Shown here one piece after another: positions 1 through 64,000 of a stretch of 64,000 bases of DNA. Under the pieces are notes generated by a model. The model was not told the origin of the DNA. It did not search any database and saw nothing but the letters and a program-made list of their open reading frames with translations. The stretch covers positions 62,001 through 126,000 of the forward strand of contig JABXIS010000003.1 of the NCBI GenBank assembly GCA_013372975.1. The letters run 5' to 3'. Made by a program: the position numbers and the translations under genes. Each line of letters starts with the position of its first letter. Positions within the stretch are counted from its first letter, which is position 1. Source of the stretch: Alphaproteobacteria bacterium. Its GTDB lineage: Bacteria; Pseudomonadota; Alphaproteobacteria; Sphingomonadales; Kordiimonadaceae.

Positions 1-29
1 CCTTAAGCCTTCCTTAAAGTCCGTGTCGC

Positions 30-1316
30 CTAACGCTTCGAATTCATTACAGCATGCCTCACCCGACGTATCAGCAAAAATGTAGTCAACAGCACAAAGG
101 GGGCGGCGATGCCCGTAGAGATACCAACGTCGATGGGTACGCCGCCTGCCTTCATCGCCTTCAGAGCCATTGCAATAATTCCAAGGGCATAATAGCTAAT
201 TGCTACCACGGAAAGACCTTCAACGGTTTCCTGCAACCTCAACTGCACCCGGGCCCGCCTGTTCATGGAAGCAAGCAACGCCTTGTTTTGACGCTGAGAA
301 TCAAGCTCAACTTGTGTCCGTAGGAGGCCGGCCGCCCTGTCGACACGTCGTGCTAATTCGGCCAATCTTTTGGATGCGGCATCGCACGTTCGCATCGCAG
401 GCACCAAATGGCGCTCAAGAAAGCTGGAAAGCCTCTGGCTTCCTGGGATGCGGCCTTCCCTGGTTTCTTGAAAACGCCGTTCAACTAGTGAGTGGTAAGC
501 TTTTGCCGCAGAAAACCTGAAGCTTGTTTTTGCCACTAAATGTTCTGTTCGCGCAGCCAACTTCAAAAGGCTATTCAAGTGCAACTCTGCATCTTCACCT
601 TCAACAGAACCCGCCATCTGGGCCACTGTATCCTTCAAGGTTGCTTCAATATCGGCAGATTGTGCCATCACATCCCTCGCGACAGGAAGCGCCATCAACG
701 CGAGATGCCCATAGGTGAAAACCTCGACCATACGCTGAACAAGTCGCCCGGTCCGATTCTCTGAAAGGTCATCACAAATCAGCGCCAAACGCATGAAACT
801 ATCATCATGAATTCGAAAATCGGACCAAGCGCTGGACCGGCTCCCTGAAACCTTGCTGCCCGCCACGTCTTTGTGCCAGAAAGGCGCAAAACAGGCTTCC
901 TTGGATTGCTCGTCATTTGCGTCCACCAACTCGATATTCAGGGCCACGACCATGTCACCGGGGATATTCTGAAACCAATTGGAAGGAAGTGCCTCTGCTG
1001 CGGCAACAGTAAAAGGTATGTCACGCCCACTTTTTACCGCCACAGTGTAGGATGTAAATTCGGTGTGACGCTCCCATTTCAGGAAGAATGCGCCAAAATC
1101 TGCCATATGGTGCCGCCCGCCTTTTGGGGGCCTTGCTACGCCGAATGTATCACATAACTGTTCCAGATGACGCCGATCACGCCGCCCGCCATCCTCACCC
1201 GACATATAGGCAAAGTGACTAATTCTAGCCGGGGCCCTCAAACTAAAGGCAGGGCGCCCATGTAGTTCCTTATTTATGTCCACCCGAACCGGATCAGACA
1301 GGAAGGAAATATCCAT
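30..1316 (-). CDS. DUF3422 family membrane-anchored protein
   Basis: This 428-residue protein starts with the DUF3422 hallmark, an N-terminal stretch reading ELHGRPAFSLRAPARISHFA, where the family has a similar ELHARP...PARVSHLA segment. The middle is helical and the C-terminus holds two hydrophobic segments (about residues 370-390 and 398-416) followed by a basic tail, so it is probably anchored in the inner membrane by its C-terminus. I chose the ATG at 1316 because GGAGAG lies 7 nt upstream; an upstream in-frame TTG (1331) overlaps that site. It stands alone and is divergent from the monooxygenase gene, with 189 bp between them. The family has no established function. Confidence 0.85.
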   Translation of the reverse strand: MDISFLSDPVRVDINKELHGRPAFSLRAPARISHFAYMSGEDGGRRDRRHLEQLCDTFGVARPPKGGRHHMADFGAFFLKWERHTEFTSYTVAVKSGRDIPFTVAAAEALPSNWFQNIPGDMVVALNIELVDANDEQSKEACFAPFWHKDVAGSKVSGSRSSAWSDFRIHDDSFMRLALICDDLSENRTGRLVQRMVEVFTYGHLALMALPVARDVMAQSADIEATLKDTVAQMAGSVEGEDAELHLNSLLKLAARTEHLVAKTSFRFSAAKAYHSLVERRFQETREGRIPGSQRLSSFLERHLVPAMRTCDAASKRLAELARRVDRAAGLLRTQVELDSQRQNKALLASMNRRARVQLRLQETVEGLSVVAISYYALGIIAMALKAMKAGGVPIDVGISTGIAAPFVLLTTFLLIRRVRHAVMNSKR

Positions 1317-1505
1317 TACCACTCTCTCCAAGCATGTGAGAGAGTCCTACCCCAAGAATGTTGCCCGCCAGCACTTTAGCCATTAAGGCCAATAGTTGCG
1401 CGCTGGATTTTCTTAGTTTGCCATTAAATTTGACTAAGCTGACAGAAGCACCCTTTACAATTTAATGTCTTCAATTAATATCTGCGAAAGGGGAGAGAGA
1501 TATTC

Positions 1506-2978
1506 ATGGCAGATGGTGCATCATTCAACCAGCGAAAACCAAAAGTGGCCATCGTCGGTGCCGGACTTTCTGGGCTATGTATGGCAATCAAGCTTAAAGA
1601 AGCTGGCATTGAGAATATACATATCTACGAAAAGGCAAATCAGGTCGGCGGCACCTGGCGCGACAACACCTATCCCGGCGTAGCCTGCGATGTACCTAGC
1701 CATCTGTATAGTTTTTCGTTTGCGCCGAAGCCCGATTGGAGCATGGTCTTCAGCCCGGGCGGGGAAATCCAAAGTTACATTGAAACTGTAGTCGAAAAAT
1801 TCAGCCTTTCGCCTCACATCCGTTTCAGTTCAGAACTTACACGAGCTGAATGGCGTGAAAATCAATGGCATCTCGAGTTTGCGTCTGGCCTGACGACCAA
1901 GGCAGATTTTCTTGTAAACGGCATGGGAGGGCTTCATGTTCCCAGCTACCCGGATATCCCGGGACAAGAGGCGTTTAAAGGTACCAGTTTTCACACGGCC
2001 AAATGGAACCATGATCACGACTTGAGGGGAAAACGTGTCGCGGTGATCGGGACGGCAGCCAGCGCCATACAACTCATTCCCGAGATAGTAGACAAAGTTG
2101 CGCATCTAGATGTCTATCAGCGGACGCCCAATTGGATCGTTTCACGACCCTTTATGGCCTACCCAGAACGATGGAAGAAACGTTTCACCCGATTCCCTTG
2201 GCTGGAAAAGCTGCACAGGCTGCAGATATACCTGACCTTTGAAATGCGCTTTCCTTTGTTCAGGCGTAGTCCCTTTTGGTCTAGGCGGGCGACCAAGATG
2301 TTTTTTGACCATCTGGAATCCCAAGTATCTGACCCAAGTCTCAGAGAAAAACTAACCCCAGATTACCCCATTGGATGCAAACGCATTCTTGCGTCGGACA
2401 GCTATTTCCCTGCACTGCAGAGAAAACATGTTGATCTGATTACGGACGGCATTCAACGCGTTACACCAAACGGTATTCTTGCGCAGGATGGTGTCGAACG
2501 GCCCGTGGACACCATTATTTACGCCACTGGCTTCAAACCATGGGATCAGGTAGAAGGGCTCACGATTAAAGGCCGTGATGGCTTGGATATCCAGGACTAT
2601 CTGGCCGACGGCATCAGGGCACACCGCACTGTCACCATGCCAGGTTTCCCCAATCTGTTTATGCTTTTAGGGCCTAACAGTGGGCTTGGGCACAACAGTG
2701 TGATTGTCATGATCGAAGCACAGGTTGCCTACATCGTTCAGGCCATTCAGGAAACACTGAAAGCGGGGGCTATTTCAATAGAACCGAAATCCGCTGCGGC
2801 CGACGCTTTCGACATGCAACTTCAAGACGACCTTACAGGGACCGTATGGGCCGGTCATTGCAAAAGCTGGTATCAGGGCGACGATGGCAGAATCTATACC
2901 TTATGGCCCTGGTCTACCGTTCGTTACCGCAGGGAAATGAAAAAGCTCAAGCGCTCGGAATATGATTTCGCGTCCTAA
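1506..2978 (+). CDS. Flavin-containing monooxygenase, Baeyer-Villiger type
   Basis: This 490-residue FAD/NADPH enzyme has an N-terminal Rossmann motif GAGLSGL (about residues 18-24). It is followed by GGTWRDNTYPGVACDVPSHLY, typical of Baeyer-Villiger and related class B monooxygenases. The fingerprint F-K-G-x-x-F-H-T-x-x-W lies near residues 157-167, and a second nucleotide-binding motif GTAASA near 182. Members insert oxygen next to ketones or oxidise soft heteroatoms; the substrate cannot be read from the sequence. The start ATG has a GGGGAGAG site about 9 nt upstream. The gene is monocistronic and convergent with tolB, sharing the intergenic terminator region. Confidence 0.9.
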   Translation: MADGASFNQRKPKVAIVGAGLSGLCMAIKLKEAGIENIHIYEKANQVGGTWRDNTYPGVACDVPSHLYSFSFAPKPDWSMVFSPGGEIQSYIETVVEKFSLSPHIRFSSELTRAEWRENQWHLEFASGLTTKADFLVNGMGGLHVPSYPDIPGQEAFKGTSFHTAKWNHDHDLRGKRVAVIGTAASAIQLIPEIVDKVAHLDVYQRTPNWIVSRPFMAYPERWKKRFTRFPWLEKLHRLQIYLTFEMRFPLFRRSPFWSRRATKMFFDHLESQVSDPSLREKLTPDYPIGCKRILASDSYFPALQRKHVDLITDGIQRVTPNGILAQDGVERPVDTIIYATGFKPWDQVEGLTIKGRDGLDIQDYLADGIRAHRTVTMPGFPNLFMLLGPNSGLGHNSVIVMIEAQVAYIVQAIQETLKAGAISIEPKSAAADAFDMQLQDDLTGTVWAGHCKSWYQGDDGRIYTLWPWSTVRYRREMKKLKRSEYDFAS

Positions 2979-3014
2979 TCCTTAACTGGCCAAAACAGAT
3001 AGTCCCGCAGGCCA

Positions 3015-3044
3015 CAAAAAGGGCTACTCATTTTGAGCAGCCCT
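3015..3044 (-). terminator. Rho-independent terminator of the tol operon
   Basis: An 11-bp stem (3020-3030 with 3034-3044, one mismatch) has a 3-nt loop. Read on the minus strand it is followed by TTTTTG, directly after the tolB stop. It closes the tol operon and may also help stop the convergent monooxygenase transcript. Confidence 0.8.
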
Positions 3045-3053
3045 GTGTTCCTA

Positions 3054-4415
3054 TTATTGCTGACGCGTGGTTACCGGCAAAGGCGGAGACCAAGCCGGAT
3101 CTGACGCATCAAACGGTGTTGGCACCTGGCGCTCATTGTAGCCGGTTAGATCCACGCTCCAGAGACTGGGTTTGCCGCCATTGGCGCCCTGATTGTATGG
3201 TGGCGTACGGAAAAACATCAGCACACGGCCATTGGGAGACCATGTTGGTCCTTCATCCTGATAGGCATCGGTCAGCAGGCGTTCGCCAGATCCATCAGGC
3301 CGCATTACACCGATGCGGAACTTGCCATCACCTATCTTGGTAAATGCAATAAGATCACCGCGCGGTGACCAGACCGGTGTGGCATACCGCCCGCGGCCAA
3401 AACTGATGCGCTGCACGTTGCGACCATCCGCATCCATCACATAGAGCTGCTGGCTCCCTCCTCTATCCGAGTTGAAAACAATGCGGCGACCGTCCGGCGA
3501 ATAGGACGGCGACGTATCAATGCCTGGATCGTCTGTCAGCCGGGTTTCGCGGCGCGTACGCAGGTCCATGACATAAACGTCCGAATTCCCATCTTCCGCA
3601 AGGCTCATAACCACCTTGTTGCCATCGGGCGAAAAACGGGGCGCGAACGTCATATTCGGAAAATCACCCAACACTTCAAAACGGTTGGTGAGGATATTGA
3701 AAAGATAGACGCGCGGGCGATTGTTGAAATAGCTGAGAAAAGTAATTTCCTGCCGGTTAGGCGAGAACCGTGGGGTAAGCACCAGATAGCTGCCGTCTGT
3801 CAGAAATTGCTGGTTGGCACCATCCTGATCCATAATCGCCAGGCGTTTTGTCCGATTGAGCGGATCGCCCTGCTCTGCGATATAAACGATACGAGTATCG
3901 AAATAGCCTTCTTCACCTGTAAGGCGGCTGTAGATCCGATCAGAGATTACATGGGCAATCCGGCGCCAGTTGGAAACCGGAGTCGTATAGCCCACCCCTT
4001 CCATCTGCACTTCACCAACCACATCCCAAAGGCGGAATTCCACCCGCAGGTTGCCATTAGGTAGCATGTTTAATCGACCAGTCACCAAGGCCTGCACCGC
4101 CAGCGGTCGCCATGCTGCGAAACGGGGGCGCGTGGGTGCAGCTGTTATCTTTTCGATATAGGCGTTTTGATCGACAGCACGGAAGAGGCCCGTAGAAATC
4201 AAGTTTGATGTAATCACCTGCCCGATACTGGCACCAATATCAGAGAGCTTGCCGGTGGGTGTTTCCACGTCCTCAACGGGGGCGAAATCGGGAACAGCAA
4301 TTGGAACAGGATCAACAGTTGCCCGTTTCACATCAACGACCAAAGACTGGGCATTTAGCGCCCCTGTCAAAGCCATCATCATTACTATCAGTACGCCAAT
4401 GCGTCCAAACGCCAT
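3054..4415 (-). CDS. tolB: TolB, periplasmic beta-propeller of the Tol-Pal system
   Basis: TolB (453 residues) carries a cleavable signal peptide ([20 protein letters not shown], cut after NAQ). An N-terminal alpha/beta domain precedes a six-bladed propeller with repeated PxFSPDGxK-like blades ([35 protein letters not shown]). In the family it sits in the periplasm and links Pal to TolA during outer-membrane constriction at division. The ATG at 4415 is preferred because it begins the signal peptide and has GAGAGA upstream; an in-frame TTG at 4457 would overlap tolA. It is the last gene of the operon; no pal or cpoB follows. Confidence 0.95.
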
Positions 4416-4428
4416 CGTTTTTCTCTCT

Positions 4429-5298
4429 CTATCCGCCCAAAAACTCTTTTGGATCAAAATTGAAAATTATCGATTGTGTATTAGTTTGTTGCAAAAACTC
4501 TACGGCTTCCGGATATGGAGCGCACAACTGCACTGCGCGCCTTGCACTTTCTGCGAATACCCGGAAAAAAGCTCGATCAGGATCGTTCAGATTGCCTACG
4601 TCAACATACTCCGGCGGCCTGAGAAGTTCGCCACCACTTCCAACCCAGATACGCAGTTTCACATTCATGTCCTGCACGCCTTTGGCGCCGGTCGGAAATG
4701 TCCAGCAGGAGCTCATCTTGTTGGATAGCGCATCTTGCAAAGACGCCATGGCCATACGGCCCCGAATGCCGGCCAGAAGGTCAGGTTTCGCTTCTTCTTT
4801 CTGCTCTACCTTTTCTTCTTTTTCTTCCTCATCCTGTGGCGCCTGCTCTTGTTCTTCCTTCATCGAGCGGTCAATCAGCGCTGCGATCCGGCTGGACTTC
4901 AGGCGTGATGGCGGTTTGGGCTTTGAATTGGGCCGCACGCGCGCTACCAGGCGCTGCCTCTCCGTCACCTCTGGTTTCGGCTTGGGTTTTGGCTTCAAAA
5001 CCTCGCGTTCGGGCTTGGCGTCAGGTAGAGGCACAGCATCCGACGGTGCGTTTGCGGCCACCTCTTCGCGAGCATAATTAGGCTGCTGCCTGGAAGAAGG
5101 GGCTTGCTCTTGCGGCGTTTTTTCTGGTTCAGGCGCAACCACCTGAGTCTTTTCGCCGATCTTAACAAACTCAACAGCTATAGGTGCTGGTGGGCTGGGG
5201 CGATCCACAGAAAAATCAGGCAAACCAACCAACGCCACAACCGCCACACCAACATGCAGCGATACAGACATAGCCCAGCCGATTGTCTCTGACTTCAC
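4429..5298 (-). CDS. tolA: TolA, energy-transducing inner-membrane protein
   Basis: The 289-residue protein has one N-terminal transmembrane segment (about 9-28). It is followed by a Pro/Lys/Glu-rich region with KPKPKPK runs and a charged helical stretch ([20 protein letters not shown]). The C-terminal domain carries the TolA/TonB-type fold, with a Cys in MSSCWTFP and another in VQLCAPYPE. TolA spans the periplasm and passes proton-motive force from TolQR to TolB/Pal. The first codons are TTG-GTG; I give the GTG at 5298, but the TTG at 5301 has slightly better spacing to AGGG. It lies 18 bp after tolR and 13 bp before tolB. Confidence 0.9.
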
Positions 5299-5316
5299 CA
5301 AAACTTAAACCCTGGC

Positions 5317-5757
5317 TTACTTTTGTTCCGCAATCAGTGCGACCTTGGTATAGCCCGCCGCATTGATTGCTCCGATCACTTCCATGACACGCCCATAGTC
5401 GAGCCTTGTATCGCCACGTACATAGATACGAGTATCCCTGCTCTCACCGGAAATTGCGCTCAGGCGCGGGATCAGTTCATCAATGCCAACTTCAGTGTCG
5501 ACAATGAATATGGCACCATTTTGATCGATGGAGATTTCGAGCGGCTTGCTGTCCTGCGGCAGCGGCTTGGCCGCGGCCTTTGGCAGGTCTACCGGCACAC
5601 CCGCGGTCAGTAAAGGCGCGGTCACCATAAACACGATCAACAGCACCAGCATCACGTCCACAAAGGGCGTTACGTTTATTTCTGCAAGGGGCTGGTATCT
5701 TCCGCGTCTCCGGCGCGCGCCCTCAAGTCGTCCACCCGAAGTTACAGTCGCACCCAT
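5317..5757 (-). CDS. tolR: TolR, ExbD/TolR biopolymer transport protein
   Basis: This 146-residue protein has the ExbD/TolR signature INVTPFVDVMLVLLIVFMV as its single transmembrane helix (about 27-48). The helix includes the conserved Asp needed for proton use. A periplasmic domain follows, ending in YTKVALIAEQK. TolR forms the TolQ-TolR motor that drives TolA. The gene starts 2 bp after the tolQ stop, consistent with translational coupling. Confidence 0.95.
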   Translation of the reverse strand: MGATVTSGGRLEGARRRRGRYQPLAEINVTPFVDVMLVLLIVFMVTAPLLTAGVPVDLPKAAAKPLPQDSKPLEISIDQNGAIFIVDTEVGIDELIPRLSAISGESRDTRIYVRGDTRLDYGRVMEVIGAINAAGYTKVALIAEQK

Positions 5758-5759
5758 GT

Positions 5760-6482
5760 TTAATGCCCCTGTTCGTCAAGTTGGCGGGAGAGGATGGCCG
5801 CGAACTCGTCGGAGAAACCTTCAACACGGCCCGCATATCGGCCAAGATCAGTAGAAAGCTTGTTGTAAGCAATCACCGCAGGGATCGCCGCTACAAGCCC
5901 AAGCGCGGTTGCAAGCAATGCCTCCGCAATACCAGGCGCCACAGTCGCGAGCGATGTATCGCTTGCCGTCGCGATAGACGTAAAGCTGTTCATAATGCCC
6001 CATACAGTGCCGAAAAGGCCTACAAAGGGCGCTGCAGAGCCAATGGTCGCCAGATAGCCAACCTGCCCCTCAAGGCGTTCCATTTCGCGGCTGGTGGTCA
6101 CATGCATGGCCTTATAGATACGGTCCTGTACTGTCAGCTTGTCCACACCCGCGGCGCGTTTGGAAAGACTGCGCTGCCATTCGCGCATAGCCGCTACAAA
6201 AACCGCCGCTAGCGGATGGTTAGGAGAGGCCTTGATGCTGTTATATAGATCATCGAGGCTGCCACCAGACCAGAAGCGATCTTCAAACTCATTGGCTTTT
6301 CCTCGTGCCTCTTTCACACGCACCCATGTATTGAAGATGATCGACCAACTCCAGAAGCTTGCGGCCAGAAGCATGATCATAACTGCCTGCACAATAAAGT
6401 CGGCCTGCAGGAACATACCCATGATCGAAAAATCAGGTGCGTTACCACCAAGTTGAACAGCTTCTACGCTTTGGGCCTGCAT
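5760..6482 (-). CDS. tolQ: TolQ, proton-channel subunit of Tol-Pal
   Basis: The 240-residue MotA/TolQ/ExbB-family inner-membrane protein has an N-terminal transmembrane segment (about 18-40). Two further segments lie around VGYLATIGSAAPFVGLFGTV and the run ALLATALGLVAAIPAVIAYN. The start at 6482 forms a TGATG overlap with the ybgC stop and has GGGGAG upstream, so the longer in-frame extension into ybgC is not used. Together with TolR it harvests proton flow to energise TolA. Confidence 0.95.
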   Translation of the reverse strand: MQAQSVEAVQLGGNAPDFSIMGMFLQADFIVQAVMIMLLAASFWSWSIIFNTWVRVKEARGKANEFEDRFWSGGSLDDLYNSIKASPNHPLAAVFVAAMREWQRSLSKRAAGVDKLTVQDRIYKAMHVTTSREMERLEGQVGYLATIGSAAPFVGLFGTVWGIMNSFTSIATASDTSLATVAPGIAEALLATALGLVAAIPAVIAYNKLSTDLGRYAGRVEGFSDEFAAILSRQLDEQGH

Positions 6483-6982
6483 CAAACTCTCCCCATTACT
6501 TGATCTTGTTTGGCTTCCGCCGCTTCGTCCATCCAGTCCTGCCAGCACTTTTTGGCAGAATTGGGCCAACGGCGTGGCCTGCCATCATTTCCAATCACAG
6601 CCACTAAAACCTCAGCCTCAGCAACCAGTTCATCATCCCTAGTGATCCATTGTTTCACTTCGATGGCGGCGGCTCGCACGCGAGTGACCATTGAGTGCCC
6701 CATCAGCACGTCGCCGACCTTGGCTTGGCGGTGATAGCGAATATTGATGTTGGAAACCACATAGGTAAGCGGCCCACCCTCGGATTCAGGCAGGTCAAAC
6801 AGATAGTTAACATCTGCAGAGGTGTCGCGGATACTTTCCGTACGCACGCGCTCGAAAAAACTGACATAACGGCCGTGATATACCATTCCGCCCACATCAG
6901 TATCTTCATAATAGACTCGGATCGGGAAGTGAAAAACGCCGTCCTCCCAGGCCCCTTCTGCGGTTTGCGGTTTAGCCATCAT
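6482..6982 (-). CDS. ybgC: YbgC-family acyl-CoA thioesterase (tol-pal associated)
   Basis: This 166-residue hot-dog-fold thioesterase has the family active-site motif [19 protein letters not shown] near residues 27-46, with the catalytic Asp at its start. YbgC enzymes hydrolyse acyl-CoAs, act near phospholipid synthesis, and precede tolQ in most proteobacteria. The start ATG overlaps the ruvB stop by ATGA. The neighbouring ATG at 6979 is also possible. Confidence 0.92.
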
Positions 6983-8022
6983 TTCCCCAACATATCCAAT
7001 TGGTTACCATCTTTTCCCGGTGGTGGCGTCAGCCCCAGATGTTTCCACCCATCGGGCGACAGCATGCGCCCGCGCGGCGTACGTTGAACGAGGCCAATCT
7101 GCATCAGATAGGGCTCGATAATATCCTCAATTGCGTCACGCGGTTCCGATAGTGCGGCAGCCAGAGTTTCGATGCCCACTGGTCCACCCGTGTAAGTAAC
7201 ACCGATACAGTGAAGATAGCGGCGATCCATGGTGTCGAGGCCCAGATTATCCACCTGAAGGCGGGTGAGCGCAGCATCAGCGTGTGGCGCATCAACGACA
7301 TCTTTTTCGGCAACCAGCGCAAAATCCCGTACCCGCCGGAGCAAACGCCCGGCAATACGCGGGGTGCCGCGGGACCGAGCGGCCACTTCGCGGGCGCCGT
7401 CCTCGGTCATCTTCAAATCCAGCAGCCGGGCACCACGGCGCACCACTTCTGTAAGCTCTTCAGTGCTGTAGAATTCCAATCTCGTTGGGATACCGAAACG
7501 ATCCCTGAGAGGCTTGGTGATCAGGCCAGAGCGGGTAGTGGCGCCCACCAGTGTAAAAGGCGGCAAATCGATCCGTACCGAGCGCGCGGCGGGGCCCTCA
7601 CCGATGATCAGATCAAGCTGAAAATCCTCCATCGCAGGATAGAGAACTTCTTCCACCGCCGGGTTAAGTCTATGAATTTCATCAATAAAAAGAACATCCC
7701 GCTCTTGCAGGTTTGTGAGCAGTGCAGCCAAATCGCCAGCCTTGGAGATCACTGGCCCACTGGTGGCACGAAAATTCACACCAAGTTCACGTGCGACAAT
7801 TTGTGCGAGCGTGGTTTTCCCTAGGCCTGGCGGGCCAAAGAACAGGACATGATCCATCGCTTCAGCGCGCGCGCGGGCAGCACCAATGAATACTTCCAGA
7901 TTCTCTCGCGCCTGTTTCTGGCCGATAAAATCCTTAAGGGACTGCGGGCGCAGACCTGCGTCCAGTGTATCCCCACCGGTTTCCGCACGGTCTACCAAAC
8001 GATCCTGGTCGAGCTCGGTCAT
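6979..8022 (-). CDS. ruvB: RuvB, Holliday junction branch-migration helicase
   Basis: The 347-residue AAA+ motor has Walker [10 protein letters not shown] and Walker B LFIDEIHR. Also present are the sensor-1 segment [12 protein letters not shown], the arginine-finger region [11 protein letters not shown], and a C-terminal winged-helix domain ending in TPRGRML. The hexamers pump DNA through RuvA-bound four-way junctions. The start ATG overlaps the ruvA stop by ATGA. The RuvB N-terminal extension ([20 protein letters not shown]) is normal for alphaproteobacteria. Confidence 0.97.
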
Positions 8023-8681
8023 AGGCTACTCAGCTCCTTCAAGGCCGCAGGCACAAGTTTCGCCACCGTAACATCTTCGCCCATATCGCTCAGTACCTTG
8101 GCGACAGCACCGTGGGCCTCCACGCGTTTATAACCCAAGTTGGTGAGCGCAGACACTGCATCTTCAAGCGCAGCTTGTTGCCCCGAACCATCATGGGCAC
8201 TCGGGGCACTACCATCCGTTTGGGCACTCTGGGCACTTCCCATAGTGCCCATTTGTGCCCCTTTCGGCTGGAACACAAGACCTGTGACCTTGTCCTTGAG
8301 CTCATTCACAATTCGCGTCGCCACTTTTGGCCCCACACCCTTGGCGCGAGACACCGCGGTTTTATCCTGAGCGGCGATAGCATTCTGAAGCTCGGTTGGC
8401 GACAATGCAGACAGGATCGCGAGACCAACTTTGGCCCCAACACCCTGAACAGATGTCAAAAGGCGGAACATGTCCCGCTCCATCACATCCACGAAACCAA
8501 ACAGCGTGATCGCATCTTCGCGTACCACGGTTTCGATGTGCATGCGGGCAGCTTCGCCCTGCCCCGGCAAGGACGACAGGCTGCGGCTCGAGCTGTGGAT
8601 AATATAGCCGACACCATTCACATCAATGATGGCCCAGTCTTCGCCCACGCTGTCCAGAATGCCTGTAAGTTTCGCGATCAA
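8019..8681 (-). CDS. ruvA: RuvA, Holliday junction-binding subunit
   Basis: RuvA (220 residues) shows the OB-fold domain I and two helix-hairpin-helix motifs ([17 protein letters not shown] and [16 protein letters not shown]). A C-terminal RuvB-contact domain follows ([20 protein letters not shown]). The linker between domains II and III is expanded with a Ser/Gly/Ala-rich stretch (about residues 139-168), encoded by GGGCACT repeats. The start codon is TTG, giving the usual MIAKLTG beginning, with GGGGAG 7 nt upstream; no ATG fits. It lies 20 bp after ruvC. Confidence 0.95.
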
Positions 8682-8701
8682 AATACTGCTCCCCGATGCA
8701 C

Positions 8702-9178
8702 TTAAAACTTTGATGTCACATGATGCGCATGACAGATGGCAACTGCAAGTGCATCTGCGGCATCAGGGCCATTAATTTTCACGCCAGGCAACAGAACCTG
8801 CACCATGGCATCCACCTGTTCCTTGGCCGCATGGCCAACACCGACAACAGATTTTTTCACATGGTTCGGGGTATATTCGGCAACCGAGAGACCAGCACGC
8901 GCCGGGATCAAAAGCGCGACACCACGCGCCTGCCCAAGCTTGAGCGTGGAAGTGGGGTTTTTGTTGACGAAGGTTTCTTCCACAGCGCAGGACTGTGGCT
9001 GCCACTCGGCAATCACTTCCTCGAGGCCTTCAGCCAGTTCAAACAGCCGTTCAGCCAGGGATTTTTTGGGATCGGATTTGACAACACCGTTGGCCACGTG
9101 CGAGAGCCGCGTGCCCACGCTTTCCACAATCCCCCAACCTGTGTTTCTCAGGCCGGGATCAATCCCCAACAGCCTCAT
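8702..9178 (-). CDS. ruvC: RuvC, Holliday junction resolvase
   Basis: This 158-residue RNase H-fold endonuclease carries the expected acidic residues: Asp7 in [16 protein letters not shown], Glu in [10 protein letters not shown], and the Asp pair in [15 protein letters not shown]. It nicks RuvAB-bound junctions symmetrically. It starts at ATG 9178, 72 bp after yebC, and begins the ruvCAB block of the long minus-strand operon. Confidence 0.96.
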
Positions 9179-9250
9179 CCGTACGCATCCCCCTTGGTTC
9201 CGGAATCAAAAGGCCCACCCGACCATCGGGCAGGCCCATTGCATATTCGC

Positions 9251-10003
9251 CTATTCTGCTTCGAGCTCAGCAAGAACGCTTTCCGGGATCGTGTAGTTGC
9301 CATACACTGTCTGGACATCGTCATTATCTTCGAGCGCATCAATGAGGCGCATCATTTTCTCGGCACCATCTTTGTCCAGTTCGATCGGCTCTTTCGGCTT
9401 CCAGATCAGGTTGGCATTCTCGGGCTCGCGGCCCAGCGCGTCAGTGAGCGCGGAAACCACCGCGTTCAGGTCTGCCGCATCAGTATAGATGGCGTGGCCG
9501 TCCTCATCGCTTTCAACTTCATCAGCACCGGCTTCGAGTGCCGCTTCAAACATGGCATCGCCATCTGCAACATCAGCCGGGTAAGTGATCTCCCCCACAC
9601 GGTCGAACATGAAATTCACGCTGCCGCTTTCGCCCATGTTGCCGCCCGCCTTGTTAAAGATGGTACGAACGTCTGACGCTGTGCGATTGCGGTTATCGGT
9701 CAGCGCTTCCACAATCACACCAACACCGCCAGAGCCATAACCCTCATAGCGCATCTCGTCATAGTTCTCTGCGTCACCACCCGATGCTTTTGCAATCGCA
9801 CGCTCGATATTGTCTTTCGGCATGGATTGGGATTTGGCGTTCGCAACGGCCAGACGAAGGCGTGGATTGCTATCGATATCCTCGCCGCCCATCTTTGCAG
9901 CCACGGTAATTTCGCGGCTGAGCTTGGAGAAAATCTTGGAACGTTTTTTATCCTGCGCACCTTTGCGGTGCATAATGTTTTTAAATTTGGAATGGCCTGC
10001 CAT
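9251..10003 (-). CDS. yebC: YebC/PmpR family protein (TACO1 family)
   Basis: The 250-residue protein has the family start [20 protein letters not shown] and conserved [20 protein letters not shown]. The acidic C-terminal half ([10 protein letters not shown]) is also typical. Family members are described as transcription regulators, and more recently as factors that help ribosomes through polyproline stretches. The ATG at 10003 has GAGGG upstream. It is the first gene of the yebC-ruv-tol run; the promoter should lie between 10004 and about 10190. Confidence 0.93.
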
Positions 10004-10224
10004 GGTTACCCTCTGATAGTGCCTGAAACGAAGGGCATGCCCGCACGTTTCGGAAATACTGTTTTTGAAAACCGGGCGGCGCGATTGCTGCCAGCCTCAG
10101 GTGGCCCTCTTCTTAGCAGATTTCAGCGGCTTGAACAGGGAAAAGTGCAGGATTTTCTCACTGGAAGAAGCCTCCAAACCATGTAAAGTTGGGCGGACCA
10201 CATTCAAACAGGCGGGAGCGGCAT

Positions 10225-10665
10225 GTGACACATATGGAAGGCAGCTGTTATTGCGGCAATATCACCGTTCGCGTGACGTGCGACGAAACCCCAAGCCATA
10301 TCACGCCGCGTGCCTGTGACTGTGATTTTTGCACCATGAATGGGGCCGCGTGGGCCAGCACCCCTATTGCCAGCATGGAAATCGAAATCCAGAATGAAGC
10401 CGCCATCAACCTGTTCGAACAAGGCAGCAAAAGCGCACGGTTCTGGCTGTGCCAGCGCTGCGGCGTGGTCACCGCCGTTACCTGCGATATCGAGGGCACG
10501 CGCAAAGGCGCCTTCAACGCCCGGATCATGGACTGCCGCGAGGAATTCGCGCCCACCGAACCCGCGTCACCGAAGCTGCTGGAAAGTGACGACAAAATGG
10601 CGCGCTGGGACAAACTTTGGATCGGCAACGTGCGCATCAAGGATTGCTGGGACGTAGGGCTGTAA
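10225..10665 (+). CDS. GFA/CENP-V family zinc-binding protein
   Basis: This roughly 146-residue protein has the GFA (Mss4-like) zinc ligands GSCYCGNI and CDCDFCTMNG near the N-terminus and LCQRCGVV in the middle. The family is named for glutathione-dependent formaldehyde-activating enzyme, but most members have unknown activity. The start is uncertain: GTG at 10225 has GGGAG 6 nt upstream, while ATG at 10234 matches the usual short family N-terminus but sits 15 nt from that site. The 3' end has a decayed duplicate about 560 bp downstream. Confidence 0.82.
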   Translation: MTHMEGSCYCGNITVRVTCDETPSHITPRACDCDFCTMNGAAWASTPIASMEIEIQNEAAINLFEQGSKSARFWLCQRCGVVTAVTCDIEGTRKGAFNARIMDCREEFAPTEPASPKLLESDDKMARWDKLWIGNVRIKDCWDVGL

Positions 10666-10669
10666 TCCA

Positions 10670-11107
10670 GTGCCACGCTCGATCATTTCCCTAACCTTCG
10701 TTTTACTGATGTCGGGATGCGCCGCACTTCCTTCCAGCGACGAAGAATATATGGATCAAGGCTTCAAGACCGTCGATGAAAAGGATTGGGCGCATGTACG
10801 CGGATGTACAGCAAGCGACCGCCTCGATGCTGTGGAATACTACGGCGAACGCAAAGATAGCGCGCTTGAATTCATTAAGGCACAACCAGGCTATATCGGT
10901 GCAGATACAGTATTCGACCTGGATAAGGTTTCATGGATACAGGTGAAGCGCGATAAGAATTCAGCCTACCTTCAGTATTTGTTTGTGGAAACATTGCCAC
11001 CGCCAAATCCCAACAGCTTTTATCTCACGCATGGCGGGATTTATATCCGCTTTGACACATGCAGCGATACAGTTGTTAAAGGTGGCGAATTCAGGATGGG
11101 GGGTTAG
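10670..11107 (+). CDS. Hypothetical lipoprotein
   Basis: The 145-residue protein begins at GTG 10670, 4 bp after the upstream stop. Its lipoprotein signal peptide has the lipobox LMSGC (Cys at about residue 17), so it is probably anchored in an envelope membrane. The mature part is small and mixed alpha/beta, with WIQVKRDKNSAYLQYLFVET and two further cysteines. I recognise no family. The close spacing suggests co-transcription with the GFA gene. Confidence 0.6.
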   Translation: MPRSIISLTFVLLMSGCAALPSSDEEYMDQGFKTVDEKDWAHVRGCTASDRLDAVEYYGERKDSALEFIKAQPGYIGADTVFDLDKVSWIQVKRDKNSAYLQYLFVETLPPPNPNSFYLTHGGIYIRFDTCSDTVVKGGEFRMGG

Positions 11108-11110
11108 GAA

Positions 11111-11224
11111 TGCGCCCGCCTTTTCTCAAATCAATTAAAACCGGCCTCCTGTCGATTAACGACAGACAAAGAAATGGCCTGTTGGGAAAAGCTTAGGATC
11201 GGTAGCATACGCATCAAGGATTGA
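11111..11224 (+). pseudogene. Decayed 3' fragment of a second GFA-family gene
   Basis: Translated from 11111, the last residues DKEMACWEKLRIGSIRIKD before the TGA at 11222 match the end of the intact GFA protein (DDKMARWDKLWIGNVRIKDC). A weaker PAS-x-x-L match lies upstream. At DNA level the block 11170-11221 resembles 10595-10647. No start codon or zinc motifs remain, so this is a truncated tandem copy, separated from the intact gene by the lipoprotein gene. Confidence 0.65.
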
Positions 11225-11281
11225 AGGTATGAGGAGCTTTAGTTAAAAGCACTCTGCCTGTTCGAATATTTTGGGGGAAAC

Positions 11282-11767
11282 ATGAAAACAAGCTCCATTC
11301 GATATGGCCGGCTGATTACTGGCTTTTTTTCTATACTTATCGTGGCCTACCTATCTTACGGTTCAGTGAATGAATATCTCCGACAGGAGAAGTTCGGCTA
11401 CAACCTGGCCACCGCAGCTATCCTGAATCAATCTGATCAAATAATCGCAAAAGCCACACTCAGCTTCCGATCCGCCACGCGATCAGTGGATATCCTTAGG
11501 CCCCACGAAATCTTCCTTTTTGAGACACTGCCAGACGACTGGCGAAATGGAGACATAGTGGCAAAAGTGCAGTTTATTGACGGCACGACACTGATCTGCA
11601 CATCTGACGCACCCCTACAGGGAGACAGCCGAAAAACCTTGTTTCATGTGACGGGCAAAGATGAAATATATTTCGTCAACTGGGTGAACCACCACAAAGA
11701 AAAGGTACAAAAATTGGTACCTGAACCCTGTTCGCCAGAACAACGCGAAGGCACCTCCCAAGAATAA
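11282..11767 (+). CDS. Hypothetical single-pass membrane protein
   Basis: This 161-residue protein has a short basic N-terminus and one hydrophobic helix (about residues 11-28), then a beta-rich region likely facing the periplasm. It contains two cysteines (LICTSDAP and EPCSPEQ) that could form a disulfide. GGGGG lies 4 nt upstream of the ATG. No family is recognised. It is the last plus-strand gene before the convergent TonB receptor. Confidence 0.6.
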   Translation: MKTSSIRYGRLITGFFSILIVAYLSYGSVNEYLRQEKFGYNLATAAILNQSDQIIAKATLSFRSATRSVDILRPHEIFLFETLPDDWRNGDIVAKVQFIDGTTLICTSDAPLQGDSRKTLFHVTGKDEIYFVNWVNHHKEKVQKLVPEPCSPEQREGTSQE

Positions 11768-11901
11768 GGCAAAGGCGCATTCTGAAAATACAATCCTGCG
11801 TCCAAAGATGTTATCGCATGGCCAGAACCCGCCCTGTCACTTCCTGCCCATCTAGCATGCAACCAAACAGGCAGACTTGGTGATTTGACTGCCCGAAATA
11901 C

Positions 11902-14670
11902 TTAGAAAGCTGCCTTCAGGGCAACATAGGCCAACCTGCCACGGATCTCGTGAACGTTGGCGTCATAGCCCGGGCGCTGGTTCGGGCCCAAGGCTGGCGG
12001 GATCCGGTCGAACAGGTTGTTCACACCAACGCGGATACTGGCTGATTTCCCAAAAAGATTAGCAAAATCATAGTTGTAACCAACATCGACGCTTGTCCAG
12101 CTTTCGATATCACCGGCCGGGGTCAACTGGTCATTCTTGTAACCGGAGATATAGCGCACGGCTGCATTCACCCCATGTTTACCACTGATCCAATTGAGGC
12201 GCATATTGGCACGCCAGCGCGGCACACTTGAGAAAGGGTTGGCGAAATTGCGGTTACCAGCCCCTTTGGTAACTGTTACCACATCGTCCGCAACACTGGT
12301 GATATCAAAGCGGTTCACGTAGGAAGCTGCGGCCGAGAGGCGGACCGAGCCCACGCTCGTTTCCGGGAAAGAATAGGCGAGCGCCATATCCAGCCCATCG
12401 GTAACCACATCACCGGTATTGATGAAAGACAGGGTAACAGACCGGATCTGGCCACTGGATGACCGTACCACGCGGGGGTCATCAGCCACCCCGTCAAGGC
12501 AATCATTATTGACGATCGCTTGTGCTTCACCGTCCGGGCGGACCAGGTTTTGATAATCGAACCGCCAATAATCAAGGCTCAGTTCAAACCCGCCCTGCCT
12601 GTAGGCGACGCCACCATTCAGGTTGCTGGCGGTTTGGGGCTTCAGGTTGTCGCCACCCTGTACATTCACAGTGATTAGGGACGCAAGCCCCGTGCTTTCA
12701 CACACGATATCGCCATCGGCATTCATGCTGGCCGGGTCGTTAAGAAAAGCCGAGCCGCTCGAGTTTCCTGTCTGACTGACAGTAGGTGCCTGAAAGCTGG
12801 TGCCGTAGCTGGCACGGAACGCCAGAGAGTCAGTTGCCTGCCAACGAGCAGTGACCTTGGGGTCAGTTGTAGCGCCAATGCTGCCACCATAGCTTTCATG
12901 CCGGATCGCAGCCGTCAGTTCAAAGCTATCCGCGAGCGGCAAAAGCACTTCAGCAAATGTGGCAATAACATCCTCTGACCCTTCGATGACCAAATCGGCG
13001 GTTTCAGGCACACGGCTGAGACCCGCGGCCCACAGAGGGTCTTCCTCAAGCCGCAAGCTGTCCCATCGGTGCTGCCCGCCAACAGCCACCCCGACAGGCC
13101 CGCCCGGCAATTGCCACAGATCGCCACCCACAACAAGTTCGCTCACCACCTGGCTACTGACCGAGTGGTTTTCGCGGAAATGCATGAAATTGAGGAGCAC
13201 GTCCCGATCAAGCCCTGCAACCGAAATACCGTCCTTTGGGCTCACCAGATCAGGGTTGGCCGTGCGTGTGCCGAATGGGTTGAAGCTGCCGTCCGCAACG
13301 GCCGCATTCAGCTCCGCTTTCTTGTAGTTGTAGCCTTCCGACTGGTCTCGCACCGCGTGAGCATACATTATGCTGGCGGTCGCATGCCAGCTGTCGGCGA
13401 AATCATATTCGGTGCCCGCCACAGCACGAACATAATCGAGGCGAATTTCACGGTCGAATTCACTGTTATAGCCATTGAATTCGATCCCAAGCGGCCGGCA
13501 ACTGCAATTGAGCGGTACTGCCGTGTGGATGCTGTTGTCCCAGTCCTCTGGCGCGACATAGGTGATGCCGCCTTCACCGTCATCCACAAAGAAATTGAAC
13601 GGGTGATCGGCGGGTATCAGAATATTGCCGTCCGCGAGGCCATTCCGGAACAGTTGCGGGCCGATGGTGGCATTTACGGCGTTATGGCTGAAACTCAGTT
13701 CCGCGAACACTTCCAGTTGATCGCTGATGTCATAGTCGGCTTCCGCAAAAAGCTGGATGCGCTCCTCCGCTGGAATGACAGACAACTGATCAGCGAAATC
13801 ATGGCGGCACAAGCCGGACTGCAAAATGCCACCTGCGGCCTCACAGTTCGGGTCCGCAAACCGATTGCCGCTCACACCTGCATAATTGCCGTCTGCGTCC
13901 AGAACTGCCTGCTGGTAGGTTCCCGGCGCACCAGTGCCCGACGTCAGTTGCGACTTGGTTGGGTCGCCATCACCGCCGATGCGCTCGTTGATAAAGTCAA
14001 AATCGGTTCGGATGTTCCGCGTTTGCCTATAGTATCCGGCATAAAGGGCAACAGCGCCTCGGTCCAGCTTGCGCCCGGCCGCCAAGCCAAATGAATAGGC
14101 CTCGTTCGACGCGGCCTCTGCTTTGGCAGTAAGTTCAAGGCCGTCGAATCCCTTGCGGGTAATGATATTCACCACCCCGCCCACAGCATCAGAGCCGTAG
14201 GTTGCCGACGCGCCGTCCTTTTGCACGTCCACGCGGGCGATCATGGAGAAGGGTAGCTGGTTCAGGTCAAAAAACTGGTTGCCATTGCCATCCGCCATCG
14301 GCGCCTGGCCGCCCCGGCGCCCGTTAATCAATGTGAGCGTGGAACCCACCCCAAGCCCACGAATATTGAACTGAGCAGTACCCGTGAGCGATCCAGCCTC
14401 CTGCGTGAGGAAAGATCCCGTGTTCGCAGGCAGGAATTTGAGCGTATCTATAATGCGCGTCGCGCCGTCTTTCTCGAACTGGTCGCGATCAAGGACATCG
14501 ATGGGAATACGGCCTTCTGTGCCGCTTCGGCGCACGTGCGACCCGGTCACCACAATCTCTTCCATCGCTGTGGTATCAGCCTTGGCTGCTGGTGCTGTTA
14601 CCAATGTTATCGGCAACACCGACACTGACCACAGAAGTGCGCGCACAGAAAAGGTCATGAGACTACCCAT
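11902..14670 (-). CDS. TonB-dependent outer-membrane receptor
   Basis: The roughly 922-residue receptor has a signal peptide, a TonB-box-like MEEIVVTGS and a plug domain. The plug includes FNIRGLGVGSTLTLINGRR and the run VDVQKDGASATYGSDAVGGV. A 22-strand barrel follows and ends in an aromatic strand (RLAYVALKAAF). It imports a scarce or bulky ligand using TonB energy; the ligand is not evident. Two starts are possible, ATG 14670 and ATG 14658. Its neighbours on the same strand (Kelch and GNAT genes) may handle the same substrate. Confidence 0.88.
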   Translation of the reverse strand: MGSLMTFSVRALLWSVSVLPITLVTAPAAKADTTAMEEIVVTGSHVRRSGTEGRIPIDVLDRDQFEKDGATRIIDTLKFLPANTGSFLTQEAGSLTGTAQFNIRGLGVGSTLTLINGRRGGQAPMADGNGNQFFDLNQLPFSMIARVDVQKDGASATYGSDAVGGVVNIITRKGFDGLELTAKAEAASNEAYSFGLAAGRKLDRGAVALYAGYYRQTRNIRTDFDFINERIGGDGDPTKSQLTSGTGAPGTYQQAVLDADGNYAGVSGNRFADPNCEAAGGILQSGLCRHDFADQLSVIPAEERIQLFAEADYDISDQLEVFAELSFSHNAVNATIGPQLFRNGLADGNILIPADHPFNFFVDDGEGGITYVAPEDWDNSIHTAVPLNCSCRPLGIEFNGYNSEFDREIRLDYVRAVAGTEYDFADSWHATASIMYAHAVRDQSEGYNYKKAELNAAVADGSFNPFGTRTANPDLVSPKDGISVAGLDRDVLLNFMHFRENHSVSSQVVSELVVGGDLWQLPGGPVGVAVGGQHRWDSLRLEEDPLWAAGLSRVPETADLVIEGSEDVIATFAEVLLPLADSFELTAAIRHESYGGSIGATTDPKVTARWQATDSLAFRASYGTSFQAPTVSQTGNSSGSAFLNDPASMNADGDIVCESTGLASLITVNVQGGDNLKPQTASNLNGGVAYRQGGFELSLDYWRFDYQNLVRPDGEAQAIVNNDCLDGVADDPRVVRSSSGQIRSVTLSFINTGDVVTDGLDMALAYSFPETSVGSVRLSAAASYVNRFDITSVADDVVTVTKGAGNRNFANPFSSVPRWRANMRLNWISGKHGVNAAVRYISGYKNDQLTPAGDIESWTSVDVGYNYDFANLFGKSASIRVGVNNLFDRIPPALGPNQRPGYDANVHEIRGRLAYVALKAAF

Positions 14671-14749
14671 CAAGATTGAACCCCTAACAGGCCAAAGGCT
14701 TAGCGCACATTGGCGCACACTGTCATGAAGAGCATTGTAAAAAATTGTA

Positions 14750-15805
14750 TCAGTTGGCCTGGTCGCTGCCGAATGCCGCCAGCACCGCGCCGGTCACCAC
14801 CTGCCCATCAAGCATGCCGCCGATGGTGATCCATGTGCCGCCCCATTTGATCAGGCCACGATGATCCATACTGTCCATCGGCTTGTCGGCATAGGCCACC
14901 CAGTTATCCCTGGTGAAATCCCATCCGAATACGTGTTTCTTCGCATCCGCTGGAGTGCTCGAATAACCAATCCCGTTATAATTATAGGCCGTGGGGGTGC
15001 CGCCCACAAACAGCACACGGTTGCCCGCCCGGTCACCCGCCCCGCCCATGCGGTAATGGCCGCGGCCAGGTAACTGCGGCAGGCGGCGGTAGGTGATTTT
15101 GGCTGGGTTTTCGGGGTCAATGGTGCCCATCCAGCCTTCGTTCACCGTATCGAACTGGCGGCGACCTTCCGCATCATGGCCGACCACCGCCACGCCATCT
15201 GCGATCACGAAACGGTTGCCGACAATACCACCCGCATGCCCGAACACCGGGCTGCCGGGATAGTCGGTGGCCTTGAACCACTTGTTTTCAGCCGTGTCAT
15301 ACACTTGCACATCACGAATATTGCCCGTGTTGTGCCAGCCCGAAACTAGATAAATATAACGATCCTGATACACAAAACTGACCGCATCATCGGTGGGCAC
15401 CGGCATATCGGCAATACGCCTGTAGGTCATGGCCTTGGGATCAAATGCGAAGTTTTCTGGTGTAGAGACTTCGGCGCCATCTTCCGCGACTGTATAACCG
15501 CCAAAATAATAAACCGTGCCGCCCACAGCCTCAGTCGTGGCAGCCAGACGCCCCTTATCCACAGGCAGGTCGGGCAGCTTTAGCCAACCATCTGACCCCT
15601 CAACATACATGAAAGCGGCCTTCGACGTATCGCGCCATGTTTTGCCGGACCGAAGTCCGGTGAAGGAAAACAGCAGCTGCTTGCCATCCAGCATAATGGA
15701 GGCGACCGCATTATTGGCATGTGGTTCAGGCAAATCGGGCACATCAGATGCCCATGCATTCGCCGCAACCAGCACGGCAAGCAAGATCGCGGATATCTTC
15801 ATCAT
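14750..15805 (-). CDS. Secreted Kelch-repeat beta-propeller protein
   Basis: The 351-residue protein has a Sec signal peptide (cleavage after ANAWA) and at least five Kelch-like blades. These show GG-plus-aromatic motifs (VYYFGGYTV, IYLVSGWHN, VLFVGGTPT, WITIGGM) and spaced YDTAENKW-like turns. Periplasmic Kelch proteins include sugar mutarotases such as NanM and galactose-oxidase-like domains, but I see no motif that decides between them. The start overlaps the GNAT stop by ATGA, so the two are translationally coupled, and the TonB receptor follows 79 bp downstream. Confidence 0.75.
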   Translation of the reverse strand: MMKISAILLAVLVAANAWASDVPDLPEPHANNAVASIMLDGKQLLFSFTGLRSGKTWRDTSKAAFMYVEGSDGWLKLPDLPVDKGRLAATTEAVGGTVYYFGGYTVAEDGAEVSTPENFAFDPKAMTYRRIADMPVPTDDAVSFVYQDRYIYLVSGWHNTGNIRDVQVYDTAENKWFKATDYPGSPVFGHAGGIVGNRFVIADGVAVVGHDAEGRRQFDTVNEGWMGTIDPENPAKITYRRLPQLPGRGHYRMGGAGDRAGNRVLFVGGTPTAYNYNGIGYSSTPADAKKHVFGWDFTRDNWVAYADKPMDSMDHRGLIKWGGTWITIGGMLDGQVVTGAVLAAFGSDQAN

Positions 15806-16278
15806 TGGCTTTCCCCAACCAGATCAAGTGACAATACCACCATATCACGGCACGGGATGCCGTTTTCGACAATCGGATCAGGGTAATTGAGCATGAAATA
15901 GTTTTTGGCGATGCGCTGCATACGGAAGCCCGCTTTCTGGTAAAAGGCGAGCTGGCGCAGGCTTGAATTACCCGTACCCACCTCAAGGCGGGTAGCGCCC
16001 TGACCTTGTGCTTCTGCTATAGCAGCTTCAACAAGCGCCCTACCCACACCCTTGCCCTGCCATTCCTCGGCCACGGCAATGTTCTTCAGTTCCAATATAC
16101 CGTCACCCAATGGCACCAGCACAAACACACCCACCACAACACTGTCCCATTTGGCAACATGGAGTGTGCCATCAGCCAGATAGTCCATAATCATGGCTTC
16201 TGACGGATCTGCGAGCAGAAGCAAATCCATATAGAGGGCAGCATCTGTTTCCTGCCGGATATCAAGTGTGATGGTCAT
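15802..16278 (-). CDS. GNAT family N-acetyltransferase
   Basis: This roughly 158-residue enzyme has GNAT motif A (NIAVAEEWQGKGVGRALVEAA), where Q-G-K-G-V-G binds the acetyl-CoA pyrophosphate. A YQKAGF motif B follows. The acceptor substrate is unknown. ATG 16278 is preferred because GGGGAA lies 7 nt upstream; ATG 16290 has no ribosome site. It overlaps the Kelch gene, hinting at one operon GNAT-Kelch-TonB receptor. Confidence 0.85.
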   Translation of the reverse strand: MTITLDIRQETDAALYMDLLLLADPSEAMIMDYLADGTLHVAKWDSVVVGVFVLVPLGDGILELKNIAVAEEWQGKGVGRALVEAAIAEAQGQGATRLEVGTGNSSLRQLAFYQKAGFRMQRIAKNYFMLNYPDPIVENGIPCRDMVVLSLDLVGESQ

Positions 16279-16422
16279 CGTGTTCCCCATTGGTTTGCAA
16301 CAACATGAAAGAAAGGATGGCTTTTTCCAAGCCCCTTGTTAAAACGGAAACAAGCGGCGCCAGCTTGGGAACAGGCGCCCAAATAAAACAAGACAAAACA
16401 CCAAGGGGTAAGGGAGGAACAC

Positions 16423-17850
16423 ATGGCATCAGCCACCGATCAGGCTATCGCGCCGAAGAAAAGCCGTTTTCCGGATTCATTCGTTCTATTGTTTTCACTG
16501 GTTTTTGCAGCGCAATTACTGTCTTACGTTGTTCCGTCCGGCGAATTTGACAGAACACCAGCGCCTTTTAACGAGCACCGTGAAATGGTGGTGCCAGGCA
16601 CCTATCATGCAGTTGAAAATGCCCCCACACTGGATGCCTGGCATTTCCTGTCTGCGATACCGCGCGGGCTTGCTGAAGCGCAGGACATTGTCTTCCTTGT
16701 TTTCCTCGTAGGCGGCGTGATCAAGCTGTTGCGCGCCTCGGGTGCCATTGATGCCATGCTTTTCCGCGCTGTCAGGCGCTTTGAAGGCAACCAGGGGCTT
16801 CTGATTGGCGGCACCCTTACCATCTTTGGCATCGGCGCCTTCACCATCGGCATGGGCGAAGAATATATGCCGCTGATTCCGATCTTGGTGACCATGTGCC
16901 TTGCTATGAAACTGGACAGCATTGTTGCCATGGGCATTCTGTGGGCCAGTTACGGCGTAGGCTGGGCCACTGCCGGCACCAACCCTTTTGGCGTATTGAT
17001 CGCACAGGATATCGCGGGCCTGCCACCGACTTCTGGTCTTGGTTTCCGTATCGGTATTTTTGCGCTGTGCCTCCTGGTTGCTTTCCAGCATATCTATGCC
17101 TACGCGCAGAAGATCAAGGCCGACCCATCCAAAAGCCTTGTGTCGCATGTTGACTATTCCAGCGGCTTCGACCTGCCACAGGACGTTGACTATACGTGGG
17201 CGCGCCGGTCCATCATCTGGATTTTCGTGGCCGGCATGGCCTTCTTCGTATACGGCGCCCAGACGATGGGCTGGTACATCGGGGAGCTGAACACAATCTT
17301 CCTCGGCATTGGCCTTGTAACCGCCGTTATCTCGCGCATGAGCGCCAATGAAGCCTCAAAGACCTTCATTGAAGGCGCTGCCGAGATGACAGCAGCCGCC
17401 CTCTTGATCGGTGTTGCCCGGTCCATTGAGGTGGTGCTGACGGACGGCATGATCATCGACACCATCATCAATGCGATCGCCTCTCTTCTTGATGGCGCGG
17501 GCCCTGATGTGTCGGCCCTTGGCATGCTGGCAGTGCAAACCATCACCAACTTCTTTATCCCTTCCGGTTCAGGCCAGGCGTTTGTAACCATGCCGATTAT
17601 GTCGCCTTTGGCGGAACTAACAGGCGTCAGTCAGCAAACAGCCGTACTGGCCTATCAGTTCGGCGACGGCTTCACCAATATGGTGGTGCCAACAAGCGCG
17701 CTTGTGGTGGGCACGCTGGCGCTTGGCAAAATCCCATACGTGCAGTGGGTGAAATTTGTCATGCCGCTTTTGTTGAAGTTGTTTGCGCTGGCTGCGGCGA
17801 TCCTCGTGTTCACCGTACATTTCGGTGAATATGTTGGTTTTGCCAATTAG
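16423..17850 (+). CDS. YfcC-family (DcuC/ArcD-like) membrane carrier
   Basis: The 475-residue polytopic protein of the COG1288/DcuC superfamily has about 11-12 membrane helices. The conserved segments GIGAFTIGMGEEYMPLIPIL, GVGWATAGTNPFGVLIAQ and the C-terminal SGSGQAFVTMPIM correspond to the two hairpin repeats of the ion-transporter superfamily. Relatives move C4-dicarboxylates, amino acids or peptides; the substrate is not clear. The start has GGGAGGA at good spacing. A terminator follows at 17899-17926. Confidence 0.85.
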   Translation: MASATDQAIAPKKSRFPDSFVLLFSLVFAAQLLSYVVPSGEFDRTPAPFNEHREMVVPGTYHAVENAPTLDAWHFLSAIPRGLAEAQDIVFLVFLVGGVIKLLRASGAIDAMLFRAVRRFEGNQGLLIGGTLTIFGIGAFTIGMGEEYMPLIPILVTMCLAMKLDSIVAMGILWASYGVGWATAGTNPFGVLIAQDIAGLPPTSGLGFRIGIFALCLLVAFQHIYAYAQKIKADPSKSLVSHVDYSSGFDLPQDVDYTWARRSIIWIFVAGMAFFVYGAQTMGWYIGELNTIFLGIGLVTAVISRMSANEASKTFIEGAAEMTAAALLIGVARSIEVVLTDGMIIDTIINAIASLLDGAGPDVSALGMLAVQTITNFFIPSGSGQAFVTMPIMSPLAELTGVSQQTAVLAYQFGDGFTNMVVPTSALVVGTLALGKIPYVQWVKFVMPLLLKLFALAAAILVFTVHFGEYVGFAN

Positions 17851-17898
17851 GGCCATTTCCGCGGCCCTCTTGCACAGGTGAACAAAGACAACCATATG

Positions 17899-17926
17899 AA
17901 AGGCTGGGCATAACGCCCGGCCTTTT
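17899..17926 (+). terminator. Rho-independent terminator after the YfcC carrier
   Basis: An 11-bp stem (AAAGGCTGGGC with GCCCGGCCTTT, one mismatch) and a 5-nt loop end in TTTT. It lies 48 bp after the carrier stop and just before the DUF4112 gene. Confidence 0.75.
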
Positions 17927-17945
17927 ATGATTTGAGGAGGCAACG

Positions 17946-18329
17946 CTGAGCGCGCCAAGCGGCCACAACAGGCTTACGGGAAAAGAACAGAAGCGGGTAA
18001 AGCGCCTGCGCCGGCTGGCCACGCTTCTGGATGCCCAGTTTGGTATTCCGGGCACCAAAATCCGCTTTGGCCTTGATAGCATTATCGGCCTTATCCCCGG
18101 CGCGGGGGACACCATTACGGCCACCATGGCGGCCTATATCATCTTTGAGGCCTGGCGCCTGGGTGTACCCAAACAGATTATCGGCAAGATGCTCGGCAAT
18201 CTGGTGATTGACTGGGTTATTGGCTCAATCCCCATCATCGGGGACATCTTCGATATCGGCTTCAAAGCCAACCTGCGCAACATCCGGCTGATCGAAGACG
18301 AATTGGGACTCGCGGGCGAAGCAGCCTAA
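17946..18329 (+). CDS. DUF4112 family membrane protein with apparent CTG start
   Basis: The reading frame open from 17931 encodes a complete DUF4112 domain. It contains LLDAQFGIPGTKIRFGLDSI, GLIPGAGDTITATMAAYI and the second-half repeat SIPIIGDIFDIGFKANLRN, in 127 residues if it begins at 17946. There is no in-frame ATG, GTG or TTG before 18126, and starting there would remove half the domain. A strong GAGGAGG ends 5 nt before the CTG at 17946, so CTG is the likely start. The 3' end overlaps the convergent uup stop. The family's function is unknown; two hydrophobic segments suggest membrane location. Confidence 0.75.
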   Translation: MSAPSGHNRLTGKEQKRVKRLRRLATLLDAQFGIPGTKIRFGLDSIIGLIPGAGDTITATMAAYIIFEAWRLGVPKQIIGKMLGNLVIDWVIGSIPIIGDIFDIGFKANLRNIRLIEDELGLAGEAA

Positions 18330-20143
18330 CTTTCCAGGCTTTCCTTTAGCTCCTCGAGCTCCAGCCAGCGCATTTCCTTTTCGTCCAGCTCGTCACGTTT
18401 GGCTTCCAGTTCCTTTGAAAGCGCGCTGAAACGGTTGGGGTCTTTGGCATAAAGCTCAGGGTCCCCAAGCTCCGCTTCCATCTGGTTGATCTGATGGCTC
18501 AGGGTTTCCACTTCAGCAGGCAGGCTATCCAGCTCGCGCTGGTCCTTGTAAGAAAGCTTGCTGGCCTTCTTCGCCTGTCGCGCCGGCACATCCTTGATCG
18601 ACACAACCTTGGCGCTTGCCTTCGCGTCCGATTTCTCAGCCTTGCCGGATAACCGTTTCTGGGCCACATAATCGCTATAACCACCGGCATACTCAACCGC
18701 CGTGCCGTCCCCCTCAAGCACGATAGAGCTGGTGACAACGCGGTCCAGAAAATCCCGGTCGTGGCTAACCAGAAGAATGGTGCCCTTATAGTCGGCCAAC
18801 ACTTCCTGCAACAGGTCCAGCGTATCCATATCCAGGTCGTTGGTGGGTTCATCGAGCACCATCAGGTTTGATGGACGTGCAAAGTTTTTGGCAATCAACA
18901 GCCTGTTGCGCTCCCCGCCCGACAGCGCAGATACGGGGGTGTTGGCAACAGAAGGGTCAAACAGAAAATCCTTCAGATAGGACATGATATGTTTGGTTTC
19001 GTCACCAATATGCATCCATTCGCCACGTCCGCCCGTCAGGACATCCATGATGGTCATATCGTCCTTGAGGTCTGCGCGCTTCTGGTCGATCAGCAGGGTT
19101 TCAAGATTGGTGCCGCGAATGATGGTGCCTTCGTCTTCAGCCAGTTCCCCCAGCAAAACCTTGAGAAGCGTGGATTTCCCGGCACCGTTGGGGCCGATGA
19201 TGCCAACCCGGTCGCCGCGGTTGATGCGAATGGAAAAATCGCTAAAAAGCGTGCGGCCTTCGAAACTTTTGGAAATACCCTTGGCTTCAATCACGCGCGC
19301 ACCCGATTTATCGGCACCCGCAAGCGAGATATTCACTTGCCCCTGCGCCTTCACCACATTGCGGCGTTCGTCACGCATGGCGTGCAGGCGGCGCAGGCGG
19401 CCCTGGTTACGCGTCCTGCGCGCGCTAATGCCTTCCACGGACCAGCGCGTTTCTTCCTTGATCACCTTGTCCAGCTTTTTGAGTGCATCGGCTTCTTCAG
19501 CATAAACCTTGTCCTGCCAGGCTTCGAACTTGTCGAAACCATCATCAAGGCGCCGCACTTTGCCGCGATCAAGCCACAGGCAGGCGGTTGCCAGATTGGC
19601 AAGGAAGGTGCGGTCGTGGCTGATCAGCACCATGGCCCCTCGCCATGCCTTCAGATAATTCTCCAGCCATTCAATGGTGGCAATATCCATATGGTTTGTG
19701 GGCTCATCCAGAAGCAGCAGATCAGGTTCACCGATCAGGGTTCGGGCAAGCGCTGCGCGTCTAAGCTCCCCGCCTGACGCGGTTTTGGGATCAGCATCAC
19801 CCGGTACGGAAAGGTCCTCGATCAAGACATCGGCGCGGTAAGTCTGGTCCTGCTCGTCTGCGGGCAGGCCCGCGACAATATACTCTTTCAGGCTTTCATA
19901 GCCGCTTGCGTCCGGTTCCTGCGGCAGGTAGGCCACATGAACACCTGGCTGCACCCAGCGTTCACCGCCATCGCCTTCGATGATACCGGCCACAAGCTTC
20001 AGGAGCGTTGATTTCCCTGTGCCGTTGCGGCCCACAAGACATAGCCGTTCGCCAGCACCAATGTGCATTTCAAGCTTGTCCAGAACCGGGTCCGCGCCCC
20101 AGTGCAGGTCTATCTCTTTCAGGCTTAAAATTGGTGGTGCCAT
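18326..20143 (-). CDS. uup: ABC-F ATPase Uup
   Basis: This 605-residue soluble ABC-F protein has two ATPase domains. The Walker A motifs are GRNGTGKST (about 38) and GPNGAGKST (about 319). The signatures ASGGELRRAALAR and LSGGERNRLLIAK are each followed by LLLDEPTNHMD or MVLDEPTNDLD. The C-terminal 70 residues form a Lys/Glu-rich coiled coil (DUF4162/Uup CTD) that binds DNA in E. coli Uup. It has no membrane segment and is thought to act on ribosomes or DNA. Confidence 0.93.
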   Translation of the reverse strand: MAPPILSLKEIDLHWGADPVLDKLEMHIGAGERLCLVGRNGTGKSTLLKLVAGIIEGDGGERWVQPGVHVAYLPQEPDASGYESLKEYIVAGLPADEQDQTYRADVLIEDLSVPGDADPKTASGGELRRAALARTLIGEPDLLLLDEPTNHMDIATIEWLENYLKAWRGAMVLISHDRTFLANLATACLWLDRGKVRRLDDGFDKFEAWQDKVYAEEADALKKLDKVIKEETRWSVEGISARRTRNQGRLRRLHAMRDERRNVVKAQGQVNISLAGADKSGARVIEAKGISKSFEGRTLFSDFSIRINRGDRVGIIGPNGAGKSTLLKVLLGELAEDEGTIIRGTNLETLLIDQKRADLKDDMTIMDVLTGGRGEWMHIGDETKHIMSYLKDFLFDPSVANTPVSALSGGERNRLLIAKNFARPSNLMVLDEPTNDLDMDTLDLLQEVLADYKGTILLVSHDRDFLDRVVTSSIVLEGDGTAVEYAGGYSDYVAQKRLSGKAEKSDAKASAKVVSIKDVPARQAKKASKLSYKDQRELDSLPAEVETLSHQINQMEAELGDPELYAKDPNRFSALSKELEAKRDELDEKEMRWLELEELKESLES

Positions 20144-20293
20144 AATGCTTTTGCTCGATTGGGGCTTGTGCCTCTTGCGTATTCGCTGCCTTATACCCAG
20201 CTATAAGACAGGCATTCAAGAGCGGATGCAGGGGATACAGATAAAAAACGGCACCGAATACCTCACTGGCTGCCGGACAAAGGGGGAAGCAAG

Positions 20294-20830
20294 ATGGCCG
20301 TTGAAGCTTTCAAGAACGAGATACTCGACACCACAAACATCCCCGATGCTGATCATATCGACTTCAAAGCACTGGACCGAAAGTTCTCGAGACAACTGAT
20401 CCTCGAATGGTCCCTGATATGGCTGCTACCAACAATCGGCTGGACAGTTCTATACGGCCTGGGGAAAATTGAAAGCAGCGTTCTTTCAGGTTTCTGGCCG
20501 CACTTTTTGCCGCTGCTGTTGCTGGCCCCAATATTTTTAGTGGCACCGCTCCATGCCCGGCACTGTGGCTATGCGGTACGAGATCACGACATACATTATA
20601 AAACCGGCGTTATCTGGCGAAAACGCATTGCTCTGCCTTTTTGCCGTGTTCAGCATGTCGAGATCGAGCGCAACCCCTTCGAGCGTATGCTTGGGCTTGC
20701 CACTTTGAAATGTTTCACCGCGGGGGGTGGGTCAGCGGATATGAAAATCCCGGCTCTTGATATGCAAACAGCGAACAGCTTGAAGGTATATATTCTTGGC
20801 CGCGCGGGGGACAATGATGACCGCGCCTGA
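20294..20830 (+). CDS. bPH2 domain membrane protein (YdbS-like)
   Basis: The 178-residue protein has two adjacent transmembrane helices (about 38-58 and 66-88). A bacterial PH domain follows, with GYAVRDHDIHYKTGVIWRK and LPFCRVQHVEIERNPFERM. It is the small partner of the larger three-PH protein encoded next, as in the Bacillus ydbS-ydbT pair. In that pair the function is unclear, though resistance to bacteriocins has been proposed. GGGGGA precedes the ATG; the downstream gene starts inside its last codons. Confidence 0.85.
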   Translation: MAVEAFKNEILDTTNIPDADHIDFKALDRKFSRQLILEWSLIWLLPTIGWTVLYGLGKIESSVLSGFWPHFLPLLLLAPIFLVAPLHARHCGYAVRDHDIHYKTGVIWRKRIALPFCRVQHVEIERNPFERMLGLATLKCFTAGGGSADMKIPALDMQTANSLKVYILGRAGDNDDRA

Positions 20831-22367
20831 AAGCGAAACCGTACAAACCCTTGAAGCACTGAAAGGCGATACCTGGCATCGGCTGGCGCCTGCAGCTGTG
20901 ATTCATTTCATTGTTAAGTTCCTTATCGGCTTTGTCAAAAACGGCGTTCAGAACGTTGCATATCTGGGTGGCATTGCCATTTTTACGGGCGACAACCGCT
21001 GGCTGATACTTGGATCACTGGCTGTGGGAGCAACGGTAATATTGCTTGCCGGCGGGATATTGAGCTATCTGAATTTTCGCTTCCGCATGGATGGTCGCAG
21101 CTTTCTGATCCGCAAAGGCGTGTTTAACAAAAAGCGCCTGACACTTTCGTTTGAACGCATTCAGAATGTGGCCGTTAAAGAACCTCTATATTTCCGCCCT
21201 TTCGGGCTTGTGTCTCTTGCACTAGAGAGCGCAGGGTCAGCTGATGAGGAAGTCAGCCTCGCGGGCATCCCAAAAGCGATGGCACTTGATATCAGGCAAG
21301 CAGTTTTGCGCACATCTCGCGCACCAAAAACGCATGATCTGGATGAAGCACCCGAGGAAGAAACAGCCGAAACAGAAACCCTTCTCATTGCACAAAAGGT
21401 CTCGGAACTGGCGCGCTACGGCCTGTCCAACAATAACATCTGGGTGTTGGCCGGCCTTGCCACGGGTGCCTTGTTCCAGCAAGCCGAGCAATGGGAACCA
21501 CAAGCGGAAGAGTTTGTCAGAAACACCGTCATTCCGGTAACGGGCGACGATAATGGCGTGCTCGGCCTTATGGTCGCCGCCGGTATCTTTGCCCTTGTGA
21601 TGTTGCTCATGCTGCTGTCTGTACTGGGTGCAATCGTGGTCAACTATGGCTACAGGCTCAGTTACGCGCATGGCCGATATCACCGCACCAAAGGCCTGTT
21701 CGAAAAGCAGGAAACAAGTGTACCAGAGACCAAGATACAAAGCCTTCAGATTGGTCAGCCCTGGCCTGCAAAGCTTCTTCGGCGCTGGCATCTTGTGGTC
21801 AGGCAAGTCGGCTTTTCCAGCAAGAATGATGTCAACACCAGCAAGAAGGAACGCTTCATCATTCCAAGTGTTACGCCTGAATTCTATCAGCCTTTCGCCA
21901 GCAAGCTGTTTGGCGACATCGCCTGGGACGACATGATACCCAGCAAGATAAGCCGCCTGTTCATCTGGAAAACACTTAAATATTTCTTGTTTCTTCCCGG
22001 AATTCTGATCACAGCGGCAACAAGTTACTTTTGGGGGCCAATAGGGTTTTTGCCGCTCGCTGCCCCGCTCCTGCTTTTACCGCTGATCATGTTGCGGCAC
22101 CATCAATACCGCTATTGGAGCAATGGCAAAACGGGTATGGTACAGCGCGGCTTTGTCGGGACCCGAACCATAATGTTTGCCTTCCGAAAGGTGCAAAATG
22201 TTGCGCTACAGCAAAGCCCAAGCCAGCGCAGACATGAACTGGCAACCTTGATAATTCAACTTGCCGGCCAGACTATCACAGTCCCCTATATGCCCTATCA
22301 GGACGCTGCGCAGTGGCGCGATACAATCCTGTTTGAGGTCGAAACCAGTCGCGAGGCATGGATGTAA
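20814..22367 (+). CDS. bPH2 multi-domain membrane protein (YdbT-like)
   Basis: The roughly 517-residue protein has three pairs of membrane segments, each followed by a bPH2 domain. Their starts read FRFRMDGRSFLIRKGVFNKK, YRLSYAHGRYHRTKGLFEK and the run RYWSNGKTGMVQRGFVGTR. Each carries the F-x-K/R-I/V-Q-N/S-V/L motif. The start overlaps the previous gene, with tandem ATGs at 20814 and 20817 after GGGGGA. The pair probably forms one membrane complex. The stop is 2 bp from the convergent MarR stop. Confidence 0.85.
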   Translation: MMTAPESETVQTLEALKGDTWHRLAPAAVIHFIVKFLIGFVKNGVQNVAYLGGIAIFTGDNRWLILGSLAVGATVILLAGGILSYLNFRFRMDGRSFLIRKGVFNKKRLTLSFERIQNVAVKEPLYFRPFGLVSLALESAGSADEEVSLAGIPKAMALDIRQAVLRTSRAPKTHDLDEAPEEETAETETLLIAQKVSELARYGLSNNNIWVLAGLATGALFQQAEQWEPQAEEFVRNTVIPVTGDDNGVLGLMVAAGIFALVMLLMLLSVLGAIVVNYGYRLSYAHGRYHRTKGLFEKQETSVPETKIQSLQIGQPWPAKLLRRWHLVVRQVGFSSKNDVNTSKKERFIIPSVTPEFYQPFASKLFGDIAWDDMIPSKISRLFIWKTLKYFLFLPGILITAATSYFWGPIGFLPLAAPLLLLPLIMLRHHQYRYWSNGKTGMVQRGFVGTRTIMFAFRKVQNVALQQSPSQRRHELATLIIQLAGQTITVPYMPYQDAAQWRDTILFEVETSREAWM

Positions 22368-22369
22368 CC

Positions 22370-22825
22370 CTAGCGGTTTTCATCCATATAGGTGCGTACC
22401 CGCGAAAGCTTGGGGGTAAGCTCTTCAAAAAGGTCCTTACCCAGGGTTTCATACAGCGGCTGCATAAGAGGGCCAAGCGCCGCAAGCCCAGCCTCCCTAG
22501 CAGCACGGCCCTTGTCTGTAATCTGAACTATCTTGGCCCTCCCATCGCGAGGATCGGGTTTCACAACCACATATCCTTTGGCCTCCAGCTTTTGGATGGT
22601 GTTGGTCATGGTTGGGCGAGTAACCTGAAATGCGCTTGCCAACTGGGCAGGACTTTCATCCAAACCAAGGCGAACCATATGGTTGAGCACGCCGAAGTGC
22701 GGTTGCTTCATCCCATCAGGCAACACGCGCTCCAAAGCCGCACGAGACAATTGCTCGATGATACCGATCTCGGTGAAGAAAGCGGACAGCAAGGGGACAG
22801 TGTTTTCTATTTTATCTGACGGCAT
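22370..22825 (-). CDS. MarR family transcriptional regulator
   Basis: This 151-residue winged-helix repressor has the recognition region LASAFQVTRPTMTNTIQKLEAKGYVVVKPDPRDGR, typical of MarR/SlyA. It is encoded 5 bp downstream of the nitroreductase, so the two form one operon. The operon promoter holds two TTAG-N4-CTAA palindromes (24001-24032) that are the likely autoregulatory sites. Confidence 0.9.
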   Translation of the reverse strand: MPSDKIENTVPLLSAFFTEIGIIEQLSRAALERVLPDGMKQPHFGVLNHMVRLGLDESPAQLASAFQVTRPTMTNTIQKLEAKGYVVVKPDPRDGRAKIVQITDKGRAAREAGLAALGPLMQPLYETLGKDLFEELTPKLSRVRTYMDENR

Positions 22826-22830
22826 ATCAC

Positions 22831-23982
22831 TCAGGCATCGATCAATCTGGTTTCAAGCGGCCAACGAGGGCTTGGGTCTACAGTTGGTCCATACCCGATC
22901 CTGGCAAACATTTGAATACGTGAGGGTGCCATCACACCCAAATAGCTGTGCAGCTCATTGAATATGTCCGTCATTTCAACATATTCCTGCAAGGCAGCGG
23001 ATGCCGGATGAATGGAAACACCCGCAGCAGTAGCCGCCAAATTCATACGAACATAGGCACGACCTGCCGCGATTTGGTCAGCCCGGCTGTTGCCATCTGT
23101 GGTAAGCCAAACATGGGCCATCGCGGAATGAAATATTCCATAATATTTTTCCAGCCCTTGCACAAATGCTGACGATGTTGGATCGGCTATACTCTTCCGG
23201 GTGAGCACACCAGCAAGATGAAGCGCCGTCAGAAAGGGCCCGCCAAGATCAATCCCATCCGGGTTTGCTTCAATTTCCCTGGTGCCGAAGCGCATCAAGT
23301 CGACACTTTCCTGCATGGTTCGCGGCGTGTAGCTTTCAACTGCATGAGCGCGGTAACATATGTCTCGCAGGTATGACACCCGGTCCTCATCCCGTGTGCC
23401 AGCAAGATGTGCATGATCTCCCACAGACACCCCCAGCATATCAATTACAGACTGCTCTACGGGCTGCCTTGTATCATACTCCTCTTTGTTGGAGCGACGC
23501 ACCTGAACAACATCAAAAAGCGGGTCCCGACGAACTGAATCGTCTTTGAGCATCCTGATATGGACGATAGGGCGCGCATCCAGGCGTTCGCCACCCTCGC
23601 CTTCCGGAAACAGGGTTATCTGGGCACGATGACCGTTTTCGGCGGCCGCCATCGAAAACAGTTCAAGAAAACAGCCAAACCCGATGGTTGTCTGCCGGTC
23701 AAACGGATCGGTCATCGGCAAGCGGCGATCCAGGTCACATGTAATGACTATCTGATCATGGTCTATCAATTTTGCCTGCCATGGCTGGCGGTTATGTGGG
23801 TTGGGCGCGAGTATGGCGTAAGCCAGCGCATCTAGGCGCGGATCGCCATATCCTTCTGCCGCCCTTCTCCAGGGGGCCCAGGCTTTGATGGGAGCCTCAA
23901 ATAGCGGCCTCGCAGCAAACCCTGCTGCGGTCACTACAATCGCCGCGCTGCCTATCTGGAGCACTTTTCTTCTCGAAAACAT
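22831..23982 (-). CDS. Acg-family nitroreductase-like flavoprotein, exported
   Basis: The 383-residue protein starts with a twin-Arg-like signal (MFSRRKVLQIGSAAIVVTAA). It has the Acg-type nitroreductase motif LAPNPHNRQPWQAKLID near residues 57-73, an FMN-binding pattern, and a later FARIGYG end motif. Acg proteins of mycobacteria are FMN-binding nitroreductase relatives lacking classic activity; NAD(P)H-linked reduction is plausible here. It is controlled with the downstream MarR gene from the operator-rich promoter at 24000-24035. Confidence 0.8.
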   Translation of the reverse strand: MFSRRKVLQIGSAAIVVTAAGFAARPLFEAPIKAWAPWRRAAEGYGDPRLDALAYAILAPNPHNRQPWQAKLIDHDQIVITCDLDRRLPMTDPFDRQTTIGFGCFLELFSMAAAENGHRAQITLFPEGEGGERLDARPIVHIRMLKDDSVRRDPLFDVVQVRRSNKEEYDTRQPVEQSVIDMLGVSVGDHAHLAGTRDEDRVSYLRDICYRAHAVESYTPRTMQESVDLMRFGTREIEANPDGIDLGGPFLTALHLAGVLTRKSIADPTSSAFVQGLEKYYGIFHSAMAHVWLTTDGNSRADQIAAGRAYVRMNLAATAAGVSIHPASAALQEYVEMTDIFNELHSYLGVMAPSRIQMFARIGYGPTVDPSPRWPLETRLIDA

Positions 23983-24000
23983 GATCTTCGCACCCTTTAA

Positions 24001-24032
24001 TTAGATATCTAACTATATAATTAGTCGTCTAA
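24001..24032 (-). promoter_or_regulatory. Two MarR-type operators (TTAG-N4-CTAA) 20 bp apart
   Basis: TTAGATATCTAA (24001-24012) is a perfect palindrome and TTAGTCGTCTAA (24021-24032) shares its arms. Their centres are exactly 20 bp apart, two helical turns, 19 bp upstream of the nitroreductase start. The AT-rich spacer TATATAAT could carry the -10 element. The likely ligand-responsive binder is the MarR protein at 22370-22825. Confidence 0.7.
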
Positions 24033-24186
24033 TCATATTTGTCAAGAAACTGCTGCACCTAAGTCCTCTAAATACGTTGAGTAGCTTTCAAAAATTACAG
24101 AAAAAGCATCTTGCAATTGCCACAATTCGCGCGTATCCAGCCGCCGTTAATGTTACTTTAACCATATCTTCATGGGAATGATTACA

Positions 24187-24714
24187 ATGAAAAAAACACT
24201 TATTGCGGCGGCTGCAGTATTGGCCGCAACAGCGACAGCACAAGCAGACGATAAAGTATTTGACGGCGGCTATGTTGGCGGCGAACTCGGTTACACTGAC
24301 GCTGGCGACGGCGTAAACGGCGCTTATTTCGGCGCATTTGGTGGCTACCGCAAACAAAACGACAGCGGCCTTGTTTATGGCATCGAAGGTACTTTCGGTA
24401 AAACTTCCGCTGACCTGACAGCGGGCGGCATCAAATTTGACGACGTATATGACCGCGAGTGGACCGTAATGGGCACGCTGGGTACCGTTGTTGGCGAATC
24501 CAAGCGCACCCTGCTCTATGTTGGTGCTGGCTTCGTTCAGCAAAAAGCTTCCATTTCCTATGGTGGCTACTCTGAATCTGCGACTGGCGAAAGCTACGTT
24601 GTTTCCGCCGGCTTCGAGCGTGCTCTCGGCGAGAACATGAGCCTGCGCCTGCGTGCAAGCACTTACGAATTCGAAATTGCTTCCGTAGCGCTTGGCCTTG
24701 GTTTCCGCTTCTAA
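24187..24714 (+). CDS. Small outer-membrane beta-barrel protein
   Basis: The roughly 175-residue protein has a clean Sec signal peptide (MKKTLIAAAAVLAATATAQA) and alternating-residue strands rich in Gly, Tyr and Phe. It ends in LGLGFRF with a C-terminal Phe, as expected for an OmpA/OmpW-sized 8-strand barrel. ATG 24187 begins the signal peptide; two earlier in-frame ATGs (24172, 24178) would add only six residues or fewer. A strong terminator follows. No ligand is evident. Confidence 0.8.
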   Translation: MKKTLIAAAAVLAATATAQADDKVFDGGYVGGELGYTDAGDGVNGAYFGAFGGYRKQNDSGLVYGIEGTFGKTSADLTAGGIKFDDVYDREWTVMGTLGTVVGESKRTLLYVGAGFVQQKASISYGGYSESATGESYVVSAGFERALGENMSLRLRASTYEFEIASVALGLGFRF

Positions 24715-24747
24715 TTTCTTGAAGCGAAAACAGGTAACAGACAGACG

Positions 24748-24778
24748 AAAGGCGCCAACAGGCGCCTTTCTTTTTTTC
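24748..24778 (+). terminator. Strong rho-independent terminator
   Basis: A perfect 9-bp stem AAAGGCGCC/GGCGCCTTT with an AACA tetraloop is followed by CTTTTTTTC. It ends the outer-membrane barrel gene and lies 17 bp from the end of the convergent Mo hydroxylase gene. Confidence 0.9.
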
Positions 24779-24794
24779 GCGAGACTGACTTTCA

Positions 24795-27068
24795 CTAGGC
24801 CATCAATTGGTCCCGAACGGGCAGGCGGCGAATGCGCTTGCCGGTTGCGGCAAAAATGGCATTTACAAGCGCTGGCGCCACGGGCGGCACACCAGGCTCA
24901 CCAACCCCGCCCGGCACTCGATCTGAAGCAATGATGGCCGTCTCCACATGGGGGGCTTCATCGATCCGGCAAACCGGATAACCATCAAAGTTGGATTGCA
25001 CCACAGCCCCTTTCTCGAAGCTGATTTCGCCGTGCAGCGCATGGCTAAGGGCAAACACAACAGCGCCCTCCATCTGGGATTTCACCCGGTCCGGGTTCAC
25101 GGCCACGCCACAATCAACAGCCATCCAGGCACGCGGTATTTTGAGTGCGCCGCCATCTGCAACCTCAACCTCAATCGCACAGGCTACATAGCTTGAGAAA
25201 CTGCGGTGAACGCATACGCCCATGCCCTTGCCTTCAGGCATATCCCTTCCGTAACCTGCCATATCAGCCACTTTTCTGAGCACCGCTTTCAGGCGCGCGG
25301 TATCAAACGGATGCCGTTCTAGTGATTCACCATAGTTTCCATAGGTGGACTTACCTTCGTCGCCCGGGATTAAGTCTGGCATGTCGTCCGTTGGGTTGAT
25401 CAGGCGGTCCTCACCGATCATATCCATCCACATATCGACGGTATTTTTGCCTGCCTTATGGGCCAGCTCATCCACAAACGACCCCGTAGCAAAAACCTGC
25501 TGGATATTAGCAACAGACCGAAGCCAGCCGATGCGCGCGTGCGCTTTTGCATCGCCACCATCTACCTGGAGGTTTTCCACACTAAATGGCAAATCGAGAA
25601 GACCAAGGCCAAGCTCGAAACTGCCCGGCCCGTTGGCCGCCGGGTTGAATGTGCCACCGATAGACGGATAAGCTGCTTTCTGTTTCCAAGCGGTGACCTT
25701 GCCGCCATCCATCGCGGCCGTCACCCGCAGCGCCGAAACAGTGTGGAAATAACCGTGGTGTACATCGTCTTCACGGGTCCAGACCATCTTGACTGGCTTG
25801 CCGGCATGGCGGGCCAGAAGCGCTGCTTCCACCGCAAAGTCCGGCTTGGATTTGCGCCCGAAGGCGCCACCAAGAAGCGTGGCCTCAACATAGATTTCGG
25901 GTGGTTGTTTGCCCACAAATGGCGCCACTGAGTTTTGCACCGCTTGCGGATCCTGACAACAAACCCACATTTTCAGGTTTTCGCCTTCCCACACAGCTGT
26001 CGCCGCGGGCGGTTCCATGGTCATATGGTGTTGGTGCGGGACAAAATAGTCAGCCGACAAAATGTCATCGGATGCCGCAATCACCGCGCCCGCATCACCG
26101 CGCTTGAGGTGTGTGGTGTCCTTGCCTTCGATGGAGGCCCACAGCGTTTTTTCATATTCTGAGGTGTCATAGTCAGCGTTCTCGCCGCCCTCAAATTGGG
26201 CATTCAGCGCCTCCCGGCCCTTCATGGCAGACCATGTATTGGTGGCAAGCACTGCCACACCACCAAGCGGCTTGAAAATCGCAGGCAAAGTAAGGGCGGG
26301 CAGCTCCACTACGTCCACCACGCCCTGCACGGCCATAGCCGCTTCCTTGTCATAGGACTTGAGCGTGCCACCAACCACTGGCGGGCGGGCAGCAACGGCA
26401 AACAACATGCCTTCCTTGCGCACATCCTGGCCAAACTGGCTGGAGCCGGTGATAATATCCTTCATATAGATATTGCGCACAGGCTTGCCGATATAGCGCC
26501 ATTGTGGCCTGGATTTCAGCTTAACATCATCTGCGGCAGGCACTTCCAGCTTGGACGCGGCTTTCACAAAGGCCGCGAAATCTTCTGACGCACCTGTCAC
26601 CTTATTGTGGATGCGGTGATTTTTCGCTTCCACATCAGAAGGGGCTACGCCCCAATGGCTGGCCGCGGCCTGTTCCAACATTTGGCGCGCGGCGGCACCT
26701 GCATGCCGGAAAGCGTCATAAAAACGCCGGATAGAGGTGGAGCCATCTGTATTCTGGTCGCCAAATTTCCGATCGCCAAAGGCCGGCTCGAACACAAGGC
26801 GCCCCCAATCAGCCTCCAGTTCGTCTGCCACCACTTGTGGCAGGCCTGTACGGCTGCCCTGCCCCATCTCCACCCGGTGGATGAAGATGTGGGCATCGCC
26901 ATTCTCGGCAATTGTCAGATAGGCTGTGCTGACAAGCTTGCCCGCTGTGCCCATGGCTTCGGCACGCACACCCTTGGCCACGATAGGCGCCGCGATTACG
27001 AGGCCGGACGCCACCCCCAAAGTCTTGAGCGCGCCGCGGCGGGAAACATTCTGAAGATCGAAACTCAT
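24795..27068 (-). CDS. Molybdopterin-binding subunit of an IorB-like Mo hydroxylase
   Basis: This 757-residue member of the xanthine oxidase family has a Tat signal ([20 protein letters not shown]). It has the large-subunit layout of isoquinoline 1-oxidoreductase IorB and membrane-bound aldehyde dehydrogenases, including [40 protein letters not shown] and a C-terminal [19 protein letters not shown]. It should hydroxylate an aldehyde or N-heterocycle in the periplasm. It overlaps the 2Fe-2S subunit gene by ATGA. No FAD subunit or CoxF-like maturation gene is adjacent, as is usual for the IorAB type, which passes electrons to a cytochrome. Confidence 0.88.
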
Positions 27069-27535
27069 AGCGCTCCTCCCTTCACCTTGCCGTCAGCCAC
27101 ATCCCGGATGGCTTTCTTGATCCGCTGGTATGTACCGCAACGGCATATATTGCCATACATGGCTTCTTCAATTTCCTGATCGGAAGGAGACGGATTCTCC
27201 GACAGAAGGGATGCCGCTTGCATGATCTGACCAGCCTGACAATAGCCGCACTGGGGAACATCATTTTCGGCCCAGGCAACCTGAAGCGCGTGAAGCGTAT
27301 CACCGCTTGCGAGGCCCTCAATGGTTGTCACCTCCATGCCTTCCACATCTTCCATGAAAGTTTGGCAGGACCGAGCGGCCATGCCGTCCACATGCACCGT
27401 GCAGGCACCGCATAGGCCAGCACCACAGCCGAATTTTGTGCCGGTCATGCCCTGTAGGTCGCGCAGGAACCACAGAAGCGGCATTTCGCCATCACCATCA
27501 AAACTGACGGTTTGGCCGTTTAATTTGAAGTCCAT
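27065..27535 (-). CDS. 2Fe-2S subunit of the Mo hydroxylase (IorA-like)
   Basis: The 156-residue protein carries a plant-type 2Fe-2S site (CGAGLCGACTVHVDG, about residues 40-54) and a second helical 2Fe-2S site (CGYCQAGQ...CRCGTY). It delivers electrons from the molybdenum subunit. ATG 27535 has GAGGGG about 7 nt upstream and gives the normal family start MDFKLNGQ; the in-frame codon at 27550 adds five atypical residues. It lacks its own signal and would be exported with the Tat-bearing partner. Confidence 0.9.
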   Translation of the reverse strand: MDFKLNGQTVSFDGDGEMPLLWFLRDLQGMTGTKFGCGAGLCGACTVHVDGMAARSCQTFMEDVEGMEVTTIEGLASGDTLHALQVAWAENDVPQCGYCQAGQIMQAASLLSENPSPSDQEIEEAMYGNICRCGTYQRIKKAIRDVADGKVKGGAL

Positions 27536-27637
27536 GAAAAATCCCCTCACATCCGAAAAGTCGTGAAGGGCGATTATAGGGAAATAGCAGCCTCTGTCTA
27601 AACAACTATTGTTTATCAGCTTGTCGCGCGAAACCAG

Positions 27638-28093
27638 TCATTCACCGTCAAATCGGACACTTTCCACCCTGGCTGTCACCGATCCTACCTTCCAGGTATG
27701 CGGCACACCAGACGGCATAAAATAGCGGATATTGGACATCTGCCACACCTCGCCCGGCCCAACGGGCGGTACCCGCACACCATACACGCCACGATGCACG
27801 GGGTAGAAATCCTCTTCGTGCACAATATCACCTTCCTCATTAAGGAAATTCACATGCACACGCACTTCATCCACTGTCTGGTTGCCTGTGTTTCTGAGCT
27901 TGAACCAAACCAAAGGAACGCCTTGTTCCTCCCCCGCCGTACCACGGCCGGAAAAGAGCCCGTCTATCTCGATTTTTTCTCTGTATTCGTCTCGGGACAG
28001 CAGCTTCTGCTCTGTTGGCAGCAAGAGATAGCTGGCCAGAACCGAGGGCGCCAAACCCATTACCAGCACAAGAACAAGAAATCGCTTTTGCAT
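27638..28093 (-). CDS. Secreted hypothetical protein with FxLYD-like domain
   Basis: This 151-residue protein has a Sec signal peptide (MQKRFLVLVLVMGLAPSVLA) and a small beta-sandwich. The segment VWFKLRNTGNQTVDEVRVHVNFLNEEGDIV resembles FxLYD-type periplasmic domains. The ATG at 28093 has GGGGGAAG 2-7 nt upstream. No enzyme motif is visible. It stands between yaaA and the Mo hydroxylase on the same strand. Confidence 0.65.
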   Translation of the reverse strand: MQKRFLVLVLVMGLAPSVLASYLLLPTEQKLLSRDEYREKIEIDGLFSGRGTAGEEQGVPLVWFKLRNTGNQTVDEVRVHVNFLNEEGDIVHEEDFYPVHRGVYGVRVPPVGPGEVWQMSNIRYFMPSGVPHTWKVGSVTARVESVRFDGE

Positions 28094-28172
28094 AACTTCC
28101 CCCGACCGTTTGCACATCGAAAGTTATACAATATCATTACATCAGGTACAGCAATATTTTGTCGGCTGTTCC

Positions 28173-28943
28173 TCAGGGCTGCTGGCGGGAGAAGACCCAA
28201 TCTGTATCAGTTGAGGCATTTGCATCGAACTGGTAACCGCCAATATCGAAGGACTTCAGGGCTTCAGCATCCATGAGGCGGTTGTCGATCACATAGCGCG
28301 CCATCATGCCCCGTGCTTTCTTGGCAAGAAAAGATACCACCCGCGCCTTGCCGTCTTTGATATCCTTGAATACAGGCGTGATCACGCGGGCCTTTAGCGC
28401 CTTTTTCTTGACTGCCTTGAAATATTCGGTGGACGCAAGATTAACGAGCACAGGATCATCGCCCGAGAGGTCCTTGTTCAGCGTTTCCGCGATCTTGGTA
28501 TCCCAGAAGCTATAGAGATTCGGGCCTTTTTCAGTTTTGAATTTGGTGCCCATTTCAAGCCGGTATGCCTGCATCAGATCAAGCGGCTTCAACACACCAT
28601 AAAGCCCGGAAAGGATACGCACATGATCGTTGGCGAACGCGCGATCATCGGCCGACATGCTTTCGGCATCCAGCCCCACGTAGACATCACCCTTGAAGGC
28701 ATCGAGCGCCGGGCGGGCATTTGCAGGCGTGAAGGGCGTTTTAAAGGCCTTGAAGCGTGCCACATTCAGATCGGCGAGGTTGTCAGATATGCCCATCATC
28801 GCTTTCAGGTCTTCTGCCTTCAGTTTTTTGGCATAACCCGCCAGTTCCCGCGCTTCTTTCATGAGTACAGGGACACCATCGTCAGACGCCAGGTTTTCAC
28901 TTTCGAAATCCAGCTTCTTGGCAGGTGACAAAACGATGATCAT
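28173..28943 (-). CDS. yaaA: YaaA peroxide stress protein
   Basis: The 256-residue protein has the family start LSPAKKLDFES and conserved ILSGLYGVLKPLDLMQAYRLEMGT. VISFLAKKARG-like and ARYVIDNRL segments also match. In E. coli YaaA lowers free iron and DNA damage during hydrogen peroxide stress. Length and order agree with the family. It lies 27 bp after the MFS gene on the same strand. Confidence 0.93.
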   Translation of the reverse strand: MIIVLSPAKKLDFESENLASDDGVPVLMKEARELAGYAKKLKAEDLKAMMGISDNLADLNVARFKAFKTPFTPANARPALDAFKGDVYVGLDAESMSADDRAFANDHVRILSGLYGVLKPLDLMQAYRLEMGTKFKTEKGPNLYSFWDTKIAETLNKDLSGDDPVLVNLASTEYFKAVKKKALKARVITPVFKDIKDGKARVVSFLAKKARGMMARYVIDNRLMDAEALKSFDIGGYQFDANASTDTDWVFSRQQP

Positions 28944-28970
28944 GAAAAAACTCCCTGTAAATCAGTATCT

Positions 28971-30191
28971 TTATTGGCTGGCTTCCGCCCCGCGTATTTG
29001 CTGCATCAGGCCCCACACCAACGTAACGCCTGCGGCAATCACCAGCATGATGAAGGCAAGGCGGTTGACCGTTTGCCAGCCATACAGGTTCAAGATAAGG
29101 CCGGCTGCGAAGGACGCAACCCCGGTGGTAGAGAAAACCAGAAATTCATTGAGGCCCTGCACCCGCCCTTTTTCCTCAAGCGTGTGAACGCGGGTGAGAA
29201 GCGTGGTGCCGCCCACAAAACAGAAATTCCAGCCAAGCCCTAGGGCAATCAGCGCCACCGAGAAATGCATCACTTCGATGCCCGACAGGGCCGTCATGAA
29301 GGCAACAGCGAACGCCGCATGCCCGGCCATCAGGATCGGGAAAACACCAAACCGCTGGATCAGGTAACCCGAAAACAGGCTTGGCAGGAACATGGCAATC
29401 ACATGTTTCTGGATCACGTCCGCGCTGGCGCTGCCAATCTCGCAGATTTCCATCGCGAGCGGCGTGGCCGTCATCACAAAGCTCATCATGGCGTAGCCAA
29501 GCGCCGCATTCACCACAGCCACAACAAAGCCGGACTGGCGCACTATCGCAGAAAGGGGCCGCACGGTCGTCGGCTCGTCAGGTTGGTCATCTGTCTGGAA
29601 AGACTGATTAAGCGGGCGTAAAAACCCCACCGGCACGAACACACAGGCCACAATAATAGCAGCGAAAATGAAGGCGCCCAGATAGTCAACGTCAGCGAAC
29701 AATGCGCCAAAATACCGCCAAAGGGGGGGAATGAAGAAAGACGCAATCAGGCCGCCAATCAACACCAGCGATATAGCCCTTGGCGAGAAGGCCGGATGCA
29801 CGCTTTCTGCCGCCGCAAACCGATAATATTGGGCGCTGGACTGAAAGGGGCCGATAAGCAGCGCCCCCGCGCACAACAAGATAAAACTGCCTGAATAGAC
29901 AGCATAGGATAGTACCAGTGCTGCGATCACACCAAAGGCCGCCCCAAGCCGGAAACCGAAACGCCGTGACGTACGCTGCATGATCATGGACATGGGCGCT
30001 GTGGTCAGTGCCGTGGAGACAATGCTCAGGGTTACTGGCAACGTCGCGAACTTCGGATCAGGCGACGTTGCGATCCCGGCAAGCCCGGCGAAGGTCACGA
30101 TCGTCATGCTCGTAGCCAGAAAACAGGCCTGTGCTGCCATCAGCAGCATTACATTCCGATAGTTCGCCAACATGCAGCCATTGCCTTTCAT
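28971..30191 (-). CDS. MFS transporter
   Basis: The roughly 406-residue protein has 12 predicted hydrophobic helices. The first half holds the A-like loop MSMIMQRTSRRFGFRLG and the second half GWNFCFVGGTTLLTRVHTLEEKGRVQGLNEF. The latter resembles MFS proteins of the UMF/NNP-neighbouring drug-transport groups. The substrate is unknown. ATG 30191 (MKGNGCMLANYR) is preferred; ATG 30173 is possible. It is divergent from the methionine gamma-lyase-like gene, with 246 bp between them. Confidence 0.82.
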   Translation of the reverse strand: MKGNGCMLANYRNVMLLMAAQACFLATSMTIVTFAGLAGIATSPDPKFATLPVTLSIVSTALTTAPMSMIMQRTSRRFGFRLGAAFGVIAALVLSYAVYSGSFILLCAGALLIGPFQSSAQYYRFAAAESVHPAFSPRAISLVLIGGLIASFFIPPLWRYFGALFADVDYLGAFIFAAIIVACVFVPVGFLRPLNQSFQTDDQPDEPTTVRPLSAIVRQSGFVVAVVNAALGYAMMSFVMTATPLAMEICEIGSASADVIQKHVIAMFLPSLFSGYLIQRFGVFPILMAGHAAFAVAFMTALSGIEVMHFSVALIALGLGWNFCFVGGTTLLTRVHTLEEKGRVQGLNEFLVFSTTGVASFAAGLILNLYGWQTVNRLAFIMLVIAAGVTLVWGLMQQIRGAEASQ

Positions 30192-30437
30192 GTGAAATTC
30201 CGGCGACAGATAGTCACCAATATGAGGATCTATTCGTCTTAGCCCACATAGGGAAGTGCACGCAATCAGAGATGATGTCACCTTCTGGTGATCGTTATTT
30301 TCCGCCCGATCATATGCTTATGACGATTAATGGCGGCCATTCCAGAATCTGGTTGCATGGGAAACTTTTTTCGCGGACAAAGGCGACAAGTTTTTGTCAC
30401 GCCAGACAAAAGATAAGATTAATAAAGGACGCCCCCA

Positions 30438-31730
30438 ATGAACGAAGGCCGTAAGAACTACCGCAAAAAGATGATTGGCAATCACAAGCTGAGCCCTGAA
30501 ACACAGATGATGGGATACGGCTATGATCCGTCTCTCTCTGAAGGATCTCTCAAGCCGCCGGTTTTCATGACTTCCACTTTCGTTTTCGAAAGCGCGAAGC
30601 ACGGTAAGGATTTCTTCGAACTGGCTTACGGCAAACGTCAGGCAGCAGAAGGTGAAGAACCCGGCCTGATTTATTCCCGCATCAACAACCCGGATCTCGA
30701 AGTTCTGGAAGACCGGCTTGCCCTTTGGGAAGACGCAGATAAAGGCCTGACTTTCTCGTCCGGCATGGCGGCAATCTCCACCTGTTTGTGGGCCTACCTG
30801 CGCCCGGGCGATGTAATCGTCTATTCCGCCCCAATTTATGGGGGCACAGAGTTCCTGATCCGCAACATCCTGCCAGAGTTTGGTATCAAAGCAGTTGAGT
30901 TTGAAGCTGGCGGCGAAAAACCAACATTGGCCCCGGCGATTGAAGAGGCCAAGAAGCTTGGCCGCGTTGCTGTGATCTACACTGAAACACCTGCAAACCC
31001 AACAAATGGCCTAATTGACCTGCACGCTTGCCGTGACCAGGCCGAAGCGTTGGGCAAGGAAACCGGCCACCGCCCGGTTATCATGACAGACAACACCTTC
31101 CTGGGCCCTGTTTGGCAAAGCCCGCTTGAGCACGGCGCAGATATTGTGATCTATAGCCTGACCAAATATGTGGGCGGCCACTCGGACGTGGTGGCAGGCG
31201 CCGCCATCGGCAATATGGATGTGATGGGCCCGGTTATGGGCTTCCGCACAATCCTTGGCACCATGTGCGATCCGCACACGGGCTGGCTTTTGATGCGGTC
31301 CCTTGAAACCTTGAAGCTGCGCATGACAGCTGCGGCGGAAAACGCCAAAAAAATCGCTGAATATCTTGATCAGCATCCGAAGGTGAAGAAGGTTCATTAT
31401 CTGGGCTTCCTCAAGGAAGATCACCCAAGTTATCACATTTTCCGCGACCAGTGCGGCGGTGCGGCAGGCTCTACTTTCGCTTTTGACGTTGATGGCGATG
31501 AAGCAGCCGCTTTCCGTGTGCTGGATGCCCTTCAAATCATCAAGCTTGCCGTTAGCCTGGGGGGCACAGAAAGCCTGATGGAGCATCCTTTCGCAATGAC
31601 CCACGCCGATGTCCCGGACGACGTGAAGGTACGCCTTGGCATTACCGAGAGCATGCTCCGAATTTCCGTGGGCGTGGAAAATCCGGACGACCTGATCGCG
31701 GATCTATCGCAGGCACTGGACGCAATTTAA
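30438..31730 (+). CDS. Cys/Met metabolism PLP enzyme (methionine gamma-lyase-like)
   Basis: This 430-residue fold-type I PLP enzyme has IYSRINNPDLEVLEDRLALWE, FSSGMAAISTCLWAYLRPGD and the PLP lysine in YSLTKYVGGHSDVVAGA. C-terminal SLGGTESLMEHP and ESMLRISVGVENPDDLIADL match the Cys/Met metabolism family. Relatives are methionine gamma-lyase, cystathionine gamma-synthase and O-acetylhomoserine sulfhydrylase; the sequence alone does not decide. A short insertion (GKRQAAEGEEPG) precedes the YSR motif, as in a subgroup annotated as cystathionine gamma-synthase family. A terminator follows. Confidence 0.88.
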   Translation: MNEGRKNYRKKMIGNHKLSPETQMMGYGYDPSLSEGSLKPPVFMTSTFVFESAKHGKDFFELAYGKRQAAEGEEPGLIYSRINNPDLEVLEDRLALWEDADKGLTFSSGMAAISTCLWAYLRPGDVIVYSAPIYGGTEFLIRNILPEFGIKAVEFEAGGEKPTLAPAIEEAKKLGRVAVIYTETPANPTNGLIDLHACRDQAEALGKETGHRPVIMTDNTFLGPVWQSPLEHGADIVIYSLTKYVGGHSDVVAGAAIGNMDVMGPVMGFRTILGTMCDPHTGWLLMRSLETLKLRMTAAAENAKKIAEYLDQHPKVKKVHYLGFLKEDHPSYHIFRDQCGGAAGSTFAFDVDGDEAAAFRVLDALQIIKLAVSLGGTESLMEHPFAMTHADVPDDVKVRLGITESMLRISVGVENPDDLIADLSQALDAI

Positions 31731-31759
31731 CAAACTTTCGCGCCAATTCAGACATTGAG

Positions 31760-31792
31760 GGGCAGGTAAACTCTTTTGTTTACCTGCCCTTT
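31760..31792 (+). terminator. Rho-independent terminator after the PLP enzyme
   Basis: A perfect 12-bp stem (GGGCAGGTAAAC / GTTTACCTGCCC) with a 6-nt loop is followed by TTT, 30 bp after the stop. Confidence 0.8.
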
Positions 31793-31854
31793 AGGATTCC
31801 GGTTGACAATGATAGGCTGTAAACAGTCCACCTTTGGTCTCATTCGGACGATGT

Positions 31855-32334
31855 ATGCAAGAAGTAGCAGATGTAAAATTTGGAGACTGCCACAACCTTG
31901 AGCGCCCGCTACTAGCTGAAGCCTATCAGTGGGTCCAGGCGCGGCTTGGCGAAAAGGATATGCTCGAGAGAAAAGAAGTCTCGGGCCCCAAACTGGCGCC
32001 TTTCATCCGACACGCATCGCTCTTTGAACTGATCATCGAAGATGGCCAGGTAAAAGACTATATGGCCTGTGTGCTTGCCAGCCACATCGCCGACAACATC
32101 CAGGAAATATCCGGTCATATGGGCAAGGAAACGCTGCCTCCAGACCTGTTCGAGCGCTGGCGCATCACAGCCCAGCACCTGATCGAGGATGGGCATTGCT
32201 TTCGCACCCGAACCAAGGTTTTTGGGAAAGAGAACAAAGAAGGTGAAAGCCTTATTGTCCCGGTTTCCACCGAAGGCAAACTTACCCATGCTCTTGTTTT
32301 TACAGAATATTGGCGAACCAACCATCCGTCCTGA
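31855..32334 (+). CDS. PAS_5-like domain protein, first of a tandem pair
   Basis: The roughly 159-residue protein has no signal peptide or membrane segment. Its core, APFIRHASLFELIIEDGQVK followed by CVLASHIADNIQEISG and a final LIVPVSTEGKLTHALVFTEYW, resembles the alphaproteobacterial PAS_5 domain: a strand pair, a G-x-x-I/V-x-D/E-I-x-G helix, and a closing strand. I infer a small single-domain sensor. It has roughly 45 per cent identity to the next gene. A TTGACA at 31803 could be part of its promoter. Confidence 0.65.
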   Translation: MQEVADVKFGDCHNLERPLLAEAYQWVQARLGEKDMLERKEVSGPKLAPFIRHASLFELIIEDGQVKDYMACVLASHIADNIQEISGHMGKETLPPDLFERWRITAQHLIEDGHCFRTRTKVFGKENKEGESLIVPVSTEGKLTHALVFTEYWRTNHPS

Positions 32335-32409
32335 TTACGACATGCCTCTTGCCAATCACTTTTTGCATGGCTAGGCTTCCCGCCAAGCTGAACGCGATGG
32401 GGACAAAGC

Positions 32410-32892
32410 TTGGAAACGGACGTCTTGGAAAAAGTTTCTGTAGAATATGGTGCACCTGACGCACTAACACGTCCCCTTTTGAAGGAGGCTTTTGCCTGGG
32501 TATGCGAGAATATGTCAGACGATGGCACACTCGACAAATCTTGTGTAAGTGCCCCTCTCCTCGCCCCTTTCATTCGCCACATCTCGCTTTTTGAGTTTGT
32601 AATCATCGGCGGCAAGGTAACAGATTTTCGCGCCAAGGTTCTTGCCAGCATCGTCGCTGATAATATTTTCGAGATCTCAGGACGGTACGGTAAAGAAAAT
32701 CTGCCTCGCCCCATATTCGAGCGGTGGCTTCTTGCATGCCAGACGCTGGTCGACAAAGAGTGTGCTTTCAGTACAAGTTCTGCTGTATTTGGGAAGGCAC
32801 ACAGAAGGGTTGAAAGCCTCAGTGTTCCCGTGAGAGACAGCAGAGGTATTCTAAACCACGGTCTGGTTTTCACAGATTACTGGACAGCGTGA
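32410..32892 (+). CDS. PAS_5-like domain protein, second of a tandem pair
   Basis: This 160-residue protein is colinear with the previous one (RPLLKEAFAWV, LAPFIRHISLFEFVI, ADNIFEISGRYGKENLP, LNHGLVFTDYW). It seems to start at TTG 32410, which has GGGG 7 nt upstream; no ATG is available in frame. The nearby ATG at 32397 is out of frame. The last 16 bp overlap the convergent SnoaL-like gene. The pair probably arose by tandem duplication and divergence. Confidence 0.65.
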   Translation: METDVLEKVSVEYGAPDALTRPLLKEAFAWVCENMSDDGTLDKSCVSAPLLAPFIRHISLFEFVIIGGKVTDFRAKVLASIVADNIFEISGRYGKENLPRPIFERWLLACQTLVDKECAFSTSSAVFGKAHRRVESLSVPVRDSRGILNHGLVFTDYWTA

Positions 32893-33353
32893 TCCGCTTC
32901 CATGCGGGCGCGATACGCACCGCAATCCTCTTTCGTTGGCATATCAATGCCATACAGGATACGCCACCCATCGTTTGATTTGGCAAGGGTAAACTGGTTG
33001 ACACCACAGCCCTTCACGTCGCCGTTCAACGAAACGACAAAAGGCGCCCAAACTGTCGCCAGCTCTGCCGACAGGCTCAGCGTCTGAACCGAAAATATCT
33101 GTTCGTCTGCAGCGCCGCTTTCAAGCGTATCCACCCACGAAGCCCATTGTTCAAAGGTGCCTTGCCCAATTGTGCCGTCTGGCTGGAGCCGGTCAAGGCG
33201 CGCATCGGGAAGTACAAGTGCCCGAATTGCATCGCCATCCCCGGCCCGCATGGCATCAAATAGTTTCACAACGATTGTGTGGGGTGTTTCGCCAGCGTAC
33301 ACAGGGCTGGCAAGCGCAAGAGCAATCGGAAGCGCAATCCATTTCATATTCAT
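32877..33353 (-). CDS. Secreted SnoaL/NTF2-like protein
   Basis: The roughly 158-residue protein has a signal peptide (MNMKWIALPIALALASPVYA) and an NTF2-like alpha+beta cone fold. VVKLFDAMRAGDGDAIRALV and the terminal NDGWRILYGID are typical of SnoaL/DUF4440-type domains. A cysteine pair is possible (KGCGVN, KEDCGAY). The function is unknown. It lies 7 bp downstream of the histidine kinase and is probably co-transcribed with it. Confidence 0.7.
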   Translation of the reverse strand: MNMKWIALPIALALASPVYAGETPHTIVVKLFDAMRAGDGDAIRALVLPDARLDRLQPDGTIGQGTFEQWASWVDTLESGAADEQIFSVQTLSLSAELATVWAPFVVSLNGDVKGCGVNQFTLAKSNDGWRILYGIDMPTKEDCGAYRARMEADHAVQ

Positions 33354-33360
33354 ACTCTGC

Positions 33361-34965
33361 CTAGGCTGATTTATTGTCTGCTGTTGACGCCGCAACATCA
33401 CCTGCGATCACTCGTTCTGACGGGATCCATACAGTAAAGCTTGTACCCTCATCCACCTTGCTATCCAGCTCGATGTCGCCGCCGTGCATATCGATGAATG
33501 CCTTCACAAGCGACAGGCCAAGGCCAGTACCCTCATGGGACCGGCTCAGGGCAGAGGCAGAGCGCATGAAGGGCGAGAAAACAAGTTCCTGCTCTTCTTT
33601 CGGGATACCGATGCCATGATCCGAAACCTTGATACCCATACCACGCTCGTCATCCATCCAGGCCGACAGACTGACATGGCCACGGCCTTCGGGCGTAAAT
33701 TTCACGGCGTTCGAGAGAAGGTTTAGAACAGATTGTTTGAGGCGCAAACGGTCGCCACTGACATGCGGCATCTCGTCCGGCACGTCCATGATGATCTTGA
33801 AGCCTTTTTGCGTCGCCTGTCCGTTCACCAATGCATGACTTTCGCGGAACAGCTTGACCATATCCACTTCTTCTTCTTCCATCTTAAACTGGCCGGCCTC
33901 GATCTTGGCCAGATCGAGCACTTCGCCAAGCACGTCAGACAGATGCTCGGAAGATGATCGAATATCCTGCAGATACTCACGATATTTCTCGTGTCCGATG
34001 GGACCAAACATCTGGTCCGCCATAATGGATGAGAAACCGATAATGGCATTGAGCGGTGTTCTCAGTTCGTGGCTCACGTTTGCCAGGAACACAGACTTGG
34101 CGCGGTTCGCTGCCTCGGCCTGTTCTTTCGTGACAATAAGTTCCATCGAGGTTTTCTTGGTGCGTTCAACCTCTTGCTCCAGCTCCCAGGACCGCTTCCG
34201 AAGCGCTTCCTCGGATGACGAAAGTGCTTTGTTGGTAGAACGCAGGTTATCCAGCAGCACCTGCACGGCATCAAACGACAGGTTGATCTGACCAACCAGC
34301 AGGCCCAGTTCGTCTTTCTTGTGGCGGCGATGCACATTGATCCGCTGTTCGCCAGGATGCTCGGGGTTGATCGAAGAAATCTTTTCCACGATCTGCGCCA
34401 GTGGCTTAGTAAGGCCTTGGTGGAATGCAAAATAGAGGAGCATCACAAGAAGAAGGTTGCGCACAAAGCCGGACAGGAAGGTGGTGACCGCACGCGAGAA
34501 AAATGGCTGAAGGCCAACTGCACGGTCAATCACCACGCGGAGGCTGCCGGGGCGCTCGGCCATGGTGTCCGGCAAATCAAGCGGGAAGATATAGGTTTTC
34601 ACATCATCGATGAAGAAGCGAGCATAGTTGACACTGGCCGCGCCCCGTGTGGTGGTATCCGCCTGGTCGCCCGCAAGGATGGATCCATGATCGTCAAGAA
34701 TCGCGGCCTCAGCCACATATTCATATTCCATCAAACCGGAAACAACTTCCTGCGCCAAATCACTATCAAGGATAAGTACGGCCCGGGTCGCTGCTTTTTC
34801 GGCCACCTGCAGGCTTTTGTTCACTTTCTGGTCAAGAACACCGCCCTCTTCCAGATAATCAAGGTAAACTTGCCCCGCAGACAAAACCAAACCTACAGCA
34901 AAGGCGATGACCACCGCTGTTCGCGCCAGTTTGAATGAAATCCTGTCAGACCAGTGAAGCTGCAA
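33361..34965 (-). CDS. Orphan membrane sensor histidine kinase
   Basis: The 534-residue kinase has two transmembrane helices (about 14-33 and 164-186) enclosing a periplasmic sensor. HAMP-like and coiled-coil segments follow, then HisKA with the phospho-His in ANVSHELRTPLNAIIGF (His about 296) and a HATPase domain (NLLSNAVKFTPEG, DHGIGIPKEEQ, GTGLGLSLVKAFI). The start is TTG at 34965 with GGGGAC close upstream; no nearby ATG keeps the first helix. No response regulator is adjacent, so its partner lies elsewhere. Confidence 0.88.
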   Translation of the reverse strand: MQLHWSDRISFKLARTAVVIAFAVGLVLSAGQVYLDYLEEGGVLDQKVNKSLQVAEKAATRAVLILDSDLAQEVVSGLMEYEYVAEAAILDDHGSILAGDQADTTTRGAASVNYARFFIDDVKTYIFPLDLPDTMAERPGSLRVVIDRAVGLQPFFSRAVTTFLSGFVRNLLLVMLLYFAFHQGLTKPLAQIVEKISSINPEHPGEQRINVHRRHKKDELGLLVGQINLSFDAVQVLLDNLRSTNKALSSSEEALRKRSWELEQEVERTKKTSMELIVTKEQAEAANRAKSVFLANVSHELRTPLNAIIGFSSIMADQMFGPIGHEKYREYLQDIRSSSEHLSDVLGEVLDLAKIEAGQFKMEEEEVDMVKLFRESHALVNGQATQKGFKIIMDVPDEMPHVSGDRLRLKQSVLNLLSNAVKFTPEGRGHVSLSAWMDDERGMGIKVSDHGIGIPKEEQELVFSPFMRSASALSRSHEGTGLGLSLVKAFIDMHGGDIELDSKVDEGTSFTVWIPSERVIAGDVAASTADNKSA

Positions 34966-35075
34966 AGACTGTCCCCTTCGACCCCTTCTGGATCCCTATT
35001 TGAGGCGAGGAAGAATAAAGACTTGGTTAACAGTGACTAAAATTGTCCCGTTTCAGCCCTATTTTTCCCCATCTC

Positions 35076-35495
35076 CTACCAGTTGCCTACGTTCGGCATG
35101 CTCGCCCAAGGCTCTTTCGCCTCCAGTGGCGCGCCACGCTGGAGCAATTCAATAGATATGTTGTCGGGGCTACGTACAAAGGCCATCTTGCCATCCCTTG
35201 GCGGCCTGTTAATCGTTACCCCCATATCTTTAAGTCTTTGACAGATATCATAAATATCTTCAACAGCATAGGCTAAATGACCAAAATTGCGGCCGCCTGT
35301 GTATTCTTCCGGATCCCAATTGTAGGTGAGCTCCACTTGCGCATCTTCATCCCCAGGCGCGGCGAGAAACACCAGCGTGAAGCGGCCGGCAGGCACCTCT
35401 TTGCGGTTTACTTCCACAAGCCCTAATTTATTGCAGTAGAATTCAAGCGATTCGTCCAGGTCTTTGACCCGCACCATTGTATGAAGGTATTTCAC
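35076..35495 (-). CDS. VOC family (glyoxalase I-like) protein
   Basis: The 139-residue protein has the glyoxalase I pattern [48 protein letters not shown] and a final [19 protein letters not shown]. Metal ligands fit His6, Glu (VELTYN), His in FGHLA and Glu in SIELL, so it may be a true lactoylglutathione lyase. GTG 35495 gives the normal family start and has GGGGA upstream; the frame extends a few codons into msrC. Confidence 0.82.
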
Positions 35496-35517
35496 AGACT
35501 GTTTTCCCCAAATATCT

Positions 35518-35985
35518 TTATTCACCAAAAACCTTGCCCATCAGGCGCTCAAGACAGTCCTGGTCGGTTTTATCAAACGCGCCAAACTCGGTGGAATCCA
35601 CATCAAGAACGGCAATCAATTTACCTTCGACATCACGCACCGGCACAACAATCTCGGAGTTGGAACGGCTGTCACAGGCGATATGGCCCGGAAAGGCATG
35701 CACATCTTCGACAAGCTGTGTTTCGCCCGTTTCGGCGGCCGCGCCACACACACCTTTGCCAAACGGAATACGAAGGCACCCCAGTGTTCCCTGGTAGGGC
35801 CCAACAATCAGCTCACGGTCTTTTTCTGGGTCCACCACATAAAAGCCGGTCCAGAAATAGGTATCCGGAAAAGCATCTGACAAAAGGCAGGCAACCGTTG
35901 CCATCTTTGCTGTCAGGTTGGTTTCTCCTTCGAGAACCGCCAGTATCTGGCTCTCCACCAGTTGATAATCCTGTTCCTTACTCAT
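35518..35985 (-). CDS. msrC: Free methionine-(R)-sulfoxide reductase, GAF fold
   Basis: This 155-residue GAF-domain enzyme of the fRMsr/YebR family reduces free Met-R-sulfoxide. The three expected cysteines are present in [18 protein letters not shown] and [17 protein letters not shown], together with FWTGFYVVD and the closing [16 protein letters not shown] 35985 has GGAG 8 nt upstream. It is followed closely by the VOC gene. Confidence 0.92.
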
Positions 35986-36072
35986 CACAATGCTCCGGCT
36001 ATATGAAATTTGTTGCGTCTTTATTGCATTCTTATCGGCCACTTTGCCAATGGCAAGTTTGTTACCGGAAAC

Positions 36073-36663
36073 CTATGCCCGTAACAGGGCAAACCGAATA
36101 GCATCTTCGGCGCGATCGTCCCCCCAGAAAACTTCACCATCCACAACAAAGCTTGGCACACCGAAAAGGCCGAGCGACCGCGCTTTATCCGTGGCTGTCC
36201 GATAGGCCGCTTCGGCATTTTCCCCCTCTGCCGCCGCCATAACCTCATCAGCATTCTGCCCTGCCTGCTTGAGCGCTGCTTGCAATCGTTCAGGTGTATC
36301 TGGCATGGCCTCCTCAAACCACAAACGATAGTAGGCGAGCGCGAAGTCAAAACACCAGCCTTCATCCGCGGCCATCACAGCAATCCGGTTGATCCTTTCA
36401 TAGTCGTCAAGCGGGTAGGCAAGCGGGAATTGTGCATCCAGGCCATAAAAGGCAGCCCTGCGCTCCACATCACGCCACATATAAGCCATTTTGCGATCAT
36501 TATTCAGGAAGGGGTTGCCGCCCTGCTCCTGCATTAGCTGCCGGATACTGAAGGGCCGCATTCGAAAGCCGATTTCATGTTCCGCCTCAAGCGCCTTCAA
36601 TCGACTAATAGCCAGATAGGTGTAGGTGCTGCCTATCGAAAACCAAAAATCAATGTTCTTCAT
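36073..36663 (-). CDS. DsbA-family oxidoreductase, HCCA isomerase-like
   Basis: The 196-residue thioredoxin-fold protein starts MKNIDFWFSIGSTYTYLAI. Instead of CxxC it has a serine in SIGSTYTY, as in 2-hydroxychromene-2-carboxylate isomerases and kappa-class GSTs. The C-terminal LGLFGVPSFVVDGEVFWGDDR matches the same group. It probably uses glutathione in isomerisation or conjugation. ATG 36663 has a GGGG site upstream. No aromatic-degradation genes are next to it. Confidence 0.82.
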   Translation of the reverse strand: MKNIDFWFSIGSTYTYLAISRLKALEAEHEIGFRMRPFSIRQLMQEQGGNPFLNNDRKMAYMWRDVERRAAFYGLDAQFPLAYPLDDYERINRIAVMAADEGWCFDFALAYYRLWFEEAMPDTPERLQAALKQAGQNADEVMAAAEGENAEAAYRTATDKARSLGLFGVPSFVVDGEVFWGDDRAEDAIRFALLRA

Positions 36664-36804
36664 GTCTGCCCCGCGGTGTCGGTGTTTTTCCCAATGTGGC
36701 GTTTCAGCCACGCCACTGCAACCCCGAGGTACAATCCCGGCCTGCAAGTCGGCAAACGCGCAAATTATAATTGCATTGCACGCAAGGACCCACTATTGCT
36801 CCTG

Positions 36805-36985
36805 CCCGTGATGGTTCTTTTGCCTCCAGGGGCAGAAGCTAAGAGGGAATACGGTGGCCTATAGGCCTGAAAGCCGTAGCTGTGCCCGCAACTGTAAGTG
36901 AGGAGCAGCCCCAAACAAGCCACTGGCAGCAGCCGGGAAGGCAGGGGCGCGCAATGATCCACAAGCCAGGAGACCTGCCGTCCAG
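36805..36985 (+). ncRNA. Cobalamin (AdoCbl) riboswitch upstream of btuB
   Basis: The aptamer core is clear: AGAGGGAATACGGTGG, AAGCCGTAGCTGTGCCCGCA and ACTGTAAGTGAGGAGC (the B12 box). AGCCACTGGC, CCGGGAAGGCAGG and the 3' half CACAAGCCAGGAGACCTGCC follow. Order and spacing agree with the cobalamin riboswitch family. It controls btuB and probably cobO; the leader from 36986 to 37138 holds the expression platform. Confidence 0.95.
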
Positions 36986-37079
36986 TCGCCCTTTCCTGTG
37001 GTCGGGTCAACCAAAGGAGCGGATTTCCGTACCGGCGACAAGCTCGTTGCTGTGTACGGGGCTTGTTCGGCTTTCCAGA

Positions 37080-37136
37080 TCAAACTCCAGACATAGTCCA
37101 CTATTTTTCAGGCTATTGCCTGTTATTGGAGTTTGA
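37080..37136 (+). promoter_or_regulatory. Hairpin that would mask the btuB ribosome binding site
   Basis: TCAAACTCCA (37080-37089) pairs perfectly with TGGAGTTTGA (37127-37136), which contains the GGAG ribosome site 7 nt before the btuB ATG. A nested hairpin CAGGC-TATT-GCCTG (37109-37122) closes the loop. Lying downstream of the riboswitch, this looks like a translational off-switch. Confidence 0.65.
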
Positions 37137-37138
37137 AG

Positions 37139-38998
37139 ATGAAAAACCGTTTCCCTATCAAGGCCATTCTTGTGGCCACCACGGCGCTTACTGCCACACC
37201 TTGTGCCTTTGCAGACGAAGCTGACGACGACATTGAAGATATTGTAGTCACTGCTGGTCGGCGCAGCCAGCCGATCAGCCAGGTTGCCAAAAGCATCGCG
37301 GTTCTGGATGCCGATGATCTGCAGGCGCGGCAATATAGCTATGTCGTTGACGCCCTCCAGAGCCTGCCGGGTGTGGCAACCAACCAGAATGGCTCCTTCG
37401 GCGGCCTGGCCACCACCTCGATCCGCGGCGCGGGCACTGACCAGACTGTTGTTCTTATCGACGGCGTTCAGGTGAACGACCCCTCTTCCGTAGGCGGCGC
37501 GTTTGACTTTTCCAACCTTGATGCGCAGGGCATTGACCGCATCGAAGTGCTGCGCGGCCCTCAGGCCGTTCTCTATGGCTCTGATGCCATGGGCGGCGTG
37601 ATCAACATCATTACCAAAAAAGGCGGCGAAGGCTTTGGCGGCACAGTGTTCGCTGAATATGGCGCTTTCGACAGCCTGCACACAGGCGGCAATATCTTCG
37701 GCGGCAGCGACAAGCTGGGCTTTAACCTGACGGCCTCCTTCAAAGACACAGACGGCATATCAGCCGCCGACGAAGCAGACGGCAACACCGAAACTGACGG
37801 CTATAAAAACCTGAGCCTGCGCGGCAAGTTGCACGGCAAGCTGAGCGATGCTGTTGGTTTTGAAATCACAAGCACCTATTCCGACAGCGAAAACGAATAC
37901 GACGGTTTCTCTTGGGATGGTTTGGGCTTTTCGCTTGGTGACAGCGACGACAATAGCACCACCGAGGAATTCAGCATTGCTGGCCGTGGTTTCTTTGACT
38001 TCTTCGACGGCAGGCTCTCAAACACGCTATCCATCGAATACAGCAGCATCGAGCGTGCAAACTACGATGGCGACACATTCAGCTACGGTGCGGAAGGTGA
38101 CCGCTTTAATCTGGACTATCTCGCGGTTGCAGAGCTTGCAGAAGGCTGGACACTGACAGCTGGTGCCCAACACGAAGAAGTGCAGGCAAAAAGCGTTGAC
38201 CCAAGAAAAGTATCCACCGACAGCCTGTTTGGTATTCTCAGCTTCAGCGGGATTGAAGGCCTTGTTCTCTCCGGCGGCATCCGACTGGACGACCATGAAA
38301 CATTTGGCAGCACCACCAACGGTGAACTGAATGCCTCATATATTGTGTCGCCCATCGGCACGCGCCTGACCGCGGCATGGAGCGAAGGTTTCAAGGCATC
38401 GACCATTTTCCAGCAGACATTCGCTTGCTGTGGCTTTGAAGCCAACCCGGACATCCAGCCCGAGAGGGCAGAGGCCTGGGAAATTGGCATCCAGCAACCG
38501 CTTATGGACGGTCGATTGAACGTGTCTTTCCTCTATTATGAACAAGACACCGATGACCTGATCGATTTCTCCTTCACCAACGGTTACGACAATATTGCCC
38601 GCGCCCGCTCCAAAGGGGTGGAAATCGGCTTTGATGCTGCACTGACTGACACCCTTAGCCTTAATGCCAACTATACCTACACAGACGCACGCGATGTTCT
38701 GGCGGATATCCGCCTTGCGCGGCGGCCGAAAAACAAGGTGTATGCATCGCTGACATGGCAGGCTACCGACAAGTTGAACACCAACCTGATGCTGCTTCAC
38801 AATGGCAACGAGTTGGATAGTTCCGGCGTTATCCTTGAAGGCTGGACCCGCGTTGACCTGCGGGCAAGCTATGAACTGAACGAAACGTTTGAGCTTTACG
38901 GTCGTATCGACAATCTGTTTGATGAAAACTATCAGCAGGTATTGGGGTATGGCACACCGGGCATTTCCACATACGCAGGCGTACGCGTCCGTTTCTAG
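37139..38998 (+). CDS. btuB: TonB-dependent vitamin B12 receptor BtuB
   Basis: The 619-residue outer-membrane receptor has a signal peptide (to CAFA), a TonB box IEDIVVTAGR and a plug with SLPGVATNQNG and VLIDGVQVNDPS. IEVLRGPQAVLYGSDAMGGV and a C-terminal barrel ending VRVRF follow. The ligand assignment rests on the cobalamin riboswitch upstream and cobO downstream. ATG 37139 is preferred over TTG 37133 because GGAG sits 7 nt before it. Confidence 0.92.
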   Translation: MKNRFPIKAILVATTALTATPCAFADEADDDIEDIVVTAGRRSQPISQVAKSIAVLDADDLQARQYSYVVDALQSLPGVATNQNGSFGGLATTSIRGAGTDQTVVLIDGVQVNDPSSVGGAFDFSNLDAQGIDRIEVLRGPQAVLYGSDAMGGVINIITKKGGEGFGGTVFAEYGAFDSLHTGGNIFGGSDKLGFNLTASFKDTDGISAADEADGNTETDGYKNLSLRGKLHGKLSDAVGFEITSTYSDSENEYDGFSWDGLGFSLGDSDDNSTTEEFSIAGRGFFDFFDGRLSNTLSIEYSSIERANYDGDTFSYGAEGDRFNLDYLAVAELAEGWTLTAGAQHEEVQAKSVDPRKVSTDSLFGILSFSGIEGLVLSGGIRLDDHETFGSTTNGELNASYIVSPIGTRLTAAWSEGFKASTIFQQTFACCGFEANPDIQPERAEAWEIGIQQPLMDGRLNVSFLYYEQDTDDLIDFSFTNGYDNIARARSKGVEIGFDAALTDTLSLNANYTYTDARDVLADIRLARRPKNKVYASLTWQATDKLNTNLMLLHNGNELDSSGVILEGWTRVDLRASYELNETFELYGRIDNLFDENYQQVLGYGTPGISTYAGVRVRF

Positions 38999-39026
38999 GC
39001 CCGGGGCTGACGCTTGGAGAGCAGGC

Positions 39027-39635
39027 ATGACAAACACCGAAAACATGGCCCACAAGGCTGCCATGCAGGCTCTTCAGGCGGAACAGCGCGCCAAAGTGCA
39101 AGAAAAAGAGGAGGCCGGTCGCGGCCTCCTTTATGTCCATACCGGTGACGGCAAGGGCAAATCAACTGCTGCCTTTGGCACAGTGATACGCGCTTTGGGC
39201 TGGGGCCACAGGGTCGCCATTGTGCAATATGTCAAAGGGGCTTGGAAAACAGGCGAAAAACTGTTTTTTGGCCGGTTCCCCGACCTTCTTGAAATGCACA
39301 CCATGGGGGATGGTTTCACCTGGGACACGCAGGACAGGTCGAAAGACATTGCGTCGGCAGAGGCCGCCTGGGCCAAAAGCCGCGCGCTGATGGAAAGCGG
39401 CGAGTATGACCTTGTCATGCTGGACGAACTGAACATCGTGCTCAGAAACGATTATCTCTCCCTTGATGAAGTTCTCGAAGGGCTTAGCGCACGCCATACA
39501 CGCACCAGTGTGATCGTGACGGGCCGAAATGCACCAGATGCGCTGGTGGCGCTTGCCGACCTTGTCACCGACATGACCCCTGTCAAACACCCGTTCGAGG
39601 CTGGCATCAAGGCCAAGAAGGGCCTGGATTTTTAG
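39027..39635 (+). CDS. cobO: Corrinoid adenosyltransferase CobO/BtuR
   Basis: This 202-residue P-loop enzyme has GDGKGKSTAAFGTVIRALGW (about 42-61), the corrinoid motif VQYVKGAWKTGE, the Walker-B-like VMLDELNIVL and ITGRNAP-like VIVTGRNAPDAL. It adenosylates reduced corrinoids with ATP. It is 28 bp after btuB and is probably under the same riboswitch, linking import to coenzyme B12 formation. ATG 39027 is preceded by GGAG. No other cobalamin synthesis genes are in the window. Confidence 0.95.
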   Translation: MTNTENMAHKAAMQALQAEQRAKVQEKEEAGRGLLYVHTGDGKGKSTAAFGTVIRALGWGHRVAIVQYVKGAWKTGEKLFFGRFPDLLEMHTMGDGFTWDTQDRSKDIASAEAAWAKSRALMESGEYDLVMLDELNIVLRNDYLSLDEVLEGLSARHTRTSVIVTGRNAPDALVALADLVTDMTPVKHPFEAGIKAKKGLDF

Positions 39636-39740
39636 AAAGCACACCCAAAACTTGCAGCATACACTTTCACGCTGCATAGTTGAGGCGCTGGGTGGCCAAA
39701 GTTGGGCGTATTTCTATACCCATCCGGCGATGGGGGATTT

Positions 39741-41174
39741 ATGCCGGTAGAACTTCTTGATTTCACCGTTGGGCCTTTTTGCGGCCATACCACGACTGAT
39801 ACTGTGCGCATCTGGGGCGCCGTGAACACCGAACATATCAACGTACAATGCAGGGGCATCGTGCGTTGGCGCAAGGAAACCGAGCTGGATTTCCCAGCCG
39901 AAAACCAGCAATATTTCAACATCCTTGGAGAAGACAAAGACGGTACCGGCATTGCCGATGTGCCCAACCTGGACCAAGGCACACTTTATATTTTTCAGGC
40001 CCACTATTTTTTGGGGGAGGCGGACGAGCATGTCACATGGCATGAAGACAGCCATGAAATCTGCATGGCACGTACGGTACCCGCAAGCCTGGATGCCAAA
40101 GGCACAAGCTTCATCCTTGGCAGTTGCCGCGATCACGGCAGCCTGGAAGGCGACGGCCTGAGTGACCTGACCTTCAGGATGATCCACCAAGCCATCCACA
40201 ATGAAGAATATCCCACGCCAGACCTAATGCTTTTGGGTGGCGATCAAATTTACGTGGATATGGGCCATGGATTTTTGCACAGCAAAATCTACCGCGCCCA
40301 GTTCGCAGAAACTCATTTCGATTTGGTCCGCCGCTGCATTCCCACCTATATGCAAATGGATGATCATGAGGTTCAAAACGATTGGTCACGATCAAATGTA
40401 AAGGACGATCACCATACGGAGGGGTTGAAATACTTCGAGGCGTATCAGGCAGCCTCAGGGCCCGTTTTCCCAACCGTGGCAGACTATGAAACCGAGGCCT
40501 TCACCCCCCTCTATTGGTACAAATTTGATCGGCATGACAGCCGCTACTTTGTAATGGATGTCAGGAACGAGCGCTTCTCCAACAACCCGGACGCCAGCAA
40601 ATATGAGTATGAATGGCATCTGAGAAACGACGAAGACGACGTCACAGAGGCCCAGATCGCAGCACTGGTTAGCTGGATTGAAGATGCCCCGGCAGACAAA
40701 TTCAGCTTTATCCTCACGCCGGTCCCCTTGTTCCCTGACGCCAAACCCTATTTCTGGCCCCCTTTTGCCACCGGATCGATCAAAGAGCTGTGGACATCCA
40801 ATACACGCCAACGCAACGAAATTCTTGATGCCATCAACGCATCAAGCGGCAAATTCATCTTCCTGTCAGGCGATGTGCATTGCTCGTTCACAGCACAGCT
40901 TACACTTGAATGCGGAAAGAAGGTTTATTCAATCGTCAGCTCCGCCATGAACTGGATGTTGCCGGGCCTCAACAAACACTGGTTCGACAAAGAGAAACTG
41001 AGACACCGATCAACCGCTGACGGCAACCTCGAGGTTCTGAACGATGGCCATATTGAAACCCGCAACAACTACACACTGGTTACTGTCAGAGGATCGGATG
41101 AAGTGGAAGTTGTGGTGTATGACGGCCACCACGGCGGTCAGGTAAAAGAAAAAATCCAGCTGTCAGGCTTTTAG
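39741..41174 (+). CDS. PhoD-like alkaline phosphatase/phosphodiesterase
   Basis: The 477-residue metallophosphatase has metal-site segments FILGSCRDHGS, LMLLGGDQIYVDMGHG, YMQMDDHEVQNDWS and FIFLSGDVHCSFTAQL, in the order seen in PhoD-family enzymes. No signal peptide is visible, unlike classical PhoD, so it may be cytoplasmic. ATG 39741 has GGGGG about 5 nt upstream. The exact substrate (phosphodiester, polyphosphate or nucleotide) is unknown. Confidence 0.85.
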   Translation: MPVELLDFTVGPFCGHTTTDTVRIWGAVNTEHINVQCRGIVRWRKETELDFPAENQQYFNILGEDKDGTGIADVPNLDQGTLYIFQAHYFLGEADEHVTWHEDSHEICMARTVPASLDAKGTSFILGSCRDHGSLEGDGLSDLTFRMIHQAIHNEEYPTPDLMLLGGDQIYVDMGHGFLHSKIYRAQFAETHFDLVRRCIPTYMQMDDHEVQNDWSRSNVKDDHHTEGLKYFEAYQAASGPVFPTVADYETEAFTPLYWYKFDRHDSRYFVMDVRNERFSNNPDASKYEYEWHLRNDEDDVTEAQIAALVSWIEDAPADKFSFILTPVPLFPDAKPYFWPPFATGSIKELWTSNTRQRNEILDAINASSGKFIFLSGDVHCSFTAQLTLECGKKVYSIVSSAMNWMLPGLNKHWFDKEKLRHRSTADGNLEVLNDGHIETRNNYTLVTVRGSDEVEVVVYDGHHGGQVKEKIQLSGF

Positions 41175-41187
41175 GGTGAGTCAGGGG

Positions 41188-41212
41188 CGAACGTGCCCCC
41201 ATAGCACGTTCG
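41188..41212. terminator. Possible bidirectional terminator hairpin
   Basis: CGAACGTGC pairs with GCACGTTCG across a 7-nt loop, between the convergent phosphatase and hydrolase genes. There is no long T run, so activity is uncertain. Confidence 0.4.
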
Positions 41213-41259
41213 TCCCTTACCCTACCCTTAGCCGGGCATAAAATGCTCAAGCTACGTTG

Positions 41260-42030
41260 CTATTTATCCAGCCAAGCATCTACTACATCAACATAGGCCT
41301 CGGGCAAGACATGACGGCTGTCAAACGTGTGGGTGTCTGGTCGCATCCCCGCCGCGGCAATCAACTCGGCATTCTGCTTGTCAGAGGAATATTCATCCTT
41401 GGTCGCCGTCAGCAAAAGCCACGGAATAGTGATATCGGGCGCAAACTTGATCGGCGACACCGCCGGTACATTGCGGACGGCAGGCGGTACCATTGTCACC
41501 AGATGGGTAACACGTTTGTCTTGAGCTGCCAGAAGAGCCCCCATCTGAGCACCCATGCTGTAACCCACCACCAACACTTGCTCAGTTTTCTTGTATTTTT
41601 TCAGAAGCCTATCGAGAAACACCTGATAGTCAGACACCGTTGTAGTGATCATGGCCTCATAGGCTAGGCTATCTCCCTTGCGGGCTGACTTGACATATTC
41701 AATGGGTTTTTTATCGACGGAGCGGGCGCCATGCGCACGGGCATCCAACGCCACGACCCGGTATCCCCGCTCTATCAGGCTTGCTGTCACGTCGTCACCC
41801 TGCATCAGGTTATCACCCGCCAGCCAGTAGAGGCTGGACCCCATCAAGCCATGCATCAAAACCGCCAGCGGCGCATCTTTCTTTGTTTCCGCTGATTGAT
41901 AGACAAATCCGGTAATACGATTGCCGTCAGGGGCATCAAAGCCGACCTGCTGGACATAGGTGCCTGCAAGACTGGCTGTTGTTGCTGTCGCAAGGGCCAT
42001 AAGAAGGCCCAGTATCTTCAGTTTATTCAT
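41260..42030 (-). CDS. Exported alpha/beta hydrolase
   Basis: The 256-residue hydrolase has a Sec signal peptide (cleavage about residue 22). An oxyanion segment LMHGLMGSS is followed by the nucleophile elbow VVGYSMGAQ, a likely Asp in LLTATKDEYSS and His in DSRHVLPEAY. It acts in the periplasm; esterase or amidase activity is likely, with unknown substrate. It lies 69 bp downstream of the sensor kinase, and its own upstream region holds two GCGTCAAAC repeats, suggesting control by the neighbouring response regulator. Confidence 0.85.
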   Translation of the reverse strand: MNKLKILGLLMALATATTASLAGTYVQQVGFDAPDGNRITGFVYQSAETKKDAPLAVLMHGLMGSSLYWLAGDNLMQGDDVTASLIERGYRVVALDARAHGARSVDKKPIEYVKSARKGDSLAYEAMITTTVSDYQVFLDRLLKKYKKTEQVLVVGYSMGAQMGALLAAQDKRVTHLVTMVPPAVRNVPAVSPIKFAPDITIPWLLLTATKDEYSSDKQNAELIAAAGMRPDTHTFDSRHVLPEAYVDVVDAWLDK

Positions 42031-42070
42031 TGGTCAGTTCTCCTTTGCAGGGAGAGCTTTACCAACCGAA

Positions 42071-42090
42071 GCGTCAAACCAGCGTCAAAC
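42071..42090 (-). promoter_or_regulatory. Direct repeats GCGTCAAAC, 11-bp phase, upstream of hydrolase
   Basis: GCGTCAAAC occurs at 42071-42079 and 42082-42090, exactly 11 bp apart, 41-60 bp upstream of the hydrolase start. The same repeat type with the same phase occurs at 44038-44057 by the regulator/ABC promoter. OmpR-family regulators bind such half-turn-phased direct repeats. Confidence 0.6.
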
Positions 42091-42099
42091 AGCTGTTGG

Positions 42100-43326
42100 T
42101 TATTGCCATATCAAATCGGCAATTGTTCCGCCTTCTGTGCGCGCGGAAACATCAAATTCAATATTCATGTGGCTGCACAATCGTTCCACCAGCGAAAGCC
42201 CTATTCCAAAGCCTGTGCGCTCTGCTCCCGCCTGGCCGAAACCGACACCGGTATCAATAATCTGGAGTTGCCCGGGTATGAGGATCAACTTCACCTCACC
42301 TTCGTCCGTATAACTGAGCGCATTTCTGAGGATATTCCCGACAATCACATGGGCAACTGCCTCAGGCACCGGCATCGATACATTTGTTTCACTTTCAAGA
42401 AGGATGGCGACCTTGCGCTGCTTCACCAGGTGCGCGTAGGCTTCTATACTGTCCCTGCACACCTGATCGATATCGCAAGACTGCCCTTGATCGGGGTCCC
42501 GTCCAAGCCAAAGAATCCCTTCTGTAAGCTGCCGCATATCTCTGATCGCTGTCTTCAAACGGATGAGCGGCCCACTTTCCTTGCCCTCTTCCTCCAGCAA
42601 TTCCACGGCGCCATAAGCAACGGCAAGAGGCGTTCTAAGCTCGTGACTTGCATCGCGGTTGAACTGCCTTTCCCGCGCCAGGAGTGCTTGAATACGAGCG
42701 TCCCGCTCTTCAATCGCAGCGGCGAGTGCGTGTAGTTCTCTCGGCGCGCTTTGCGGCACAGAAAGCCTGCCGCCAACATCTCCACCATCTGCCAATACAT
42801 CGGCCATATGTTCAAGCGGGCCGGAGACCTTGCGGCTCATCCGCGCCAGCACAAAAAGCGATATCAGGGTGCCCAAAGCCGCCATGCCTCCAATGAAGAC
42901 CAGGAAGACCTTTATCTGTGGCGTAGACCGGATAAAACGCCGCGCGTTAAATAAAACATAGAGCGCGCGACCATCTTCAAGCGTTGTGACATAGGCGTGA
43001 AAATGGCCATGTTCTTCCCCGAATACTTCGAAACCACCTTTATAGCCGGATTCGGGGATTTCAGCGAGAAGCCAGGCAGGCATTTCGGCCGTACCAACAT
43101 AATAAGACATATCAAGAGCGGGCAGCGCCCCAGCGCTTTCGGTGGGCGCCGGGTTTTCAGCCACAAAGCGGTTCATGGCCTCTTTCACTTGCAACTCGAA
43201 AATTTCATCTTCAAGCGAAAACAGGAAAACAACGACCATCAGCGAGAAAACCGCAAAACTTGCGATCATTGAAGTTACAAACGTGCGCATGATCAAGCCG
43301 CGCACACGCCTTTGCTTTTTTTTCAT
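42100..43326 (-). CDS. Sensor histidine kinase of an OmpR-type two-component system
   Basis: This 408-residue kinase has two transmembrane helices (about 14-36 and 142-162) with a periplasmic loop of about 105 residues rich in acidic residues and His. HAMP, HisKA (FNRDASHELRTPLAVAYGA, His about 227) and HATPase (NILRNALSYTDEG, DTGVGFGQAG, GIGLSLVERLC) follow. The start overlaps the response regulator stop by ATGA. Together with the divergent ABC genes it resembles systems sensing cationic peptides or envelope damage, which is inference. Confidence 0.9.
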   Translation of the reverse strand: MKKKQRRVRGLIMRTFVTSMIASFAVFSLMVVVFLFSLEDEIFELQVKEAMNRFVAENPAPTESAGALPALDMSYYVGTAEMPAWLLAEIPESGYKGGFEVFGEEHGHFHAYVTTLEDGRALYVLFNARRFIRSTPQIKVFLVFIGGMAALGTLISLFVLARMSRKVSGPLEHMADVLADGGDVGGRLSVPQSAPRELHALAAAIEERDARIQALLARERQFNRDASHELRTPLAVAYGAVELLEEEGKESGPLIRLKTAIRDMRQLTEGILWLGRDPDQGQSCDIDQVCRDSIEAYAHLVKQRKVAILLESETNVSMPVPEAVAHVIVGNILRNALSYTDEGEVKLILIPGQLQIIDTGVGFGQAGAERTGFGIGLSLVERLCSHMNIEFDVSARTEGGTIADLIWQ

Positions 43327-43994
43327 GCGCCACTCCTCAAGGCATAACCTTTACCACGCAGCGTTTTCAGCAGACCGTCTTTTCCAGCACGCTCCAGCGC
43401 CTTTCTTAGATTATAGATATGGGTTCTAAGCGCGCCGGATTCTGGTGGCTCGTCGCCCCAAAGCGCATAACTGATAGTATCGCTGCTTACCACCTCTGGC
43501 GCCGCCTCCAGAAGCAGAGCCAATATCTTCGATTCCTTCTCATGCAAGGCAACCTCCCCGTCGCCTACAGTCATCACCACCGCACCTGCATTCAAAGCGA
43601 TGCCGGCGTATGACAGCTGTTGGCTGGCCCGGACTTTTGGCCGCCGCGCCAAGGCCTCGATCCGCATCCTGAGTTCCCTCAGAGAGAAAGGTTTGACGAG
43701 ATAGTCATCCGCTCCAACAGAAAAGCCCGCTTCCTTATCATCAATGGTGTCGCGTGCCGTTAACATCAATATGGGGGCCTGCAGGCTTGCCTTCTTTTTG
43801 TACTCAGCACAAACATCGAGGCCATCCCGTCCCGGCAGCATCAAGTCCAGCACGATGACGTCATAATCATTACCTAGGGCAAGTTCGAGCCCCTGATCGC
43901 CACTGTAGGCAAAATCCAGAAGATGATCTTTTTCAAGATAATCTGCAATATTGGCCTGAATATCCAGATTATCTTCTACAATCAGTATGCGCAT
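43323..43994 (-). CDS. OmpR-family response regulator
   Basis: The 223-residue regulator has a receiver domain with the acidic pocket (VEDN), phospho-Asp50 in VIVLDLMLPG, Thr in MLTARD and Lys in DYLVKPF. A winged-helix DNA-binding domain follows (ESKILALLLEAAPEVVSSDT, LRTHIYNLRKALERAG). ATG 43994 gives the standard start MRILIVEDN with AAGGGG upstream. It probably binds the 11-bp-spaced repeats at 44038-44057 and 42071-42090. Confidence 0.92.
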   Translation of the reverse strand: MRILIVEDNLDIQANIADYLEKDHLLDFAYSGDQGLELALGNDYDVIVLDLMLPGRDGLDVCAEYKKKASLQAPILMLTARDTIDDKEAGFSVGADDYLVKPFSLRELRMRIEALARRPKVRASQQLSYAGIALNAGAVVMTVGDGEVALHEKESKILALLLEAAPEVVSSDTISYALWGDEPPESGALRTHIYNLRKALERAGKDGLLKTLRGKGYALRSGA

Positions 43995-44037
43995 GAAGGC
44001 CCCTTTTCTGTCGTGATCAAAAAGCATAGCCCGGCGA

Positions 44038-44093
44038 ATGTCAAACAAGCGTCAAGCGCCTGCCCAAATACGTTTCACCTTCATTTGACATTC
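44038..44093. promoter_or_regulatory. Divergent promoter with response-regulator-type repeats
   Basis: GTCAAAC (44040-44046) and GCGTCAAGC (44049-44057) sit 11 bp apart, matching the hydrolase promoter repeats. An inverted relative ATTTGACATTC (44083-44093) mirrors GAATGTCAAAC (44036-44046) toward the ABC operon. This spot lies between the regulator start (43994) and the ABC start (44130), so one site could act on both directions. Confidence 0.55.
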
Positions 44094-44129
44094 TCTTTGC
44101 TAGGCCTTTTGAAACGACAGGAGGAAACC

Positions 44130-44789
44130 TTGCAAAACAAGATAGAACTAACGGCCATAAGCCATCATTTTGAAACCGGCACCGACCGGATAGAACTGTT
44201 CAACGATCTGTCCTTCACGGTAGAATGCGGTGAAACACTGGCAATCGTTGGGCCATCGGGCGCAGGCAAATCCAGCCTTTTATCAATCGCCGCAGGGCTT
44301 GAAAAACCAACAACTGGCGACGTGCGATTCATATTGGATGGCAACATAGCCGACATACGCACCCTGCGGGCAAATTCCGGTTTCATCTTCCAGCAATTTC
44401 ATTTGATGCCGGAGCTAGACGCCATCAGCAATCTGGCATTGCCGCTGCGCCTTAAAGGCAACAAGGCAGCCTTTCAGCTTGCCCGCGAATGGCTGGAAAA
44501 AGTCGGCCTGAAAGACCGTGCACATCACCGCCCGCATCAGCTAAGCGGCGGTGAACAACAACGCATTGCCATCGCCCGTGCCTTCATCACCAAACCCAAA
44601 TTCATTTTTGCCGATGAGCCCACTGGCAACCTGGACGCCAAAACATCGGAAAGCGTAACCAGCCTGATGTTTGAATGCGCGCAAGAGACAAAATGCGGGC
44701 TGGTGATCGTTACCCACAGTAATCGACTGGCCGTGCGCGCAAGCCATACTTTCAGGCTACAGGGCGGGCAGTTGGAGCAAGCAGCATGA
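44130..44789 (+). CDS. ABC transporter ATP-binding protein (MacB/YbbA-type)
   Basis: The 219-residue ATPase has Walker A GPSGAGKSS (about 41-49), Q-loop IFQQFHLMPELDA, signature HQLSGGEQQRIAIARA, Walker B KFIFADEPTGNLD and switch His in VIVTHSNRL. It starts at TTG 44130: AGGAGG lies 5 nt upstream and the product then has the normal family length. It overlaps the permease gene by ATGA. The MacB/LolD/YbbA group couples ATP use to mechanical work in the envelope. Confidence 0.92.
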   Translation: MQNKIELTAISHHFETGTDRIELFNDLSFTVECGETLAIVGPSGAGKSSLLSIAAGLEKPTTGDVRFILDGNIADIRTLRANSGFIFQQFHLMPELDAISNLALPLRLKGNKAAFQLAREWLEKVGLKDRAHHRPHQLSGGEQQRIAIARAFITKPKFIFADEPTGNLDAKTSESVTSLMFECAQETKCGLVIVTHSNRLAVRASHTFRLQGGQLEQAA

Positions 44790-47263
44790 GCAAGATAAAA
44801 TTGATATTGGAAAACAGCATTCGCAGCCTTAAAGACAGCGATGGCCGCATCGGCCTCCTGACCCAGACAATTCTGTTGGCCTTTTTGCTTGTCCTTACGC
44901 TCACCAGTGGGTCAGTTCAGCATTATCTTGCGGACAACCTGGATCAGATGTTGGGCTCCGACCTCGTGATCGAAAGCCACACGGAACTGGATAAAGATAA
45001 AATCGCGAAACTCACCGCGATGACGGGGGAGTTGGCGCAAACTGCGCTGGCCAACATCACCCTTACCCACAAGGATAGGTGGGCGCGCGCAAGACTAAAA
45101 TTGGTAGGCGCCAACTATCCGCTGCAGGGTACTCTGCGCCTGAGTGACGGCCTTGGCACGACAGAGCAGATAAGCCAAAACGGACCCAAAGAGGGCGATA
45201 TCTGGATCGGGCCGCGACTAGCGGCTCGATTGGGACTGAACGTGGGTGACAGCCTCAAAGTAGGCGACGCACTCTTGCGCGTGGATGCCATCTTGCTCCA
45301 CGAACCTGACCGCATCATGGAGGGCCACAATGTGGATATGCGTGCCATGGTTAGCCATACCAACACCACCGCCATGCTTGGTAACGACAATCGGGCCCTG
45401 CACCGCTATCTGCTCGCAGCCAACGTGCCGCAACGTGCCGAGATCGAAGCCTGGGTGTCCAACAATATGCCAGCGGCGACACTGATCAAAAAACATGGTG
45501 GCCAACACCCGCTCTCGGCTTTCTGGACACGCACCGAAAATTTCCTGGGTCTTGCTTCTGTCCTCTTGTTCTTTATGGGGGCTGTGGCCCTTGATATGAC
45601 AAACAGGCGCTGGCTGGCAAAAATGCGCTATCGCCTCGCACTTTACACAAGCTTTGGTACACCCATGAAAACCGGCATCACAATGGCTGTTGGCGAATGG
45701 CTCGTGACTTTCATAGCAACCACGGTGGCGGCGCTTCTTCTGGCTTTCGCTGCATTTGGCCTCATCATCGGCGAGATGCAAAACATCTTCCCAGGACTGG
45801 AAGCAAACCCGGACTTCATTGCCGCGGCGAAAACAACTGGCCTAGTGTTTCTTTTGCTGTTGGCGCTTAAGGCACCGAGCTTTATTCAGCTCGCCCAATC
45901 TTCGCTGCTGTCGCTTATCCGCACCCAATCCGAGGGCACCTATATCTGGCACCGACTGGTGTTTGGGCTGTTGTCCGTTTCCATGCTTGCTGTAGCCTAT
46001 TCCGATAACTGGCTCCTGACAGGGATGACGTTGTTTGCCGTGGTGATCGCGCTGGCCCTAATGCTGTTGCTTACATGGAGCATTGTAAAGGTTGGCAATC
46101 TGTGGGGGCGCCATCGGACAGGCCTTTTGCCTTTTTCCTTCTTCATCGCGCAACAACGGCTAATTGCCAAATCTGCACAAATCATGGGGTTAGGACTCTG
46201 TGGGCTCTTGCTTTTGTTCACCATGATGTTGATGCGTGATCTTGGCGGCATGATGGAAAGCCACGCGCGCACGCACGACGGCAATCTACTTGTCTCGCAA
46301 GCGCACGAATATCATGTTCAGGCGCTTGAGGAATGGGCCGGCCAGACCGGCAGCAGCATTCGGACACTGAAACCATTCGTCTCGGCACAGCTTGTAGCAA
46401 TCAATGGCACCAAACTGGACGATTATATGCAAAAACCAAGCGACACGCTGGCTACACTCAAAGACCCGATCCGCCTGAGCTGGGCCGATCAAATCCCAGA
46501 AAACAACCGACTGACTGGCGGCACATGGTGGGCGCAAGACACTGAAAACTGGCAGCAAATTTCTACAGAACCTGAAGTGATGACAGACATGGAGCTTGAG
46601 TTTGGCGACAGGCTTACCTACCAAATTGAAGGTAAATCATACGATTTCACGCTCGTCGCCAGCCATGCTTTCAAATCAGGGGCCAGCTCAATCACTTTCT
46701 GGTTTCAGGTCCCGGGAATAGCAAGGCAGCATATTGAAGCCCCCACACGCTATATGGGCAGCATGGAACTACCTGAAACCGCATGGCCGGCCTTGGCCCG
46801 CCTGTGGCAGGCACACCCAAGCCTGTCGCTGGCACCGCTAAAGGAACTGACTGAGCGTTTCGACCGCACCCTTGCCATGGTAACAAAAGTGACTAGTGGA
46901 TACGCAGCCATGGTTCTTTTGCTGTCCCTCTTTGTACTTGCTGCATCCGTCAGCGGATTCCGTGCCGATGACAGGCTCAAAAATGGCCTTCTGATGAGCA
47001 TGGGGTTCAGCAACCGGGATTGCCTGCGGTTGAACTTCTATGATTGGGGGATTACCGCACTCATTGCAGCCATTGGCGCCATCGCCGGCACCTGGATTGC
47101 GGGGAGCCTAATTTATGAAGAGCAGTTCGGGCTAACATATCGCCCGGATTTGGTTTGGGTGTCCGCTACAGTTCTGATGATGGTTTCAACAGTTTGCCTG
47201 ATTGGATATCTGGCGTGCCGCCAAAGCCTGAAGGTATCGGTGAGAAACCTGATCGCGGCATAA
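44786..47263 (+). CDS. ABC transporter permease, YbbP/FtsX-like
   Basis: This 825-residue permease has an N-terminal helix, a large periplasmic domain and two groups of FtsX-type helices (about 255-430 and 700-815, with an extra helix pair near 470). A second periplasmic domain sits between them. The architecture is that of YbbP/DUF-type duplicated FtsX permeases. With the ATPase it may extract lipids, lipoproteins or toxic peptides. Divergent orientation to the two-component system suggests regulation by it. Confidence 0.88.
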   Translation: MSKIKLILENSIRSLKDSDGRIGLLTQTILLAFLLVLTLTSGSVQHYLADNLDQMLGSDLVIESHTELDKDKIAKLTAMTGELAQTALANITLTHKDRWARARLKLVGANYPLQGTLRLSDGLGTTEQISQNGPKEGDIWIGPRLAARLGLNVGDSLKVGDALLRVDAILLHEPDRIMEGHNVDMRAMVSHTNTTAMLGNDNRALHRYLLAANVPQRAEIEAWVSNNMPAATLIKKHGGQHPLSAFWTRTENFLGLASVLLFFMGAVALDMTNRRWLAKMRYRLALYTSFGTPMKTGITMAVGEWLVTFIATTVAALLLAFAAFGLIIGEMQNIFPGLEANPDFIAAAKTTGLVFLLLLALKAPSFIQLAQSSLLSLIRTQSEGTYIWHRLVFGLLSVSMLAVAYSDNWLLTGMTLFAVVIALALMLLLTWSIVKVGNLWGRHRTGLLPFSFFIAQQRLIAKSAQIMGLGLCGLLLLFTMMLMRDLGGMMESHARTHDGNLLVSQAHEYHVQALEEWAGQTGSSIRTLKPFVSAQLVAINGTKLDDYMQKPSDTLATLKDPIRLSWADQIPENNRLTGGTWWAQDTENWQQISTEPEVMTDMELEFGDRLTYQIEGKSYDFTLVASHAFKSGASSITFWFQVPGIARQHIEAPTRYMGSMELPETAWPALARLWQAHPSLSLAPLKELTERFDRTLAMVTKVTSGYAAMVLLLSLFVLAASVSGFRADDRLKNGLLMSMGFSNRDCLRLNFYDWGITALIAAIGAIAGTWIAGSLIYEEQFGLTYRPDLVWVSATVLMMVSTVCLIGYLACRQSLKVSVRNLIAA

Positions 47264-47322
47264 GGCCCAAGAAGTAGCGCTTGCATGTTATCGGCATGCA
47301 GGCGCGCCCGTCTCCGCTACAA

Positions 47323-48348
47323 TCACAATAGGGTCTGAACGGACTTTCTTATCACCAATGCATAGTCCAGCACCGCCTTTTTGCCAGACAACTCTGCCGG
47401 ATTACCCTTGGCTTCCAGAATGAGATTTACCGCCTCGGAGGCCATTTCCTCAATAGGCTGTTTCACTGTGGTCAGGGTCGGTGAAATCACGGACGAGAGA
47501 AAATCATCGTCAAACCCCACGACAGAAAGTTCGTTCGGCGTGCTGATCTCAAGATCTCGTGCGCCTGCCAAAATACCCGCTGCCATTTCGTCATTGCTTG
47601 CAAAAATAGCAGTCGGCCTGTCCGCCCGATCAAGAAGCTGGGTTGCTGCAGCGCGTCCGCTATCAAAAGAAAACATACCTGGCGCCATCAGGTCATTGCT
47701 GATCGGCAATCCATGTTCCCGCATTGCTTTGGCATATCCGCGCTCCCGGTCCAGCGAACAACCGTGATTGGGGTCACCTTTGACAAAACCAATGCGTTTA
47801 TGCCCCTGTTCAATCAGATGCTTTGTCATGTCATAGGCCGCACTCACATCGTCGATCTCGACAGTTGCCATATCTTCCACATCAACACCCGGACCAATGC
47901 GAACCACCGGTATGTCGTGCTGCCGAAGTGCCTCCAACACAGCCACGTCATCGCATACGGGAGAGGTAAGAACCACGCCATCGAATTTAACGCTATTGAG
48001 TATCTGCTGGAGCTTCTGGTCATCGCCACGTTCTTCCAGCACGTCAAAGACCAGATGGCACCCTGTTTCATTTGTCTGCTTCAGCACGCCACGCAATACG
48101 CGGGACACATAGTCACCGATAGACTTGTCAACAAAGTAACCAATCATATAGGACCGGCTACCTGCCAGCCCGCGGGCCTGTAGCGACGGCCTGTATTTCA
48201 GCTCTGCCGCAACCTTGAGGACCATGTCCTTCTTGTCTTTCGAGACATATTTCTCATTATTGAAAACCCGCGAAACAGTTTTCATGGACACACCTGCAAG
48301 GCGCGCCACGTCACTGATTGTCGCATTTTTCTTTTTTATTTCATCCAC
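47323..48348 (-). CDS. LacI-family repressor of the glucan locus
   Basis: The 341-residue regulator has the LacI helix-turn-helix ATISDVARLAGVSMKTVSRV with hinge helix YRPSLQARGLAG. A periplasmic-binding-protein-like sugar domain follows (IGYFVDKSIGDYV, FDGVVLTSPV, RIGFVKGDPN, PTAIFASNDEMAAGIL, SVVGFDDDFLSS). GTG 48348 is chosen because GGAG lies 7 nt upstream. It faces the symporter gene across 119 bp that holds one strong operator (48421-48434) and a half-like site (48391-48400), so it probably represses that gene and itself. Confidence 0.9.
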   Translation of the reverse strand: MDEIKKKNATISDVARLAGVSMKTVSRVFNNEKYVSKDKKDMVLKVAAELKYRPSLQARGLAGSRSYMIGYFVDKSIGDYVSRVLRGVLKQTNETGCHLVFDVLEERGDDQKLQQILNSVKFDGVVLTSPVCDDVAVLEALRQHDIPVVRIGPGVDVEDMATVEIDDVSAAYDMTKHLIEQGHKRIGFVKGDPNHGCSLDRERGYAKAMREHGLPISNDLMAPGMFSFDSGRAAATQLLDRADRPTAIFASNDEMAAGILAGARDLEISTPNELSVVGFDDDFLSSVISPTLTTVKQPIEEMASEAVNLILEAKGNPAELSGKKAVLDYALVIRKSVQTLL

Positions 48349-48420
48349 TTGCGGGCTCCAATACAGACATGCCATAGTGTCGTTCGGCACTGTAGCGCTG
48401 AATGTTCAGCATGATAAGTA

Positions 48421-48434
48421 TGATAGCGCTGTCA
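48421..48434 (+). promoter_or_regulatory. LacI operator at symporter promoter (TGATAGCGCTGTCA)
   Basis: This palindrome shares its core with sites at 52466, 52527, 59832 and 59889. It lies 33 bp upstream of the symporter start. A weaker TGTAGCGCTGAA (48391-48402) is centred 31 bp away, three helical turns, nearer the lacI start. Confidence 0.8.
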
Positions 48435-48467
48435 TATATTGCAAGCTTTTTGGCCGGAGATCGCCAG

Positions 48468-49811
48468 ATGCCAACACTACTGCAGAAACCATTTTGGAAA
48501 CCTTTTTGGGGCTATGGCATTGGTGACTATGGCCTCAATCTGTTTTGGCAAAGTGTCGGCTTCTATCTGTTTTTCTATTACACCAATGTACTGGGCGTTT
48601 CGAGCAGCCTTGTCGGCACCATCATCTTGATTGGCAGCCTTTGGGATGCTGTCACAGATCCGGCCATGGGATATCTGGCGGAACGGACCAAAAGCCGGTG
48701 GGGCCCTTACCGGCCCTATCTCTTGTTTGGCGCAGCACCCCTTGGGCTGACATTCGGGCTTTTGTTCACACCTGTATCCCTCGGTAGCGACAGTCTGGAG
48801 TTCATCTATCTACTGGCTGTCCTTCTGGCTTTCAGGACCTGCTATACCGTTGTTTCCATCCCATATGCATCTTTGGGTGCGCGGATCACACGAGACTCAA
48901 ATGCCCGAACAAGACTGGCAGGGATCAGAATGTATTGCGGGTTCCTTGGCGGGGTCTCGATTTCCTTTCTCGCCAAGAAACTACAGAGTTATTTTCCGGA
49001 TGATGTTGCCTTTCCAATTATGGCCTTTTCAGCCGCCTTTGTGGGCTTTCTCGTACTAATCGGATGTTTCAAAGCAACAGCGAATACGGACCACACACTT
49101 GACGCAGCTGTCAGTCCGGCCCCTTTCATGGCCAGCTTGCAGGCGGTTCTCAAAAATGGGCCGTTTCTTCTCCTTGTTGGCGGGATAATATTTGTCACGA
49201 TTGCCAATACAATCATCGGCCAAAGCCTTCTCTTCTTTTTTGAAAGCCATCTTGGCAACAGGCATGTTGGCACCACAGCAATCGTTATCATGACAGCCGC
49301 CCCGCTTGTCAGCATTCCCCTTTGGGCGATGATTACCCTCCGGATTGGAAAGCGGAACGCATGGATTGCCGGCAGCCTTATCGGAGTTGTGGGGCTGGCA
49401 CCCTTTAATCTTGGGATGGCCAACACTGAGTTGTTAGCACTTGTCGCAACCACAATCATTACCCTTGGCCTCAGTTCCTATGCCGTTATTTTCTGGAGCA
49501 TGCTGCCTGACACCATTGAATACGGCGAGTATAAGAGCATGGTGCAAAATGAATCCCTGCTAATCGGGTTGGCCTCTTCCTTCCAGAAAGTCACCATCGG
49601 GTTGTCCGCATTCGCCCTTGGCATTTTGTTGGAACTTGTCGGCTATACCCCTGGCATCGCTGCATCAAACGAAACGGCGCAAGGGATCAAGAACATTTTC
49701 TCATTGATACCAATGATAGCGCTCTTGCTGTCATCTTCGCTGATCCTTTTCTACCCGATCACAGCCAAACTTCATGGCGAAATCCTGGAAGCCTTGCGCA
49801 AGCGCGCTTAA
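48468..49811 (+). CDS. GPH-family (MelB-like) sugar:cation symporter
   Basis: The 447-residue MFS protein starts WKPFWGYGIGDYGLNLFWQS and carries the GPH hallmarks LWDAVTDPAMGYLAERTKSRWGPYRPYLLFGA and SLGARITRDSNARTRLAG. The C-terminal SMLPDTIEYGEYKS motif is also typical. It should import the oligosaccharide made by the GH16/GH3 enzymes. ATG 48468 is chosen: GGAGA is 7 nt upstream, while the in-frame ATG at 48402 would place the operator inside the coding region. Confidence 0.9.
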   Translation: MPTLLQKPFWKPFWGYGIGDYGLNLFWQSVGFYLFFYYTNVLGVSSSLVGTIILIGSLWDAVTDPAMGYLAERTKSRWGPYRPYLLFGAAPLGLTFGLLFTPVSLGSDSLEFIYLLAVLLAFRTCYTVVSIPYASLGARITRDSNARTRLAGIRMYCGFLGGVSISFLAKKLQSYFPDDVAFPIMAFSAAFVGFLVLIGCFKATANTDHTLDAAVSPAPFMASLQAVLKNGPFLLLVGGIIFVTIANTIIGQSLLFFFESHLGNRHVGTTAIVIMTAAPLVSIPLWAMITLRIGKRNAWIAGSLIGVVGLAPFNLGMANTELLALVATTIITLGLSSYAVIFWSMLPDTIEYGEYKSMVQNESLLIGLASSFQKVTIGLSAFALGILLELVGYTPGIAASNETAQGIKNIFSLIPMIALLLSSSLILFYPITAKLHGEILEALRKRA

Positions 49812-49816
49812 AAGAA

Positions 49817-49837
49817 TGGGCCCGCAAAGCGAGCCCA
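49817..49837. terminator. Possible terminator hairpin between symporter and GH3
   Basis: TGGGCCCGC pairs with GCGAGCCCA (one mismatch) over an AAA loop between two convergent genes. No T run follows, so this is weak evidence. Confidence 0.35.
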
Positions 49838-49873
49838 AGTACCCCATTAAGGTCGAGAGGTTGGAGTTTAATT

Positions 49874-52408
49874 TCAGTTCGCAACCGGGCACTGCAAGGT
49901 ACCAGCCTCCACTGGCATGTAGGCGATGTTCGCAACTGAAATCGTGGCGTCACCTTTTACCGTAAAGCGGAATGGCTCTGTTACATTTGCGAATTTCTCG
50001 GCATCGGAAGACAGGCAGCTAAGCGGCATTATGAAACGCTGCCAACCTGCCCCGGCGTGGGCATCAAAGTAAGCTGTCATTGGCACTGCTGCAGAGCAGC
50101 CTGCACCGCAAACCATACTCAGCGTAGCGGATGCACCGTCAATTTCATCCACCCGAATATCGAATGCCAGCGCCGCCTCATTTTCAAATTGCCTGGATGC
50201 ATCAAGCGCAGGCGCATCACTCATATAGAAATATCCCTCATCAGCACCCTGCCAAGACACCTTCACGGCATCTTGCTGGATATCTTTGTCTACCAGCTCT
50301 GCGGTAACAGCACCGCCGGGCACATTTGCATACGCACCGCTGATAACCTGATGTGTTTCGCCATTGGATACGAACAAGCGCCAAGGCGAAAGCGGCCGCC
50401 CCGCATATAGATGCAGCTCGCTGCCGGCCGATGCGGCAACGCCTTCAACTTCTTCCGGAAGCGAACCCAGATCAGCATTGTTCCCGGCATAGCTTTGACC
50501 ATAGCCAAGAGCAAATAGCGGCGCATATCCTTCGTCCTGCGAATTCAACTTGCCCTGAAGTGGCGTTGCAGGCCATGAGAAGGACAGGCGACCTTTGAAG
50601 TCATGGCGCGGTTGGCCGTCCTTGCCAGCAACCAGCACGTCGGCCACACCCTGCCCTTCAGAACCAGGCAACCAGGCCGCAACAAAGGCGTCTGATGTGT
50701 TCAGTTCTGGGTTTACCCACAGCGGACGCCCTGACAGGAATACCGACACAACAGGGATACCTTCTGCCTTCAATTTCTTGAGTAGCATCAGGCTTTTCTT
50801 GTTACCGGGTTCGAACTCAACGGTATCGATGTCGCCTTGGCCTTCGGCATAAGGCTCTTCACCGAAAACAACAACTGCAACATCCGGCTTGTTTTCATAG
50901 CTTCCGTCAACGGAAAGGATAGCCGTACCACCTGCTTCCGCCATCGCATCACGAATGCCTGCAAAAATAGACGTCGCGCCGGGAAAATCACTATTCACAT
51001 TGCCTGTGCCCTGCCAGGTGATCGTCCAGCCGCCAGTTTGCTTGCCGATATTGTTGGCGCCATCACCGGCAACAAGCACTGTGGCATCCGATGCGAGCGG
51101 CAACAGACCACCGTTGTTTTTCAAAAGAACAAGGCTTTCCCGTGCCGCTTGCCTCGCAATATCCCGGTGCGCAGGCTGGCCGATGATCCCATCAAGTCCC
51201 GCAACACCTCGATCAGACGGGCGGCCTTTTTCAAACAAACCGGCCCGGATTTTTACCCTGAGAATGCGCGAAACAGCATCATCGAGGCGCGCCATCGGAA
51301 TCTGCCCACTATTCACCTGGTCGAGGGTATTCTTGTAAAGGTCACGCCATTCCTCGATTGCCATAAACATATCAAGGCCTGCGTTAATCGCGATTGGACA
51401 GGAAGCGTTGGTGCAACCGGGTACCTGGCCGTGCCCATTCCAGTCACCGACGATAAAGCCGCCAAAGCCCATCTTGCCCTTCAGCACGTCGTTCAACAGA
51501 TATTTGCTGCCATGCAGCTTCTGACCGTTCCAGCTGGAAAAACTGGCCATTGCGGTCTGGACACCAGCCGCAAGAGCGCCCTTGTAGCCAGCCGCGTGAA
51601 TGTCGATCAGCTCTTGCTCCGGGATCTTTGCATCACCCTGATCGTCACCACCCTCGGTGCCGCCGTCGGCGATGAAGTGCTTGGCCGTAGCCACCACATG
51701 GTCGGCGTCAAGAAACGCCTCCGTCCCCGGCACACCCTGAAGGCCTTCAACCATCTTCAGGCCATAGGCCTCGACAATGTCCGGATTTTCCGAATAGCTT
51801 TCATAGGCCCTGCCCCAGCGATCATCCTGGGCCACCGCAAGGGTTGGCGCAAACGTCCAATCGATACCCGTCACACGCATTTCCGTTGCCGTAACTTCAC
51901 CGATTTTACGGAGTAGCTCAGGGTTGTTTGCTGCACCGAGGCCAATATTGTGAGGAAACAGCGTCGCACCAATGACATTGTTGTGGCCGTGCACAGCGTC
52001 ACTGCCCCAGATAATAGGAATGGCGATGCCCCCGTCAGATGTGTCCATGGATGCATCATAGAAAGCATCGGCCATCGCCAGCCATTCAGCGGGTGTCGCG
52101 TACTTATTGCGGTTTGGCAGCGAGCCACCACCATTCAGCACCGACCCAATGTGATAGGTTTTTATCTCTTCCGGCGAAATATGCTGGATCTCAACCTGCA
52201 TGATCTGGCCGACTTTTTCTTCCACAGACATGCGGGAGAGGATATCGCCCACTTTCGTGTCCACAGCGACATCATGCTTCACAGGGCTCGCAATCACAGG
52301 CCAGTCCGCTTTAGCGGCTGTATCGGCGGTGTCCTGAGATCCACCACCACAGCCCACAAGCGCCAACGTCGCCACTGTTGCCAAAGTCCGATAACCGATA
52401 ATCTTCAT
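49874..52408 (-). CDS. GH3 beta-glucosidase lipoprotein, ExoP type
   Basis: This 844-residue enzyme has a lipoprotein signal with lipobox ALVGC (Cys about 20). GH3 N-terminal domain motifs are IIWGSDAVHGHNNVIGATLFPHNIG (shortened: WGSDAVHGHNN) and TAKHFIADGGTEGG, with the nucleophile Asp in GGFIVGDWNGHGQ (about 319). The C-terminal GH3 domain has ARESLVLLKNNGGLLPL. The last 170 residues form an ExoP-like carbohydrate-binding beta-sandwich. Relatives are marine exo-1,3/1,4-beta-glucanases that trim glucan oligosaccharides to glucose. Two operators lie upstream; ATG 52408 begins the signal peptide. Confidence 0.93.
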   Translation of the reverse strand: MKIIGYRTLATVATLALVGCGGGSQDTADTAAKADWPVIASPVKHDVAVDTKVGDILSRMSVEEKVGQIMQVEIQHISPEEIKTYHIGSVLNGGGSLPNRNKYATPAEWLAMADAFYDASMDTSDGGIAIPIIWGSDAVHGHNNVIGATLFPHNIGLGAANNPELLRKIGEVTATEMRVTGIDWTFAPTLAVAQDDRWGRAYESYSENPDIVEAYGLKMVEGLQGVPGTEAFLDADHVVATAKHFIADGGTEGGDDQGDAKIPEQELIDIHAAGYKGALAAGVQTAMASFSSWNGQKLHGSKYLLNDVLKGKMGFGGFIVGDWNGHGQVPGCTNASCPIAINAGLDMFMAIEEWRDLYKNTLDQVNSGQIPMARLDDAVSRILRVKIRAGLFEKGRPSDRGVAGLDGIIGQPAHRDIARQAARESLVLLKNNGGLLPLASDATVLVAGDGANNIGKQTGGWTITWQGTGNVNSDFPGATSIFAGIRDAMAEAGGTAILSVDGSYENKPDVAVVVFGEEPYAEGQGDIDTVEFEPGNKKSLMLLKKLKAEGIPVVSVFLSGRPLWVNPELNTSDAFVAAWLPGSEGQGVADVLVAGKDGQPRHDFKGRLSFSWPATPLQGKLNSQDEGYAPLFALGYGQSYAGNNADLGSLPEEVEGVAASAGSELHLYAGRPLSPWRLFVSNGETHQVISGAYANVPGGAVTAELVDKDIQQDAVKVSWQGADEGYFYMSDAPALDASRQFENEAALAFDIRVDEIDGASATLSMVCGAGCSAAVPMTAYFDAHAGAGWQRFIMPLSCLSSDAEKFANVTEPFRFTVKGDATISVANIAYMPVEAGTLQCPVAN

Positions 52409-52465
52409 GATTGTCCGCTTCCCATACTGCTGCATCACACGTAGCACCGCCTATCACTTCCCATA

Positions 52466-52479
52466 TGATAGCGCTGTCA
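52466..52479 (-). promoter_or_regulatory. LacI operator 1 upstream of GH3 gene
   Basis: TGATAGCGCTGTCA, extended by AT-rich arms to ATATGATAGCGCTGTCATAT (52463-52482), sits 58 bp upstream of the GH3 start. It is identical in core to the symporter operator. Confidence 0.8.
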
Positions 52480-52525
52480 TATTCACCCTTAACCTATCAC
52501 GGAAATCCGCTATGTCCACAAAAAT

Positions 52526-52541
52526 CTGACAGCGCTGTCAG
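52526..52541 (-). promoter_or_regulatory. LacI operator 2 upstream of GH3 gene
   Basis: CTGACAGCGCTGTCAG is a perfect 16-bp palindrome. Its centre is 62 bp from operator 1, between the GH16 stop and the GH3 promoter. Two sites here would permit looping or tight repression. Confidence 0.8.
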
Positions 52542-52553
52542 GTTTGATCAAAA

Positions 52554-53357
52554 TTATTTTTCGGCGGTTTTCTGCCAAATACGAACCCAATCGATTTCAA
52601 ATCGAGCAGGAAAGGCTGTCTTATCAACCCCTTGGGCACCACCCCAGTCGCCACCCACCGCCAGATTGAGGATCACATAGAATGGATGATCCAGTGGCCA
52701 CTCTGCATGGCCAAAACCTGCCTTTTTGGTCACCTGAAAATATTGCTCGCCATCGATATACCAGCGAATTTCGCTTTCTTCCCACTCAACGGAATATTCA
52801 TGAAAAGCTTCCGAAGCGTTGGGCACCTGCATATGCCCACCCTTTTGGGTTCCGATCCGGTGATTGAAGGCTTCGGTGTGAATGGTGCCGTGAACCTGAC
52901 CTTGATTATAGCCAACATGTTCCATGATATCGATCTCGCCGGATTTGGGCCAAGGGCCATAACTGTCCGTCTTTGGCATCATCCAGAAGGCTGGCCAAGT
53001 ACCAACACCCGAAGGCAGTTTGGCTCGCATGGCAATCCTGCCATAACTCCAACCCGGCATTTCTTCCGTCGTGATTTTGGCGGAGGTCACCTTGTTGCCC
53101 ATATGAGCCTCGATCACCAGCCTACCATTTTCAAGCCGCAAGTTTTTCTCACGTCCACGATAATGTTGCAGCTCGTTATTGCCAAAACCACATAGCTTCG
53201 GGCAGCCATTGCCCTTCACCACATGCCAGACGCTTCTATCGAGCGCTTTGCCATCGAATTCATCTGCCCAAACAAGTTTGTAATCATCATCCGCAAAACA
53301 TGACACGCTCAAGCTTGCGACAAAACCTGCCGCAGCCAACTGGCTTCCAAGTTTCAT
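52554..53357 (-). CDS. GH16 endo-beta-glucanase (laminarinase type)
   Basis: The 267-residue secreted enzyme has a signal peptide (about 22 residues). GH16 motifs include LVWADEFDGKALDRSVW, GRIAMRAKLPSGVGTWPAFWM and the catalytic KSGEIDIMEHVG (nucleophile about Glu140, acid/base about Glu145, E-x-D-x-M-E form). WPLDHPFYVILNLAVGGDWGG also matches. The methionine-containing catalytic motif is that of beta-1,3-glucanases and lichenase relatives, so laminarin is the likely substrate. GGGGGA precedes the ATG; the halogenase gene ends 9 bp upstream, so the genes form one operon. Confidence 0.93.
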   Translation of the reverse strand: MKLGSQLAAAGFVASLSVSCFADDDYKLVWADEFDGKALDRSVWHVVKGNGCPKLCGFGNNELQHYRGREKNLRLENGRLVIEAHMGNKVTSAKITTEEMPGWSYGRIAMRAKLPSGVGTWPAFWMMPKTDSYGPWPKSGEIDIMEHVGYNQGQVHGTIHTEAFNHRIGTQKGGHMQVPNASEAFHEYSVEWEESEIRWYIDGEQYFQVTKKAGFGHAEWPLDHPFYVILNLAVGGDWGGAQGVDKTAFPARFEIDWVRIWQKTAEK

Positions 53358-53366
53358 TGTATCCCC

Positions 53367-54860
53367 CTATGCCACCTCTGTGGCTTTGCAATATTGCTGA
53401 ACATAGTCATTATGGCTCGGCAACTGCATGGCTGTTTTTTCTACATTCGATCGGATATGGGCGAGGAAATTCGCAAGCTCCTCGTCTGTCATACGGTCGG
53501 CGATAGGATGATATTGGCCGGGCATAATCCCCTGCCCCAGCATTACCTGTACCCAGCTGTTTTCTGCAAACAACTGGTCGTTGGGGCGGAACACACGGCC
53601 TGCGTCACGGAACAAGGCAATCCGATGTTTGAGGCCATCGGGAATATCCATTGTTTTACACTGGCGCCAGAAGGGCGTGTCTGTCCGTTCCGTCACATGA
53701 TAATGCAACACGATAAAGTCGCGGATATGTTCCATCTCATAAGCTGTCTGCATATTGAATTCATCAATATCGGCTTGCACAATGCCTGTATGCGGGAACA
53801 TTTGCATCAGCCGGAAAATGCTGCGCTGTATCAGGTGAATACTGGTGCTTTCCAGCGGCTCGATAAAGCCGCTTGAAAGGCCAACCGCCACCACATTCTT
53901 GTTCCAGTGCTTGCGGCGTGTACCGGTACGGAACTTGATCACACGTGGGTCAACCAAGGGTTTGCCTTCGATATTGCTCATCAGTGTATCGATGGCCGAC
54001 TGATTATCCTGATAATTGCTGCAGAAAACGAGGCCGTTACCAACGCGGTGCTGAAGCGGAATGCGCCACTGCCAGCCACTATCGTGTGCAATCGATCGGG
54101 TATAGGGGATCGGCTCACCCACTGCTTCCGTCTGCACGGCGATAGCGCTATCGCACGGCAGCCAATGCGTCCAGTCGTGATAGCCGGTGTGAAGTGCGCC
54201 TTCTATCAGAAGTGCGCGGAAGCCGGAACAATCGATAAAGAGATCGCCCTCCACCACCTTGCCGCTTTCCAGCGTTACGCTTTCCACATAGCCGGTTTCA
54301 CCATTTTGCTGAACGCCGGTGATCTTGCCTTCAATACGCTTAGCGCCGTGCTCTTCTGACATTTTCCTGAGGAAACCGGCATAGGCAGTAGCATCCAGAT
54401 GATAGGCATAGTTAAGGCCCAGCTTCGGCAAATGCGCAAATCTGTTTTGCTCTGCGGCGATCAATTCCAGGCAATAGTCACCGAACTTGTTGTCGATGCC
54501 CTCCTTGAGACCACGCAACCAGAAGTGCCAGAAACCCGCTGTCCAATGATCTTTGCCGGTAATACCGAAGGAGTGAATATAGCTTTCCCCCTTCTGCTTC
54601 CAGTTCACAAACTCGATGCCTAGCTTGAAGGTCGCCTTGGTGGCAGACATGAAGGCCTGTTCATCAATACCGACCAAGCGGTTATAATTCACAAGGGTGG
54701 GGATCGTTGCTTCGCCGACACCCACAGTGCCAATCTGATCGGATTCCACGAGCGTGATATCAAGCACACCGCCCATGACCTTGGAAAGCGCTGCGGCCGC
54801 CATCCAGCCTGCTGTCCCGCCGCCTACAATCACCACTCGTTTGATCGTTTTTTCCATCAT
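53367..54860 (-). CDS. Flavin-dependent tryptophan-halogenase family protein
   Basis: The 497-residue protein has the FAD motif VVIVGGGTAGWMAAAALS, the flavin/reductant segment VGVGEATIPTL, and the catalytic lysine at residue 79 (ATFKLGIEF), the same position as Lys79 of PrnA. The halogenase marker W-x-W-x-I-P appears as SGWQWRIPLQ, and the substrate Glu lies in GFIEPLEST. All known catalytic residues are therefore kept. Members of this clade next to TonB receptors and glycoside hydrolases are common in marine and freshwater proteobacteria, with unknown substrate. It abuts the cupin gene, and a palindrome like the LacI operator lies inside it. Confidence 0.9.
   Translation of the reverse strand: MMEKTIKRVVIVGGGTAGWMAAAALSKVMGGVLDITLVESDQIGTVGVGEATIPTLVNYNRLVGIDEQAFMSATKATFKLGIEFVNWKQKGESYIHSFGITGKDHWTAGFWHFWLRGLKEGIDNKFGDYCLELIAAEQNRFAHLPKLGLNYAYHLDATAYAGFLRKMSEEHGAKRIEGKITGVQQNGETGYVESVTLESGKVVEGDLFIDCSGFRALLIEGALHTGYHDWTHWLPCDSAIAVQTEAVGEPIPYTRSIAHDSGWQWRIPLQHRVGNGLVFCSNYQDNQSAIDTLMSNIEGKPLVDPRVIKFRTGTRRKHWNKNVVAVGLSSGFIEPLESTSIHLIQRSIFRLMQMFPHTGIVQADIDEFNMQTAYEMEHIRDFIVLHYHVTERTDTPFWRQCKTMDIPDGLKHRIALFRDAGRVFRPNDQLFAENSWVQVMLGQGIMPGQYHPIADRMTDEELANFLAHIRSNVEKTAMQLPSHNDYVQQYCKATEVA
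54139..54154. promoter_or_regulatory. Operator-like palindrome inside the halogenase gene
   Basis: GCGATAGCGCTATCGC is a perfect 16-bp palindrome. Its 12-bp core fits the GAYAGCGCTRTC consensus of the locus operators. It is intragenic, so it could be an auxiliary repressor site or a chance codon effect. Confidence 0.4.
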
Positions 54861-55874
54861 CTATCTGTTCAACCCGTTTAGAAGGAATGCGCGAATACGT
54901 CGTGCGTTATTTTCATCCATAGGGCCCAAAACACCCCTGCCGCGCTCTGGAATATGCGCCGAAGTTTCTTCTGTATTTTCAAATACATAATGATTGAAAA
55001 TCCGTTGCCATATCTGCTTCTGGGCGGGCGGAAGGTCACGAAGCGCAAGAAGCGCCAACTGAAGGGCATTATTGGGAGGGCCCATATGAGACGGTGACTG
55101 CCGCCACCAATAGTTCACAAGCACATTGAAGGCCTCCAGACCATCCACCGCATGCCACCACATGCTGGGTATAAAAATGGCGTCACCGGGCTCCAGCTCT
55201 GCCATCACCGCCGCAGCAAGCGCATCGCGATACTTTGGGAATTTTTCAAAATCGGGATTATGGATATCCACCATGCTGACAGGTTGGCCCGCAGGCGTGA
55301 AGTCTAGTGGCCCTACATAAAGGTTCGCCAACTGTTCAGGCGGGAACAGCGTAAATCGCCGCCGCCCGGCTGCCACGACTGCAAGATTGTCGGCCAGATC
55401 ATAATGCGGCGCGATGCGGGTGCGGTTGCCAATCCAAATGCTTTCGATGGGCATACGATCACCAAGCGGGACAGAGTTTTGAGCAGTAAAACCCGGAAGA
55501 CAATCCCCGATCGTTGTGGAACCGACATAGAGAAAGGGGGCGTCCGCATCATCTTCATGCTGATCAAGTAGCCCTAGAAACTTGTCCAGTGTGATACGTT
55601 TATAGTCAAAGTTAAGGCCGCTCATATCCTCTTTATAGAAGGGCCTGCCGCCCGCCTCAGGCCCAGCATGAGAGACAATCACCTCCGCGCCATTATAGAA
55701 GCCGTTTAAGTAGGCGCGCGCATCTGCTGCGGATTTTTTGGCGCTTGCAACAAACGGCCAATCCCCGGCAAGGCCCCGTAGCACAATCGGCTCCTGCCCC
55801 TGCAAAAGCGCATCAGTCAGATCAGCCGCCTTGGCCTCCCGTATTTCGCGAATGGGATTTGGCGCCATGTGCAT
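54861..55874 (-). CDS. JmjC-like cupin domain protein (cupin_8 / FIH-type)
   Basis: This 337-residue protein is related to FIH-type 2-oxoglutarate/Fe(II) oxygenases. It has an Fe-binding H-x-D in RIAPHYDLADNLAVV (about residue 158), RRFTLFPP, and the distal His in AIFIPSMWWHAVDGL. Retained ligands suggest hydroxylase activity on a protein or metabolite. It starts at ATG 55874 by TGATG overlap with sapC and abuts the halogenase (stop directly before its ATG), so the three are translationally coupled. Confidence 0.87.
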   Translation of the reverse strand: MHMAPNPIREIREAKAADLTDALLQGQEPIVLRGLAGDWPFVASAKKSAADARAYLNGFYNGAEVIVSHAGPEAGGRPFYKEDMSGLNFDYKRITLDKFLGLLDQHEDDADAPFLYVGSTTIGDCLPGFTAQNSVPLGDRMPIESIWIGNRTRIAPHYDLADNLAVVAAGRRRFTLFPPEQLANLYVGPLDFTPAGQPVSMVDIHNPDFEKFPKYRDALAAAVMAELEPGDAIFIPSMWWHAVDGLEAFNVLVNYWWRQSPSHMGPPNNALQLALLALRDLPPAQKQIWQRIFNHYVFENTEETSAHIPERGRGVLGPMDENNARRIRAFLLNGLNR

Positions 55875-56590
55875 CACTTCAGCTTCCGGTTTTTCCGCTC
55901 TATCAGATCGCGCAGATTGGAAAGCGATGCCACAGCCATAAACAGTGGCTGCAAATGACCCTCCGCATTTAGGGCGCCCAGCGCTTCAGCATCAAGGCTA
56001 TAGAGCTTTTCCTCGCTAACCGTATAGAAACCGACAAGGCGGCTGGATGATCCATCTGCCAGCTCAATTTCCACTGCGAGCGGTTCAAGAAGGTCGTACC
56101 TGGCAACCATTTCATAAAATCCCGCACTCGCCATCGCACTCATGTGCAAACGGTCAAGAATTGCCGCGATATGATCCAAGAATTCCGTGCTTCCACCCTG
56201 CGGCAGAAATACCGGCGCACCTTCTGTCATACTGACCCGCGCGCTGCTCATATCCACATGCACGACAGTTTGAGCTTCTTCTCCCGGACGTTGCTGAACG
56301 CCAATCAGGAAGGGCTGCATTTCCACCACCATCGGCAAATAGTGAGCATCCCAGCCCGTGTCAGACAGAAAAAGATTTTCCCCATCCTGAAGGCCAAACA
56401 GGGTCGCTGCCTGAAATGCGCCAGAAGACGGGTCTTTCTGGAACAGGATCGGATAATAGGCCTGCAGGTCCCTGAATTCGGCGGGAAAGGTGATACAGCT
56501 CATGATCGCATCGCCAAGAGCGGCTGACCTGTCAGTAATGATCCTGAGGTCCTTGTGGTCTACATTGTTAAGCAGAACATGTTGCGTCAT
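55874..56590 (-). CDS. SapC family protein
   Basis: The 238-residue protein matches the SapC family (start HVLLNNVDHKDLRIITDRSA, LQAYYPILFQKDP, LFGLQDGENLFL, GFYTVSEEKLYSLDAEAL). It has no signal peptide or membrane helix. SapC genes are recurrent neighbours of TonB receptors, tryptophan halogenases and cupins in carbohydrate loci of proteobacteria; their biochemical role is unknown. The 171 bp upstream to the receptor gene hold hairpins at 56622-56641 and 56711-56736 but no LacI operator. Confidence 0.88.
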   Translation of the reverse strand: MTQHVLLNNVDHKDLRIITDRSAALGDAIMSCITFPAEFRDLQAYYPILFQKDPSSGAFQAATLFGLQDGENLFLSDTGWDAHYLPMVVEMQPFLIGVQQRPGEEAQTVVHVDMSSARVSMTEGAPVFLPQGGSTEFLDHIAAILDRLHMSAMASAGFYEMVARYDLLEPLAVEIELADGSSSRLVGFYTVSEEKLYSLDAEALGALNAEGHLQPLFMAVASLSNLRDLIERKNRKLK

Positions 56591-56761
56591 GACCCGTTGC
56601 TTCCCTTCCCTGTTGATCGTAGCAGATGTTCCCGCATCTGCGCTTGTCCATGCTACGCCTGATCCGGCAGTCAGGACAAGGTACTAAAGAGGCCCTCGCC
56701 CCGAAGGACAGAAAGCCGCCGTCCCCGGCAGCTTTCCTTTGTTTGCAACGCTTTCCGAGCG

Positions 56762-59758
56762 TTAGAACTTGTAGCGTACACCTACATTGTAGCGCGCACC
56801 GGCCTGAGTTGCCCAAAGCACAGTGTTTTTACTGCGACCATGGCTTCTCTGCGTGGCGCCAGTAACGTTGATGCCTTCCGCAAACACGGTGATCTGGTCG
56901 TTCACATCATAGCTGACGTTCACATCGAACTGGCCGTAGGCCTCGACATAGTTCGGGTGACGCTGGGCATATTCGCCCTGGATGATGCCGGCGAGGAACT
57001 CGTCACGCCAGTTGTAGGCAACACGAACCTGAAGGCCGTCCTTGTCGTAGAAACCGATAATGTTGGCGGTGTCACTGAGACCGAACAAGGCGAACTGCTC
57101 CTCGTTCCAGTTGGTCAGGTTATTGAAACCAACATCGCCGTTCACGATGGTGTAGTTCAGGATCGCACCGAAGCCAGTGTCACCGAAGGTGTGTTGCAGA
57201 GCAAATTCCCAGCCATTCAACTTCGCAGACCGCTGGTTGGACGGAATGGTCACAACAAACTCAAGTGTCGGATCCTGGCCAGCTACACCGAGGATGTTAC
57301 CTGTGGTATCGCCGTTTGCATCTGTGCCGGTGATTTCAACCGTGTTTGGATCGGCATTTGCAAAGATCCAGTTCCGGATTTCCACCAGATCGTCGCTACC
57401 AACAGCTGCTACTGCATCATTGTAACGCTGACCACCAAACGGGTTCGGCAGATCAAATGGCGTTGCCGTGATGGTTTCGGTACCGATGAAATTCTTCACT
57501 TTTTTGTCGAAGTATCCGACCGCGAAGTAGCTAGCGTCATCATAATACCATTCTGCACTGAAGTCCCAGTTAGTGGATTCGAATGGCAATAGACCCGGGT
57601 TACCCTGGCTTCCTGTGCCGCCACCGATCCGGAAAATCGTGTTGATGGTTTGGCCACCCTGGATATCTGCATAATTCGGACGCGCGATTGTCTCGCTGTA
57701 TGAAGCCCTAAGGATCACATTCTCAAGTGGCGAGAAATCCACATCGATGGATGGCAGCCAGTTTTTGTAGTTGCCTTCCAGCTCTGTGAAATCCTGCTCA
57801 TCAGAGAAGACAACAACCGCTTCGTTTGCAGCCACCCACTGGGTGCCTGTCGCAATCGGCACAAGTGCACGGGATGTCACGTCTGTTTCTTCATAGCGAA
57901 GACCAGCCACCACATTCAGAGGGTTGCCTGCAAGCTCCCAGCTTGCATTCACTTGTAGGTATGCTGCCAGCGTTTCTTCTGTGGTGCGACGATCAACCTG
58001 CCAATCGCTGGATGCACACTGGCCATTACCGCCACAAGCGCCATAGAGATCATCAATCAGGCCAACCATGGTTTCGAAGTCATACACAACCCACTCGTTG
58101 AAGAGTGCTGAATTATCTGATCCTGAAAGATCATCAAACTTGTCGGCAACGCTGATTACTTCGAAGATATCATCTGGAAGGTCGGAAGCAGGCCCCGCAC
58201 CACCCCAAGTGTCGCGCTGAACGTTGGCATAGGCCGAACGCACCTTGTTTTCAGTGTAGGACGCGCCGAAATCGATGCTTTCGACGATACCTTCATCAAA
58301 CTCCCACGAGCCGCGGAACTGCGCCTGTTCGATATCTGTCCGCATATAGCTGTTACGGAAGCTTGAACCGGTAGAAACAATACGGGATGTATCTACACTC
58401 GTGAGGCCATCAATTTGCGTAACAGACAGCACAGGGAAGTCGTTTGAGAAATCAATTGACTGAGACTGGAGCGTGAAGCTTGCTGTACCCAATGCAACGT
58501 TACTGCCATAGGGGCTATCCGCGCCAGATTCCGCGCTTGAATTGTGGTAATCAAGCTCAATCGACAGGTTATCCGTTGGCAGCCACTCGATATTGAAGCC
58601 AAGAGACTGGTTTTCATTTTTCGTGGCAAATTCAACGCCACCGAACGAAAGGTCACTCGGGCTTGCGCCAAAGTCCTCGGAATAGAGGAGCGGGCCAGCA
58701 ACCGGACCGTCTGTCCAGGCACTTGTAGTATTGCCGTGGTTGAACCACACAGACATATCGTGACGCTCTGTCCCGATCTTGTTCTGCGAATAGGTATAAT
58801 CAGCCGTTGCCGTAATGGTATCAGTTGGGCGGAACTGCATGGTCAGCTGGCCATTGATCCGCTCACGGTCAATACCGGTCATGGAGTAAGCCATATTCTG
58901 CGTGGTGGAATAGTAGTCACCCGCACCTGGACGGTTGGTTACATTGATATCGGACTCGGAACCGCCATCTGGAATCTGTGGCAGCGTGCCCCAGTCATTC
59001 TGGTCGCCTGCAAAAGCACCACGCCAGCCTGCTGACGCCTGATTGTAGCCAGCTTTACGCTTCTGGTAAGAACCGGAAAGCGCCACACCAAACTTGTCGT
59101 CAGCAAATGTATTGCTATAGAGGCCGGAAATCTCGGGCGTTACAGACGTACCATCCGTGTGAGATGTATCCATAACAGCCTTGGCGCCAATTGTGGCCTT
59201 CAGCCCAGGCGCATCAAGTGGACGCGTGGTGGAAATATTGATCGTTGAGCCGATGCCACCTGTCGGGATGGAGGCGCGGCCAGTTTTATAAACCTGAACG
59301 CCCGCAATACCCTCTGCAGCAATATTGCCAAAATCAAAGGAACGGCTGCTTGAAGCGCTTGTGTCTTCAAGGCCTGAAGTTGGCATCTGGCGGCCATTCA
59401 ATGTGACAAGGTTGAAGTCAGGGCCAAAACCACGAACAGTTACCTTGCTGCCCTCGCCGTTTACACGGTCGATAGATACACCGGTAATACGCTGCAGCGA
59501 TTCAGCCAGGTTTGTGTCAGGGAATTTACCCATATCCTCGGCGCTGATGGCGTCAACGATACCGCGCGTGTCGCGCTTGATATCCATTGACCGTTTCAGG
59601 CTGCCCCGAATACCGGTAACAACGATTTCCTCAAATTCACTATCGTCTGCGCTTGCTCCGCCAGCGTCCTGCGCCATTACAGATGATCCCGCAACAGTCG
59701 CCAGAATGAACGACATGGTGCTCGCAACAGAGGATCTGTAGATGCTTCCAGGTCTCAT
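56762..59758 (-). CDS. TonB-dependent receptor of the glucan locus (Caulobacter type)
   Basis: This 998-residue receptor has a signal peptide (to VMAQ) and TonB box EFEEIVVTGIRGSLKRSMDIK. The plug has ISAEDMGKFPDTNLAESLQR, GEGSKVTVRGFGPDFNLVTL and NGRQMPTSG, the marks of the large sugar-importing TonB receptor group found in Caulobacter and Alteromonas. The barrel ends RYNVGVRYKF. It should import glucan oligosaccharides across the outer membrane. Two LacI operators inside a perfect 25-bp inverted repeat lie 60-155 bp upstream. Confidence 0.93.
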   Translation of the reverse strand: MRPGSIYRSSVASTMSFILATVAGSSVMAQDAGGASADDSEFEEIVVTGIRGSLKRSMDIKRDTRGIVDAISAEDMGKFPDTNLAESLQRITGVSIDRVNGEGSKVTVRGFGPDFNLVTLNGRQMPTSGLEDTSASSSRSFDFGNIAAEGIAGVQVYKTGRASIPTGGIGSTINISTTRPLDAPGLKATIGAKAVMDTSHTDGTSVTPEISGLYSNTFADDKFGVALSGSYQKRKAGYNQASAGWRGAFAGDQNDWGTLPQIPDGGSESDINVTNRPGAGDYYSTTQNMAYSMTGIDRERINGQLTMQFRPTDTITATADYTYSQNKIGTERHDMSVWFNHGNTTSAWTDGPVAGPLLYSEDFGASPSDLSFGGVEFATKNENQSLGFNIEWLPTDNLSIELDYHNSSAESGADSPYGSNVALGTASFTLQSQSIDFSNDFPVLSVTQIDGLTSVDTSRIVSTGSSFRNSYMRTDIEQAQFRGSWEFDEGIVESIDFGASYTENKVRSAYANVQRDTWGGAGPASDLPDDIFEVISVADKFDDLSGSDNSALFNEWVVYDFETMVGLIDDLYGACGGNGQCASSDWQVDRRTTEETLAAYLQVNASWELAGNPLNVVAGLRYEETDVTSRALVPIATGTQWVAANEAVVVFSDEQDFTELEGNYKNWLPSIDVDFSPLENVILRASYSETIARPNYADIQGGQTINTIFRIGGGTGSQGNPGLLPFESTNWDFSAEWYYDDASYFAVGYFDKKVKNFIGTETITATPFDLPNPFGGQRYNDAVAAVGSDDLVEIRNWIFANADPNTVEITGTDANGDTTGNILGVAGQDPTLEFVVTIPSNQRSAKLNGWEFALQHTFGDTGFGAILNYTIVNGDVGFNNLTNWNEEQFALFGLSDTANIIGFYDKDGLQVRVAYNWRDEFLAGIIQGEYAQRHPNYVEAYGQFDVNVSYDVNDQITVFAEGINVTGATQRSHGRSKNTVLWATQAGARYNVGVRYKF

Positions 59759-59820
59759 AGTTTTCCCTTCCGTTCCCCAAAGCTAAATAAAAATCTCTAA
59801 CGCGCTGTTAAGCTTCCCTA

Positions 59821-59845
59821 TGTCCCTGCATATGACAGCGCTGTC
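59821..59845 (-). promoter_or_regulatory. LacI operator, first arm of 25-bp inverted repeat
   Basis: The arm includes the palindrome ATGACAGCGCTGTC (59832-59845) and is the exact reverse complement of 59890-59914. A degenerate relative TAACGCGCTGTTA lies at 59798-59810, closer to the receptor start. Confidence 0.8.
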
Positions 59846-59889
59846 TTATCGATATAGCTAACACGAGCCAATTTGTCTAGAAAATATCC

Positions 59890-59914
59890 GACAGCGCTGT
59901 CATATGCAGGGACA
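59890..59914 (-). promoter_or_regulatory. LacI operator, second arm of 25-bp inverted repeat
   Basis: The arm includes GACAGCGCTGTCATAT (59890-59905). Operator centres in the two arms are 56 bp apart, with a 44-bp AT-rich spacer that likely holds the receptor promoter. From 59915 to 60116 I see no gene or further site. Confidence 0.8.
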
Positions 59915-60116
59915 GAAAACCAGAAGAACTCAATATAAATCTGCAAAATCAAGAGCTTAAGATATCGACAATAACATCTAAACTTTCGGAAAAATAACAC
60001 CCCGCGCGCTCAAGAACACGGTTTTAAGCCTGATCCGGGTCAAATTCTGGACCCTCAGAAGGAATCAGCGCCAATTATTTCTGGCCACACCCAACGCCCT
60101 CCAGGCCACAAAAAAG

Positions 60117-60142
60117 AAAAGCCGCAGTAACCTGCGGCTTTT
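60117..60142 (-). terminator. Rho-independent terminator of tRNA-Ser
   Basis: A perfect 11-bp stem (AAAAGCCGCAG / CTGCGGCTTTT) with a TAAC loop is followed on the minus strand by a T-rich run (rc of 60110-60120). It lies 29 bp past the tRNA 3' end. Confidence 0.85.
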
Positions 60143-60170
60143 ACTTTAGATATTCTCTTGGCTGAGAGAA

Positions 60171-60260
60171 TGGCGGAGAGGACGGGATTCGAACCCGCGA
60201 GGGGCGCTAGCCCCAACTCGCTTAGCAGGCGAGCGCCTTAAGCCACTCGGCCACCTCTCC
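60171..60260 (-). tRNA. tRNA-Ser (anticodon GCU)
   Basis: This 90-nt class II tRNA has acceptor stem GGAGAGG/CCTCTCC with discriminator G and encoded CCA. The D-arm is GTGGCCGAGTGGCTTAAGGC, the anticodon stem-loop CTCGCCTGCTAAGCGAG (anticodon GCT), there is a long variable arm TTGGGGCTAGCGCCCC, and the T-arm contains GGTTCGAATCC. All stems pair. Confidence 0.97.
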
Positions 60261-60361
60261 GCCGCCGTGAATAGCCAAGTGCCCCGGCTGAGTCAACGAC
60301 ACAATCTCCCTGAGGCCAAAAAAAATTCGCCCGACCTGCCAAACCCCCTATATGCACTTAA

Positions 60362-61318
<957 letters not shown>

Positions 61319-61344
61319 CAAGATCAAATCAGGGGGAAAGTCAT

Positions 61345-62673
61345 ATGAAAACACGATCAACAAAGGCAGTCATCGCAGCCCTGTTGATGGGCACAAGCAC
61401 CATCTCAGTCGCGGACGATCATGCGCTTTCTGGTGCTATTGCTAAAGACTATGACTATCTTGAAAATCTGTTTGTTGATTTTCACCGAAACCCCGAACTT
61501 AGCTTCCGCGAAAACGAAACGGCACAGCGATTGGGATCCGAGCTAGGCGCGCTGGGATTTGAGGTGACACATGGCTTGGGACAAACAGGCCTTGTCGCCA
61601 TGATGAAGAATGGTGACGGCCCCACCCTTCTGATCCGCGCGGACATGGACGGCTTGCCGGTTAAGGAAAATTCCGGACTGTCTTACATGTCTACAAAACG
61701 GCAAACCAATACCAAGGGCGTTGAAATGCCCGTTATGCATGCCTGCGGACATGACATGCATATGACCAGCCTTGTTGGAACGGCTCGTCAGTTGGTAGCG
61801 ATGAAAGATAAATGGCAAGGCACATTGATGTTAGTTGGCCAGCCCGCAGAAGAGGTTATTGGCGGCGCCAAAGCCATGCTAGACGACGGCCTGTATGATA
61901 AGTTCCCGCGACCTGACTTTGCGGTCGCTCTTCATGTGGCATCGCAGGCGCCAGCGGGCATGATCCTCTACCGCCCCGGCATTATGTATAGCTCGTCCGA
62001 CAGTGTCCGGATAACAGTGCACGGCGTAGGCACCCACGGCGCGTCACCCCACTTGGGCAAAGACCCCATCGTAATTGGTGCCCAGATTGTGAACGCCCTG
62101 CAGACACTGGTGGCACGAGAGATATCGCCTCTTTCGCCCGGCGTGGTGACCGTAGGCACCTTTCATGCTGGCACCAAAAACAACATCATCTCCGATACCG
62201 CCGAACTCACACTGACAGTGCGTTCAAACGACGAAAAGGTTCGTCACAAGCTGCTCCAGGGCATCAAACGTATTGCCGAGAATACCGGCCGGGTCGCTGG
62301 CCTGCCAGAGGATAAGCTGCCAACTGTTATCCTGTCAGAAGAATCCACGCCAACCACAATGAACGATGGGGCCCTCACTGAACGGCTGGATAAAACCCTC
62401 CGTGCTCATTTCCCTGAAGGCCAGGTGAAAGCCTATGACCAGAAAAACATGGGCGCGGAAGATTTCGCCTATTTCAGCCAGGTTGATCCAGCTGTCCCAG
62501 GCTTTTACTTTATCGTCGGAGGCACGCCGAGGGCAGCTTTCGAAGCTGAAGCATCCGGCGGCCCTGCGGTACCCGGCCATCACTCGCCCCTCTTCAAAAT
62601 CTCGCCAGAGCCATCAATCAAGGCCGGCGTCGAGGCCATGACTGTGATCACACTTGATTTGCTTGGGAAGTAG
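61345..62673 (+). CDS. Exported M20-family amidohydrolase
   Basis: This 442-residue metallohydrolase has a Sec signal peptide (to SVADD). M20 metal motifs are [53 protein letters not shown] and a final [13 protein letters not shown] dimerisation domain includes [16 protein letters not shown]. Relatives cleave N-acyl or N-carbamoyl amino acids (hippurate, IAA conjugates). The signal peptide suggests periplasmic action on acyl amino acids. Confidence 0.9.
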
Positions 62674-62683
62674 AGACATCACG

Positions 62684-63097
62684 ATGGTACAACCATTTCA
62701 CCTCGCTATCCCGGTAGATGATCTGGAAACAGCCCGCGCCTTCTACGGCGAGGTGATAGGTTGCGAGGAGGGCCGGTCCAGCGAAAAATGGGTCGATTTC
62801 AATTTCTTCGGGCACCAACTGGTGGTTCACAAGGGCATGCCGCTTGGCCAGGCAGATACCAACACTGTGGATGGAGAGGCTGTCCCAAGCTTCCATTTTG
62901 GGGTTGTCCTTGATTGGGATGATTGGCACTCGCTTGCAACCAAACTGGCTTCCCTGGACATAGAGTTTGTGATCGAACCCGGCATACGCTTTGCGGGACA
63001 AGTGGGTGAACAGGCGACCATGTTTTTCCTCGACCCTGCCGGCAACGCGCTTGAATTCAAGGCCTTCAAAGACCCCTCCCAGCTGTTCGCCAAGTAG
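62684..63097 (+). CDS. VOC family protein
   Basis: The 137-residue glyoxalase/bleomycin-resistance fold protein has [23 protein letters not shown], a mid-domain FWGHQLVVH-like [11 protein letters not shown], a second-half start [20 protein letters not shown] and the ending [18 protein letters not shown]. Metal ligands His and Glu fit the VOC pattern. The substrate is unknown. It starts 10 bp after the amidohydrolase, implying one operon. Confidence 0.85.
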
Positions 63098-63134
63098 CCT
63101 GACCGATCGAAAATACCCTTCTCGATTCATCTTA

Positions 63135-63173
63135 TTGACAACTATATTGTCATTATGACAATATAGTTGTCAA
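63135..63173 (+). promoter_or_regulatory. 39-bp perfect palindrome, MarR operator
   Basis: Two 19-bp arms, TTGACAACTATATTGTCAT and its exact complement, flank one central base, 15 bp before the MarR start. Each arm is itself a TTGACAA-N5-TTGTCA dyad, so the site offers two overlapping binding units. The TTGACA at its left edge may also be the -35 box. Confidence 0.8.
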
Positions 63174-63187
63174 ATATGGAGGCCTTC

Positions 63188-63637
63188 ATGCGTGACGCCA
63201 AATATGAATTAACCTGGAAGATCAGGCGCACTTTCAAACTTCTGGGAGCGCTGGCCGACCAGTATCTGGAAAAACATGGTATCAGTGCGAGCGAACGTGC
63301 TGTTATGGAATTTATCAGTTCCTGGGGGCCAAGCTCGGTGCCAGACCTTGCACGCAATTTCTATGTCTCGCGCCAGAATATTCAGGTTCGCGTCAATGGT
63401 CTGATGAAAAAGGGCCTGATGGAAAAACACGTCAATCCAGCACACAAAAAATCTTCTCTGATAGCGCTGAGCGTGCGCGGAACTGACTTGTTCGCAGCAA
63501 TCAAAACCGAAGAAAACGGAATCATCAGCGGCATCTTCTCCAGTATCTCAGACAATGAGGTCGCCGCCGCCACACAAACCATCAACAAGTTGATCGACAG
63601 CCTTACGGACGAACTAAACGATAAAACCGAGGCCTGA
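63188..63637 (+). CDS. MarR family transcriptional regulator
   Basis: This 149-residue winged-helix protein has SVPDLARNFYVSRQNIQVRVNGLMKKGLMEKHVNPAHKKSSLI as its recognition and wing region (key residues SRQNIQ). ATG 63188 has a perfect GGAGG 5 nt upstream; the ATG at 63176 overlaps that site. The palindrome just upstream points to autorepression, probably together with the methyltransferase-like gene 26 bp downstream. Confidence 0.9.
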   Translation: MRDAKYELTWKIRRTFKLLGALADQYLEKHGISASERAVMEFISSWGPSSVPDLARNFYVSRQNIQVRVNGLMKKGLMEKHVNPAHKKSSLIALSVRGTDLFAAIKTEENGIISGIFSSISDNEVAAATQTINKLIDSLTDELNDKTEA

Positions 63638-63663
63638 AGGGTCCAAACGCGAGGAGCCAAAAC

Positions 63664-64000
63664 ATGCAACAGTCTTCAAATCCAAGTGTACCAAAAATAC
63701 TGCCGCCCCATATCTTTTTGGCAACAGTTGTTCTGATGCTCGTCGCGGGCTACCTTGAGACAAGCCTGTTTGGGAACCGCTATTGGCCGCTCGCTCTGTG
63801 CCTGGTCGGCATCTGGCTCGCAGCCCGGGAAAAGAACCGCTTTGTGCGTGCAGGTACCACATTCTACCCCGGAGACACAGCAAGCAAACTGATCACAGAC
63901 GGCGCTTACCGCTATAGCCGCAACCCCATGTATCTGGGCATGGTAGTGGCGCTGATTGGCCTTTGGCCGCTTACAGACGGATATGTACCCGGTATTCTGC
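63664..64000 (+). CDS. ICMT/PEMT-like methyltransferase, truncated by window end
   Basis: The open frame from ATG 63664 runs past the window edge (112 codons seen). It has two or three hydrophobic helices (about 14-30, 37-52, 85-104) and the family motif DGAYRYSRNPMYLGM, found in isoprenylcysteine carboxyl methyltransferase and phospholipid methyltransferase families. In bacteria the substrate is mostly unknown. It probably shares the MarR promoter. Confidence 0.82.
   Translation, partial: MQQSSNPSVPKILPPHIFLATVVLMLVAGYLETSLFGNRYWPLALCLVGIWLAAREKNRFVRAGTTFYPGDTASKLITDGAYRYSRNPMYLGMVVALIGLWPLTDGYVPGIL

Follow-up and report, generated by a model that had tools for sequence, protein, structure and literature searches.

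What purpose is served by the paired direct repeats that stand, in 11-bp phase, in front of a secreted hydrolase, a two-component system and an ABC transporter in a Kordiimonadaceae genome? An initial annotation of the window (the whole stretch of DNA analysed here, 64,000 nucleotides) took them for binding sites of the neighbouring OmpR-family regulator.

Genes and promoters of the locus

Between 41260 and 47263, the hydrolase, a histidine kinase and an OmpR-family regulator are encoded on the minus strand, and a YbbA-like ATPase and a YbbP-like permease are transcribed divergently from them:

41260..42030, minus strand: secreted alpha/beta hydrolase, 256 aa (Pfam PF00561, 54.8 bits)
42039..42055, minus strand: inverted repeat TCTCC-N7-GGAGA between the -10 hexamer and the hydrolase start codon, with the Shine-Dalgarno sequence in its 3' arm
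42056..42061, minus strand: predicted hydrolase -10 hexamer TAAAGC, 10 nt past the box, a spacing shared by relatives
42072..42089, minus strand: putative hydrolase operator box TTTGACG-ctgg-TTTGACG, a perfect match, conserved in relatives
42100..43326, minus strand: sensor histidine kinase, 408 aa, with a short periplasmic domain (PF00512, PF02518)
43323..43994, minus strand: OmpR/PhoB-family response regulator, 223 aa, ATG at 43994 (PF00072, PF00486)
44023..44028, minus strand: predicted regulator-kinase -10 hexamer TATGCT, 10 nt past the box
44039..44056, minus strand: putative regulator-kinase operator box CTTGACG-cttg-TTTGACA, a motif match conserved in relatives
44073..44090, plus strand: putative ABC-promoter operator box TTTCACC-ttca-TTTGACA, a motif match, with conservation at ybbA
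44101..44106, plus strand: predicted ABC-promoter -10 hexamer TAGGCC, 10 nt past the box
44130..44789, plus strand: YbbA-like ATPase, 219 aa, TTG start 3' of AGGAGG (PF00005)
44786..47263, plus strand: YbbP-like FtsX-family permease, 825 aa (matches to PDB 9ge6 and NF041854)

The hydrolase, judged by eye, has a signal-peptide-like N-terminus and a GYSMG motif. The response regulator passes the cut-offs of both the receiver (PF00072, 85.6 bits) and the Trans_reg_C winged-helix domain (PF00486, 63.4 bits), and its recognition helix is SGALRTHIYNLRK. The ATPase scores 201.3 bits with the LolD profile and 189.6 bits with the YbbA profile, both below cut-off.

In transcriptional orientation, the promoters read TTTGACG-ctgg-TTTGACG-cttcggttgg-TAAAGC for the hydrolase, CTTGACG-cttg-TTTGACA-ttcgccgggc-TATGCT for the regulator and TTTCACC-ttca-TTTGACA-ttctctttgc-TAGGCC for ybbA. 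All three share the layout TTTGACR-N4-TTTGACR, 10 nt, -10 hexamer, that is, two 7-bp half-sites in 11-bp phase with a -10-like hexamer exactly 10 nt past the second half-site. The same layout is known from PhoB-type activators, which stand in for the -35 box.

The repeats that had first drawn attention are present, GCGTCAAAC at 42071-42079 and 42082-42090 on the hydrolase side, and GTCAAAC (44040-44046) and GTCAAGC (44051-44057) between regulator and ABC genes, both pairs with the 11-bp phase. An inverted copy toward the ABC side, TTTGACATTC (44084-44093), is there as well, but it belongs to a third, ABC-facing box at 44073-44090, of which it makes up the downstream half. The other half of that box, the fixed 10-nt gap to the -10 hexamer and a CPBP protease gene (see below) had been overlooked.

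A hairpin masking the hydrolase start was considered and rejected. Pairing similar to the inverted repeat is found in 17/17 box-bearing leaders and is kept in position, but shuffle tests of these 17 leaders were uneven (P 0.002 to 0.47), and a MAFFT alignment of hydrolase leaders misaligned the arms. Depending on where transcription of the hydrolase begins, the 5' arm may not be part of the transcript.

The repeats against chance in the genome

Five matches to the box with at most two mismatches occur in the window, against a shuffle mean of 1.77, and 3 of 100 shuffles reach five; the looser core TTGAC-N6-TTGAC, with at most one mismatch, shows no excess there (3 against 3.61). A genome-wide search for the repeat (3.6 Mb), as the initial annotation had proposed, returned only two perfect boxes, that of the hydrolase and one before a gene for a CPBP protease. 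When the -10 hexamer is included, the best four sites in the genome, with one mismatch each, belong to the hydrolase, the regulator, the CPBP protease and a lemA-like gene, and at up to two mismatches there are seven sites against five in the reversed control. The window by itself gives a modest signal, barely above chance, and we take the repeats for a real feature because they are conserved across relatives, not because they are rare in the window. The one-mismatch lemA box was put down to chance, and lemA was left out of the regulon, because three close lemA orthologues (G006, G014, G010) among 12 other genomes have no box.

Conservation of the box

Close relatives were collected by searching for the permease in 59 genomes, the window's own (G000) and 58 others; 58 of the 59 hold some YbbP relative. 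Besides G000, orthologues with at least 43% identity are present in fifteen, and all fifteen loci were examined. The regulator is divergent from an adjoining ybbA in 12 of them, and the hydrolase follows the kinase in 10 of these 12 (not in L072 and L082); the L071 copy is truncated where the contig ends. The box stands at both the regulator and the ybbA promoters of the 12 divergent loci and of the window, matching 12 to 14 of the 14 specified positions, and at each of the 11 in-locus hydrolase promoters (the window and 10 relatives). Some of the -10 hexamers start with CA or GA, not TA. In the genome of L072 (G005) the hydrolase lies elsewhere (L121), and its box is still present. Two loci, L084 and L085, have a downstream regulator with a gamma-type helix (see below) and the ybbA boxes GTTCACA-N4-TTTCACA and TTTCACA-N4-TTTCACA, respectively. 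L075, from a Sphingopyxis, has the box at ybbA; the best regulator match of this genome lies away from the locus and has a similar repeat upstream of it, TTTGACG-caaa-TTTGATC. The hydrolase box is also found in five of five Sphingomonadaceae loci (L149-L153). Absence of the repeats from relatives with the same cluster had been named as a refutation of the regulon; in fact they are kept at all three promoters.

For a wider view, a pattern-based scan was made of 84,980 species, with one genome per species, and the best 80 of 109 relatives were used; these include Sphingomonadaceae, Colwellia, Shewanella, Alteromonas, Pseudoalteromonas and Microbulbifer, and are partly the same assemblies as in the close-relative set. 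Together with the window, and less three in which ybbA was not matched or was preceded by under 150 nt, they give 78 alpha- and gammaproteobacterial loci. The box lies 5' of ybbA in 70 of the 78 and is followed by N10-TA in 66, although these loci are related by descent and the counts are thus not independent events. Each of the other spacers (0-3, 5-15) is seen in at most two of these loci, and composition shuffles of the 78 regions have the box in a mean of 0.04 loci. A TAnnnY hexamer is found at N10 in 58/78 loci; at none of N7-N9 and N11-N14 does it occur in more than one. By the pattern used, the box is missing from eight of the 78 ybbA regions (L137, L138, L139, L144, L156, L174, L177, L193), Sphingopyxis-type and Luteimonas loci among them; L193 holds a near-match, the regulator helix differs in L139 and L144, and it is divergent in L138.

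The gammaproteobacterial version

Gammaproteobacterial loci have a DJ-1/PfpI gene in the place of the hydrolase (PF01965, 65.0 and 59.0 bits in two representatives, cut-off 26.6). The order ybbA-ybbP-DJ-1/PfpI-regulator-kinase was read gene by gene in L162, L166 and the K. sediminis locus L157; many other loci share the spacing, and L154 is without the DJ-1 gene at that place. The TTTCACR form of the box was searched for in K. sediminis together with 11 gammaproteobacterial genomes and, with at most one mismatch allowed, has 46 matches there; the reversed control has 3. The 23 zero-mismatch sites, with genes assigned by visible likeness to Pfam-scanned representatives, stand before ybbA (11), a secreted protein of ~250 aa (6), DJ-1/PfpI (3) and an aspartic protease with a PDZ domain (3).

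The secreted protein has no Pfam match. Its structural model (pLDDT 82.6, pTM 0.75) has the LolA superfamily, DUF1329 and LolB as top structural matches, with Z of 8.4-8.8 and rmsd of 4.6-5.2 over 175-182 residues in the top four, barely above the level that unrelated folds can reach. The match suggests a putative carrier of hydrophobic ligands. The arrangement resembles LolCDE-LolA, as described in PMC12646458, in its predicted ABC-driven extraction from the inner membrane and in having, among the members of the gammaproteobacterial regulons, a secreted protein of LolA/LolB/DUF1329-like fold; it differs in that lipoprotein cargo is a feature of Lol, and in that the fold match here is moderate and model-based.

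Half-site and recognition helix

Regulator and box are both present in the locus in 62 cases. All 16 regulators with the helix R-T-H-x-Y-N have TTTGAC as the downstream half-site, and 44 of the 46 with H-x-Y-Q have TTTCAC; the two remaining, from Microbulbifer, with an intermediate helix RTHIYQ, have the hybrid box TTTCACA-N4-YTTGACG. The typical pairs are thus THIYN with TTTGAC and SHIYQ with TTTCAC (Fisher P 5.6e-13, a value that does not count separate events, since the loci share descent). G025, which belongs to the window's own family, has a gamma-type helix, RSHIYQ, together with a gamma-type ybbA box, and its CPBP gene, which belongs to the alphaproteobacterial set, bears GTTCACA-N4-TTTCACA, in keeping with that helix. 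In the sequences compared, half-site and recognition helix change together. A search of plasmids with the regulator found only relatives below 60% identity (77 records).

Other sites of the box

The motif alone was searched for in 30 genomes, 16 cluster-positive and 14 cluster-negative. The former have 20 zero-mismatch sites, at the regulator (5), the hydrolase (8), a CPBP gene (6) and a decayed hydrolase copy (1), and the latter have one, inside an ORF. With at most one mismatch, there are 41 sites against 18 in the reversed control in cluster-positive genomes, and 9 against 20 in cluster-negative ones. Hydrolase orthologues (at least 49% identity; a 29% match in G017 was left out) are found in 12 of the 16 cluster-positive genomes, the others being G019, G023, G025 and G057, and in none of the 14 cluster-negative ones.

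The CPBP intramembrane protease, found by motif search alone, is an additional candidate member of the regulon. The protein matches PF02517 (Rce1-like) with 51.6 bits (cut-off 22.4) and has the EExxxR motif as EEALFR. Its genes occur in cluster-positive and cluster-negative genomes alike; the box, taken as 13 or more of the 14 positions matched plus a TA at N10, is found at the best copy, of at least 46% identity, in nine of ten cluster-positive against none of six cluster-negative genomes having the gene. The best cluster-negative site (G017) has 12 of 14 positions and no TA. Among cluster-positive genomes, the CPBP gene of G028 and a second copy in G005 were found to have no box, and six (G006, G010, G019, G023, G027, G057) yielded no CPBP relative. 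In a CPBP tree of 18 rows, with several forks open and four distant paralogues dropped, box-bearing members are found in several subclades, that of G003 among box-less relatives. In L152 the CPBP gene comes immediately after ybbP and has no separate box; in L200 it adjoins the hydrolase.

Other one-mismatch hits were kept out of the regulon. A 348-aa protein (L126) has a site common to G012 and G016, which in altered form is also found in cluster-negative G004. L127, L128, L129 and L131 lie within ORFs and L130 and L132 before no recognisable gene, and these, like G004:C15, G008:C115, G023:C2, G025:C1 and G009:C252, were put down to chance.

The transporter and the kinase

E. coli YbbP (PDB 9ge6 chain A) is the only PDB sequence match of the permease at E 0.001, with residues 30-792 aligned to 25-771 (E 6.3e-18). 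The score with the YbbP equivalog profile NF041854 is 154 bits (E 4.1e-45) and does not reach the cut-off of 999 bits; on these scores, the permease is a relative of YbbP, not an equivalog. The transporter had been called an exporter or extractor at first; the latter fits better and the former less well, because the permease is YbbP-like.

YbbAP-TesA of E. coli is a type VII ABC transporter (PDB 9GE6-9GE8; PMC12646458), characterised only in 2025; according to its authors, its study was delayed because knockouts show no distinctive phenotype, and its natural substrates are not completely clear (PMC12646458). The main text of that paper does not contain the term 'two-component'. Both systems have a long FtsX-family permease with a YbbA-type ATPase, and a gene for a periplasmic hydrolase of esterase/lipase type nearby. 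They differ in that the hydrolase adjoining the window's ABC genes is of the alpha/beta type (PF00561; DJ-1/PfpI in gammaproteobacterial loci), not a GDSL TesA, and in that loci of the window's type have a two-component system and an operator of their own.

A further YbbAP, of distant sequence, is encoded in most cluster-positive genomes. In 14 of the 16 (G006 and G057 left out) it was used as a control: it adjoins a divergent TesA-type GDSL gene in 14/14, with the motif of that gene 197-318 nt from the ybbA start, and the box is found in 0/14, neither in the 250 nt upstream of ybbA nor elsewhere in 6.5 kb. The ABC genes of the window therefore appear to be a second, separately controlled YbbAP.

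The kinase model (mean pLDDT 80, pTM 0.45) has a beta-rich domain, approximately residues 60-130, between two long helices. In this periplasmic domain E100, H108 and H110 are invariant in 20 aligned kinases, and perhaps form a ligand or metal site. A profile search of PDB has the cores of QseC, HprS and CpxA near the top, and the core also matches BceS (8g3a); the Foldseek matches listed are kinase cores or whole kinases with low TM-scores, and no relative of the sensor domain was seen among the matches listed in either search.

Could the transporter rather be a MacB- or Bce-like exporter of drugs or peptides, or a sensor partner, with the hydrolase separate and acting on a soluble substrate? 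Bce-type modules do combine a two-component system and an FtsX-family permease, as in BceRS-BceAB, where the two adjoin, and the match of the kinase core to BceS points the same way. The permease, however, aligns with YbbP nearly end to end and with no other PDB sequence at that threshold, and YbbP homologues are recurrently found near genes for secreted hydrolases or DJ-1/PfpI. BceS-like intramembrane kinases have practically no extracytoplasmic domain, and the kinase here, with the periplasmic domain of its model, would not be of that type. With a YbbP-like permease and a hydrolase in the set as further differences from BceRS-BceAB, we consider the exporter or sensor-partner reading unlikely.

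A probable regulon under a dedicated regulator

We conclude, with a probability of roughly 0.8, that the repeats serve as operator for the neighbouring regulator, which would activate its own operon, the second YbbAP, the hydrolase and the CPBP gene. Upon activation of the kinase, the phosphorylated regulator would bind TTTSACR-N4-TTTSACR as a tandem dimer, in place of a -35 box, and would activate RNA polymerase at the -10 hexamer 10 nt downstream. It would thus turn on its own operon, the YbbAP-like transporter and the secreted hydrolase, and also the intramembrane protease encoded elsewhere in the genome. The initial prediction, a regulator-kinase, ABC and secreted-hydrolase regulon under an OmpR-family regulator with an 11-bp-phased repeat, is supported in its core. 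Judged from sequence comparison, the regulon claim is well supported: the box and its spacing are conserved at three promoters and co-inherited with the cluster, the TesA-linked paralogue is without the box in 14/14 genomes, and the half-site covaries with the recognition helix. In PhoB-type class II activation the pho box overlaps the -35 element; direct 7-bp repeats, 11-bp phase and a distance of ~10 nt to the -10 hexamer are common to both, and the half-site (TTTGACR or TTTCACR), the regulator and the regulon differ.

Quite improbable, in our estimate, is a regulator that is a repressor or autoregulator only, with the hydrolase and CPBP sites under another OmpR-family regulator of the same specificity. 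Autoregulation of divergent promoters is common, and activation is here our inference; the hydrolase and CPBP boxes, however, track the presence of the cluster, the distance from box to -10 hexamer fits the class II activator layout, as for PhoB, and the regulator alone among the proteins of G000 reaches E 1e-40. Least probable are ordinary sigma-70 -35 elements doubled by chance, with no dedicated regulator. TTTGACA does contain the -35 consensus TTGACA, but the gap to the -10 hexamer is 10 nt, not 16-18, in the three window promoters and in 66/78 ybbA regions (best 80 of 109 relatives plus the window), both half-sites are preserved at 11-bp phase, the gamma half-site TTTCACA is a poor -35 element, the half-site follows the regulator helix, and TesA-linked ybbA promoters are without the box.

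Implications for YbbAP-type systems

The regulon is a variation on known kinds, a two-component regulon and a type VII ABC transporter with a hydrolase. In the open-licence literature, searched by titles and abstract openings, no description of this two-component system or operator was found; subscription papers and preprints were outside that scope. By analogy with YbbAP-TesA, the window's set may be an inducible extractor with the alpha/beta hydrolase in the role of TesA, possibly in complex with the transporter. On the evidence of sequence, regulator-kinase, transporter and hydrolase very probably form one switchable membrane-care system, and the box with a matching regulator recurs in many marine bacteria. 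A role in the response to envelope damage or antimicrobials, suggested at the outset, is plausible. More tentatively, it may be a widespread, inducible inner-membrane response of an 'extract and destroy' type, in which a membrane-lodged hydrophobic toxicant or damaged lipid would be sensed and met with a YbbAP-type extractor, an exchangeable enzyme, proteases and a carrier. In such a response the enzyme would be the alpha/beta hydrolase or DJ-1/PfpI, the proteases CPBP and retropepsin-PDZ, and the carrier the LolA-like protein.

The split between alpha- and gammaproteobacterial forms is a natural experiment in operator-regulator coevolution, which yields a two-residue prediction. The regulon also names candidate partners of YbbAP: the alpha/beta hydrolase, DJ-1/PfpI, the CPBP protease and the LolA-like protein. 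With a sensor dedicated to it and a regulon that is small and sharply bounded, the system offers a direct handle on YbbAP-type function, and the activator of the kinase, once found, will probably reveal the class of compounds that YbbAP-type systems remove.

Leader of the hydrolase gene

window 42039-42055, - strand: CTCC-type stretch complementary to the Shine-Dalgarno sequence; also in the hydrolase leaders of relatives' loci L071-L083, L121 and L149-L153

In the 17 hydrolase leaders examined, a CTCC-type stretch lies directly 3' of the -10 hexamer and is complementary to the downstream Shine-Dalgarno GGAG, with potential stems of 4-8 bp; the outer pair differs among leaders (G-C, G-U, A-U or T-A). 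This pairing could be a 5' hairpin that hides the ribosome site, or merely a discriminator element.

Hydrolase copies and neighbouring genes

Near position 2497 of L121 (G005:C6:63096) there is a second, decayed hydrolase gene, the reading frame of which stops after 23 codons and the operator box of which is intact; the intact copy is about 14 kb away in the same genome. In Altererythrobacter (L210:1333-2094), the hydrolase is located after ybbP and is preceded by TTTGACA-N4-TTTGACA, yet the N10 position reads CA, not TA.

window 37133-39635: two neighbour ORFs, of 621 and 248 aa
window 39702-41174, + strand: PhoD-like phosphatase (PF09423)

Judging from sequence, we take the longer ORF to be TonB-dependent-receptor-like and the shorter to be similar to cob(I)alamin adenosyltransferase. 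The phosphatase gene is convergent with the hydrolase gene, and the window motif scan found no box near its start at ≤2 mismatches.

Proteins of other loci

L168:3034-4122; also L265, L275 and L287: DJ-1/PfpI protein, second type
L183:11757-12518, with 18 more sequences in alignment A4: secreted protein of ~250 aa, marine Gammaproteobacteria

The second-type DJ-1/PfpI protein has a hydrophobic stretch at the N-terminus, and its gene, which has a box of its own, is close to that of the ~250-aa secreted protein in L168, L265 and L287. The latter contains the motif ENEEG; a Pfam search with it gave no match, and its predicted structure appears to be LolA/DUF1329-like. In marine Gammaproteobacteria it recurs as a predicted member of the regulon.
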